Shown: piece by piece, positions 1 to 41,229 of the stretch
Layout of the letters: each line of letters opens with the position of its first letter
Numbering within the stretch: the stretch's first letter is position 1
Source of the DNA: a virus
Length of the DNA: 41,229 nt
Reading direction: 5' to 3' (one strand)
IMG/VR virus record: IMGVR_UViG_3300022540_000057
Location: 1 to 41,229 of that record
Position numbers and translations under genes: made by a program
Notes under the pieces: model-generated
What the model was told of the DNA's origin: nothing
The model's database searches: none
The model's input: only the letters and a program-made list of their open reading frames with translations

Positions 1-2
1 TA

Positions 3-203
3 GCACCTACTACATTAGCAACTACTCTAGGACCAACTACTACCCTAACCACACCTGGACCTACTACTGCTCCACCATCTATGCCATGTGGAGATAAAAC
101 TATAAAGATAATACAAGATAATCTAACCATAAACCTTATACAAGACAATCTAACCATCAATCTTGCACAAGACAACTTAATCATAAACATCACACCATGC
201 TAG
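3..203 (+). CDS. Thr/Pro-repeat structural protein, C-terminal end (5' end outside window)
   Basis: An open frame runs in from the left edge and stops at TAG 201-203, leaving 66 visible residues. It opens with Thr/Pro repeats of the type APTTLATTLGPTTTLT and then carries a nine-residue motif, IQDNLTINL, in nearly three tandem copies, encoded by 27-bp DNA repeats at about 108-188. The protein ends INITPC. Similar PTT repeats occur in five downstream virion genes, so this is probably also a virion protein. The short repeated amphipathic strands suggest a fibrous beta-structure, which is inference. No family is recognised. Confidence 0.6.
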   Translation, partial: APTTLATTLGPTTTLTTPGPTTAPPSMPCGDKTIKIIQDNLTINLIQDNLTINLAQDNLIINITPC

Positions 204-213
204 GAATATAACA

Positions 214-573
214 ATGGAACAGATTAAATGCTACAAAGATAGAAACAATACTTTTTGGATAAAACTATACAAAGACAACATTATCCTAACCCCTGCTGAA
301 ATGGCTGTGATTACAAAGTTTGAAATAAAACATCAAGGAACCTACTACAACTCTACTGATAACCCAACTGGATTCACTCGAGACGATGCAAATGGCAGAG
401 TCAAAATCAAACCTTTTGAACTTGATTTACCAACTTCAAAAGACCTTGTAGAATTCCTAGTCTACGACGCTGGCGACAACACTAACGGACTATACTGGAC
501 TACCTTTGAACTATCAATAAGAAACGATGTACTTATACCTACTACACTTGCTCCCACTACTGCAGCACCATAA
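214..573 (+). CDS. Small virion-module protein with Thr/Pro tail
   Basis: This 119-residue protein starts at ATG 214 after AGGA at about 203-206. The body (1-108) alternates hydrophobic and polar residues as in a beta-sandwich, with FWIKLYKDN near the start. It ends with the Thr/Pro tail PTTLAPTTAAP, the same tail type as the protein at 4771-5238. It lies directly upstream of the portal gene. Its position suggests a head or neck accessory protein, but I recognise no family. Confidence 0.7.
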   Translation: MEQIKCYKDRNNTFWIKLYKDNIILTPAEMAVITKFEIKHQGTYYNSTDNPTGFTRDDANGRVKIKPFELDLPTSKDLVEFLVYDAGDNTNGLYWTTFELSIRNDVLIPTTLAPTTAAP

Positions 574-585
574 GGATATTTAATA

Positions 586-608
586 TATCGTTTAATAATT
601 AAACGAAC
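586..608. repeat. 23-bp palindromic repeat, copy 1 (before portal)
   Basis: The core CGTTTAATAATTAAACG is perfectly symmetric; the outer arms are TAT and AAC, so the left end departs from consensus GAT. The copy ends 11 bp before the portal ATG and touches its GGAG ribosome binding site. Confidence 0.9.
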
Positions 609-619
609 TGGAGAAACCA

Positions 620-3600
620 ATGCCTTATATATCAACTGGAGAACCAACTACTCCTGGTAAAACAACTATGGACTACTCTAGAATGTCCTTTGACTACGAC
701 TATCCTAACAACCTAAACCTAAAGCCAGGCAGTAAACTCCACGATAGGATAAAAAGTAAGATTTGGCAGCGTGCTAGGGAATCCCGCAATGAAATGTCTA
801 AACGATTCAAATCCTGGAAAGAAATAGACAAAACTATGACTGTCTACATCCCTTTAAAAGACAAAGAAAAAGAACTTAGAGAAAAAGACCCTACTAAACC
901 CGTATCTATCGTAATCCCTTACTCTTACTCAGTCCTTGAATCCCTCATGACTTACATGTCTATGGCATTCTTCCAGGACCCTATATTCAGATATGAAGGT
1001 GTAGAAGACTCAGACACTATCGGTGCTATGTTAATGGAACTAGTTATCAAAACACACTGTATCAAAAGTAAAGTCCCATTAGCTATCCACACTATACTTA
1101 AAGACAGCTTTAAATACGGCATAGGCATTGGAATACCTGGATGGACTAAACAAAATGGCAGAGTACCCATCAGATCTAATTCAATAACTAATAGCACCCT
1201 AGGCACTCAAACAACACAGCAAGTAGAATTCATAGACAAACTAGTCTACGAGGGCAATAACTTAACAAATATCGACCCTTACTTATGGTTCCCTGACCCT
1301 TCTGTCTCAAGTGATAAAATCCAAGACGGTGAATTTATAGGCTGGTTAGATCGTGACAACTACATGAACATGTTATCTAACGAAGCATCTTCAAATGGCG
1401 AAATCTTCAATGTTAAGTATCTAAAAGCTAAAAAATGGAAAAGGTCTTCACTCTCAATAGATGAAAGTGAAAGGGAAACAAAGTTCGGTGGAACATCTAA
1501 AGAACATCGTGGATTAACCACTTCGACCAATCCAGTAGATAACATAAAAATGTACATTAACTTAATTCCAAAAGACTGGGGAATCGGCCAAGGTGAATAC
1601 CCAGAAAAGTGGTTCTTTAACTTAGCCGCTGACGACATTATTACAGAAATGTATCGAGCCGACCACAATCATGGAATGTATCCTATGGCTATAGCCAGTC
1701 CTGAATACGACGGATATACTATAACCCCTATTGGCCGGATGGAACTTTTAACAGGTTCACAAGAAACAATAAACTTCCTTTTTAACTGTTATGATGACAA
1801 AACTGAAGTACTAACAGATGTTGGATGGATTAATTTGTCTAAGGCAAAAGAGTCAAATATGAATGTTGCTACAGTAGACCCTAAAAATGGATCTATGTGG
1901 TTTGAAGAACCTAAACAGTGGTTTGAGTATGACTATGATGATATACTAAACACATTTGAGTCTAAGAGATATAGTTTATCTGTGACTCCAAATCATAGTA
2001 TGTTTGGTAAATATAGATACTCTAACAAACCTGAATTTAAGCCTGCTAATCTATTACATAATAGAAGTAAATGGGATGAGTTTAAGATTCCTACAACTGT
2101 ACAATTTATAGGTATTCAACTAAACTATACAGAGATACCTCCAGCAAAACGAAAAGGTAATACTGGTAGACTACCTAGACAATCTCCAGTTAATATAAGT
2201 CCTGATATATTACCTGGATTTCTTGGTTGGTTACTCAGTGATGGAAGTATAAATATAGGTAAAAGTAGTGGGACTTATACAGTAACTATAAAGCAGGTTA
2301 AAGAGAAATACTTTAATGAGATAGACTATTTTACCAAAAATCTTCCATTTCATGTAGGTAAATACTTTAGTAAAAAACAATCTTCATGGCAGTGGAGTAT
2401 AACTGATAAGGGATTTTATAGTTGGTTGAAGGACAACTGCTATCATGGAGGAACAACTGGAGAGTTTAAAGAAGTTCCTGATATTATAAGGAATGCTGAT
2501 AGATTTACCTTAAATAGGTTCCTTGAGTCTTTCATACATGGAGATGGGCATGAGATAGAAGGACATAAAAACTTAATTCAGATAGGCACCGAAAGTAAAC
2601 AACTATCTGATGACTTACAAGAGATAGCTATAAAACTTGGGTATAGTTGCTCTATTAGAAATACATGTACTAGTACAGGTAAGCCTTTCTGGTACTTAAA
2701 TATAAACAAGAATGCTCCATGGGCTACTATAACAGACAAAAATTCATCTGAAGTCTACTACAAAGGTAAAGTATACTGCTTTGAAAACTCTACTCATCTA
2801 ACTATAATCAGACGTAATGGGAAAGTATCTATATGTGGACAGAGTCATATAGCTAATGTCCGCAAGGCTGTAAACGATATGTTCGTGGTCGACCCTTACC
2901 TAATAAACATAAATGATTTAACAAAGCCTGGCGCTGGAAAGATAATAAGGACTCGCCGTCCTGCCTGGGGACATGGTGTAAAGGGAGCGGTAGAACAACT
3001 AATGGTCAATGACATTACTAGATCCAACCTAGCTGACGTTCAGTATATGACTAACACTATGGATCGTCTATTCGGCACTGATTCTTCAATGGCTGGTGTT
3101 ATGCGACAGGGAGGTCCTGAGCGACTAACTAAAGGTGAATTTCAAGGCACACGTGGCTCAGCTATTTCCAGACTACAACAAACTGCTATGATCATAGGTA
3201 TGCAATTCATGCAAGACATAGGCACTATGTTTGCTGTTCACACTCAACAAAATATGACTACTGAAGCCTTCATAAATACCACTGGAAGATATGCTGGACA
3301 GTTAGCCAAAATCTATGGCCCAGAAGCTACAAAGATCGCAGTCTCACCTATGGACCTAGCAATTGCTACAGACTTAATCGTCCGAGACGGTTCAATCCCA
3401 GGAGGAAACTTCTCTGAAGCCTGGCTACAAATGTTTAAAACTATTGGCTCCTCAGAACAACTAATGCAAGAATTTGATATAACAAGAATCTTCATGTATA
3501 TAGCGCAAGAACTCGGTGCTAAGAATGTAGAAGACTTCAAACGTAATGTAGATCGAATCCAGCCACAAGTACAACCTAACGCACAAGTAACTCAGCAAGT

Positions 3601-3637
3601 ACAAGCTGGAAATTACATACCAGTAGGAGAAACATGA
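620..3637 (+). CDS. Portal protein precursor interrupted by an intein
   Basis: The portal forms the dodecameric ring at the unique capsid vertex through which DNA passes. The 1005-residue precursor consists of an N-extein (1-389), an intein (390-741) and a C-extein (742-1005). Removing the intein joins ETINFLFN to SHIANVRKAVNDMFVVDP, which restores the continuous segment expected of podovirus-type portals; the mature protein would be 653 residues. The C-terminal 30 residues are Gln-rich (QPQVQPNAQVTQQVQ), as is common for portal tails. ATG 620 follows GGAG at 610-613. The stop overlaps the next gene. Extein codons often end in C (GAC, TAC), while intein codons are mostly T-ending. Confidence 0.9.
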   Translation: MPYISTGEPTTPGKTTMDYSRMSFDYDYPNNLNLKPGSKLHDRIKSKIWQRARESRNEMSKRFKSWKEIDKTMTVYIPLKDKEKELREKDPTKPVSIVIPYSYSVLESLMTYMSMAFFQDPIFRYEGVEDSDTIGAMLMELVIKTHCIKSKVPLAIHTILKDSFKYGIGIGIPGWTKQNGRVPIRSNSITNSTLGTQTTQQVEFIDKLVYEGNNLTNIDPYLWFPDPSVSSDKIQDGEFIGWLDRDNYMNMLSNEASSNGEIFNVKYLKAKKWKRSSLSIDESERETKFGGTSKEHRGLTTSTNPVDNIKMYINLIPKDWGIGQGEYPEKWFFNLAADDIITEMYRADHNHGMYPMAIASPEYDGYTITPIGRMELLTGSQETINFLFNCYDDKTEVLTDVGWINLSKAKESNMNVATVDPKNGSMWFEEPKQWFEYDYDDILNTFESKRYSLSVTPNHSMFGKYRYSNKPEFKPANLLHNRSKWDEFKIPTTVQFIGIQLNYTEIPPAKRKGNTGRLPRQSPVNISPDILPGFLGWLLSDGSINIGKSSGTYTVTIKQVKEKYFNEIDYFTKNLPFHVGKYFSKKQSSWQWSITDKGFYSWLKDNCYHGGTTGEFKEVPDIIRNADRFTLNRFLESFIHGDGHEIEGHKNLIQIGTESKQLSDDLQEIAIKLGYSCSIRNTCTSTGKPFWYLNINKNAPWATITDKNSSEVYYKGKVYCFENSTHLTIIRRNGKVSICGQSHIANVRKAVNDMFVVDPYLININDLTKPGAGKIIRTRRPAWGHGVKGAVEQLMVNDITRSNLADVQYMTNTMDRLFGTDSSMAGVMRQGGPERLTKGEFQGTRGSAISRLQQTAMIIGMQFMQDIGTMFAVHTQQNMTTEAFINTTGRYAGQLAKIYGPEATKIAVSPMDLAIATDLIVRDGSIPGGNFSEAWLQMFKTIGSSEQLMQEFDITRIFMYIAQELGAKNVEDFKRNVDRIQPQVQPNAQVTQQVQAGNYIPVGET
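1787..2842 (+). other. Intein with LAGLIDADG homing endonuclease inside the portal gene
   Basis: The 352-residue insert starts with catalytic Cys (CYDDKTEVLTDVGW, block A). It has the block B motif TPNH at intein residues 67-70, two LAGLIDADG helices (FLGWLLSDGS near 145-154 and FLESFIHGDG near 245-254) and a C-terminal block containing VYCFENSTHLTIIRRNG. The last residues are SICGQ and the next extein residue is Ser 742. The expected penultimate His is Gly and the terminal Asn is Gln. Both variants are known among inteins, but together they predict slower or altered C-terminal cleavage. The reading frame is open throughout, which excludes an intron. The insertion site lies in a conserved portal segment, typical for homing. 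Confidence 0.9.
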
Positions 3638-3933
3638 TGGAAGAAACTAACGAAACAGTTATTAATTCTACTAAAATTCAAATAGAAGAATTTAAAGAGT
3701 CGATCGTTTGGTTAGACATAGTCAATGAACTTAATGTATGGAAAAAGGGATTTGAGATAGAAATGAACAACATAGTAGATGATGCAAAAGAAGACAATCC
3801 ATCTACAGCAGCTATCTTAATGCATATGGGAAATATAAGTGGTAGAATAAAGACTGTAGAATATATCAAGAGTTTACCAGATATGTTCTTAGAAATTTTA
3901 AAAATGAAGGCAGAAGAAACTAACAATAACTAA
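3634..3933 (+). CDS. Hypothetical acidic helical protein between portal and scaffold
   Basis: This 99-residue, acidic, mostly helical protein overlaps the portal stop (ATGATGG at 3634-3640). Either ATG could be used: the second, at 3637, gives better spacing from GGAG. It has no Cys and no membrane segment. Small helical proteins at this place in podovirus genomes are often assembly factors, but I cannot assign a family. Confidence 0.7.
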   Translation: MMEETNETVINSTKIQIEEFKESIVWLDIVNELNVWKKGFEIEMNNIVDDAKEDNPSTAAILMHMGNISGRIKTVEYIKSLPDMFLEILKMKAEETNNN

Positions 3934-3946
3934 TGGAGAACACTAA

Positions 3947-4759
3947 ATGGGAATGTTAGATGAAATTAAAAAGATGGGAAAAACACTAATGGGTGGAGAG
4001 GAAGAACTAACTACAGAAACTCCAAACACAGACACACCTAAAACAGACGCCCCTGGAACTTCTGTCCCTACCACAGAAATTCCAATAGACACTCTTGAAA
4101 CAGATACACCTTCTACAAACACTCCAGTTACATCTACACCTACAACCGAAATACCAGACGAATCTGCTACATTAAAAGCTGAACTAGAACTACTACGTAA
4201 TGAAGTCGAAAAACTAAAATCTCCCACTCCTACCAATGCACCTACAACTGAAGCATCTATAGACGAAGAAAACTTTATGAAAGAACTAGACTTTGATACT
4301 ATAACTAGCAATCCTGAAGAATTCAACAAGCTTCTAAATCTTGTATATAAAAAAGGTGTATTGGCAGCGAGGGATGAAGTAAAGAATGGTTCCAAAGAAG
4401 TTATCAAAACTTTGCCTAACTTAATAAGCGACAATATCTCGGTAATCCAAACACTAGAAAAAGTAAGCAATGATTTCTATTCAGACAATGAAGACCTTAA
4501 ACCATATAAAGAAAATGTAGCTATAATCTTCGGCGAGATTGCATCTGCTAACCTTGACAAAACATATACCGAGAACTTATCATTAACTGGCGATGAAGTC
4601 AGGAAACGACTTAATCTAACAAAACCTGAAACAAAACCTGAAACAAAACCCAAGCCACCTAAATTACCTACTAACAAAGGTAACAAAAGGTCAAACCAAA
4701 CCGAGCCAAAAGGCATAGCTGATGAACTAGCTGCTATGAACAAGGCTCTCGGAATATAA
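3947..4759 (+). CDS. Capsid scaffolding-type protein with Thr/Pro-rich N-terminal half
   Basis: This 270-residue protein is highly charged and precedes the major capsid gene, the standard place for a scaffold. Residues about 25-75 are a low-complexity stretch of Thr, Pro, Asp and Glu (TETPNTDTPKTDAPGT). A coiled-coil segment (LKAELELLRNEVEKLK) follows at about 77-92, then a helical domain at about 105-225 and a Lys/Pro tail. The helical domain (NDFYSDNEDLKPYKENVAII) is related to the separate protein at 8781-9185. ATG follows GGAG at 3933-3936. The scaffold assignment rests on position and composition. Confidence 0.72.
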   Translation: MGMLDEIKKMGKTLMGGEEELTTETPNTDTPKTDAPGTSVPTTEIPIDTLETDTPSTNTPVTSTPTTEIPDESATLKAELELLRNEVEKLKSPTPTNAPTTEASIDEENFMKELDFDTITSNPEEFNKLLNLVYKKGVLAARDEVKNGSKEVIKTLPNLISDNISVIQTLEKVSNDFYSDNEDLKPYKENVAIIFGEIASANLDKTYTENLSLTGDEVRKRLNLTKPETKPETKPKPPKLPTNKGNKRSNQTEPKGIADELAAMNKALGI

Positions 4760-4770
4760 GGAGAAATACT

Positions 4771-5238
4771 ATGAGTTTAGAAGATCGTGGCGCTCAGCAT
4801 GATAAAATAGTTGTAGACAAATATCATGGACCTATCGCCAACTATACAATGACAACTAGAGACTACATACTACGTCCAGCTGCAGGCCCTGCCACTGGCG
4901 CATTCACTATAACTTTACCGCCAGTGACTGAGGCAAAAGGTAGATTTTACTCCCTTATTGCCCGCGACGCTGACGGTACAAATACTATCACTATCCAAGA
5001 CCGAGATGAGAGTGAATGCTGGGATGGTGATATTACTTTCAATGGTAAATGTGATAAGGTATTACTATACTCTGACGGTCTAGCCTGGCTTGTACTTGCT
5101 TCAGTCCTAACCGCTACTGGCACTACAGCTGCACCTACAACTATTGCACCTACAACTATTGCCCCAACTACCCTAGCTACAACTGTTGCACCTACTACAG
5201 CTGCACCTACTACTCTGTCTCCGACTACAGCTGCTTAA
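4771..5238 (+). CDS. Probable capsid decoration protein with Thr/Pro repeat tail
   Basis: This 155-residue protein lies between scaffold and major capsid genes. Residues 1-115 look like a small beta-rich domain (ITLPPVTEAKGRFYSLIA), the kind found in head fibre or decoration proteins. Residues about 116-155 are almost pure Thr/Ala/Pro repeats (TTAAPTTIAPTTIAPTTLAT), which probably project from the capsid. AAGGAGAAATACT precedes the ATG. Decoration protein is an inference from position and shape. Confidence 0.65.
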   Translation: MSLEDRGAQHDKIVVDKYHGPIANYTMTTRDYILRPAAGPATGAFTITLPPVTEAKGRFYSLIARDADGTNTITIQDRDESECWDGDITFNGKCDKVLLYSDGLAWLVLASVLTATGTTAAPTTIAPTTIAPTTLATTVAPTTAAPTTLSPTTAA

Positions 5239-5244
5239 CAATCA

Positions 5245-5267
5245 GACCGTTTAATTAATAAACAATC
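5245..5267. repeat. 23-bp palindromic repeat, copy 2 (before major capsid gene)
   Basis: Left arm GACCGTTT and right arm AAACAATC flank an AT core. It starts 7 bp after the preceding stop and lies 22 bp before the major capsid ATG, just ahead of AATAGGAG. Confidence 0.85.
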
Positions 5268-5289
5268 TATCCAAATAGGAGAATATATT

Positions 5290-6591
5290 ATGTTTCTTGG
5301 AATGCGTGCGACTGACGACTGGGTTGCAAATCAGCGACCCTTAAACTGGCGTCAACAAATACTATATCTATATCCAAACGGAATGGCTCCACTTACAGCC
5401 ATACTCTCAATGTCTGGCTCTGCAAGTGTAGACGATCCACATTTTAACTGGTGGACTCAAACACAGTCAACTGTACAGGGTGCAGTAGCTGGAGTATTCA
5501 CTAATGCCGACTTATCAACTGCCTATGTTACAGGCGCAATTGCTGGAGATACCTTATTCATATCTATAACTACTCTCCTTGCTAACCGTATCAGACAAGG
5601 ACATCAAATCCTCCTCCGTGATGAGTCTGACTATCGTGTAGATATAGTCGGCAAAGTCACTTCGGTAACTCGTGGCACTACCAACTCAGTCCTTGCTGTT
5701 AGATTACTCGAAGCTGATGACAACTCACCTGACAATAACCTGGCCGATTGCGACAACTTCAAAATCATAGGCAATATTAACCCTGAGGGCGGTGAAATGC
5801 CTGACGCCATTGCACTAGATCCAGTTCAAGTCTACAACTATACCCAGATCTTTCGTACCCCTCTATCAATGACCCGTACTGCACTTAAAACCAAACTACG
5901 CACTAATGATCAGTATCAAAAAGCAAAATCTGAAGCCCTTGAAATGCACTCATGGGAAATGGAACTTGCTTTTATCTGGGGAATTATGTCACAGAACATA
6001 GGTGACAATGGTAAACCTGAGCGTACCACTAGAGGTGTCATACCTTTCATTCGTCAATATGCACCTAACAATGTAGATGACTACACCTTAAACACCACTT
6101 ACGCCGGTCAAACTTGGGTTACTGGAGGCGAAACCTGGCTAAAAGCAATGCTTGAACTTATGTTTAGATACGGTGCTGAAGACAAACTATGTCTATGTGG
6201 AAGCGGCTTTCTACTCGGCATAGATGCACTTGCTATGACTGGTGGACAGGTTAACTTACAACCTGCCCAAAAAATGTACGGTATGCAGATTCGTGAGTGG
6301 CTTACACCTTTTGGCTCTATCTACATGAAAACTCACCCTCTATTCAGCTTCGATGCTACTACCCGCCACATGGGTATCATTCTTGAACCCAAAGAACTCG
6401 GATACAAGTACATAGATGACACTACATTCTTTGGTGAAAGCACTTCAAAACAGCACTCTTCTGGATATGGCCAGAGACGAATTGACGGACTTAACGAGGA
6501 ATATCTTACTGAGTGCGGCCTTGAATTTGGCCTATCTCAAAAGTGTGGTATTCTTAATGGAGTTGGACTAAATAACGGACTAACTCCATAA
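5290..6591 (+). CDS. Major capsid protein
   Basis: The 433-residue protein forms the icosahedral shell. The opening DDWVANQRPLNWRQQILYLY, then NGMAPLTAILSM and DDPHFNWW, match a large uncultured-phage major capsid family that lies just after scaffold genes. Length is right for an HK97-fold subunit. There is no obvious cleaved N-terminal delta domain, in keeping with a separate scaffold. ATG 5290 follows AGGAG at 5277-5281. Codons are C-rich at third positions relative to most of the window. A stable stem-loop follows the stop. Confidence 0.92.
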   Translation: MFLGMRATDDWVANQRPLNWRQQILYLYPNGMAPLTAILSMSGSASVDDPHFNWWTQTQSTVQGAVAGVFTNADLSTAYVTGAIAGDTLFISITTLLANRIRQGHQILLRDESDYRVDIVGKVTSVTRGTTNSVLAVRLLEADDNSPDNNLADCDNFKIIGNINPEGGEMPDAIALDPVQVYNYTQIFRTPLSMTRTALKTKLRTNDQYQKAKSEALEMHSWEMELAFIWGIMSQNIGDNGKPERTTRGVIPFIRQYAPNNVDDYTLNTTYAGQTWVTGGETWLKAMLELMFRYGAEDKLCLCGSGFLLGIDALAMTGGQVNLQPAQKMYGMQIREWLTPFGSIYMKTHPLFSFDATTRHMGIILEPKELGYKYIDDTTFFGESTSKQHSSGYGQRRIDGLNEEYLTECGLEFGLSQKCGILNGVGLNNGLTP

Positions 6592-6603
6592 ACTAACTTT
6601 AAT

Positions 6604-6637
6604 TGATCTGGACTAAACTATGTGTTAGTCCAGATCA
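6604..6637 (+). terminator. 13-bp perfect stem-loop after the major capsid gene
   Basis: Arms TGATCTGGACTAA (6604-6616) and TTAGTCCAGATCA (6625-6637) pair perfectly around an 8-base loop. Only a short AT-rich run (TTTAATAA) follows, not a clean U tract, so it may be a leaky terminator or a 3'-end stabiliser. The right arm shares GATCA with the left arm of the palindromic repeat at 6633-6655, so the two structures are mutually exclusive in RNA. Confidence 0.7.
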
Positions 6638-6655
6638 TTTAATAACCAAACGAAC
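6633..6655. repeat. 23-bp palindromic repeat, copy 3
   Basis: Left arm GATCATTT, right arm AAACGAAC. It lies 15 bp before ATG 6671 and overlaps the preceding stem-loop by 5 bp. Confidence 0.85.
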
Positions 6656-6670
6656 TATTGGAGACTAAAA

Positions 6671-7201
6671 ATGGGAAGTAAACTAGAAAGTACCTTAACT
6701 TTATTCAATGGCAAGAAACATATGTCTGTAGCAGACTTTGAAGTAAACAGTATTATCAAAAATAAAGCATATGTAATTAAAACCCTATGGACTGATATAG
6801 TAGATGATGCATCTATTGAGTTATACGTAGAATCTTTTAATGTATTATCCTCTCCTCCATACGTTACAATAGATTTTAACACTGGAGGAAATTGTAGAAC
6901 TTACGTATATAATGAACCTACTATGTCTAACGACGGTACTGAACTACTCTTAATAAATAGAAACTTCGACAAGGGATCTCATATCATTAATTCAAGAATG
7001 TTTAGAGATCCAACTGTTACTGATGATGGTGACTTAATCGGTACATCATTATTACCAGGAGGGGTAGGAATAGCCGCTGTTGGTAGTTCAACTCCAATAT
7101 ACAGAGGTATCATGCCACTTAATGCAAAACTATTAATCAGAGCTACAAATGTATCAGGTGTGACTATAGATGTTAGTTTAGACTTTGGTATGTTTTCATA
7201 G
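6671..7201 (+). CDS. Hypothetical beta-rich virion protein after the capsid gene
   Basis: This 176-residue protein is rich in Thr, Ser, Val and Ile with no Cys pairs or membrane segments apart from a glycine-rich turn (LPGGVGIAAVG near 133-143). It has strand-forming stretches throughout. It follows the major capsid gene with its own GGAG site. Location suggests a head decoration or head-completion protein. I recognise no family. Confidence 0.68.
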   Translation: MGSKLESTLTLFNGKKHMSVADFEVNSIIKNKAYVIKTLWTDIVDDASIELYVESFNVLSSPPYVTIDFNTGGNCRTYVYNEPTMSNDGTELLLINRNFDKGSHIINSRMFRDPTVTDDGDLIGTSLLPGGVGIAAVGSSTPIYRGIMPLNAKLLIRATNVSGVTIDVSLDFGMFS

Positions 7202-7213
7202 ATGATTTAGTCA

Positions 7214-7236
7214 GTTCATTCAATAATTAAACGATC
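7214..7236. repeat. 23-bp palindromic repeat, copy 4
   Basis: Left arm GTTCATTC, right arm AAACGATC. It lies 15 bp upstream of ATG 7252 and next to its TGGAGG site. Confidence 0.85.
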
Positions 7237-7251
7237 TATGGAGGTAGTAGA

Positions 7252-7905
7252 ATGAATGACTTAACTACTCAATTAAATCAGATGAACAACTCATTATTGG
7301 GGGAACCTATTAAAGATAGGTTTAAAGAAATAGATGATGATATAAAAACTGGGAGATTTGATCGGTGTTATAAAGGTACTACATATAATAAATGTAATTT
7401 ATTCTTAAATGATACAGCTAAACGGTTTGGAATAGATATACCAAAGAATAAAGATTTACCTGATTTTTTATTACAGGGTAATATATCTTCATCTGGTGGA
7501 GTTCTTTCAGAGCATCTAGATAAACCAATGACAGCTGGATGGTTAGATGATTACTATGAAAATCGTTCAGCATTATCTAATAGTGGTGTAAGTCGGGTAG
7601 GAATAGATGAAGGACAAAAATTAGCTAATGATAAAAATCTTGTAATGGTTTTAGGTAGTGGTCATGCTTCATTATTAGCACCGTCTAAAACTGGGATGCC
7701 TACTATATATAGATCAGATAGATCCTTTCGCGGTAAAGATAAAAGGATAAAAGTTGGAATTAAGAATGTTGATAAGTTTAAATACTTTTATATAAATCCA
7801 GATCAATATAATATATTTAATGAAGTTATTGCACAGAAAGGTATATCTAATAAAGATATTTCTAGTAAGTCAGATTTATACTTGGATTTAATAGATAAAG
7901 AATAA
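7252..7905 (+). CDS. Cys-His peptidase-like protein (possible NlpC/P60 or CHAP-type cell-wall hydrolase)
   Basis: This 217-residue protein has an early Cys at the head of a helix (YNKCNLFLNDTAKRFG, about 46-61) and, about 85 residues on, VMVLGSGHASLL with a His on a strand. That Cys-helix then His-strand order is the layout of NlpC/P60 and CHAP cysteine peptidases, which cut peptidoglycan peptides. No signal peptide is present, so a virion-borne hydrolase acting at DNA entry is plausible. The gene is markedly T-rich at third codon positions compared with the capsid gene, suggesting separate origin. The family assignment is tentative. Confidence 0.55.
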   Translation: MNDLTTQLNQMNNSLLGEPIKDRFKEIDDDIKTGRFDRCYKGTTYNKCNLFLNDTAKRFGIDIPKNKDLPDFLLQGNISSSGGVLSEHLDKPMTAGWLDDYYENRSALSNSGVSRVGIDEGQKLANDKNLVMVLGSGHASLLAPSKTGMPTIYRSDRSFRGKDKRIKVGIKNVDKFKYFYINPDQYNIFNEVIAQKGISNKDISSKSDLYLDLIDKE

Positions 7906-7920
7906 GGAAAGGTTGTAAAT

Positions 7921-8643
7921 ATGAATCTGTTACAAATAAGAACAAAATTCAGAGAACTATCAGGCCGATTTGATCTAGTCAATCCAGACTACACTGACAA
8001 TGGCGCTGACTTCTTTATCAACGAAGCTAGAAAATACCTAGACCGATTAGCCGAGACTCAAAAATCTTGGGGTAATTTCTACTACTTATTAAACATAGGT
8101 GAATACTTAGTAAAATTTCCCTACTGTAGATCAATCAAAGAAGTCTGGGTTGCTTCAACTACTGCTTCATGGCAGTTGGAAAAAAAGCGTTTACAAGATA
8201 TCCTATTATCCTATGGCAAAGGCCTCGTAAGCATACTTACCAACAGCACACCTTTATACTACTCACCTTGCATTTCAAGGCACATCCCTGAAAACTCCAC
8301 TCCTGCCGAACTTGCAGTCTTTGCGCCTTATATAGAAATACCTTCTGGAATAACTAACGAAATAAATGCTTTACTAATCAATATCCCTACTGACACAATC
8401 CTAACAGTAACTGTTAAAGGCCTTTTCTATTCAATGGAATTAGTCAATAACACAGATCAAAACTATTGGTCTGAAGTCCATCCACTTCTTCTATATATGT
8501 CAACTATGCGTGCAATAGAAGTAACCAATAGAAACACACAAGGTGTTAATGACTGGACAAAAGCTATATCAACCGAAGTCGGTCAATTGGGCATGGACCT
8601 TGTTGATGAAATCATTTCTGAAATAGATCAAATAGAGGACTAA
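7921..8643 (+). CDS. Head-tail adaptor (connector) protein
   Basis: This 240-residue protein opens LLQIRTKFRELSGRFDLV, then DYTDNGADFFINEARKYLDR. This resembles the adaptor family that binds under the portal in podoviruses (gp4/gp11-like role). Helices at the N- and C-termini flank a beta-rich middle. The C-terminal part, SEVHPLLLYMSTMRAIEV, is also usual for the family. The order portal, capsid, adaptor, tail supports the call. RBS AAGGAAAGG precedes ATG 7921. Confidence 0.75.
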   Translation: MNLLQIRTKFRELSGRFDLVNPDYTDNGADFFINEARKYLDRLAETQKSWGNFYYLLNIGEYLVKFPYCRSIKEVWVASTTASWQLEKKRLQDILLSYGKGLVSILTNSTPLYYSPCISRHIPENSTPAELAVFAPYIEIPSGITNEINALLINIPTDTILTVTVKGLFYSMELVNNTDQNYWSEVHPLLLYMSTMRAIEVTNRNTQGVNDWTKAISTEVGQLGMDLVDEIISEIDQIED

Positions 8644-8644
8644 T

Positions 8645-8791
8645 ATGAAAGAGGATGAAAACGGCAAGGAAAGTAGAAAGAACAAAAAAATATCTAAACA
8701 TAAAAGAATAATAAAAAAATATCTAAAGAACTATAAACTAAATAGAATAGTCTTTAGATACAAAAAAAGGAAACCTAAACATGGATATTAA
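8645..8791 (+). CDS. Short Lys/Arg-rich protein
   Basis: A 48-residue frame opens one base after the adaptor stop, with GAGG six bases ahead, and overlaps the next ATG by 11 bp. It is dominated by Lys, Arg, Asn and Tyr (KNKKISKHKRIIKKYLKNYK). Strong positive charge could reflect nucleic-acid contact. In such AT-rich DNA a lysine-rich frame can occur by chance, so it may not be translated. Confidence 0.45.
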   Translation: MKEDENGKESRKNKKISKHKRIIKKYLKNYKLNRIVFRYKKRKPKHGY

Positions 8792-9185
8792 TTCTATTAT
8801 AACTAAAGAAGAATTTGAAAATATTAAAGAACTCAACTACAGCACATTCAACACATACTTAATTAGACTAATCAAACTATGCGTCGAAGAATCACTTAAA
8901 TCAATACCTTCTATAATGACTCACTTAACAAGTCAAATCTCTTATCTAAAAGGTCTAAGTGACGACTTCTACAAAAACAATAAAGACTTAGATACAGACT
9001 CAAACAGAAAAATCATGGCTCAGGCTATAGAAACCATAGAAAGTGAAAACCCTGGAAAGTCCTACACTGAAATCCTCAAACTAGCCGCTCCAAAAGCTAG
9101 AAAAATAATATCTAAAGTCAATCAAGTTCCAGAACCTAAAAAGGTAGAACTAAAACAATTTGAAAGTCGTCTAGGAAAACTATAA
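8781..9185 (+). CDS. Scaffold-domain paralogue
   Basis: This 134-residue helical protein has, in its centre, SQISYLKGLSDDFYKNNKDL. This lines up with SVIQTLEKVSNDFYSDNEDL in the scaffold-type protein at 3947-4759. The match continues: a KSYTE motif here answers KTYTE there, and a Lys/Pro-rich tail follows in both. It lacks the Thr/Pro N-terminal half. AAAAAGG precedes the ATG. It could be a minor internal core protein or tail-assembly factor. The stop overlaps the next start (TAATG). Confidence 0.7.
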   Translation: MDINSIITKEEFENIKELNYSTFNTYLIRLIKLCVEESLKSIPSIMTHLTSQISYLKGLSDDFYKNNKDLDTDSNRKIMAQAIETIESENPGKSYTEILKLAAPKARKIISKVNQVPEPKKVELKQFESRLGKL

Positions 9186-9682
9186 TGTATGAATATACTT
9201 TAACAATCAAAGGTGCTTTAAGTACAGGATTAAGAAAGACAGAAGACAATCCTAAGAATATAGGTGCGCTTACTTTAGCAAAAGGAATTATTCAGAAATC
9301 AACTAAGTTAGTTAACCTAGATCATTTAATCACTTTTGACATTTCATCTATTGAATCCTGTACTTTTCCATTCCCTCAGATATTCCAATTAAGAGAATGG
9401 ACTTTGATTTGCACTCCTACTAAAATCTACACCTTTGATGGGAGTAGTCTTACATCTGTATACACAGCCGATGAAGGATCTACATGGACTATAGGTGACT
9501 TTTACAACTATATAATAATGACTAACGGTAAAGAATTAATAACATTAGATCCAGAAGATGGTACTTGGAGTAAGTATCTTGATTGTAAGATACCTTACTG
9601 CTTATGCCTATGTGATGTGAATGGACAGATATTTGTAGGTGGGCCTGAGGTAAGTATTAGCGCTGGATTTTTAGGGGAGTAA
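9185..9682 (+). CDS. Tail protein, N-terminal propeller-like part
   Basis: This 165-residue protein starts YEYTLTIKGALSTGLRKTED, recalling the start of larger phage tail or stabilisation proteins that go on as beta-propellers. It contains repeating strand-turn units (IYTFDGSSLTSVYTADEG; WTIGDFYNYIIMTNG) and ends abruptly at VSISAGFLGE. The short length suggests either a split gene or a truncated copy. The continuation may be in the protein at 13841-15106 or the second half of 10340-13363. Tail assignment is by similarity in memory and by context. Confidence 0.55.
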   Translation: MYEYTLTIKGALSTGLRKTEDNPKNIGALTLAKGIIQKSTKLVNLDHLITFDISSIESCTFPFPQIFQLREWTLICTPTKIYTFDGSSLTSVYTADEGSTWTIGDFYNYIIMTNGKELITLDPEDGTWSKYLDCKIPYCLCLCDVNGQIFVGGPEVSISAGFLGE

Positions 9683-9686
9683 TGAT

Positions 9687-10331
9687 ATGGCTAAGAATGA
9701 AACTTTTTCAGTATTAACTGGTGGTGGAGCAGATTCTTTAGATGGGATAACAACACCTTCAAATAATGACTTTGCTTTTGGTATAGTAAGTGATCTACAT
9801 CATGCTTATATTTTTGATAGCTCTGAAGTAGGTGGAGAGAACTCACCTTATCAGATAAAGGCTAATGACGCAACTACAGGTAGTTGGATGCTTGTAGGAT
9901 TTAAAGGGGCTTTTAGTCATGTGTTCGCGACCAGTGATGCTGGACAAAGTATTACACAAAATACAGATACTGACCTTATTTTTGAAGATGAAGTTCATGA
10001 TCTTTTAAGTGAATATATTCATACAACTGGTATATTTACAGCTAAATATACTGGATACTATCAAGTAAATGTCGGCATTTTATTTGATACTGCTGCATGG
10101 ACAGCTGGAAATAATATAGCACTTTCTTTAGGTGGGACAAATACTTATAAATTACAGAGATTTCCAATACCACTTACAACAAGTCAATATTATAGTATGC
10201 GTGGAAGTTTGTGCATCCCTTTGTCAGTAGGTAGTACGGTTAAAGCTATTGTTAATCATAATGGTTCTGGAGCAAGGACTCTTATTGCATCGTCAGTATG
10301 GAATCATATTTCAATAGATCGTATAGCATAG
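9687..10331 (+). CDS. C1q-like receptor-binding or fibre protein
   Basis: The 214-residue protein begins with a short attachment region, then a fibre-type segment (HHAYIFDSSEVGG ... TTGSWMLVG, about 37-70), then a C-terminal C1q/TNF-like jelly roll (about 78-214). The latter shows GIFTAKYTGYYQVNVGI, SMRGSLCIPLSVGSTVKAIV and a final strand WNHISIDRI. C1q-like domains trimerise and are frequent in phage fibre tips. It lies 4 bp after the preceding stop, with AGGGGAG as RBS. Third positions are T-rich like its neighbours on both sides. Confidence 0.72.
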   Translation: MAKNETFSVLTGGGADSLDGITTPSNNDFAFGIVSDLHHAYIFDSSEVGGENSPYQIKANDATTGSWMLVGFKGAFSHVFATSDAGQSITQNTDTDLIFEDEVHDLLSEYIHTTGIFTAKYTGYYQVNVGILFDTAAWTAGNNIALSLGGTNTYKLQRFPIPLTTSQYYSMRGSLCIPLSVGSTVKAIVNHNGSGARTLIASSVWNHISIDRIA

Positions 10332-10339
10332 GTTAAACA

Positions 10340-13300
10340 ATGTCAAGACTCTGGACAGATAATTCAACAGATCGAGTATGGACAGATAATTCTACTGATA
10401 GGCTGTGGAATGATAGTACATTTACTACTGCTAGTCCTACTACATTGGCTACTACAGTTGCTCCAACTACTATAGTTACAACTGTAGCACCTACTACTTT
10501 ACCTCCTACTACTATATTACCACCTACGACTTCTCCACCTACTACATTAGTTCCTACCACTTTAGGCCCAACCACAGTAGGTCCTTCAACTGCCGTACCA
10601 ACAGTAGGTCCGACTACTATAGCACCTGAACCTAAGCATGGTTATGCACTGGTAAGGAATGGTTGGTGTGAAGATGGATTTAAGAGATGTAAGTGGTCTA
10701 GTCTTGGAAGGACTATGGCAAGTCAGAGTAGTAATGCTATAGATGAAAGAGGTAGAATGTTTACTTGGGGACAAAATTATTATTCCCAAAGTGGTCAAGG
10801 ATTAGGTATTCCAGCTGGAGAATTATCACAGATAGAATATGCTACACAGATTGGTGCAGAGAGTAATTGGGTTAAGGCCGAATCAGGAGAGTTGTCAACT
10901 ATAGCAATTAATAAAGATGGTGAACTATGGGGATGGGGTAATGCAGATAATGACTGTGAGCCTTTTGGTCTACCACCTTTTTCTGGGGATAATGGTGATG
11001 CTAGATTTTACTACCCAAGAATGGTAACTCCAGGATATGTATGGAAAGACTTCACCCATGACTATTATCATACTATGGCTATAGATGAAAATGATAAGTT
11101 ATGGATCTGGGGAATGAACTATGATGAATGTTTTGGGATGAGAGGAGTTCCTATACCTTATAATAATGGTTCAGCTACACCGATCCAGCATACATATCTA
11201 ACTGATGATGTAAAGTTAATAGATTGTGAATTGTTAGGTAATGTAGTTGTAACAACTAATGATAAAGTATATGTATTCGGTGAAGGATTTTATACCTTCT
11301 TTGGATTTCCTGATCTAAAAGAGCCAAGAGAAATAACTGGATTGATTATTCCTTTAGGTGAAACTATAACTGAAATCACCTCATCTAATATGGGAATAAC
11401 TGCATTATTGTCTAATGGTGAACTATGGGCAGCTGGACAGAGTTATATCTTTGGTGATAACCGTACTGCATACCCTGCTGGATCAGACACTTTTGTTAAG
11501 ATCCCTTTCTTTATTGGAAAAGAAGTTGTAAAAGTAAGGAATACATCACTTGGTGCTACAAGTATGTTTGTGATAGATGCTAATGGAAACATTTGGGGAT
11601 GGAGTTATACTACTCAATTCTATCCTGGAAATAGTTTACCAATTCCAGCTTCATATAATGAGTTTATGCTAGTCGCTTCAGAATATGAAGGGCAATATAA
11701 ATGGATAGACATGATAAACAATGAGCATCAACAATGTTATCAAACAATAGATAAAAATGGATATCTTTATACATGGGGACGACAGTGGTGGGGACCACAC
11801 TTAGCATTAGGTGCTGCATATGATCAATCTGCAGCAGACGACGATCCTAATATTACAGATATAGTAAAGGCAAGACTATATGCAGGTAAAGCTGCAAGAG
11901 CACTTGACTACAAACAAGAATTTACTACTTTAAATACTATACCAGTCGGTGAATCGAACTACATCCAACCACTTGACCAAGATAAACGACATAAACCCTG
12001 TGGACACTGGCATAAAAGACTGTTTGAAGAGGAAGTTGAATATCCTGTAAACTGCTGGATGCCTAGTCTAGCAGTCCATAATGAGTTAATTTTCTTCGTT
12101 GCATCTGGCAAACATCAACAACTTCATATAGCTGACACCGGCAGTGAAGTGTTATTCTTTACTTATAATATAGATACTGGAGTATGGGAGTGGTTACTGT
12201 ACGAACAAAACATAAACGCATCTAACTTTCCAGGCGGTGCAGCTATCGACATAGACATCTATGCATTCTTTAACTATAAAGCAGATATATCTGGTGATAG
12301 ACTAAATGAAATATTTACAAATCCAGCTATGGGAATCTGGGTACTACACAATGATATATTAAAGTATACCGAGTGGACAGATAACATACCAATGTCTGGA
12401 CAAAATAAACTAGGTGTGCATTCTACTGGATTAGTCGCTTTGGCTTACACTAATACAGCAGGACAAGTTTTAATAAAGGTATCAACCGACTTCGGTGTTA
12501 CATTTAGTAATGTAAAAACACTGCCAACACTATCTGCAAGAAAAGACTATAGTTTAATAGTAGACCCTAATGGATATATTTATCTAGCACACCAGATATC
12601 AACCACATCTATAAAGATTGAAAGGTCAATAAATAATGGAGTTAGCTGGACTACACAGATAGTTTCTAACTATATAATGCCTAACATAACCAAAGTCAAA
12701 TTAATCTCTGACAATGCTATGCTATTCTTAATCTGTGCTAGTGAGACGGCTACAGCTATAGAACGCAGTGAGAATGATGGAGTTAGTTGGACAACTTCGG
12801 GAGCCGGAGAACCTGGAAGTTCTATAGTCGGCTCAGTCTGTAATATATCTGACGGAGATGATAACTATGCTATAGTATTAGTAGATGGTGATACTATTGA
12901 ATATAAAACTTTTCCATCAGGTGAACAATATACAGTCTACGGAACTATGTATAACTATATCTGGGACTTTAACTATGGAGATTATACTTGGTTAGAAAGA
13001 GATATCGCGCATCTTAGTGTGGATAGTGAAAATATGGATATAAGTGTGCAAGAATCAAATTCTACACTAGAAGGCTACAATGGAAGATTTGCTTATTCAT
13101 CTTACGGATTTTTCTCTGCACCTGATAATCATGTAGCGATAGTAATATCAAGTAATAAAGGAGCTAATTGGCAGGTAATATCTGTCCCACTTGGCTACAA
13201 TAACGAGAATGAAATTTCAGATTTTAAAGGCTGTCCTTTATTCTGTATCAAAGATATTCCATACCTTAATCACATATGGAGTTTTGAAAAAAGTGATTGG

Positions 13301-13363
13301 AATGAAAAGTTTGTAGAGCAAAAAGATAAATACGTTAAAGTTAACAAATGTGAATGTAAATAG
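10340..13363 (+). CDS. Large tail protein with Thr/Pro linker, RCC1-like propeller and Asp-box repeats
   Basis: This 1007-residue protein has four parts. Residues 3-26 carry an eight-residue motif (WTDNSTDR) in three copies. Residues about 30-95 are Thr/Pro repeats (PTTLATTVAPTTIVTT). Residues about 125-500 hold RCC1-type blades with GWGNADND, WIWGMNYDECFG and YTWGRQWWG spaced about 50 residues. The C-terminal half holds sialidase-type Asp boxes (INNGVSWTT, ENDGVSWTT, SNKGANWQV). It should form two propellers on a flexible stalk, used for surface binding or as an adhesin-like fibre. Codons shift from T-ending to C-ending near 11930, matching the domain join. The stop codon overlaps a palindromic repeat. 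Confidence 0.8.
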   Translation: MSRLWTDNSTDRVWTDNSTDRLWNDSTFTTASPTTLATTVAPTTIVTTVAPTTLPPTTILPPTTSPPTTLVPTTLGPTTVGPSTAVPTVGPTTIAPEPKHGYALVRNGWCEDGFKRCKWSSLGRTMASQSSNAIDERGRMFTWGQNYYSQSGQGLGIPAGELSQIEYATQIGAESNWVKAESGELSTIAINKDGELWGWGNADNDCEPFGLPPFSGDNGDARFYYPRMVTPGYVWKDFTHDYYHTMAIDENDKLWIWGMNYDECFGMRGVPIPYNNGSATPIQHTYLTDDVKLIDCELLGNVVVTTNDKVYVFGEGFYTFFGFPDLKEPREITGLIIPLGETITEITSSNMGITALLSNGELWAAGQSYIFGDNRTAYPAGSDTFVKIPFFIGKEVVKVRNTSLGATSMFVIDANGNIWGWSYTTQFYPGNSLPIPASYNEFMLVASEYEGQYKWIDMINNEHQQCYQTIDKNGYLYTWGRQWWGPHLALGAAYDQSAADDDPNITDIVKARLYAGKAARALDYKQEFTTLNTIPVGESNYIQPLDQDKRHKPCGHWHKRLFEEEVEYPVNCWMPSLAVHNELIFFVASGKHQQLHIADTGSEVLFFTYNIDTGVWEWLLYEQNINASNFPGGAAIDIDIYAFFNYKADISGDRLNEIFTNPAMGIWVLHNDILKYTEWTDNIPMSGQNKLGVHSTGLVALAYTNTAGQVLIKVSTDFGVTFSNVKTLPTLSARKDYSLIVDPNGYIYLAHQISTTSIKIERSINNGVSWTTQIVSNYIMPNITKVKLISDNAMLFLICASETATAIERSENDGVSWTTSGAGEPGSSIVGSVCNISDGDDNYAIVLVDGDTIEYKTFPSGEQYTVYGTMYNYIWDFNYGDYTWLERDIAHLSVDSENMDISVQESNSTLEGYNGRFAYSSYGFFSAPDNHVAIVISSNKGANWQVISVPLGYNNENEISDFKGCPLFCIKDIPYLNHIWSFEKSDWNEKFVEQKDKYVKVNKCECK

Positions 13364-13385
13364 ATCGTTTAATTATTAAACAATA
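13363..13385. repeat. 23-bp palindromic repeat, copy 5
   Basis: Left arm GATCGTTT, right arm AAACAATA. Its first base is the last base of the preceding TAG stop, and its end lies 12 bp before ATG 13398. Confidence 0.88.
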
Positions 13386-13397
13386 TGGAGACAAACT

Positions 13398-13829
13398 ATG
13401 GCATCTCAAACGGCTAACAACTACAAAGAACTTTTAGCTAAAAAAGTTATCGACTATGCAGCTGATGTATTTAAGATCATCTTAATGGAACCTGGATTTG
13501 CCTTCAGCAGATCCGCTCATGAAATATATTCTGACATATCAGCCTTCGAATTACCTACCGCACTAGGCTATACCGTAGGTGGAGCAACCTTAGCTGGAAT
13601 AACTATCACAAACGATGCAGTTTTAGCAGCTGCTATCATGGATTGGAATAACGTAGCATGGCCCATCTCAGGTGGAGACTTACAGGCTAGTGGCGCTATC
13701 ATATATGACTTTACTGTAGCTGCACCTGACATTAAACCACTAATTGGCTACATAGACTTCGGTGGCACTATGACGACATACAACAGCGGAACATTTACAG
13801 TAGCTAACATTGCAGTAGGGCATAAATAA
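13398..13829 (+). CDS. Small phage structural protein
   Basis: This 143-residue protein has VFKIILMEPGFAFSRSAHEI, then DISAFELPTALGYTVGG and WNNVAWPISGGDLQASGAII. These resemble a widespread phage structural family encoded next to tail-fibre genes, often with the same Y-x-D-I-S-x-x-E-L and GYT pattern. Its precise place in the virion is not known to me. It follows a palindromic repeat and TATGGAG. Confidence 0.7.
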   Translation: MASQTANNYKELLAKKVIDYAADVFKIILMEPGFAFSRSAHEIYSDISAFELPTALGYTVGGATLAGITITNDAVLAAAIMDWNNVAWPISGGDLQASGAIIYDFTVAAPDIKPLIGYIDFGGTMTTYNSGTFTVANIAVGHK

Positions 13830-13840
13830 GGAGATAAACT

Positions 13841-15106
13841 ATGAGTACATCTCCTCCTACTACACTATCACCAACTACGTTAGCGCCAACAACTTTGGCT
13901 CCTACTACACTTGCACCTACTACTCTAACTCCTACTACCACTCCACCTACATCATTAGCACCAACTACAACTTTAACAACCCTTACACCTACTACCCCTA
14001 GTCCACGAAATCCACTTAATGACAAGACATTTAATTGCAAAGCTGATAACTATGCAGGTGTATTATTTGTAGATACTTACATTGAGGGTGTAGCAGCTAG
14101 TCCTTCATATGGATTAACTGATTTGGAATTAGTTGTAGAAACTACAATATCTGGTAATGTACCAACTTCTGCACTATATATTTTAGAAGACCTAGCACTT
14201 ATAGTAGACACTTACATAACTGGATGGGCAGTTGCTAATGATGAAAGAAGTAACTGGGTCGGTTGGAGTAAGATTGGCGAAGCTGACTTTACAATAGATA
14301 TGGTTAACGATGCTGGATTCAAGACACTTGAATGGTCAGGCTATATATACAATGTATTGAAGTTAGATAAAAACATAGTTATATATGGAAGTGGAGGAAT
14401 AACCTTAGCATTTCCAGTGTCTGAACCAATAGCTACTTTTGGTTTCAAACCTTTATTAAACATAGGTATTAAGAATAAAACTGCTGTAACCGGTGATGAG
14501 TTTGTACACTTTTTCATAGACACCCTTGGACACCTTTACAAACTATCATCTGAAGGATTGGAAAAGTTAGGTTATGAAGAATTCTTACTACCACTAATCA
14601 ATCCTGTCCTCACATGGGATGCTGCTGAGAGAAGACTATATATTAGTTCAGCTTCAGTAGGCTACATATTCAACGAGGGATCATTAACAGGTGGATACAC
14701 TAACTTGACAGGACTTTACAGAATAAAAGATAACATAGAAGCTATCTCACCTGAGACGGTCATAGCTGATGCAGTCGAACTAGTCACCGACATTATAGAC
14801 TTTAGACGTAGAGGAATGAAGTCTATCGAATCGCTACAGTTTGACGTTACATCAGATGTTGATATCTACGTAGCTATTGACTACAGATATAGAAAAAATG
14901 AAGAATTCCAAACTACTAATTGGTCTCCTCTAAATGACTCAGGTGTAGCACATATAAGAGCTTCAGGAACTGAATTTAGGATCAGATGCAAAGGACTCAA
15001 GTATGGCACCTTTGATCTTTCATACATTAGTGTACAATACAAGTTCATTGATCAAAGATTCTCAAGGGACCCAAATAATAGAAGAGGTGGACTAGATGAT
15101 TATTAA
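13841..15106 (+). CDS. Thr/Pro-repeat tail protein
   Basis: The 421-residue protein starts with about 55 residues of Thr/Pro repeats (PPTTLSPTTLAPTTLAPTTL) and continues as a beta-rich body. The C-terminal quarter (IIDFRRRGMKSIESLQFDVT through SYISVQYKFIDQRFSR) looks like the terminal domain of phage tail or neck proteins whose N-terminal half resembles 9185-9682. The repeat head may replace that missing half. AAGGAG precedes ATG 13841. It overlaps the next gene by 11 bp. Confidence 0.68.
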   Translation: MSTSPPTTLSPTTLAPTTLAPTTLAPTTLTPTTTPPTSLAPTTTLTTLTPTTPSPRNPLNDKTFNCKADNYAGVLFVDTYIEGVAASPSYGLTDLELVVETTISGNVPTSALYILEDLALIVDTYITGWAVANDERSNWVGWSKIGEADFTIDMVNDAGFKTLEWSGYIYNVLKLDKNIVIYGSGGITLAFPVSEPIATFGFKPLLNIGIKNKTAVTGDEFVHFFIDTLGHLYKLSSEGLEKLGYEEFLLPLINPVLTWDAAERRLYISSASVGYIFNEGSLTGGYTNLTGLYRIKDNIEAISPETVIADAVELVTDIIDFRRRGMKSIESLQFDVTSDVDIYVAIDYRYRKNEEFQTTNWSPLNDSGVAHIRASGTEFRIRCKGLKYGTFDLSYISVQYKFIDQRFSRDPNNRRGGLDDY

Positions 15107-15539
15107 ACTTCAACCAGACCAAGTAACACTATTCTGGGATATGATAAGGGCAAGTATGATAGCATCTAATGATGTACCTAGAAAGTACCAACAAGACTAT
15201 TCAATAAACATTTTGACTAAATTCCTATCTGGAAAATTACAAGCTTGGATTGGGTATAAAATAGATAAAGAAGGTAACAAACTAATCCATGTTTTACTTG
15301 TGTCTAGTATTATAGATGAAAAACACTATGGAGTCAAAGCTCTAAATGCCGAAGCAGTCTATGGCTTCAGGCCATTAGATGAAGAACTAATAAATGAAAT
15401 ATATCTTAAAATGGTAGAATTTGCCAAAGCCAATAAATGCAATGTAATGACTGCAGATTATTCTATTGATAGAGTCAAGGAGATCTTATTAAATGTTGGA
15501 TTTGAAAAGCATAGAACTATATGTAAAAAGTTTTTATAG
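15096..15539 (+). CDS. GNAT-fold protein of the virion module
   Basis: The 147-residue protein has a GNAT-like layout. An N-terminal helix pair is followed by strands (QAWIGYKID; LIHVLLVSSII), and the end, FAKANKCNVMTADYSIDRVKEILLNVGFEKHRTI, has the final beta-alpha-beta of acetyltransferases. The usual acetyl-CoA loop Q/RxxGxG/A is not evident, so it may be non-enzymatic, like the GNAT-like gp13 family in T7-type phages. It starts inside the end of the previous gene and precedes ejection-type genes. Confidence 0.6.
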   Translation: MIIKLQPDQVTLFWDMIRASMIASNDVPRKYQQDYSINILTKFLSGKLQAWIGYKIDKEGNKLIHVLLVSSIIDEKHYGVKALNAEAVYGFRPLDEELINEIYLKMVEFAKANKCNVMTADYSIDRVKEILLNVGFEKHRTICKKFL

Positions 15540-15551
15540 AAGGAGTTAAGT

Positions 15552-16454
15552 ATGGGAAAAGGTGGTGGAACAAGTTCAGGAGAAGTAAGATACGCTCCAT
15601 ATCTTGAAGCGGCACATAGTAAATTACTAGATCATCAAGGATCAGATAATCCAGTTATGAGTTTCATGGAGGCTTTCAATGATACAATAAACAGCTCACC
15701 ATATTCAGAATATGACCAAATAGATGTAAATGAAGGATACTTCGGTATCAGGACTGATGATCCAAGTCTCACATATGAACCTAAGAATTACCCATCCCTA
15801 TGGGATATGTTTGGAAAGTTTATGGGTGGATTAGATATACATGATCTATGGAGTATGATTTATTCAGATGTAATACAAGGACCTGAGATAGAAAATGCTG
15901 TTAGTGCACAATCTGCATTATTACAAGATGATATAGACACTACTATCATGCCTAAGTTTTTAGGTGGCATGAGAGACATCAATTCAGTACAAGGCACTGC
16001 TTTTATTGTAGGAAAGGGAATTATACAATCAACACATATTAAAGCCATTAATAAATTTTCTTCCGCAATTAGAATCAGAGCATTAGATATATCAAATGAG
16101 CAGTGGAATAGTCATCTAAAGTGGAATCATTCTGTAGTTGGAGCTTACTCAGAAATATTTAAACTATACTATGCATCTAAGATAGACATGGATAGAGCTA
16201 ACTTAGAATATCAGTCTAAAAACCTTATGTGGGATATAAACTTATTTGAAAATGCTAGAGCAATCCTAGGTGCAATGAGTGGGAGTGCAGCTACTAAATC
16301 ACAGAATGAACCAAGCCAGGGACAGAAAGCTGTAGGTGGAGCAATGGCTGGTGGAGCAGCTGGATGGATGGTTGGAGCTGAAATAGGAGCTGTTGGTGGT
16401 CCAGTTGGAGCAGCTATAGGAGCTGTAATTGGACTTGGTGCTTCATTTTTATAA
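15552..16454 (+). CDS. Internal virion (ejection-type) protein with glycine-zipper tail
   Basis: This 300-residue protein opens with GKGGGTSSG, a start common in podovirus internal proteins, and has a helical middle. It ends with a hydrophobic Gly/Ala zipper (about 255-300: AVGGAMAGGAAGWMVGAEIG, then AVGGPVGAAIGAVIGLGASF) able to insert in membranes. This is the pattern of T7 gp14-like proteins that form part of the DNA-ejection channel. RBS AAGGAG precedes the ATG. Role is inferred from composition and from the position before the giant protein. Confidence 0.7.
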   Translation: MGKGGGTSSGEVRYAPYLEAAHSKLLDHQGSDNPVMSFMEAFNDTINSSPYSEYDQIDVNEGYFGIRTDDPSLTYEPKNYPSLWDMFGKFMGGLDIHDLWSMIYSDVIQGPEIENAVSAQSALLQDDIDTTIMPKFLGGMRDINSVQGTAFIVGKGIIQSTHIKAINKFSSAIRIRALDISNEQWNSHLKWNHSVVGAYSEIFKLYYASKIDMDRANLEYQSKNLMWDINLFENARAILGAMSGSAATKSQNEPSQGQKAVGGAMAGGAAGWMVGAEIGAVGGPVGAAIGAVIGLGASFL

Positions 16455-16456
16455 CA

Positions 16457-16479
16457 GACCATTTAATAATTAAACGATC
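16457..16479. repeat. 23-bp palindromic repeat, copy 6
   Basis: Left arm GACCATTT, right arm AAACGATC. It sits 19 bp upstream of ATG 16499, with CAGGAG between. Confidence 0.88.
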
Positions 16480-16498
16480 TTAAACAGGAGAATTTAAA

Positions 16499-16885
16499 AT
16501 GCCGATTAATCCTAATTTACTACTTCAATACTTATCAGGAGCTGGGAGTGCATTAGCACAAGGACAACCAATAGCACCTGCTTTAGGTCAAATTACTCAG
16601 CAGAATATAACTGCACAAAGCTATGCTGGACTATTGCAGAGAATCCTAGGTGGTGGTGGAAAGATGACCTTAGACAAGGATAAGTTTAATCTAACCGGAA
16701 CACCTGATTTACTTAGTCCTCAAGACACACCTCAACTACCAGGAGATCAACTTATTCCAGGAGGTGGTGCTCCAGTAGTTAGCCCTGTTACAGCAGCACC
16801 TATTCCAACTCAAACTGGTGCTGGTGCTGGTGCTGGTCTAGGAGGAAACCTCGGTTTCTTACAAGCACTCTTAAACCCTCAATAA
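16499..16885 (+). CDS. Gly/Pro/Gln-rich protein, zero-frame product of a frameshift pair
   Basis: The zero frame encodes 128 residues: a short helix (LLLQYLSGAGSALAQ), a Pro/Gly linker and GAGAGAGLGGNLGFLQALLNPQ before the TAA. The -1 frame is open from about 16783 and runs through this stop into the next frame. A slippery-like heptamer and a strong stem-loop lie at the end (16870-16924). I infer that some ribosomes continue to make a 388-residue fusion with the 16936-17664 frame. The zero-frame product alone may also be made. Confidence 0.7.
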   Translation: MPINPNLLLQYLSGAGSALAQGQPIAPALGQITQQNITAQSYAGLLQRILGGGGKMTLDKDKFNLTGTPDLLSPQDTPQLPGDQLIPGGGAPVVSPVTAAPIPTQTGAGAGAGLGGNLGFLQALLNPQ

Positions 16886-16924
16886 GCCCTCTAGGTAACC
16901 TTTCAGCGAGCGACCTAGCAGGGC
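16870..16924 (+). promoter_or_regulatory. Candidate -1 ribosomal frameshift signal
   Basis: C TTA AAC (16870-16876) is in the correct phase for a -1 slip. It is a relaxed form of the X XXY YYZ rule because the first triplet is CTT. A nine-base spacer follows. Then GCCCTCTAGGT (16886-16896) pairs with ACCTAG and AGGGC (16913-16924), with one bulged C and a 16-base loop. The zero-frame stop lies in the spacer. After the slip the reading is PSISPLGNLSASDLAGLTPE, entering the next frame without interruption. Confidence 0.65.
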
Positions 16925-16935
16925 TAACACCAGAA

Positions 16936-17664
16936 ATGATCAGCAGCGCGCTACAAATAGGACAAACTCAACAACAGATTAGACAGAAAAGACTAACAGA
17001 TGTTGTTGATACAGTTTATAAAAAAGCTTTAATTGAAAATATGGGAATGACTGCGGCTACCGCTAAACTCAAAGCAGAGACTGCTTTAGCTAAATCACTA
17101 AGAAAATCACCACTTGAAGTCCCTGGCAGAGGATTAGTTACACTAGACGAATGGAGAACTTTAGATACAAAAACTAAAGCTTATTCATACTACGCCTTTG
17201 ATGCTCAACGTAGGGATGAAGAAGTAATCTCTTATAATGAGTGGAGCAAACAGACTGACACACCAACTGCATTTGATCTTTATAAATTAGCCGAAGACGA
17301 TCCAGAATTCAATGAGTGGTTGACTAAGTATAGAAGAGCAGGTGCTATTAGTATAGGACAAACAGTTGAAAGGGCTAGGGCATTAGCTGATGTTAAGGCT
17401 GAAAAATATCTTACAGATCCCAAAGGATTATCTAAAGACATTAATAAATATAAAAATTCAAATGTCTTTCGGGATATAATGCTTCAGATTGATGATCCGG
17501 TAGAGGGTCAAAGAAAGTCAGAAGAATTAATTATAGACTTTGTTGATGATAAGATTAAAGTTACTGGTGGTAAGATATTGAAAAGTGGATATGATGGAGA
17601 TGATCTTGTTTGGATAGTTAAGACAAAGACTGGTGAAACTGTAGAAATTAGACGTCCGAGGTAA
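16936..17664 (+). CDS. Helical virion-module protein, likely reached by -1 frameshift
   Basis: From its first ATG the frame gives 242 residues. Upstream codons back to 16876 are also protein-like (LGNLSASDLAGLTPEM), and no good ribosome binding site lies before ATG 16936. Those two facts favour translation as a fusion with the preceding gene (126 + 262 residues). The protein is helical and charged, with EWNEW-type Trp-containing motifs (FNEWLTKYRRAGAISIGQ). It ends two bases before the start of the giant protein. An internal virion role is inferred from position. A sequencing indel is the main alternative. Confidence 0.68.
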   Translation: MISSALQIGQTQQQIRQKRLTDVVDTVYKKALIENMGMTAATAKLKAETALAKSLRKSPLEVPGRGLVTLDEWRTLDTKTKAYSYYAFDAQRRDEEVISYNEWSKQTDTPTAFDLYKLAEDDPEFNEWLTKYRRAGAISIGQTVERARALADVKAEKYLTDPKGLSKDINKYKNSNVFRDIMLQIDDPVEGQRKSEELIIDFVDDKIKVTGGKILKSGYDGDDLVWIVKTKTGETVEIRRPR

Positions 17665-17666
17665 CT

Positions 17667-20600
17667 ATGAGTAAATCATTGTTAGATATAGAACTAGTAT
17701 CGTTTGAATCTGAAGGTCAGACTAAACAAGATAGTTTATTAGATATAGATCTTGTACCGTTTGGTGGGAAAGATATAAGTACTATAGATCCAGACTTAGA
17801 TATAAAACTTATACCTTTTGGTACAGAAGAGCCTAAACTTGGTATACAAAAACCTATGATTGAAGAACCTATAATCAAAAGAGAACCGTTTAGTAAACTT
17901 ACAGAAGACTTTTATTCTAGAATACTTAACACACAAAGTTCTGAAGATAGAAAGAAGTTAGGTGTAGATGACACTGGAAGACCGATCGAAGATGAAGGAT
18001 TTATAAGTAAAACTGGCAAATCCTTCAGTGATACTTTTAGACAATTAAGAGTGTTAAAAGGTAGACCTGATATAGTATTTCAAGGCTTAGCAGACTTTAC
18101 TTTAAGTATACCTGGATTTGCAGTTGGAATAATAGATGCAGGAGTCAGTACTTCAAAGGAATTAGTAGATCAAATAGTGTTAGGTAATGAAATTAACTTG
18201 GAAGAAGTCTACAATTCGGCCGCTGAAGGTATGCAAAGAAGTATGGAGTTCTTTGAACCTGGTAAGGAGATGATATTAGGTAAGGTGCCTGAAGAATCAC
18301 GATTAATAGGTGAAGTGGCTATGGCACCTATGACTGCACTAAGTATGACAGGACATAAAATTGCAGATTGGGAAGGATTTAAAGATTATCCTAATATTCG
18401 TGGTGCAGCAAGGTTTGCTGGGGATATAGCTGGAATCGGCGCTATGGGATTCATAATGCATGGACCGAGTGGAAAAGGTAAACTTGGAAGGGATATAGAA
18501 GAAGTTGTCACAGCTGCTGAACAAGTAGCAGTCAAGGAAAGTAGACTAGCCGAAATACCTAATGAAATAGCAAAACAAGCAATGGCTAAGGTATTGGAAA
18601 TAGAGAAAATACAATTAGAGTTAAAAGCTAAAGATATAGCAGATAGTATTAGCAAAGATGCAGTAATTAGAGAAGAGTTATTAGTGCAGAGTGAAAGATT
18701 AGCAAGGGAAAAGATGTTACCAGTCACAGGTAAGCCAGAAGCTACTTTTGTAAGTAAGAAAGGAAATGTTTACAATAAAGTTGATGGTATCTGGTATGAT
18801 GAAGCAGGAAAGAAAGTAACTAATACTTTTAAACTTAAGGCTATTGAAAAGGGAGTTAAGGAGAAAGTTGTTGAACCTGTTGAGCCAAAAGAAGTTGTCG
18901 AACCAGATCGTTTAAAAATTGAACGACCTGAAGCAAAGATTACAAAACTTCCAGTCAAACGTAAACTAAAAGCTGGTGATAGGGTAATAGTTTATGGTGA
19001 AGGGATTCCAGAAAGGATAATGGACTTTGCTGATGAATATGGTTTCTGGGATAAGCAGAATGTGTATCCTGAAAAGATAAAAGAGTATGTAAGGAAGAGC
19101 TATGGTAAAGAAGGATTGAGGGAATATAATAAGATATTGTTAGATTTTGAAGATCCTGTTGCTGCATTGAGTAGATTTTTTAAGGATAAAGATATTATTG
19201 AGCCTAAAAAGCAGTTGGAGGTTGTTCCAGAACCAGATCGTTTAAAGATTGAACGACCTAAACCAACTGAATTAGTCGAACCTATAACCGAAATCGATCA
19301 GTCCACAGGCTCCCGCTTGCCTAACATCGAAGGTGAGAAAAGTCCTTTCTTTCAAGATTCTACAAAGACTACTCAAATGGCTGAGACATTCACTGAACGT
19401 GCTACCGCTGTGAGTGAAAGTGTAGAAATGTTCACACAGAAAATAATCAATGATGTGAATCAGTGGTATCATAAGTTAAATGAAATAGATATAGAATCTG
19501 CTAGGGAAGGACTAAGTGAGTTAGCCTCCAGGGCTGATGAACTAAGAGGTGAATTCATAACAGGGGCCGACCATGCAGTGTGGAAGGAAACTATATCAGA
19601 AGCTGCCACCTGGGCTAGGAGGTTAGATAGAAAAGTTATAAAGACAATATCTGAAAAGGAATACATAGATAAATTTAAAACTGTGTGGGATGAGTATGAG
19701 ATAGAAATAGAAGCTACAAATAGAGGTATCAAGCCAGCATTTTATTATGCTACGAAAGACCAAAAAATTATAGATTATGCTAAGTCAAAGGGATTAAAAG
19801 TTATAGAAGACATTACTCCTAGTGGTGACTTTATAGCTATAAAAGATAACATATTAGGTAATATAGTGGCTAATAAACTTATTGAATTATCGAAGAGAAG
19901 GAAAGAGATATTTAAAACAAGAGATATTGAAATTATAGATAAATGGAATGAAGAGTTTAGTGAAGCCTTAGGATATGATAAAGAACTATCCCAAAATATA
20001 AGGGATATTAGTGGGATGGGTCCCAGAGATTTAGAGGCTAAGAGAATACATAGTTATATACAGAAATTAGACCGTTTGGAAATTAAACGAACTGGAGAAG
20101 TAGTCAAAGAACTAACCAGGCAAGAGAAGATAGATAAGTTAATGAAAACTTTTGAGTCAGAAGGATTCAAACTTACAACTGGAATCGACCCAGTTAAGGG
20201 CATCAAAGCCCTAATTGAAGGTGCCAAGGAAACAATTGACTATGTTAAAGAATCTAGAGAACTAAAAAAATTCAAGCCTAAAGCAGCTATAAAAAACACT
20301 TATGAGGAATTAGTTAGATCTGGACTAGACGTATCAGGAAATATTAGAACCGAGTTTTTAGACAAGTTAGGAGATGAAGGATATAGGATAATACAAGCTA
20401 TGTATTTAAGCAAAGGTGCTCATCCTAGAGTGACCGGTCTAATAAATCAGATGAGTAAGGAAGTATATAGTGGATTGAATAGAAATGAAAGACGGATATT
20501 AGATACTTTAGTATTAACTAGTCGAATGGTTGCTATAGCGAAAACCCCTTCAGGTGTTGGATTTAAGTATCCAAAGAAACTAACTCCAGAAAAGTCAGTT

Positions 20601-22895
20601 GTATACAGTGAACTGTTTGGTGAGATAGAAAAAATATCTCCAGAACGAACTGCAGTTATTAGACAAAGAGCTAAAGCCTACTTTGACTGGATGAAAAAGC
20701 CACTTAAGGAAATGCATGAAGCTGAACTAATAACTGCTAAAGAACTTAATGATTTAAGTTCGCATAATTATAGTAAGCTAAAACTAGTTGACTTGTATGA
20801 TGTAGAAAGACCTGGTATAGGGCCACGAGGAAGGACTGTATATGATTCAGGGATTCAATCTTTAAAGAAAGGTAGAGACACAGACATCTTTGAATCATCT
20901 AGCAAAATTATGGCTTTGGAAGTATTCAATAGAGCATATGGTAGAATTATGAATAATAAGGCTAATCTAGCTTTATTGGATGTAGCTAAGGCCGATCCAA
21001 CTAATCCATTTGTCAGAGTTAAACTGGACAAAGCAGATATAATTCCATCTGGATGGAAAAGAAGTTTCGTATTTAAAGATGGTGAAAGAATACCTATATA
21101 TATTTCTCCTAAAATGGCTAAGGAATGGTTAAGTACTAACAAAGAAATTAGTTATAAAGCTGCACAAATAGCTAGGTGGGTTAGTGGATCGGTTGTGTTG
21201 AGGACCTTTGCTACTGGTATAAACTGGGGATTTGCCTTAGCTAATCTACCAATGGATGTCATGCGTGCTTGGTTTGCTGCTAGAACATGGAAAGATGGTA
21301 AGTGGGAAAGTGTATACAGTCCAATTACGCCAGTCTATGGATTACAAATGAGTAGAGATCTAGCTACTGTATTCTCAGACTCTGTATTAAGAAAAGGCAG
21401 ATTTAATAAGTATCTTGAAGAAGGCGGGGGACTAGAATACTTGACTCAACAGGGAAGGTTATTCCAAAAAGGTAGGCATCTTGAAGGACCGTTGGATAAG
21501 ATACAGAATGTCCTAGGTTACTTTGGTGAGACTTCTGAAAATATGACTAGGTTAGCTATAATGGAAAGAGTTATAAGGAATAGAGCTAAAGAACGTGGAC
21601 TTACAATGGAACAGGCAAGGAAAGTCAAAGGGATTACTCGTGAAGCTGCGTTTGCTGCTAGAGATCAATTAGACTTCGGTCAAGGTGGGAGTATAACTAA
21701 AGCACTCGATACTGGTATACCGTATCTAAGTGCTGCAATACAAGGCACAAGAGGAATGTTTAGAACTTTTATACCTGGAAGCGGCACTGCATTTGAGTCT
21801 ACGTTTAAGTTGGCTCAATTTGCAGCGTTGACTACTGGAACGATGGTAGTTGCATTGAATATGGCACCGGAAACTATGGAGGAATTAGAGGGTAATCCAG
21901 CTAAGTTGAATAACTTGACTGTGCCTATAGGTGACCAGTTTGGATTTGAAGATGAATACGGTCAAATGAGATATCCTTTTTTTAAAATACCTTTGGATCA
22001 CGGACAGAGATTTTTCAAGACATTTTTTGAAGCGGCTGCTAGAAAACAAATGGGATATGAAATAGATATTAATGAAGTAGTTGACTCATTAAAAAGTGTA
22101 TCACCAGTAGGAGTGTCAAGTTTACCACCAACCATTAGTGGCACATTAGGCTATGTTACTAACAAAGACTTTTGGTTAAACGAAGATATTTGGCGTAAGA
22201 CTGATCGACCATTTGCTTGGCCAGAGTCAAGAGAGGAGTATATCCCTGGAAGGACTCCACAAGTTTATATAGATATTGGTCAGGTCACTGGACTAAGTCC
22301 TGAACGTACAAGATATGCAGTGGAGGAATTGGTTACTAGTGGAACCGTATGGTCTTATTTACTAGGCCAAGGCTATGATGCTATGTTTAGTGACTTGCCG
22401 AAAAGTAATAAAGAACAACATATAGCACAGGTGTTATCAAAGATGCCTATTACTAAAAGGTTCATAGGTATTACTAATCCTTATTCTAAATATGCAGAGA
22501 AGATTGAGAAAGCACAGGAAGTTGCAGTTATAGAAAGGTTTGTAGAAAATAGAGGCTTAGACGCTTTAGCCGAAGGTTACTTGTTTAAAGATACTGTAAG
22601 TCGTAAGGAAGTTATAGACTACATGAGATCATTTAAGGATCTAGACACCTTCGATCGGTTAAAGGAAAGATTCTTATTCCAAGAAATTACTAAAGACTTA
22701 CCAGAAAGGAGTTTCTGGTTAAGACTGCAAGGTGTAAGATTAGAGGCTAGGGCTAGAGTATTTGTGGATAGGTTAGAGAAAGCTAATCCAGAACAACGGA
22801 AGCAGATTTGGAAAGAATATTCAACCGTTGTCCTGGCTAAAGGAATAGTTAGTAAAGGATTTAGAGAAGAAGTATTAAAACTACGAGGTCGGTAA
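17667..22895 (+). CDS. Giant internal virion / polyvalent protein (LPD38-like)
   Basis: This 1742-residue protein begins with three copies of a short motif (LLDIELVSF, LLDIDLVPF, DLDIKLIPF, residues 5-55). Hydrophobic stretches lie near 140-160 and 240-260. A long charged helical middle follows, with two DRLKIERP linkers (near 414 and 524) and a DRLEIKRTGE copy near 802. The region at about 1085-1220 (FNRAYGRIMNNKANLALLDV; FATGINWGFALANLPMDVMR) resembles LPD38-type domains of polyvalent phage proteins. The size and last place in the virion module suggest the ejected gp16-like protein. I see no clear transglycosylase motif. It ends at the convergent junction. Confidence 0.72.
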   Translation: MSKSLLDIELVSFESEGQTKQDSLLDIDLVPFGGKDISTIDPDLDIKLIPFGTEEPKLGIQKPMIEEPIIKREPFSKLTEDFYSRILNTQSSEDRKKLGVDDTGRPIEDEGFISKTGKSFSDTFRQLRVLKGRPDIVFQGLADFTLSIPGFAVGIIDAGVSTSKELVDQIVLGNEINLEEVYNSAAEGMQRSMEFFEPGKEMILGKVPEESRLIGEVAMAPMTALSMTGHKIADWEGFKDYPNIRGAARFAGDIAGIGAMGFIMHGPSGKGKLGRDIEEVVTAAEQVAVKESRLAEIPNEIAKQAMAKVLEIEKIQLELKAKDIADSISKDAVIREELLVQSERLAREKMLPVTGKPEATFVSKKGNVYNKVDGIWYDEAGKKVTNTFKLKAIEKGVKEKVVEPVEPKEVVEPDRLKIERPEAKITKLPVKRKLKAGDRVIVYGEGIPERIMDFADEYGFWDKQNVYPEKIKEYVRKSYGKEGLREYNKILLDFEDPVAALSRFFKDKDIIEPKKQLEVVPEPDRLKIERPKPTELVEPITEIDQSTGSRLPNIEGEKSPFFQDSTKTTQMAETFTERATAVSESVEMFTQKIINDVNQWYHKLNEIDIESAREGLSELASRADELRGEFITGADHAVWKETISEAATWARRLDRKVIKTISEKEYIDKFKTVWDEYEIEIEATNRGIKPAFYYATKDQKIIDYAKSKGLKVIEDITPSGDFIAIKDNILGNIVANKLIELSKRRKEIFKTRDIEIIDKWNEEFSEALGYDKELSQNIRDISGMGPRDLEAKRIHSYIQKLDRLEIKRTGEVVKELTRQEKIDKLMKTFESEGFKLTTGIDPVKGIKALIEGAKETIDYVKESRELKKFKPKAAIKNTYEELVRSGLDVSGNIRTEFLDKLGDEGYRIIQAMYLSKGAHPRVTGLINQMSKEVYSGLNRNERRILDTLVLTSRMVAIAKTPSGVGFKYPKKLTPEKSVVYSELFGEIEKISPERTAVIRQRAKAYFDWMKKPLKEMHEAELITAKELNDLSSHNYSKLKLVDLYDVERPGIGPRGRTVYDSGIQSLKKGRDTDIFESSSKIMALEVFNRAYGRIMNNKANLALLDVAKADPTNPFVRVKLDKADIIPSGWKRSFVFKDGERIPIYISPKMAKEWLSTNKEISYKAAQIARWVSGSVVLRTFATGINWGFALANLPMDVMRAWFAARTWKDGKWESVYSPITPVYGLQMSRDLATVFSDSVLRKGRFNKYLEEGGGLEYLTQQGRLFQKGRHLEGPLDKIQNVLGYFGETSENMTRLAIMERVIRNRAKERGLTMEQARKVKGITREAAFAARDQLDFGQGGSITKALDTGIPYLSAAIQGTRGMFRTFIPGSGTAFESTFKLAQFAALTTGTMVVALNMAPETMEELEGNPAKLNNLTVPIGDQFGFEDEYGQMRYPFFKIPLDHGQRFFKTFFEAAARKQMGYEIDINEVVDSLKSVSPVGVSSLPPTISGTLGYVTNKDFWLNEDIWRKTDRPFAWPESREEYIPGRTPQVYIDIGQVTGLSPERTRYAVEELVTSGTVWSYLLGQGYDAMFSDLPKSNKEQHIAQVLSKMPITKRFIGITNPYSKYAEKIEKAQEVAVIERFVENRGLDALAEGYLFKDTVSRKEVIDYMRSFKDLDTFDRLKERFLFQEITKDLPERSFWLRLQGVRLEARARVFVDRLEKANPEQRKQIWKEYSTVVLAKGIVSKGFREEVLKLRGR
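18906..18928. repeat. 23-bp palindromic repeat inside coding sequence, copy a
   Basis: GATCGTTT and GAACGACC flank an AT core. It is read in the one phase that avoids the element's stop codons and encodes DRLKIER plus the first base pair of the next Pro codon. Confidence 0.7.
19236..19258. repeat. 23-bp palindromic repeat inside coding sequence, copy b
   Basis: It differs from copy a at one position in the core (AAAGATT for AAAAATT) and again encodes DRLKIERP after a VVPEP linker, so this pair may also be part of a longer duplicated linker. Confidence 0.7.
20070..20092. repeat. 23-bp palindromic repeat inside coding sequence, copy c
   Basis: Arms GACCGTTT and AAACGAAC are followed by TGGAG, exactly as in intergenic copy 1 (GAACTGGAG). 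It encodes DRLEIKRTGE in the giant protein. Confidence 0.75.
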
Positions 22896-22897
22896 TA

Positions 22898-22920
22898 GAT
22901 CGTTAAATTTCCAAACGGTC
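22898..22920. repeat. 23-bp palindromic repeat, copy 7, at the convergent junction
   Basis: GATCGTTA and AAACGGTC flank an AT core. It fills nearly all of the 29-bp gap between the ends of the two convergent gene arms, with no start codon on either side. No U-tract terminator is visible here. Confidence 0.8.
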
Positions 22921-22924
22921 TGGA

Positions 22925-24151
22925 TCACTTAAACCCTTTCAATATCTTATCTCTTGATTCAATAACTTTGATTATGCTGTCAGTCCCAGGCTTATTTATA
23001 ACTCTTATTATATTACTAGCTTCAAGTGTATCTACTACCCGATCCATAGTTAACTTATCCATATCATTGCTAAATCTTCTAGCAAATTGATAGAAAGGGA
23101 CTTCATCTGTACGGGAATTTACTAGAAATGAAGTTACTTGATTTATCAAAGATGCAATATCAGACTGTCCCACACCTTTAAATACATATTCCATTTTTAC
23201 TTCTACTTCATTAAGTAACTTTATTGCCTCTGTCAAATCATCTCTAGACATTGACAAATCATGCTGGCCATGTGAAGCAGAGATAATCATGGATAGTTTC
23301 ATAAGATGTGTGCGCCGTCTTCCTATATATCCATCGAACTTCCTATCATAAAATGGAGGGTTTTTCTCAGCATCTATACACCAGTCAGTCCATAGCTCTA
23401 CAAACTTTTCAGTGTAGGAAAAAGAACCAGAAAGCATAGATATTTTCTCTAAATCATGAAGTAAGTATTCGCGCAGTTCGAATTCTTTCTGTGTCTGCAC
23501 AGGCATGGTTACTAGTTTACCTTTCTTCTCTTCAAATACAAAGATGATACGGGAAGTAAGACCACCACCTATAGATTCAATAGGTAAGGAAGACTGTATT
23601 AAGTCTGGAGTAGTACCACCGAGTAAGTTTACCCATACACCTATAATTTCCTCCTTCTGCCTCGATATAGTATCATAAGACCACTTCTTATCACAGTCAT
23701 ACCAGTCACATAAAGAAGCCATCAACTCACGATTATGGTAGCCTAGAAAAACTGTAAATTCTTTAGAGAAGATCGTGAGAGATGAATGATAAGTCTGATC
23801 ACCTGTTTTAAGATCTAAGTCGGTTAAGTTGGTATCCTTAAGATGACGAATAAGTGCCTGAAGTGAAGTGGCATTAGCACTTAGACGGATAGATGGAATG
23901 TCAGATATTATATCAAGTCCAGGATTCATAGCTGTGCCTTTACCAGTTGCAGAAGGGCCTACTAAGACTACAAATAAGTTAGGATAGAAAGTTAAAGAAG
24001 TTCCCCAGTCTATCCCACACTTTCTTTGCATAGCAGCTGCAATGCATGAAATAGCAGTCCATCTTCTAAACAATATAGGTGGTTCAGAGTTGTCAGTATA
24101 GAGCTCATAAGCCTCAATCCAATCTGGGAGCTTACGTTTAAGTTGATTCAT
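22925..24151 (-). CDS. DUF3987-like P-loop ATPase, probable replicative helicase/primase-type protein
   Basis: The 408-residue protein opens LPDWIEAYELYTDNSEPP and LFRRWTAISCIAAAMQRKCG, usual for DUF3987-type proteins. It has a Walker A GPSATGKGT at 65-73 and an acidic stretch around LCDWYDCDKKW. The region LLGGTTPDLIQSSLP and GGLTSRIIFVFEEK fits the sensor region of this family. It is encoded next to the DNA polymerase, which supports a replication role, as helicase or primase-associated ATPase. ATG lies 2 bp after the upstream stop with only a weak GGAA site, implying translational coupling. Confidence 0.75.
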   Translation of the reverse strand: MNQLKRKLPDWIEAYELYTDNSEPPILFRRWTAISCIAAAMQRKCGIDWGTSLTFYPNLFVVLVGPSATGKGTAMNPGLDIISDIPSIRLSANATSLQALIRHLKDTNLTDLDLKTGDQTYHSSLTIFSKEFTVFLGYHNRELMASLCDWYDCDKKWSYDTISRQKEEIIGVWVNLLGGTTPDLIQSSLPIESIGGGLTSRIIFVFEEKKGKLVTMPVQTQKEFELREYLLHDLEKISMLSGSFSYTEKFVELWTDWCIDAEKNPPFYDRKFDGYIGRRRTHLMKLSMIISASHGQHDLSMSRDDLTEAIKLLNEVEVKMEYVFKGVGQSDIASLINQVTSFLVNSRTDEVPFYQFARRFSNDMDKLTMDRVVDTLEASNIIRVINKPGTDSIIKVIESRDKILKGFK

Positions 24152-24155
24152 AACA

Positions 24156-24467
24156 CTATTCCATAAAATGGACTGGTTTGTTTAGTGTTCTAGCTATACC
24201 TATTTCCCTCTTTACACCTTCTGACTTTTTCCAGTTGCCAAAAGAGGAAATGTATAGTTGATCACACCAATGAATGAAGCATATATCAAGCCATTTCCAG
24301 TAACTCCATTTTTTTGACAAGTTACATTCAGTTGCTATAGGATGAGAGTGGGAGATAGGACTGAAGACTACATATCCTTCATTTATAAGTTTGCCAGCTA
24401 ATTTATTAACCTCTTTAAAACTTTCCTTTTCATATCCTGTATAGGGCGTAGCTAGATAAATCTTCAT
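24156..24467 (-). CDS. DUF1937 family protein (nucleoside deoxyribosyltransferase-like fold)
   Basis: This 103-residue protein starts MKIYLATPYTG and has GYVVFSPISHSHPIA, WKWLDICFIHWCDQLYI and SEGVKREIGIARTLNKPV. This motif series is that of DUF1937, related to nucleoside 2-deoxyribosyltransferases. A role in nucleotide metabolism during phage replication is likely, but the reaction is not established. The start overlaps the polymerase stop by 4 bp, and GGAG lies ahead of it. Confidence 0.85.
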   Translation of the reverse strand: MKIYLATPYTGYEKESFKEVNKLAGKLINEGYVVFSPISHSHPIATECNLSKKWSYWKWLDICFIHWCDQLYISSFGNWKKSEGVKREIGIARTLNKPVHFME

Positions 24468-26968
24468 TTATTTCTCCTTAGTTTTTTATATGCTAGTTCT
24501 ATCTTAACTGCAAGTGTGTGTAAGTCATCTGGGATATCTTTGCTTTTATATTCTATCATATTATCTTTACACATATCTAATCCAATAGTTACATCGGCAG
24601 GAATTGGAATCTTTACACCTTTCCAATAAAGTGGAGTTTCAAGTGAGTCTTTAATAAGTTTGATCATCCTAGCATGTTCAATCCAAGGTATAGATAAAGG
24701 GATTTGAAACACTACCGAGTCATGTACTTGGGCTAGGAGTTCTACAGGCTTAAACAAATCTTGATTATAATAGATGTATTCAAGTCCTTGTTCATTTATC
24801 TTATCGGCCGTTGTAGATTGTGGAAGCTGTGCGTAGGCTTCACGGTAGGTAGCAAGGCAAGCAGATCTGGATACACCAGGATGGGAAGGAATTATGGGGC
24901 CTAGAAACAATCTATTACGTCCCATCAAGTTTGTAACAGTACGATTTTTCTTAAGCATATTTTGAATAGTCAGGTGAAACCCTCCACGGATTTGAGGGTA
25001 ACCCTTGTGAATCTTTTCTATGAGATACTTAGCATCTCGTTCAGTTAGTTCATTTTTAAGTGCAAAGGTTTTATATCCTACATCATAATTAGTAGCGTGA
25101 TTCCCCTTTTTTCCGTAAAAGCGTTCTGACTGTCTACCGTCACCGAGTGTGGATGAACCGTCTTCACTTAAAATCTCATCATAAGGCTTACCAAAGATAA
25201 CTGAAGCAGTCATACGATGAAGGTCTATTCCTTGCTCAAAGGCTTCGATTTGAGAAATGACACCTCCAACGTAAGCCACGATTCTATTCTCGATCTGGCT
25301 GAGGTCGATAGAATATCCAAGATATCCTTCATCGAAGACGAAGAATTTGAGTAAGTCATGTGGCCAGTTTTGTTGATTACCACCAGTTCCAAATATAGTC
25401 TCACCTGATGATAGTCTTCCTGTTTCAGCTCCGACAGGTTTATATGAACTACGATATCTCCCATCTTTATCCACCTTTTTTATATTTAAATAAGTTGATA
25501 TACGCTTTGACAATCCACGAATGTCAAGCATGATTTGTGCAGCTTGAATGCCTTGCCTTGCAAGCCGTTTCATAGCATCTACATCGGTAGTAGGAACATA
25601 TTTACCTTTACTATTACGTTTTTTATAAGGTTTTATTTTAAGTTCGTTGTAGAAATACTTCATTAATTGTTTAGGTGAATTATGATTAATAGCGTAACCT
25701 ACTTCTTTATGAAGCTGCTCGATTAAGATATCAAGTTTAACCTGTTCCTTTTTTGCATACTTAATTATACCATCTACATCAACTTTAATTCCACGCTCAG
25801 CCATATAAATTAAAGGTTTGATTAACTTACGTTGTCGATTATAGGTGTCGAGATTCCCTTGTTTCTTCAACTCAGCAATTTGCTCAGGGTGTGCAGCTGA
25901 AGTGGCGATAGAGTCAAGACCGTTGTAGTTCCACCAAGTTTCCCAGGTGCCAATCCCACGCTTCATCCATTGTTTACCATCTTGTTTGTAATAAGGTATG
26001 TCAGTATGCATAGTTGTAACAAAATCCAGGCCAGCTGGGTAATCAGGTAACATAATTTTCTGAGCGATCTGTGTACAGTGAATTTCTCCTCTAGGAACCA
26101 TACCATACTTGTGATACATAAATTGAGTATCGAAGATAAAATTAGCCCCTCGCTTACTTATACGTGGAGATTGAATTATCTTAGCAATAAGCAACATTAT
26201 TTCATACTCTTGCTCAATATGAAAATAGTCGCCTTTAGCATCACGAAAGGGAATACTTATAGCATGTGTAGAATCCCAAGCAAAAGATATACAATCTAGT
26301 TCACGATTAACTACTTCGATATCCAGGTCTACCGTTCTACCTCGTAAACCACCTTCATAGATGTAGTTTAGTATATCTACACATTCATTGTAAGTAGGTG
26401 CAATCTTTATTGATCTGCCAAGTTGTCTAATCTCATGATAAGTTGATTCAATCTTAGCTTGGAGCAAGTCAGTGACGATTAGAGGTTTGTTAAGAAAATT
26501 GAACTTTGGAGGGATGAAAGTAGCCGGATGAAACGTGGGAATTATTTTTAATCCAGGAACTAAAGTGGAATTAAGTACAGAACCTCTCCATTTGGTAATC
26601 CCGACTCGATTAGTCAAGGCAATTAAAGGTATATTTCCACAAGCTATTACAATATTAAGATTGGGAAGTTTAGATAGTTCTTCACCAAGTTCTTGAATAT
26701 AAATATAGCCATTCTCTGACATAGTATATCGACCGGACGAGTTAAGATTGATATACTTCACCAATGGTTCGTCTAAGTCCTTAATTACGTTTGTTAGGTA
26801 GATAGACGAACGAGGAATCTTGGCCATTGTTAGGCAATCATTAAGACCCTTACCAGCTGGTCCTATGAATACTTTTCCATATCTTATTTCCTGCACTCCG
26901 GGTTGCTCACCTACAATTGCTATGGTAGCATTGGTAGGGCCGGAAGGATAAACAGTTGTTTGTCTCAT
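24464..26968 (-). CDS. DNA polymerase family A with N-terminal uracil-DNA-glycosylase-like domain
   Basis: From ATG 26968 (GGGAG 8 bp ahead) the protein has 834 residues. Residues about 1-170 are a UDG family 4/SPO1-polymerase-type domain with GEQPG at 20-24 and FHPAT near 150. A DnaQ-type exonuclease follows with Exo I DLDIE, Exo II NFIFD and Exo III YNGLD, all with their acidic residues. The polymerase has motif A YSIDLSQIENR, a helix-O segment RFYGKKGNHATNYDVGY and motif C VHDS near 750. In motif C the usual HDE is HDS. The UDG domain lacks the Cys set expected for an Fe-S cluster. The protein should replicate phage DNA with proofreading. Confidence 0.93.
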   Translation of the reverse strand: MRQTTVYPSGPTNATIAIVGEQPGVQEIRYGKVFIGPAGKGLNDCLTMAKIPRSSIYLTNVIKDLDEPLVKYINLNSSGRYTMSENGYIYIQELGEELSKLPNLNIVIACGNIPLIALTNRVGITKWRGSVLNSTLVPGLKIIPTFHPATFIPPKFNFLNKPLIVTDLLQAKIESTYHEIRQLGRSIKIAPTYNECVDILNYIYEGGLRGRTVDLDIEVVNRELDCISFAWDSTHAISIPFRDAKGDYFHIEQEYEIMLLIAKIIQSPRISKRGANFIFDTQFMYHKYGMVPRGEIHCTQIAQKIMLPDYPAGLDFVTTMHTDIPYYKQDGKQWMKRGIGTWETWWNYNGLDSIATSAAHPEQIAELKKQGNLDTYNRQRKLIKPLIYMAERGIKVDVDGIIKYAKKEQVKLDILIEQLHKEVGYAINHNSPKQLMKYFYNELKIKPYKKRNSKGKYVPTTDVDAMKRLARQGIQAAQIMLDIRGLSKRISTYLNIKKVDKDGRYRSSYKPVGAETGRLSSGETIFGTGGNQQNWPHDLLKFFVFDEGYLGYSIDLSQIENRIVAYVGGVISQIEAFEQGIDLHRMTASVIFGKPYDEILSEDGSSTLGDGRQSERFYGKKGNHATNYDVGYKTFALKNELTERDAKYLIEKIHKGYPQIRGGFHLTIQNMLKKNRTVTNLMGRNRLFLGPIIPSHPGVSRSACLATYREAYAQLPQSTTADKINEQGLEYIYYNQDLFKPVELLAQVHDSVVFQIPLSIPWIEHARMIKLIKDSLETPLYWKGVKIPIPADVTIGLDMCKDNMIEYKSKDIPDDLHTLAVKIELAYKKLRRNK

Positions 26969-27174
26969 ATAGATGTCTCCCACCACTTAGTTGGTGTTAT
27001 ACACCTAAGTATTCCCCATATACATAAAGTTCCATATCCAAGAACTACACCCCAAGGCTTTGCTAGTGGATCAAATGGCTGTCTAATAAATACAGCTTCT
27101 ATACCATTCCAGAATGTTCCACCTAATCCTAGTATAATAAATAGCTTAAAGAATATCACATCTAAATTTTTCAT
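26965..27174 (-). CDS. Small membrane protein
   Basis: This 69-residue protein has two hydrophobic segments (about 6-25, VIFFKLFIILGLGGTFW; and about 42-58, WGVVLGYGTLCIWGILRCI) joined by a short polar loop. It overlaps the polymerase start by 4 bp (ATGA) and has GGGAGG as RBS. The topology resembles a small two-helix holin or membrane anchor, but nothing beyond that supports a function. Confidence 0.68.
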   Translation of the reverse strand: MKNLDVIFFKLFIILGLGGTFWNGIEAVFIRQPFDPLAKPWGVVLGYGTLCIWGILRCITPTKWWETSI

Positions 27175-27188
27175 AAGTTAGCCTCCCA

Positions 27189-27211
27189 TATTGTTTAATA
27201 ATTAAACGATC
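27189..27211. repeat. 23-bp palindromic repeat, copy 8
   Basis: On the plus strand the right arm AAACGATC is intact and the left end is TATTGTTT. In the minus direction it lies 14 bp upstream of the membrane-protein start at 27174. Confidence 0.85.
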
Positions 27212-27249
27212 TATTACAATATTCTCTCAATCCATTTGATAGTTTCCTA

Positions 27250-27272
27250 GATCGTTTGGGAATTAAACGATC
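27250..27272. repeat. 23-bp palindromic repeat, copy 9 (supplies a stop codon)
   Basis: Both arms are full consensus (GATCGTTT and AAACGATC). Read on the minus strand it supplies the last codons of the ParB/methyltransferase gene: ATC GTT TAA, Ile-Val-stop. Only 38 bp separate it from copy 8. Confidence 0.92.
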
Positions 27273-28582
27273 TGTTGTGAATGCAATTTTATTAAAAAAC
27301 TATCTCTGTAGGCTTTAGACAACTCAAATCCTAGCGGACTCATACCAAGTTGGTCGGCTGCTAGAATACCATTACCTGATCCCAGGAAAGGAATCAAAAC
27401 ACGCGAGCCAGGAAATGCAAAGGTATTATAGATCTCCTTCATCAACTCGATGGGACGTTCAGTAGGATGAGTTTTCTTCTGTGGTGGGACTGGAGGGTAA
27501 TCAAAGATGTTTCTCCTACCTGGCTTATTAAGTGCCGGACGGCCCTTCCAAGCATAGAAAAACATCTCATAAGAATTTGCTAGATGTATTTCAGGTCGTT
27601 TAGATTGGCCATATCCTTTTGTCCACACTCCGCACATACGAGTAGTGTTAAATCCAGCATGGGTTAATTCCTTATATACAACTTCAATCCATGGCTGGGG
27701 AGCAAACCAGCATATTAGCCAAGAATGCTGGGCCATTACTCGATAGCATTCTTGAAATAGTAAGGACAAAAATTCTATATATTTATCTGCATCAATTTCA
27801 TTGTAAGAGTCGGAGGAATATATAGACTCACCATCTGTCTTTTTAGCTTGCTGGAGCCTTATAGCATACGGAGGGTCTATTTCCACAAGATGGTAAACGG
27901 AATCAGGAATCTTCTTTACACCTTCAAAGAAGTCATTTAGAACAAAGCAGTTAGATAACTTAGTAAAAGAATTACTAGTAGTTTCTAACTGAATTTTCTG
28001 TGCAATAACTTCCTTAACAACAAGCTCATCCATCTTCTTAATTACAGTCGAAGCATCCTTTTGTGTCTTACATTTGTCAAATAGTTCCGGAAATGCTTCA
28101 CGAGCTTCAGCACGTTTAATAGCGGTAGAAACAGATGCTTTGGAAACTCCGATTAGTTTGCCAGTATCATCAGTTCCCCAGCCAACTGCATCTGGGCCAG
28201 GTGCCTTTGTGCCATGGATAGATTGTTGTAGTTCATGTATTTCCCTTGTTAAGTTATCAAACTCCCAAAATTCCATATCCTTTCTGTGAAAGTTTTCAGA
28301 CTTTTCTATTATTTTTATTTCTAAGTCTGATAAACTAGATGGAAATATCCTTACTGGAATTATCTCAACTTTGTTTTTCAACAATGTTCGTAATCTGCGT
28401 TCACCGGCTAGTAATAGATACTTATTATCATCTATTTCTTTGACAGCTAATGGAGCAATCAGTCCACTATTCTTCATTGACTCTTCAAGACTAATCAAGT
28501 CTCCCATTTCTACCCTTGTTCTATCTCCAATGTCTATGTTACTTATATCTACCATTGCAACTTTTCCTACTTCTATAGACAT
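27263..28582 (-). CDS. ParB-like domain fused to a DNA (adenine/cytosine-N) methyltransferase
   Basis: The 439-residue protein has a ParB/Srx-type N-terminal domain with GERRLR at 60-65, and a helix-turn-helix-like segment (GKLIGVSKASVSTAIKRA, 141-158). A beta-type amino-methyltransferase domain follows, with DPPY at 236-239, HPTERPIELMKEI near 376, and FLGSGNG near 399. The motif order IV then I fits the beta class. It probably methylates adenine or N4-cytosine in phage or host DNA, for protection from restriction or for regulation. GGAG precedes the ATG. Its stop lies in a palindromic repeat. Confidence 0.88.
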   Translation of the reverse strand: MSIEVGKVAMVDISNIDIGDRTRVEMGDLISLEESMKNSGLIAPLAVKEIDDNKYLLLAGERRLRTLLKNKVEIIPVRIFPSSLSDLEIKIIEKSENFHRKDMEFWEFDNLTREIHELQQSIHGTKAPGPDAVGWGTDDTGKLIGVSKASVSTAIKRAEAREAFPELFDKCKTQKDASTVIKKMDELVVKEVIAQKIQLETTSNSFTKLSNCFVLNDFFEGVKKIPDSVYHLVEIDPPYAIRLQQAKKTDGESIYSSDSYNEIDADKYIEFLSLLFQECYRVMAQHSWLICWFAPQPWIEVVYKELTHAGFNTTRMCGVWTKGYGQSKRPEIHLANSYEMFFYAWKGRPALNKPGRRNIFDYPPVPPQKKTHPTERPIELMKEIYNTFAFPGSRVLIPFLGSGNGILAADQLGMSPLGFELSKAYRDSFLIKLHSQQIV

Positions 28583-28585
28583 AAT

Positions 28586-28795
28586 TTATTCTCCTAACAT
28601 TTTAAGCAATTCTGCCGCTTGAGCCTTGGATATTTTAGAGGCGGCCTTAGACTGACTGATTTTGTTTTTAGTTGATTTAGACTTTTTCTTATCTGGAATA
28701 CGACGTGAAAGACGAAGTTCTCGTAAGTATTCAATAGCTTCGTCTTTATTCATGTCGGATACAGATTTGATTGGTAGGTCTTCAATAGTAGCCAT
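28586..28795 (-). CDS. Lys/Ser-rich small protein with SAP-like helices
   Basis: The 69-residue protein has an N-terminal helical stretch (MNKDEAIEYLRELRLSRRIP), a Lys/Ser-rich linker and a C-terminal helix (KAQAAELLKMLGE). Short helix-linker-helix basic proteins can bind DNA, but no family is certain. It shares TAATG with the upstream gene and ends 3 bp before the ParB/methyltransferase gene, so the two are probably co-translated. Confidence 0.65.
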   Translation of the reverse strand: MATIEDLPIKSVSDMNKDEAIEYLRELRLSRRIPDKKKSKSTKNKISQSKAASKISKAQAAELLKMLGE

Positions 28796-29034
28796 TATTT
28801 ACATCTCCTTTTAGCTTTAGCTAAACTCGGTAAGATTTCCCTAGGCTTGACTGCCCCGTCTAGGATTGCACCTATAACTATATTACCGTGGTTTTCTATA
28901 AGATCTAATACATCGTCTAAGATTATAGAAAATATAGATTTGCGTATGCCATAGATGGATATTAGTTTATCAGCCCGTAACTTTTGTTCGTCCGAGATTT
29001 CGAAAGAGAACTTCGCCTTATATTCACTATTCAT
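28795..29034 (-). CDS. Hypothetical small helical protein
   Basis: This 79-residue protein has FSFEISDEQKLRADKLISIY followed by a helix (FSIILDDVLDLIENHG) and a basic tail (SLAKAKRRCK). Such N-terminal layout is seen in small phage regulators with ribbon-helix-helix-like starts, which is only a suggestion. It follows a palindromic repeat and GGAGG. Confidence 0.65.
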   Translation of the reverse strand: MNSEYKAKFSFEISDEQKLRADKLISIYGIRKSIFSIILDDVLDLIENHGNIVIGAILDGAVKPREILPSLAKAKRRCK

Positions 29035-29048
29035 ATTTTACCTCCATA

Positions 29049-29071
29049 GATCGTTTAACAATTAAATGAAC
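29049..29071. repeat. 23-bp palindromic repeat, copy 10
   Basis: Plus-strand arms are GATCGTTT and AAATGAAC. In the minus direction it starts at the last stop-codon base of the sulfoquinovose synthase gene and ends 14 bp ahead of the 29034 start. Confidence 0.88.
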
Positions 29072-30249
29072 TACTTCCACTTTGTTTCAGGCATAATTAC
29101 AGATCCAACTACCCTTTCTTTATACTGTAAAAGGTAAGATAGCAAAGTATGAATCTCATGTTTGATATTAGTTGTAGGAATATAGCCTAAGCTACGAAGA
29201 CCTTTAGAAGTAGGATTATAGTAGTGATTTTCATCCTCACTACGTGGATTGTCGAGGTGAGTTACAGAAGGCTTCAGGTTAAGGGATTTAGCTTTCCGTA
29301 CTACAATATTGGCTAGGTTATTTAACGAGTAGGTAGACTCATACTGATTAAAGACTTGATAGGTGCCAGGTTTAGGTGGGTTGTCTATGATAAGGTTAAT
29401 GCATTGGATAGAGTCTTTAAGTGGTAAGAATCCACGCTTTTGATTTCCCGAACCGTAGACAGTTAAAGGATGATTGATTATAGCTTGAGCACAGAATCGG
29501 TTGATTATAGTACCAAAATACTGGTCGTAGTCAAAGCGGGTTACAAGGGAAGGTTCGGTGTCGGTTAAGCCATAGACTACACCTTGCATGATATCAGTGG
29601 AAGTTAATCCCCAAGTTTTGCAGGCAAAGATAATATTATGAGTATCGTGGACTTTGGATAGATGATAGAAAGAACCTGGAGATTTAGGAAAAGGGAGACC
29701 AGCCATAGGACACGGAGCTGTTTGGTTATCTAAAGTGGACAAGCCTAAACATTTTTTAGGTATCTCCCCTTCAGGTATGTCACAGTCAGGCGTACCATAC
29801 TCGCCCATTGTGCCTAGTTTGATTAAGTGAACATCAGGACATTTTTCCTTTATAGTCCACAGGAGATTTAAAGTACTTAGGACATTCTCACGCTGGGTGG
29901 AAGCGGCATGTTCTGAGTCGATCATAGACCAAGGTGCAGAAGGTTGTTCGGCTAGGTGGATTATCGTGTCAGGATAGAATTCTTCAAATAAGTTATCCAA
30001 GCCAAACTTTCCAATATGGAATAGGGAATATTTAGATATATTTGCATAGTTTTTGTAAGACTTTAAAATATTCAGTCGATCAAGTCTACAACTTATAGGA
30101 GTTAGTGAGTTAGAACCTACATCTCTAACTCTTTGCCTCCTTGTATAATTATCAATGCCTGCTACTTGATAACCTTTTTTTAACAGATGGAGAGCCAAAG
30201 ACCAGCCAATATACCCATCGTAACCTAGAATTAAAACTTTCTTTTTCAT
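29071..30249 (-). CDS. sqdB: UDP-sulfoquinovose synthase (SQD1/SqdB family)
   Basis: The 392-residue enzyme makes UDP-sulfoquinovose from UDP-glucose and sulfite, the head-group donor for the sulfolipid SQDG. The NAD-binding motif is G9YDG12YIG15W. The active-site set is Thr147 in KLGTMGEYGTP, Tyr195 and Lys199 in FYHLSKVHDTHN. Further family hallmarks are EQPSAPWSMID, QGVVYG, NRFCAQAIINHPLTVYGSG, RGFLPLKDSIQCINL and HYYNP near the C terminus. Length equals bacterial SqdB. No glycosyltransferase (SqdX) partner is present, so the host would have to complete the pathway. It overlaps the upstream small gene by 4 bp (ATGA), with AAAGGA as RBS. Confidence 0.94.
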   Translation of the reverse strand: MKKKVLILGYDGYIGWSLALHLLKKGYQVAGIDNYTRRQRVRDVGSNSLTPISCRLDRLNILKSYKNYANISKYSLFHIGKFGLDNLFEEFYPDTIIHLAEQPSAPWSMIDSEHAASTQRENVLSTLNLLWTIKEKCPDVHLIKLGTMGEYGTPDCDIPEGEIPKKCLGLSTLDNQTAPCPMAGLPFPKSPGSFYHLSKVHDTHNIIFACKTWGLTSTDIMQGVVYGLTDTEPSLVTRFDYDQYFGTIINRFCAQAIINHPLTVYGSGNQKRGFLPLKDSIQCINLIIDNPPKPGTYQVFNQYESTYSLNNLANIVVRKAKSLNLKPSVTHLDNPRSEDENHYYNPTSKGLRSLGYIPTTNIKHEIHTLLSYLLQYKERVVGSVIMPETKWK

Positions 30250-30458
30250 ATATCTGACTTTCCTTTTTTACATAAAGTGTTTATTATAAGTTCTGCTCCT
30301 TTACTATCAATGTTTGAAATAGCTCTGAATGTAGTATCTGGAGATTCAAATTCAGATACTAAAAGCAAAAATACTTTACCTTCAAGTATCCATTCTATAA
30401 GCTGTGCTATGTGGTTAAGTTGTTCTTCAATATTATTAGATGATTCTTGATTACACAT
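30246..30458 (-). CDS. Hypothetical small protein upstream of sqdB
   Basis: This 70-residue acidic protein has a central hydrophobic run (EWILEGKVFLLLVSEFE, about 22-38) and no Cys pair. It is translationally coupled to the sulfoquinovose synthase gene by an ATGA overlap and has GGAG as RBS. No family is recognised. Confidence 0.62.
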   Translation of the reverse strand: MCNQESSNNIEEQLNHIAQLIEWILEGKVFLLLVSEFESPDTTFRAISNIDSKGAELIINTLCKKGKSDI

Positions 30459-30472
30459 TAGTTATTCTCCTT

Positions 30473-30607
30473 CTATTTTTTTCTTTTATCTTTTTTATGT
30501 TGACTAATTTTAATCGCAGCTAGTTGTTTTAATGCTTCTTTACGTGTTTTGTGAATTCCAGGGACATTACGTATCTTCCATCCACCTTTCACTTTATATA
30601 CTGGCAT
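30473..30607 (-). CDS. Small basic phage protein (MPVYKVKGGWKI type)
   Basis: The 44-residue protein starts at ATG 30607 after AAGGAAATAACT. A longer upstream frame exists but runs through the tRNA-like element. MPVYKVKGGWKIRNV and the RKEALKQLAAIKISQH repeat-like helix match a small basic family found in T7-like and cyanophage-type genomes. Function is unknown; nucleic-acid or capsid interaction would fit the charge. Confidence 0.72.
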   Translation of the reverse strand: MPVYKVKGGWKIRNVPGIHKTRKEALKQLAAIKISQHKKDKRKK

Positions 30608-30631
30608 AGTTATTTCCTTTAGTTTTAAGTC

Positions 30632-30741
30632 TATGGGAGGCAAGGATTTGCACCTTACATACAGTTTCCATCGTGCCCGCTCTAAGGCCAAGCCGTTTTT
30701 CTGCGTGTACCTACTACGTCTACCTATTCCGCCACTCCCAT
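30632..30741 (-). tRNA. tRNA-Leu-like element, 110 nt, non-canonical
   Basis: On the minus strand ATGGGAG (30741-30735) pairs with CTCCCAT (30639-30633), followed by A as discriminator, and the helix can extend by two pairs. The 5' part GTGGCGGAATAGGTAGACG closely resembles the D-arm region of tRNA-Leu. The T arm reads GTAAGG, loop TGCAAAT, CCTTGC. The middle is too long, with a near-duplication of AGGTAGACG as AGGTACACG. I find no anticodon loop with a proper U33. No CCA is encoded. It may be a degenerate or structurally altered tRNA-Leu. A palindromic repeat ends directly at its 5' end. Confidence 0.55.
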
Positions 30742-30742
30742 A

Positions 30743-30765
30743 GATCGTTTAATAATTAAATGGAC
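30743..30765. repeat. 23-bp palindromic repeat, copy 11
   Basis: Arms are GATCGTTT and AAATGGAC. In the minus direction it ends one base before the tRNA-like element and starts 7 bp after the stop at 30772. Confidence 0.9.
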
Positions 30766-30771
30766 TGATTG

Positions 30772-31188
30772 TTACTTCCTAATCACATACTTCTTAATAG
30801 TATTACTATCACCGTAGGTATCATCTTTCTTTACACCAAGAATAGCCCAACCAGTCATGCCAATCAAGTCATCTTCCCACGAAAAGGGACGGGAATAGTC
30901 AAGGTCGATAGCAGCAGCGAAGTTACGAAAGTCGTTGAGAGCACGGGCAAACTGTTTAAGATCAAGTTTTTCACGGTCGAGTTCCCAGAAGAAATCGTTA
31001 AACTCGATTACCATAGGATCATCAGGGATGTCGAAGACGGGTTGATACCAGGTACAGTCATTCTTATCTGATATGCCAGAACGTACTGAGATAATTCGGA
31101 AGTTTGCCTCGGTACCTGCGGGGAGGATTTTAGGTTCTTGCGCGTCGTTGATTTCTTGTTCCATGTCTGAATAATCAGTTAAGGACAT
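30772..31188 (-). CDS. DUF669-like phage protein, possible ssDNA-binding
   Basis: This 138-residue protein is acidic. It has LPAGTEANFRIISVRSGIS, WYQPVFDIPDDP, FNDFFWELDREKLDLKQFAR and a C-terminal strand region (MTGWAILGVKKDD). The pattern matches DUF669-type proteins encoded beside Sak4-like ATPases and nucleases, where an ssDNA-binding role has been proposed. The acidic character fits SSB-like proteins. TTAAGG-poor spacing is compensated by AAAGGAGTAAACTATT upstream of the ATG. Confidence 0.65.
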   Translation of the reverse strand: MSLTDYSDMEQEINDAQEPKILPAGTEANFRIISVRSGISDKNDCTWYQPVFDIPDDPMVIEFNDFFWELDREKLDLKQFARALNDFRNFAAAIDLDYSRPFSWEDDLIGMTGWAILGVKKDDTYGDSNTIKKYVIRK

Positions 31189-31239
31189 AATAGTTTACTC
31201 CTTTGTTAAGATTAAGTTAAATTTAAGTTGACTTGATTA

Positions 31240-31434
31240 TTATTCAATTGGTGAAAGTTCATTAAACAATTTATCAAACTCACCTGGTTTAAGTTTAGTA
31301 ATATCATCTACACCAATTGAGGTATCCCATATAGTTCCATCTGGCAAAAATATAGCAAATATTTCTCCTACTGGCGGAACTACACATAACGGTTTCATTA
31401 TACCACCTTCTTTAATTGTATACATTAGTCTCAT
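31240..31434 (-). CDS. Hypothetical small protein
   Basis: The 64-residue protein starts at ATG 31434 with AAAGGAG 8 bp ahead. An internal ATG (residue 13) after AAGGTGG is a possible second start. It has a beta-type segment, EIFAIFLPDGTIWDTS, and an acidic end. No family is recognised. Confidence 0.65.
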   Translation of the reverse strand: MRLMYTIKEGGIMKPLCVVPPVGEIFAIFLPDGTIWDTSIGVDDITKLKPGEFDKLFNELSPIE

Positions 31435-31469
31435 GATAGTTACTCCTTTAGTTTAGATTGATATTGATG

Positions 31470-31787
31470 TTAATCTTTAACTTCTTCATATGTAGAGTTA
31501 AATATATCAAGCTTACATGAATATATTTCACCTTGTATACCTCTGATAATATAATCGTTAAAGGTTATCTTATGTACTCCTCCAAGTGTTCCACAAACTA
31601 ATTCGTTTGCAGATTTTTGTCCAGGTGGTATTGGTGCATCTGGATTAATCCATAAAGAATTTTCGCCTGGCTCTCTTTGCCATGCTTCATGTAACCATTG
31701 AGGCCAGTCTAAGTTATCCCAACGACGTTCTAAGGTCATTTGGAAAGCTTCAACAATGATTGGTCTTTTTCTAAATAGATAGTTCAT
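31470..31787 (-). CDS. Conserved-type phage protein (IIRGIQGEIYSC motif)
   Basis: The 105-residue protein begins FRKRPIIVEAFQMT and ends with NDYIIRGIQGEIYSCKLDIF, a pattern common to many phage proteins of unknown function. It contains WPQWLHEAW and a second beta-rich part. The gene overlaps the upstream TTG-start gene by 4 bp. Confidence 0.78.
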   Translation of the reverse strand: MNYLFRKRPIIVEAFQMTLERRWDNLDWPQWLHEAWQREPGENSLWINPDAPIPPGQKSANELVCGTLGGVHKITFNDYIIRGIQGEIYSCKLDIFNSTYEEVKD

Positions 31788-31939
31788 TTAATCTCCTTTG
31801 ATTTAGATTTATCTTTGTTAATTATAAATTCATAGTATTTTTTTGCAGCTTCTAACACTTCATATAACGGTTTACCGTTATTTGACTTAAGTGCAAGATC
31901 TAAAGCTACAATCCTTACTTGTCTATCTGAATTTTCCAA
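31784..31939 (-). CDS. Small phage protein with TTG start
   Basis: The 51-residue frame starts with TTG at 31939 preceded by a strong AAAGGAGG five bases away; no ATG is available. It encodes a helical protein (DLALKSNNGKPLYEVLEAAK and KYYEFIINK) of a kind often seen in phage replication arms. It ends TGA, overlapping the ATG of the next gene. Confidence 0.7.
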   Translation of the reverse strand: MENSDRQVRIVALDLALKSNNGKPLYEVLEAAKKYYEFIINKDKSKSKEIK

Positions 31940-31965
31940 GTGTACCTCCTTTAAATAAGTTAATG

Positions 31966-32172
31966 TTAAACTTTATTTTCATCTAGTTTATGATCACCAC
32001 ACCAGTCAGTTTCAAAAACAACTGAGTAACCATTCATTGTTGGAGCATGTCGTCTGCATCTTCCAATCGGTGTAGTGTTTTCACTGTTTTCATTTTTACT
32101 TTTCATTACAAACCACATACATGAATGGCATCCCATGCCTTTACTTCTGTGTTTCCAAGGATCTTTTGACAT
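31966..32172 (-). CDS. Small four-Cys phage protein
   Basis: The 68-residue protein contains CHSCMWF near 15-21, then GRCRRHAPTMNGYSVV and DWCGDHK. Four or more Cys with several His suggest a metal-binding knuckle. This composition occurs in many phage genomes without known function. AAAGGAAG precedes the ATG. Confidence 0.75.
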   Translation of the reverse strand: MSKDPWKHRSKGMGCHSCMWFVMKSKNENSENTTPIGRCRRHAPTMNGYSVVFETDWCGDHKLDENKV

Positions 32173-32192
32173 AATTACTTCCTTTAATTTTA

Positions 32193-32215
32193 GATCGTTT
32201 GATTATCAAACGGTC
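32193..32215. repeat. 23-bp palindromic repeat, copy 12
   Basis: Arms are GATCGTTTGA and TCAAACGGTC, so both arms have changed at the same inner position and still pair. In the minus direction it ends 21 bp before ATG 32172. Confidence 0.9.
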
Positions 32216-32224
32216 TGGTTTTAG

Positions 32225-32506
32225 TTAAATTTCCATTCGGTCATTGATGCTGTTTAATATTTCTGTGAGTGTTTTTACTTTACTTACCTGACTTAAGATA
32301 TATCCAGATAGTTCACAAGATGGTTCTTTTTCTGTTCCGTCTCTTTCTAATGGGTTAGCTGAACTACATACCCTTGTAGTCTTTTCATTTAGTCTTGAGA
32401 CTGATGCATCTAATCTATCAATTGCATTAGATAACTCATCCATAGTAATCCATACCTCACCAGGCTTTTCAGGTGTTTTAGCTGTTCCTGCGTTTCCTTC
32501 ATTCAT
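32225..32506 (-). CDS. Hypothetical helical phage protein
   Basis: The 93-residue protein has a long helix with heptad pattern (MDELSNAIDRLDASVSRLNE, about 22-41) and a second at the C terminus (VKTLTEILNSINDRMEI). A Cys/Ser-rich, charged loop lies between. It looks like a short coiled-coil adaptor. GGAG is present ahead of the ATG. No function can be assigned. Confidence 0.68.
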   Translation of the reverse strand: MNEGNAGTAKTPEKPGEVWITMDELSNAIDRLDASVSRLNEKTTRVCSSANPLERDGTEKEPSCELSGYILSQVSKVKTLTEILNSINDRMEI

Positions 32507-32525
32507 AGGTAATTCTCCTTTGTTA

Positions 32526-32548
32526 GTTTGTTTATTAATTAAACGATC
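32526..32548. repeat. 23-bp palindromic repeat, copy 13
   Basis: Arms are GTTTGTTT and AAACGATC. It lies 3 bp after the end of the Sak4-like gene and 19 bp ahead of ATG 32506 in the minus direction. Confidence 0.8.
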
Positions 32549-32551
32549 TTG

Positions 32552-33361
32552 TTAAATTTCTAACTTAGGCTTATCCTTCCATGGTAAGCCTATCTTTTTA
32601 AGTAACTTCTTAATATCTGGATCTTCTGTATGTGAAAGTTTGCCATTAGACTTAAGGCGTGAACGGGCAAGATATTTGCCTTGAGCTTCAACTAACATTT
32701 CACGTTTTACAGGAGTACCCTTGCCAAGTAGTACATATAGTTCATCAAATTGCAAAGGGATAGTTAGTAGTGCATTACCAGTGATGTTAAGACGGTATTT
32801 CTCAACTTTAATAGGCACACCATCTTTAGTCATACCTATTGTGTCCTCAGTTTCTTTTAAGTGGGCAAGGAGAAAGAAGTCAGCTTTGAGTGACATTAGA
32901 CGCTTGATCTTATTAACAATTTTTACTTTAGTAGGATTATAATCTCGACGATGCATAGGAACTTCACCTGCACGGCCTGCAAGTTTCATAGTATAGTTCA
33001 TAACTGCATCATTGAACATAGAAAGGTCAAGTGCATAAGTGCCAAATAAGTCAAAGTAGCCTGTCTGAATACGGAGTTCAGTACTCTTTTCCCATTCAGC
33101 ATAGACGGTAGGATTGTAAGGGTCTTCATTTTCCCAGCGAGTATCGGCTGTAATATCACCTTTATCTATCCAAGGCTTAAGGCATTTAGTCCCACCAGGA
33201 TCGAAGGAATCTATATGGACAGGAAAGCGAGCAGTAGAAAGTAGGTAAGTCTTACCACTACCAATATCGCCAGAGATTATAGCACTAAAGCGCTTTTGTA
33301 AAGGGTCGTTAGCGTAATATTCACGTACTCGAAGGAGTTCTTTTTTAGAGTCGTAGGGCAT
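32552..33361 (-). CDS. Sak4-like / AAA_24-type RecA-fold ATPase
   Basis: The 269-residue protein has Walker A GDIGSGKT at 31-38, then HIDSFDPGGTK, and a Walker B-type strand (KADFFLLAHLKE) near 155-166. QFDELYVLLGK and a tail with DPDIKKLLKKIGL follow. This is the layout of phage AAA_24/Sak4-like ATPases that promote single-strand annealing in recombination. The nuclease gene lies directly upstream, with its stop 2 bp away, as expected for a recombination pair. Confidence 0.82.
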   Translation of the reverse strand: MPYDSKKELLRVREYYANDPLQKRFSAIISGDIGSGKTYLLSTARFPVHIDSFDPGGTKCLKPWIDKGDITADTRWENEDPYNPTVYAEWEKSTELRIQTGYFDLFGTYALDLSMFNDAVMNYTMKLAGRAGEVPMHRRDYNPTKVKIVNKIKRLMSLKADFFLLAHLKETEDTIGMTKDGVPIKVEKYRLNITGNALLTIPLQFDELYVLLGKGTPVKREMLVEAQGKYLARSRLKSNGKLSHTEDPDIKKLLKKIGLPWKDKPKLEI

Positions 33362-33363
33362 GA

Positions 33364-34347
33364 TTATTTATCTCCTTGCCACTTAAGATCTTTTTTATGT
33401 GTAGTTTGCATAGCTGCGGGATTCCAGAAGCTTTGAACATAACCCAAAGGTGGCTCATGTGCTTGGCGTAAAGGATTATCCCAGGACATGCAGAAATCGT
33501 GATAGGTGCACCCTCTGTATTTAGAACAACTGCCGGAATCCATAGGAAAGGCCATTAGCACAGAGTCTGAATCTTTGCATGAAGATAACTTATCCATTTC
33601 CATCTCAAGTTTGTCATACAAGTCATTTACAGTCCATAGCCACACATTCATCTGTTCAGGAGTTTTCCAAGCAGGGACTCGTTTAAAGTTGATATGATAA
33701 CCTTGGGCTCTAGCCCTGCCTCCACGAGGTAGGTAGTGGAAAGAAGTGCCACAGAATTCTATACCAATTACTTGTTCAATAGGATACATGCAGTAAAGGC
33801 AGTGTGTATAAGTGCCGTTTTGAAGACCTAGGAAGAAACTGTCTGCCCACCAAGGGTAATCCATAGATCGTTCAGTAGCTGACTTATGATCCCAAGAGAA
33901 TATCTTTCCATCTTCACACCGTTCCAAGACAGAGTCCATTCGATAGTGGAGAACCCGAGATTCGTCAATAGGTACTGTGCCAGAAGTTTCAGTATATAGT
34001 AGTTTGTTATCAACCAAGTCACGCGGTCGCTCGTTAGCAAACTTTGTAAGTGCCATTGCTACAGCTATAGGATCTTTGGGCCGGAATAGTTCGTCGGTGC
34101 TTTCGGAAAACTTGGAACGGTAAAAGTCTAAAAATTTAAGATAAGCCCCCTTAACATCATCGTAGCCGTTAATAAGTTGATGTTCCCTTGCTCTGTGCCA
34201 AGATTCACCAAAGTGCAAATCATGTTCGGGACGATCTGGACGCCAACCTAATATGTATTGATAGAAGTACTGTCTAGGGCAAGTAGCGAAGCAAGTAAGT
34301 TTGGAGGAATCTATGATGGAGTGAGTTGGATGACTAGGTAGTTGCAT
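33364..34347 (-). CDS. Cas4/RecB-like PD-(D/E)XK exonuclease with Cys cluster
   Basis: From ATG 34347, with GGAG ahead, the protein has 327 residues. The N-terminus has SKLTCFATCPRQYFYQYILG, then HFGESWHRARE. The catalytic core has RMDSVLE and FSWDHKSA, giving the D...DxK set. The C-terminus has CSKYRGCTYHDFC, which with the N-terminal Cys makes a likely Fe-S cluster as in Cas4 and AddB. It should resect DNA ends for the annealing ATPase encoded next. Confidence 0.88.
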   Translation of the reverse strand: MQLPSHPTHSIIDSSKLTCFATCPRQYFYQYILGWRPDRPEHDLHFGESWHRAREHQLINGYDDVKGAYLKFLDFYRSKFSESTDELFRPKDPIAVAMALTKFANERPRDLVDNKLLYTETSGTVPIDESRVLHYRMDSVLERCEDGKIFSWDHKSATERSMDYPWWADSFFLGLQNGTYTHCLYCMYPIEQVIGIEFCGTSFHYLPRGGRARAQGYHINFKRVPAWKTPEQMNVWLWTVNDLYDKLEMEMDKLSSCKDSDSVLMAFPMDSGSCSKYRGCTYHDFCMSWDNPLRQAHEPPLGYVQSFWNPAAMQTTHKKDLKWQGDK

Positions 34348-34531
34348 CTTCCTTATCTCCTTTTCCTTTAAATATAGTCCCAGGCCCTTTATCCCAGTCC
34401 ATTTGATCTTCATGTCCAGGACAGCAATCTTTAGGGAAGAAACTTTCATAATGCTCACTATAATAGGGACTTCCTAAGTGTGAACCTTTAGTACATCCAC
34501 AGTTTACACATACTTCTTTTAATTTATCCAT
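34334..34531 (-). CDS. Small Cys/His-rich protein
   Basis: The 65-residue protein from ATG 34531 has CVNCGCTKGSH and a later CCPGHEDQMDW, suggesting a zinc site. A TTG three codons upstream is too close to GGAG to be the start. It overlaps the nuclease gene by 14 bp and the upstream gene by 8 bp. The Cys-x-x-Cys-G-C knuckle is common in phage early proteins. Confidence 0.7.
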   Translation of the reverse strand: MDKLKEVCVNCGCTKGSHLGSPYYSEHYESFFPKDCCPGHEDQMDWDKGPGTIFKGKGDKEDATT

Positions 34532-34718
34532 CTTTATCAATCTCCTTTAATAAATGTAAATCAAGTAATTCTTGAGTTAGTAAAAGAATACAGTCTGCTA
34601 AGGCTATTCTCCCTAAATGAGTAATAGTAGCATCTATTGTACCTTCAACAGGCTTACTATTAACAACTTTAAGCGCTCCCTTTCTCCATTTAGTAAGCTT
34701 TCGTTTAGACAAAGTCAT
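34524..34718 (-). CDS. Hypothetical small protein
   Basis: The 64-residue protein is taken from ATG 34718, nine bases after GGAG; the ATG at 34727 abuts the GGAG. It has a basic start (SKRKLTKWRKGALK) and a hydrophobic helical end (ALADCILLLTQELLDLHLL). Nothing indicates a specific function. Confidence 0.62.
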   Translation of the reverse strand: MTLSKRKLTKWRKGALKVVNSKPVEGTIDATITHLGRIALADCILLLTQELLDLHLLKEIDKDG

Positions 34719-34732
34719 CTTTATCATCTCCT

Positions 34733-34921
34733 TTAAGGTTCAAATGTGTATAACTTATAATCATCAGGCTTTCCCATAAAATAGTCAGGTGATGTAGAGC
34801 CTCCAAATTTTTGGTTTAGTTCCTCTACAATACACTTAACATAATAATCAGGGACATTTTCTGCTATAAGTTCATCTGAAATATCTTCCCTATCAAAGTT
34901 ATCTACTTTAATTATCTTCAT
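34733..34921 (-). CDS. Conserved-type phage protein (VPDYY / SPDYF motifs)
   Basis: The 62-residue protein has VDNFDREDISDELIAENVPD, VEELNQKFGG and SPDYFMGKPDDYKLY. Its form is that of a small phage family that recurs near recombination genes. Function unknown. It overlaps the upstream gene by 4 bp (ATGA). Confidence 0.75.
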   Translation of the reverse strand: MKIIKVDNFDREDISDELIAENVPDYYVKCIVEELNQKFGGSTSPDYFMGKPDDYKLYTFEP

Positions 34922-35208
34922 ATTACAAGATTCCTTTCTATATAGTTACCTTTTTTGTACAATAATAGGTTTAAACATCCATGTAGTTTAGCAAAGATAC
35001 TGCATGCTATGGCATTCATCACGTTCAAGGAACATAAGACAATGTAATCCTCCGGTTCAGAATATTTAAGAATGGAGTTAAACTGTCTATGTATATTGTT
35101 AGTAGCATATCTGTCCATTAAGCCTTCAGACAGATACACTACCTCACCGTATTGTTTAGTAGCATTAAAGTTATGAGCTGATTTGTTAATAATGAAGACC
35201 TTTGACAT
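34918..35208 (-). CDS. Conserved-type phage protein with LHGCLNLLLY motif
   Basis: The 96-residue protein has VFIINKSAHNF, EVVYLSEGLMDRYATNN, then SEPEDYIVLCSLNVMNAIAC and FAKLHGCLNLLLYKKG. The sequence resembles a widespread small phage protein of unknown function. AAAGGA precedes ATG 35208. Confidence 0.75.
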   Translation of the reverse strand: MSKVFIINKSAHNFNATKQYGEVVYLSEGLMDRYATNNIHRQFNSILKYSEPEDYIVLCSLNVMNAIACSIFAKLHGCLNLLLYKKGNYIERNLVI

Positions 35209-35210
35209 AG

Positions 35211-35588
35211 TTAATCCTTTCCAGGTTTAGACTTTACAGCATCCAAGATGCCAGGCGGAGCTATGGTATTATCTCGGATTAAGTCCTTCGATCGTTTATC
35301 ACCTGAGTTAGGGGTTAGTAAAGGATTGATAGTAGGTTTTTTATTCAGTTCGTTTGATTTTTGAACGAACTTGAAATCGTTAAATAGTTTATCAAGATCA
35401 CTTTTGGGCTTGCCAGGATCGGGACGAGTAAGAAGTTCATTATTTATATCTTTGAATGGATAATCAGGATGTTCATCAGGGCAGGAGTGAGGGGCTATGA
35501 CAAGGATTACCTTTTGCTGTTTTGGAAGTGCTTTGTGCAGGATGGTTAGTTCAGTTCCGCACTCAGCGCAGAAGATTTGACGGCTCAT
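35211..35588 (-). CDS. Zinc-ribbon start, disordered tail protein
   Basis: The 125-residue protein begins FCAECGTEL (residues 6-14), half a zinc ribbon, with SCPDEHPDYPF at about 34-44. The rest is charged and Pro-rich, likely disordered. Residues about 73-80 (FVQKSNEL) are encoded by a diverged palindromic repeat. AAGGAGG precedes the ATG. Function unknown. Confidence 0.68.
   Translation of the reverse strand: MSRQIFCAECGTELTILHKALPKQQKVILVIAPHSCPDEHPDYPFKDINNELLTRPDPGKPKSDLDKLFNDFKFVQKSNELNKKPTINPLLTPNSGDKRSKDLIRDNTIAPPGILDAVKSKPGKD
35348..35370. repeat. 23-bp palindromic repeat inside coding sequence, copy d
   Basis: Arms GTTCGTT and AACGAAC are perfectly complementary, and both differ from the consensus GATC end in the same way. 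The core is ATTTT. It is read in a phase that would stop in the consensus sequence but is open here. Confidence 0.6.
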
Positions 35589-35740
35589 TGATTCCTCCTT
35601 GTTCTTGTTAGTAATACAGATACCAGATTCATATCTCCGATGCTAAATCCATGTATAGTTATAACATAGTCATGCTTCCACTGATTTAAAGTTTTTTGTA
35701 CTTCAATTTTAGCGCCTAATAATACTTTCCATTCAGTCAT
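35585..35740 (-). CDS. Small hypothetical protein
   Basis: The 51-residue protein is taken from ATG 35740, where GGAG lies 7 bases ahead; a longer upstream frame overlaps another gene and lacks a site. It has a strand-rich, basic sequence (EVQKTLNQWKHDYVITIHGF) and ends RTRRNQ. It overlaps both neighbours by a few bases. Confidence 0.6.
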   Translation of the reverse strand: MTEWKVLLGAKIEVQKTLNQWKHDYVITIHGFSIGDMNLVSVLLTRTRRNQ

Positions 35741-35909
35741 TAGATTTCTCCTTTTTGCAGTCTGGACAGATTCTTGAATATCCTGGAGGATTTTCAAAGA
35801 AATCATCCAACTTCTTTTTATCTTTCCAATACTTTTCTATCTCTGGCATCCACTGACCACAGATTGAACAGGTTATCCCATTTAGTATATCCTGTGTAGC
35901 CTCTCCCAT
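35733..35909 (-). CDS. Small zinc-ribbon protein
   Basis: The 58-residue protein carries CSICGQWMP at 14-22 and CPDC at 49-52, giving two CxxC pairs spaced as in a zinc ribbon, with KYWKDKKKLDDF between. It starts on TAATG shared with the HIRAN gene's stop and runs 8 bp into the next gene. Such proteins often bind DNA or recruit partners, but the role here is unknown. Confidence 0.72.
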   Translation of the reverse strand: MGEATQDILNGITCSICGQWMPEIEKYWKDKKKLDDFFENPPGYSRICPDCKKEKSND

Positions 35910-36214
35910 TATTTATTTTCTTTGATAATAACTTTGATTCGTTCCCATGGTTTAGCTGAGGGATCAAGTTCAGTAATAGTACAAGTTAACCCTTCATCAA
36001 TAATCAAAGCAGCGCCGACTTCAGCTGCAAATTTAGCTGGAACGTATCCTATCATACAATCATCTTTTAACCTGGCAAACTTTAATGCTATTGCATTAGC
36101 ATCGAATCTGTTATCAGGTTCGGGAACCATCTTGAGAACTGTACCTTTCTTTAATTCATCTATTACCTCATCTGACTTGTGGTGCTGAACTCCTGCAATG
36201 TAAAATTCACGCAT
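35909..36214 (-). CDS. HIRAN domain protein
   Basis: The 101-residue protein is essentially one HIRAN domain: FYIAGVQHH at 4-12, KKGTVLKMVPEPDNRFDANA, IALKF and DDCMIGYVPAKFA. HIRAN domains bind 3' DNA ends and occur in HLTF/Rad5 and as stand-alone phage proteins. It should act on DNA ends or stalled forks. AAAGGAG precedes the ATG. Confidence 0.88.
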   Translation of the reverse strand: MREFYIAGVQHHKSDEVIDELKKGTVLKMVPEPDNRFDANAIALKFARLKDDCMIGYVPAKFAAEVGAALIIDEGLTCTITELDPSAKPWERIKVIIKENK

Positions 36215-36275
36215 CTTACTTCTCCTTTGTTAATAGTTATGACTTACATTCCTGTATCAGGAAATAAATTTGTTA

Positions 36276-36298
36276 GTCTGTTAAATAATTAAACGATC
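36276..36298. repeat. 23-bp palindromic repeat, copy 14
   Basis: Arms are GTCTGTTA and AAACGATC. In the minus direction it lies after the 36304 stop, 61 bp before ATG 36214, further from its downstream gene than most copies. A 6-bp hairpin (TTCCTG/CAGGAA, about 36249-36264) lies between. Confidence 0.85.
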
Positions 36299-36303
36299 TA
36301 TTA

Positions 36304-36582
36304 TTAAATACTAGACTTACCAGTCTTGTCCACCAAGCCCCATTTCTGCATTATGTAGTTGAACTCTTGCTTACCATATGGAACTTTAGAGTCTTTACAC
36401 AAAGCAATGCAATTCTCAGCATTCATGCCCAAGCATTCACAATGACATGCCATAGCTCGAGAGTTAAGATCGAGGATCTGCATTTGAGCCTTAGCAGCCA
36501 TTACTTGTACTTTTTGCATCAGGGAAGGATCGGTAGCGTTGATAGTGTCGTCAAAGTTATTGATAATTTCGCTAGCTTTCAT
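36304..36582 (-). CDS. Hypothetical Cys-rich helical protein
   Basis: The 92-residue protein has a helical start (SEIINNFDDTINATD) and a middle with ACHCECLGMNAENCIALC, five Cys in 18 residues, then YGKQEFNYIMQKWGLVDKTG. The Cys cluster could hold a metal. AAAGGAG precedes the ATG. No family is recognised. Confidence 0.7.
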   Translation of the reverse strand: MKASEIINNFDDTINATDPSLMQKVQVMAAKAQMQILDLNSRAMACHCECLGMNAENCIALCKDSKVPYGKQEFNYIMQKWGLVDKTGKSSI

Positions 36583-36612
36583 AAGTTTTCTCCTTTGTTT
36601 AAGTTATTTATA

Positions 36613-37470
36613 CTAATCCTTCAGTCCATGGACTATTAGGTCAAAACAGCCTTTAGGTATCTTTTTATTGGAAAGATGTTGATAGTAAACTGTAGCATCT
36701 AAACCTTGAAGTATCATCCTGTGCTCCCATAAGTAAGAGCGATCTTGATCATTTAACCCAGCTGAGACGTTAAAAGTGTCGCCTGTCTGACTTGACAGTG
36801 TTAGAGAGCCTATCCTACCTTTGGGCACACCATCTTTGGAAATCTCTTCATTCCAGTTTACTATCATATAGGTGTCTGAGCACCTAGGTTTGAATTTCAT
36901 AAGAAATGTAGATCTTTTGTGTTCGTAGAAGTTATTAAGATGTCTGATGATGATGCCTTCATAACCTTGCAGGATCAACTTGTCATAAATCTTCTTGATC
37001 TGGCTTAGATTTTCACATATCCAGAATGGGGCTACTTTGATATAAGGTAAGTTTAACTTAGCTATCTTAGTCAAAGTTATCAATCGTTCAAGTTGAGGCC
37101 TTTTACTTTCTATATCGAATAAGTGATATTCTAATTCAAGGTGCCTAGGATGTAAATTTATCGTGCGGGAAGCTACCGAGTGAATTAGTTCGTGACCACC
37201 TTCGAGGTTAAGTTTGTGTGAGTATAGTTCACCATCGAGTATTAGATCTAAGTTAGAATCGGCCAAGGATTTTTGGATGTGAGGGATGGAGAAGTAAGGA
37301 TTTTCTTCAGATGTTAGAAGTAGATAATTTGTAGATTCTTTTATAGGATAAGCTTTACAACGGTCTCCATCGTATTTAGGTTGAACAATGTAAGGAGGTT
37401 GCCATTTAGCTAAGCGCTTTTCTTCAAAAGGCACACATTTCATTATCCCAGACCATCTTTGCCAGGCCAC
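36613..37470 (-). CDS. ATP-dependent DNA ligase
   Basis: This 285-residue enzyme seals nicks in phage DNA. The adenylation motif is KYDGDR with Lys32, followed by LDGELYSH (motif III region), YHLFDIES, EGIIIR (motif IV) and LMKFKPR (motif V). The C-terminal part is a short OB-fold (VPKGRIGSLTLSS). The GTG at 37470 is used as start: it has AAGGA eight or nine bases ahead in the end of the previous gene, and the next ATG would remove a conserved N-terminal stretch. Size fits small phage ligases. Confidence 0.92.
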   Translation of the reverse strand: MAWQRWSGIMKCVPFEEKRLAKWQPPYIVQPKYDGDRCKAYPIKESTNYLLLTSEENPYFSIPHIQKSLADSNLDLILDGELYSHKLNLEGGHELIHSVASRTINLHPRHLELEYHLFDIESKRPQLERLITLTKIAKLNLPYIKVAPFWICENLSQIKKIYDKLILQGYEGIIIRHLNNFYEHKRSTFLMKFKPRCSDTYMIVNWNEEISKDGVPKGRIGSLTLSSQTGDTFNVSAGLNDQDRSYLWEHRMILQGLDATVYYQHLSNKKIPKGCFDLIVHGLKD

Positions 37471-37472
37471 AA

Positions 37473-37742
37473 CTATATTTCCTTATCCATCAGTTGAAAG
37501 TAGTATTCTTGAATTTCTGGCCAAGTGGAAAATCTATTTATGACACACTTTTCATTATCAAAGCCTGGAACGGCCGAGATTGCAAAGCTTGGGATGGATA
37601 GATGTGAATCACCGTCGAAAGACCAGACTTCAATATCTATACGAAATGACTTTTTGTACTTTTTTCTTAGATTAATTACCATAGTAGGCAATTGATGATA
37701 GGAAGGGACTTCAGTTCTTTTTACTTCTTTATATTCAGACAT
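37473..37742 (-). CDS. Hypothetical protein upstream of ligase
   Basis: From ATG 37742, with AAAGGAT ahead, the protein has 89 residues. It has FRIDIEVWSFDGDSHLSIPS and a C-terminal WPEIQEYYFQLM. An upstream in-frame extension would run through a palindrome and the tRNA-like element, so it is rejected. No family is recognised. Confidence 0.68.
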   Translation of the reverse strand: MSEYKEVKRTEVPSYHQLPTMVINLRKKYKKSFRIDIEVWSFDGDSHLSIPSFAISAVPGFDNEKCVINRFSTWPEIQEYYFQLMDKEI

Positions 37743-37767
37743 TTGTTTATCCTTTTTTTCTTTATAA

Positions 37768-37790
37768 GATCGTTTAATAATCAAACGGAC
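37768..37790. repeat. 23-bp palindromic repeat, copy 15
   Basis: Arms are GATCGTTT and AAACGGAC. In the minus direction it begins 4 bp after the tRNA-like element and ends 25 bp before ATG 37742. Confidence 0.9.
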
Positions 37791-37794
37791 TGAA

Positions 37795-37854
37795 TGGTGA
37801 GGATAGGATTCGAACCTACACCAGGATAGGACCAACTTATATTAACTCTCACCA
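37795..37854 (-). tRNA. Short tRNA-like element without a D arm
   Basis: On the minus strand TGGTGAG (37854-37848) and CTCACCA (37801-37795) pair fully. A T arm GTAGG, loop TTCGAAT, CCTAT is present, with the classical T loop. Between acceptor and T arm there are only about 28 bases, enough for an anticodon-size hairpin (GTTGG, loop TCCTATC, CTGGT, mostly G-U pairs) but no D arm and no U33. The 3' end reads CACCA. It could be a minimal tRNA mimic, a remnant tRNA, or an attP copy of a host tRNA 3' end. No integrase is visible. Confidence 0.5.
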
Positions 37855-37865
37855 GTCCTAACACA

Positions 37866-38252
37866 TTATTCTTCAGCGGCTAACCGTAGTTGTTCGATCA
37901 TCTCAGCTTGTTTCTCTGGTGTGGAAGTCTTAAACTTGGCAATGAAAGCAGCTCGTGGATCTATCCTAGCGCCGACTTGTGCTATGCCGAGCACCGCAGT
38001 GCTCAGTTTATCCTGGATTTGTTCGGGAGTCGAACCAGCACGAAGGGAAGAACGGATATTTCCTTGAAGTGTTACCTTCCAATTAGCATTCATGTTTGAC
38101 AAGATAGCAGCATCACCGAATAGTTCCTCTGCCTCCTGTAGAGTCTCTGCAGTTTGGACTACTACAGTAGCTTCCATTTCTTTAGTTACCACATTCCCTT
38201 CTCCATCTTTCTTTACCGGAACCTTTGCTGCGACTACTAAATCTTTAGTCAT
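37866..38252 (-). CDS. Conserved-type phage protein, first gene after the consensus promoter
   Basis: The 128-residue protein has LVVAAKVPVKKDGEGNVV, then VQTAETLQEAEELFGDAAIL and IRSSLRAGSTPEQIQDKL, ending EKQAEMIEQLRLAAEE. Such small helical acidic proteins occur in phage early regions; function is unknown. It sits downstream of the promoter at 38323-38351, which predicts strong early expression. AGGAG precedes the ATG. Confidence 0.75.
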   Translation of the reverse strand: MTKDLVVAAKVPVKKDGEGNVVTKEMEATVVVQTAETLQEAEELFGDAAILSNMNANWKVTLQGNIRSSLRAGSTPEQIQDKLSTAVLGIAQVGARIDPRAAFIAKFKTSTPEKQAEMIEQLRLAAEE

Positions 38253-38286
38253 TTTTGTCTCCTAAGTTTAAATTTATTATTGTTAT

Positions 38287-38310
38287 GAGATGGAACTCAC
38301 GTCCCATCCC
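38287..38310 (-). promoter_or_regulatory. 5' leader hairpin with GNRA-type tetraloop
   Basis: On the minus strand GATGGGAC pairs with GTTCCATC around loop GTGA (core 38289-38308), extendable by two pairs to 38287-38310. It lies just downstream of the predicted transcription start and 35 bp ahead of ATG 38252. A 5' hairpin of this kind can protect mRNA or act as a regulatory leader. Confidence 0.6.
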
Positions 38311-38322
38311 GAACCATAATTT

Positions 38323-38351
38323 ATTATAACAGTAGTTGAGTTGGATGTCAA
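38323..38351 (-). promoter_or_regulatory. Consensus sigma70 promoter
   Basis: On the minus strand TTGACA (38351-38346) and TATAAT (38328-38323) match the consensus exactly and are separated by 17 bp. It reads leftwards into the 38252 gene. This implies recognition by the host housekeeping RNA polymerase early in infection. The -35 box overlaps the last codons of the 38348-38494 gene. Confidence 0.85.
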
Positions 38352-38494
38352 GGCATATTTTGGTGTATTTGCACCCAGGTTTGATCAATCCAAGTGGTCA
38401 TGTCAAAGTTATAATAACACCAAGTGTAACCTATCACGATGCCAAGGGCTACACACATAAGGAAATAAAGTAGTTTATCTATCTTTTCAACCAT
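38348..38494 (-). CDS. Small single-span membrane protein
   Basis: The 48-residue protein has a hydrophobic span (LLYFLMCVALGIVIGYTW, 8-25) followed by an aromatic-rich tail (CYYNFDMTTWIDQTW). AAAGGAG precedes the ATG. It follows the preceding gene by 3 bp. It could alter the host membrane; no family is recognised. Confidence 0.68.
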   Translation of the reverse strand: MVEKIDKLLYFLMCVALGIVIGYTWCYYNFDMTTWIDQTWVQIHQNMP

Positions 38495-38497
38495 TTT

Positions 38498-38887
38498 TTA
38501 ATTCTCCTTTTGATCTTTCATTAGTTGATTTAAAGCAGTTGAGATCTGCGCTAGTTGATCCTGGTTAAACTTCTTCAATTGATCTTTGACAGATTTGTTA
38601 AATTTACCTAGCTTAACTACTTTATATCTACCATCTAACCTTGCAAGTTTACGATCAGACTTTTTGTACAGTTCCTTAGTTTCCTTATTCGATTCGACCA
38701 GGGCAACAAGTCGATTGTTAAGTATCGCTATTGACTGCTTGATAGTGTCAATAGTTGAGTTATTAGACTTGATAGTTTCCTTGTAATCATTAAGCTTTTC
38801 TCTCAACTTCTCAGCCTCAGATTTAGGCGCAGGTAGAAGATAATTAGTTACCCTCGGCATTAGACTGTAAAGATGTATGTTATTCAT
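38498..38887 (-). CDS. Coiled-coil protein
   Basis: The 129-residue protein is dominated by a long coiled coil (about 22-75: EAEKLREKLNDYKETIKSNN through VALVESNKETKELYKK) and a basic end with another helix (NQDQLAQISTALNQLM). GGAG lies ten bases ahead of ATG 38887; an ATG ten codons in is an alternative start. No family is recognised. Confidence 0.68.
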   Translation of the reverse strand: MNNIHLYSLMPRVTNYLLPAPKSEAEKLREKLNDYKETIKSNNSTIDTIKQSIAILNNRLVALVESNKETKELYKKSDRKLARLDGRYKVVKLGKFNKSVKDQLKKFNQDQLAQISTALNQLMKDQKEN

Positions 38888-38909
38888 TAGTAGTTTTCTC
38901 CCTTATTTA

Positions 38910-39080
38910 TCACCTATTATCAGTTCCCCATGCAAGGACTGTCTTAACTATTTCCTTCTGTGCAGGGTTAGTAGTCTTCCATTCAGGCAAAGTTATCTTA
39001 GATACAGCATTCCTGAATGGTATAGTTTTAGAATTAAACTTGGTCTTAATCTTTGGTCTGTCAGTCTTGGAATTATTCAT
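38910..39080 (-). CDS. Small basic protein
   Basis: The 56-residue protein begins NNSKTDRPKIKTKFNSK and continues AVSKITLPEWKTTNPAQKEI, ending VLAWGTDNR. AAGGAG lies ahead of the ATG, and the start overlaps the upstream stop (ATGA). It is basic at its N-terminus. Function unknown. Confidence 0.65.
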   Translation of the reverse strand: MNNSKTDRPKIKTKFNSKTIPFRNAVSKITLPEWKTTNPAQKEIVKTVLAWGTDNR

Positions 39081-39274
39081 AGTTTAGTTCTCCTTATATT
39101 AGGATTAAATCTTATAAAAGCTATTCCATCTATACAAATCCACACCCTGCCGTCTTCAGCTACTTGAATACCAAAGTCTTTATTCATACCACCTTCAGGC
39201 ACCGTTTCGATACTTAGATATCCAAGCATGTGAGTTTCCTTTATCTCATTTAGTTTCTTGTACTGACTAGACAT
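39077..39274 (-). CDS. Conserved-type small phage protein
   Basis: The 65-residue protein has YLSIETVPEGG and FGIQVAEDGRVWICIDGIAF followed by IRF, a pattern recurrent in phage genomes without known function. AGGAG precedes the ATG. Confidence 0.74.
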   Translation of the reverse strand: MSSQYKKLNEIKETHMLGYLSIETVPEGGMNKDFGIQVAEDGRVWICIDGIAFIRFNPNIRRTKL

Positions 39275-39305
39275 TAATTACTCCTGTTTAAAAGTTATTT
39301 GTTAA

Positions 39306-39328
39306 GACCGTTTATTAATTAAACGATC
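39306..39328. repeat. 23-bp palindromic repeat, copy 16
   Basis: Arms are GACCGTTT and AAACGATC. In the minus direction it lies at the 3' end of the 39315-39620 gene (overlapping its last codons) and 32 bp before ATG 39274. Confidence 0.88.
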
Positions 39329-39620
39329 TTGGATTAAGAATTAAGGTAACAACTACTTTCATCCGGCAGGAGTGGTCACCTTTTATTTGTCCCTCTTTAT
39401 TACCAAACAGTTTATCAAACAGTTCATTAAAACACTTTTCACACAAACCTGAGATAGCAAACTCACGCTTGCCCCCTTCTGAATAACAGTTAGCAAGTGC
39501 AGATTGCTTACACTTAATGCAAAGACCTTTATCCCAATTAGACTGAGAATCCTTGCCGTAAAGTTTGTCTTGTAAAGACTTTTGAAACTTCTGTAACTTG
39601 TCCATCTGTAACTCATCCAT
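39315..39620 (-). CDS. Zinc-ribbon type phage protein
   Basis: The 101-residue protein has CIKCKQSALANC near 32-43 and CEKCFNELFDKLFG near 58-71, two CxxC pairs spaced about 25 apart. The charged N-terminal helix (DKLQKFQKSLQDKLYG) precedes them. Its last codons are in palindromic repeat 16. It is probably a small nucleic-acid- or protein-binding factor. Confidence 0.72.
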   Translation of the reverse strand: MDELQMDKLQKFQKSLQDKLYGKDSQSNWDKGLCIKCKQSALANCYSEGGKREFAISGLCEKCFNELFDKLFGNKEGQIKGDHSCRMKVVVTLILNPRSFN

Positions 39621-39622
39621 CT

Positions 39623-39772
39623 TTAATTTTTCCCTCTTATTCTTCTATTACTAACAAACAGCTTCAAACCAACCACTTTACCAACAATATAGAGTGCTAC
39701 TTTACAATTGTAAGTAGTAAACATTAATCTAGCTGGCTTACCAGGATTTAAGTACTGATAGATGTAAAACAT
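39623..39772 (-). CDS. Small basic hydrophobic protein
   Basis: The 49-residue protein starts FYIYQYLNPGKPARLMFTTY and has a hydrophobic stretch, VALYIVGKVVGLKLFVSN, with a basic end. A strong AAGGAGG precedes it. It overlaps the upstream gene by 35 bp, and both have good sites. Confidence 0.62.
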   Translation of the reverse strand: MFYIYQYLNPGKPARLMFTTYNCKVALYIVGKVVGLKLFVSNRRIRGKN

Positions 39773-39962
39773 TAGCTAATCCTCCTTCATGACTTTTTCT
39801 CCTTTGACTTATCTGGCATTTCACCAGATGGTTAATTAAAGTTACTTCCTCAACTGTAAACGGCCGCCTAGAACCTTCATCTAACACTTGTCTAATAGTT
39901 GCTAATGACACCTTTGACGACTTCTCCTTAATGCCTAGAAGTTGTCTAATACCTTTAATCAT
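39738..39962 (-). CDS. Hypothetical small basic protein
   Basis: The 74-residue protein has LGIKEKSSKVSLATIRQVLD and FTVEEVTLINHLVKCQISQR. Helical spacing and charge could fit a small DNA-binding regulator, but no family is recognised. AAGGAGG precedes the ATG. Its leader holds the heptad repeats at 39983-40010. Confidence 0.62.
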   Translation of the reverse strand: MIKGIRQLLGIKEKSSKVSLATIRQVLDEGSRRPFTVEEVTLINHLVKCQISQRRKSHEGGLANVLHLSVLKSW

Positions 39963-39982
39963 CTTTTTCCTCCTTTAGTTAA

Positions 39983-40010
39983 TTTGCCATTTGCCATTTG
40001 CCATTTGCCA
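39983..40010. repeat. Four tandem TTTGCCA heptamers
   Basis: TTTGCCA occurs four times without gaps, read as TGGCAAA on the minus strand. It lies in the transcribed leader between the weak promoter at 40042-40070 and ATG 39962. Confidence 0.9.
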
Positions 40011-40041
40011 TTCTTGGTCCCATTTTCCCGATTACACCTTA

Positions 40042-40070
40042 ACCATACCACATATTTAACCCCAAATCAA
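40042..40070 (-). promoter_or_regulatory. Possible weak sigma70-like promoter
   Basis: On the minus strand TTGATT (40070-40065) and TATGGT (40047-40042) are 17 bp apart, four of six matches in each box. It would serve the genes from 39962 leftwards. Confidence 0.45.
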
Positions 40071-40080
40071 GTCCTTTAAA

Positions 40081-40113
40081 AATTACAGTTTGCAATTACA
40101 GTTTGCAATTACA
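40081..40113. repeat. Tandem 13-bp repeats with TTGCAA cores upstream of the promoter
   Basis: AATTACAGTTTGC occurs twice, followed by a partial AATTACA. On the minus strand this gives two TTGCAA palindromes 13 bp apart, just upstream of the weak promoter's -35 box. It could be an operator, an activator site or an iteron. A G/C-rich patch (about 40116-40140) follows. Confidence 0.75.
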
Positions 40114-40139
40114 CTAGGGCGCCAGTTGAGGGCGGCGAA

Positions 40140-40162
40140 GATTGTTTATTAATTAAACGAAC
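40140..40162. repeat. 23-bp palindromic repeat, copy 17
   Basis: Arms are GATTGTTT and AAACGAAC. It lies in the 286-bp gap between the 39962 and 40249 genes, further from any start codon than the other copies. Confidence 0.85.
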
Positions 40163-40248
40163 TGATTTAACTCTAACTAATCTAACTTAACCTAACTTCA
40201 ATTACTTTCAACTACCTCCGTCCGAAATAGAAGTTTTAACTACCTTAA

Positions 40249-41151
40249 TTATCCATCATTATCTCTGTCCAAAATAGGCTTTAAGTCGCTAACACTTATC
40301 GAATCCCACGCATCTTGTTCTCTTCTATCCTTTTCAGCAATCTTCTCTTCATGCTTAGTCATTTCCTCATCTGATAATTTCCTAGGCCTTACATCAACAG
40401 GTTTAGACTTATCCCTAGCCCTAACCTTACCTTTAACTTTACCTTCTAGCCTATCAAGCAACTTCTTAGCTTCATTTTTAGACTTAGGCATTTCCTTATC
40501 CTGGATAGTTACAACACTCCCTCCAATCGGCCGAGATTTTAAGCCTAACCTTTCCCTTTCCTCATTTATATCTTTAAGCCTATCCTTAGCCGTATAAGTA
40601 TTTGTTAGATCAATAGGTTTAATAACTCCATTCTTATCAAATGATAAGCTATCCCTAACTTTCTTTGCCTCAGCTTTTTGCTCTTTCACTAACTTCCTAT
40701 CATATTCAGCCCATAGTGCAGATCGGTCAGTCTTAGGTACATAGTCCATTTCAGGCGCTGGTTCAACTGAGTTATTATTATGTGACTTAGCATATCCTCC
40801 TTTACCTTTAGCCCAGGTTTCAGGATCTATACCTTCTATCCTTAAATTTTCTAGTTGTCTGGCCCTAACTATCTTTTTCTGAGCTCGATTATACATACTA
40901 CCTTGATACAATCCTCTTTTAGTTAATAACTCATTAGCTTCTAAAATGGTATCTACTGACTTCGGTAGTAGATTATTAATCTTTAATATCTGACTACATA
41001 AATCCATACTCCAGTTAACTAACTGACTCATACTTTTAATAAACTTTCTCTCCCCATCCCAATATAATACCATCTCAGCTAATACTCTAACATCTACCCT
41101 ACTCTGAATCGGAATGCTAGCTTCTACCTTTCTACCCATCTTTTCGTTCAT
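40249..41151 (-). CDS. Charged helical phage protein of unknown function
   Basis: The 300-residue protein has an N-terminal domain (about 10-110) with SRVDVRVLAEMVLYWDGERK and FIKSMSQLVNWSMDLCSQIL. A highly charged helical remainder follows (EQKAEAKKVRDSL; KNEAKKLLDRLEGKVKGKVR; EKIAEKDRREQD). The N-terminal domain recalls a ribbon-helix-helix-like segment, which is uncertain. GGGAGG is present 8 bp ahead of ATG 41151. It is the first complete gene of the minus arm in the window. Confidence 0.68.
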   Translation of the reverse strand: MNEKMGRKVEASIPIQSRVDVRVLAEMVLYWDGERKFIKSMSQLVNWSMDLCSQILKINNLLPKSVDTILEANELLTKRGLYQGSMYNRAQKKIVRARQLENLRIEGIDPETWAKGKGGYAKSHNNNSVEPAPEMDYVPKTDRSALWAEYDRKLVKEQKAEAKKVRDSLSFDKNGVIKPIDLTNTYTAKDRLKDINEERERLGLKSRPIGGSVVTIQDKEMPKSKNEAKKLLDRLEGKVKGKVRARDKSKPVDVRPRKLSDEEMTKHEEKIAEKDRREQDAWDSISVSDLKPILDRDNDG

Positions 41152-41229
41152 ATTTAATCCTCCCTAATTTAATTAAACTATAAGCACATCTTGGACACCA
41201 TATTAAGTTTATATCCAAGTCTTCTACAC
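41132..41229 (-). CDS. Zinc-knuckle protein, C-terminal end (5' end outside window)
   Basis: A minus-strand frame enters from the right edge and stops at TAG 41134-41132, overlapping the next gene by 20 bp. The visible 31 residues include DLDINLIWCPRCAYSLIKLG and end KYERKDG. The CPRC pair suggests a zinc site like those in other small proteins of this arm. Alternative frames are shorter and less protein-like. Confidence 0.55.
   Translation of the reverse strand, partial: VEDLDINLIWCPRCAYSLIKLGRIKYERKDG

Follow-up and report, generated by a model that had tools for sequence, protein, structure and literature searches.

An SqdB-like gene of an uncultivated phage carries proline in place of an Agl3-essential arginine and may serve phage glycosylation

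The window, by which we mean the whole 41,229-nt stretch of viral DNA analysed here (IMG/VR record IMGVR_UViG_3300022540_000057), carries an SqdB/SQD1-like gene that starts with ATG (Table 1); its strand had not been given in the preliminary description. As that description had stated, the gene lies in the replication arm, surrounded by genes for PolA, primase, ligase, exonuclease and AAA24, and it is coupled to a small gene, its start overlapping the upstream 70-aa ORF by 4 nt (ATGA). Comparison with relatives gave the conserved order for this phage group as ligase, exonuclease, AAA24, c1, (c11, dCMP deaminase), SqdB-like gene, c7, c6, ParB-methyltransferase, PolA and primase. In many relatives the dCMP deaminase (c10, Pfam 1.8e-18) stands where the window has the 70-aa ORF. 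The neighbouring c11 was suspected by eye of being a known nucleotide-modification domain, but it gave no Pfam match and falls into a PHROG of unknown function. The pair formed by c11 and the dCMP deaminase is found in swapped order with the SqdB-like gene in loci L079, L085 and L094, so the slot has been rearranged between phages. In most relatives that lack the SqdB-like gene, the slot is a clean dCMP deaminase-c7-methyltransferase junction with no remnant. Elsewhere in the window, a protein of the virion region (10340-13363) contains RCC1-like beta-propeller repeats.

Table 1. Positions in the window of the SqdB-like gene, its active-site motifs, its replication-arm neighbours and the genes at the contig ends
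Feature	Position	Strand	Basis
Portal (SU10-like) with intein-like insertion; left contig end; in relatives, TerS-GT2-TerL lies upstream	620..3637	+	
DNA polymerase A with N-terminal uracil-DNA-glycosylase domain	24464..26986	-	
ParB-N / N6-N4 DNA methyltransferase fusion; downstream boundary of the slot	27263..28582	-	
c6, conserved neighbour, 69 aa	28586..28795	-	Comparison with relatives
c7, conserved, 79 aa, downstream of the SqdB-like slot	28795..29034	-	Comparison with relatives
SqdB/SQD1-like NAD-dependent UDP-sugar enzyme, 392 aa	29071..30249	-	ORF, profile and structure matches
YHLSK, Y195 to K199 (SQD1 Tyr182/Lys186)	29653..29667	-	Alignment
T147 codon (SQD1 Thr145), within KLGTMGEYGTP	29809..29811	-	Alignment
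EQPSAP motif, residues 101-106; P103 at the Arg position of SQD1/Agl3 EQRSAP	29932..29949	-	Alignment
70-aa ORF, function unassigned	30246..30458	-	ORF reading
c1, conserved small replication-arm protein	30772..31188	-	Comparison with relatives
AAA24 / Sak4-like ATPase; upstream boundary of the slot	32552..33361	-	
PD-(D/E)XK exonuclease	33364..34458	-	
Conserved gene, right contig end; in relatives, TerS-GT2-TerL follows	40249..41151	-	

The enzyme SQD1/SqdB makes a sugar that contains sulfur and occurs in the membranes of plants and cyanobacteria, and its family is annotated as producing the sulfolipid head group. A profile search matched the window protein over the whole of the NCBIfam UDP-sulfoquinovose synthase model NF041015 (profile positions 1-384 of 384, E 7.2e-141, 469.6 bits), and Arabidopsis SQD1 chains matched it at full length with E values of about 1e-105. 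The AlphaFold model of the protein (mean pLDDT 75) gave SQD1 (1i24/1qrr) as its top PDB match in Foldseek with an E value of 1e-36, followed by RmlB at 3e-18. The gene is thus confirmed as a genuine SqdB-like gene, with similarity far above chance. The catalytic Thr/Tyr/Lys and the NAD motif that had been claimed for it were all found, specifically G9, G12 and G15 of GxxGxxG together with T147, Y195 and K199; His196 and the TMGEYGTP motif are also shared with SQD1 (PDB 1qrr/1i24) and SqdB. Judged from its sequence and predicted model, the protein is SqdB-like in fold and in the framework of its chemistry. Its score nevertheless lies under the curated equivalog cut-off of NF041015, set at 575 bits, a value that one of two control genomes (S. 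elongatus and S. acidocaldarius) also failed to reach.

A difference from SQD1 and SqdB lies in the EQ-R-(S/A)AP motif, where the window protein has proline (P103), a change that the preliminary description had overlooked. In the archaeal homologue Agl3, alanine at His95, Arg101, Met145, Tyr182 or Lys186 abolishes activity (PMC4388408). The window protein keeps the counterparts of these residues with the sole exception of the arginine, and the essential or impaired Agl3 sites His95, Met145, Glu147 and Tyr148 correspond to its H98, M148, E150 and Y151. Since the essential arginine is replaced and the score falls below the curated cut-off, we do not class the protein as a UDP-sulfoquinovose synthase. 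Among the 124 dereplicated family members placed on the tree, proline occupies the arginine site in 80 and arginine in 44. Group-specific sites differ along the same line: the position of SQD1 Asn228, which is Thr in the window protein, is Asn in 41 of the 44 Arg-type members and Thr in 79 of the 80 Pro-type members. Both verified enzymes, SQD1 and Agl3, are Arg-type. A glycan of Haloferax bears methyl-sulfoquinovose, the pathway to which has not been identified (PMC8241124), and a Natrinema homologue has proline at the arginine site; for this reason proline alone is not proof that sulfonation has been lost.

Phylogenetic analysis separated the SqdB/SQD1 family clearly from other SDR epimerases and placed the window protein inside it (SH-aLRT 99), so that the earlier concern that other sugar epimerases might claim the protein was settled in favour of the family. 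Of the two placements that had been proposed as a check, the alphaproteobacterial one did not emerge: on a tree that holds no named cyanobacterial sequence, the protein falls into a clade composed of viruses alone (37-38 rows, SH-aLRT 98-99), apart from the alphaproteobacterial sequences, and all 37 members of this clade have proline at the arginine site. The Pro-type cellular sequences come mostly from one bacterial phylum, which was reached via two MAG contigs, and Arabidopsis SQD1 groups with Arg-type sequences of that same phylum. Cellular Pro-type neighbourhoods were considered as a clue to the substrate and set aside, as they held no Neu genes, no consistent partner and mostly no obvious glycosyltransferase.

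Scans of IMG/VR with two different alignments confirmed 121 and 127 contigs in overlapping sets, from each of which the best 80 were kept. These best 80 of each scan comprise at least 121 distinct viral SqdB-like proteins (69 Pro, 50 Arg and 2 other), and SqdB-like genes are therefore widespread in uncultivated phages. The cultured-phage collection yielded no SqdB-like homologue, only epimerases 21-26% identical over most of their length. About 50 distinct Arg-type viral proteins (L144-L146 and L159-L217) are encoded in glycan-looking cassettes, some on contigs of 100-266 kb; they are stronger candidates for phage enzymes that genuinely make UDP-sulfoquinovose. A viral UDP-sulfoquinovose synthase has been reported before, on a Mu-like virus contig from the Cariaco Basin, and was proposed as an AMG for host N-glycosylation (PMC7785012). 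It resembles the present gene in being virus-borne and in its annotated family, and differs in its Mu-like setting and its proposed role; the portion of that report available contains no analysis of the Arg/Pro site or of partner genes.

The nearest named phage, Desulfofustis phage LS06-2018-MD01 (OP947158.1; PolA 46%, MCP 51%), has the same replication-arm gene order as the window but carries neither the SqdB-like gene nor the GT2 glycosyltransferase described below. That phage was assigned through CRISPR spacers to Desulfofustis, a sulfate reducer (PMC10370329), and the phosphate-limited phototroph host that had been suggested for the window is unsupported.

An SqdX-like gene is absent from the window, in agreement with the preliminary description, and SqdX-type GT4 (PF00534) was found in none of 23 phage records, the window included. 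We had at first accepted from the window alone that the gene has no glycosyltransferase partner of any kind, a conclusion that was rejected because relatives carry a GT2 in a segment absent here. The window contig opens shortly ahead of the portal and closes with the gene that TerS follows in relatives; exactly the TerS-TerL segment is thus missing from it. GT2 is present in 19 of the 23 window-like records; it is missing from the window and from three further records, each 32-36 kb long, which are counted regardless of whether the relevant segment is readable in them. In the records read, this enzyme is about 335 aa long, mostly 53-57% identical to the reference copy, and normally encoded between TerS and TerL. 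It is often accompanied by further glycosyltransferase or sulfotransferase-like genes and by a pectate-lyase-like beta-helix protein.

Co-occurrence was assessed on relatives gathered via TerL rather than via the SqdB-like gene, with L114 added from the SqdB-like set. Where TerS-TerL was readable, GT2 was present in 15 of 15 relatives with the SqdB-like gene and in two of nine without it (Fisher p 1e-4, uncorrected for relatedness). For 14 of the 15 positives, its family was confirmed with BLAST or by reading the gene, and for G270 with Pfam only; the two negatives that carry it are G295 and G296, the latter with its copy at another place. As the window contig lacks the TerS-TerL segment, we only infer GT2 for the phage from which it derives.

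Sulfotransferase-like genes adjoin GT2 at L221:5297-5908, L222:8379-8969 and L219:7302-7796, with Pfam support only for L221, and a second route to sulfated phage glycans through such genes is possible on this evidence. The TerS-TerL glycan cassette of another relative encodes a protein in which B12-binding, radical SAM and GT2 domains are fused (L220:4046-6064). At the left contig end, the portal ORF of the window contains an intein-like insertion of ~350 aa with a LAGLIDADG domain (aa about 391-741); the portal of most relatives is 650 aa long and uninterrupted, while L272 has the same insertion (64% identity over the whole ORF).

A second link to glycans came from genes of nonulosonate synthesis. 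A NeuB homologue lies 0-356 bp from the SqdB-like gene in eight Pro-type loci and in several gene orders, with NeuC in four and NeuA in six of these eight; the NeuC neighbours in L017, L134, L149 and L108 score above the curated NeuC (UDP-GlcNAc 2-epimerase) cut-off. Two of the loci, L108 and L136 (the latter from the same record as L017), belong to the window's own clade. In L148-L150 the NeuB cassette occupies the same replication arm, beside the same exonuclease, AAA24 and methyltransferase genes. Adjacency to NeuB requires four changes on the tree. By record, NeuB was found with 8 of 50 Pro-type and 1 of 44 Arg-type viral copies, a weak contrast (p 0.03), and none was found in the window record or in the window group. 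Other Pro- and Arg-type viral copies sit in cassettes that by eye resemble glycosyltransferases and methyltransferases.

Overall, we propose with a probability of roughly 0.6 that the gene encodes an SqdB-like enzyme which supplies a glycosylation system encoded by the phage with a UDP-hexose modified at C6. As an SDR of the SqdB/SQD1 family, and of the subfamily with proline at the EQRSAP arginine, the enzyme would bind NAD and a UDP-hexose and remodel C6; its product would most likely be used by the phage GT2, which may decorate part of the virion or a glycan on the host surface with this unusual sugar. Because the essential arginine is absent and kin of the gene sit with sugar-attaching genes, such a role in virus-run sugar-coating is more likely than one in membrane lipid synthesis. 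Of the two roles put forward in the preliminary description, the phage-specific glycan has thus become the better supported, through the co-occurrence of GT2, the kin beside NeuB and the glycan-looking cassettes; against this reading stand the distance between GT2 and the SqdB-like gene, the two relatives that have GT2 but not the SqdB-like gene, the lack of NeuB in the window group and the lack of Neu genes beside cellular Pro-type copies. The closest functional precedent is Agl3 of Sulfolobus acidocaldarius, a member of the same family whose UDP-sulfoquinovose goes into S-layer N-glycans and not into lipid; unlike the window protein, it keeps the arginine, and its R101A variant is inactive (PMC4388408).

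In our estimate, the odds are about evenly divided between an enzyme that adds sulfite, giving UDP-sulfoquinovose or a GlcNAc analogue, and one that stops at a 5,6-ene or 6-deoxy product. A more speculative extension, which we think improbable, is that Pro-type enzymes act on UDP-GlcNAc and, together with phage NeuC, NeuB and NeuA, yield, for use on virions or hosts, a nonulosonic acid sulfonated or otherwise modified at C9; the window enzyme would then provide the matching UDP-hexose for the GT2 of its own phage. We know of no description of a nonulosonic acid of this kind.

The strongest competing account overlaps with the glycosylation reading and differs in the product: the enzyme may act as a 5,6- or 4,6-dehydratase of UDP-hexose, no longer able to add sulfite, and provide a 6-deoxy or exo-glycal glycan sugar. 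The replacement of the arginine by proline speaks for this account, which accords with the formation of UDP-Glc-5,6-ene by Agl3 when sulfite is omitted (PMC4388408, PMC8987622) and, in the NeuB context, with the UDP-GlcNAc 5,6-dehydratase Pen, which serves pseudaminate synthesis (as cited in PMC8987622). However, the window protein retains the SqdB residues E150/Y151 and the TMG motif, and the Arg-to-Ala variant of Agl3 also scored as inactive when conversion was assayed without sulfite, from which it follows that the arginine is not a sulfite-only residue. We regard this account as possible but rather doubtful.

The position of the gene raises the question of whether it serves DNA or nucleotide modification, with the replication arm producing a sugar nucleotide for attachment to the bases of phage DNA, as the slot between dCMP deaminase/AAA24 and DNA methyltransferase/PolA is conserved in most contigs of the window clade. 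Such modification is unlikely: some relatives have nothing in the slot although they are collinear in all else and retain the deaminase, methyltransferase and polymerase, other copies lie in structural modules or glycan-looking cassettes, and a non-exhaustive search found no hypermodification gene. Less likely still is that the gene is an AMG sustaining host sulfolipid (SQDG) synthesis by providing UDP-sulfoquinovose to host SqdX/SqdD, even though homology to SQD1 is full-length, a host glycosyltransferase could serve, and one report proposes a viral UDP-sulfoquinovose synthase as an AMG (PMC7785012). The Arg-to-Pro change (PMC4388408), the lack of a GT4 partner and the virus-only clade ruled it out as the main reading. 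Together with the score under the equivalog cut-off, they also leave unsupported the earlier statement that the gene almost surely works in making the sulfolipid head group; the association of kin with NeuB and GT2, and a nearest named phage whose host is a sulfate reducer and not a phototroph, weigh further against this role. Lastly, a non-functional or structural relic, which the loss of the arginine might suggest, is hardly credible given the intact ORF and the invariance of Tyr, Lys and other active-site residues in viral relatives 52-61% identical to the window protein.

Much of the phage SqdB-like family lacks the arginine that is essential in Agl3 and has glycan genes nearby. Automatic annotation would label such genes as sulfolipid AMGs tied to phosphate or sulfur cycling in the host, whereas their context speaks for glycosylation. 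The Arg/Pro split and the links to NeuB and GT2 lead to concrete, testable predictions on new phage sugars.
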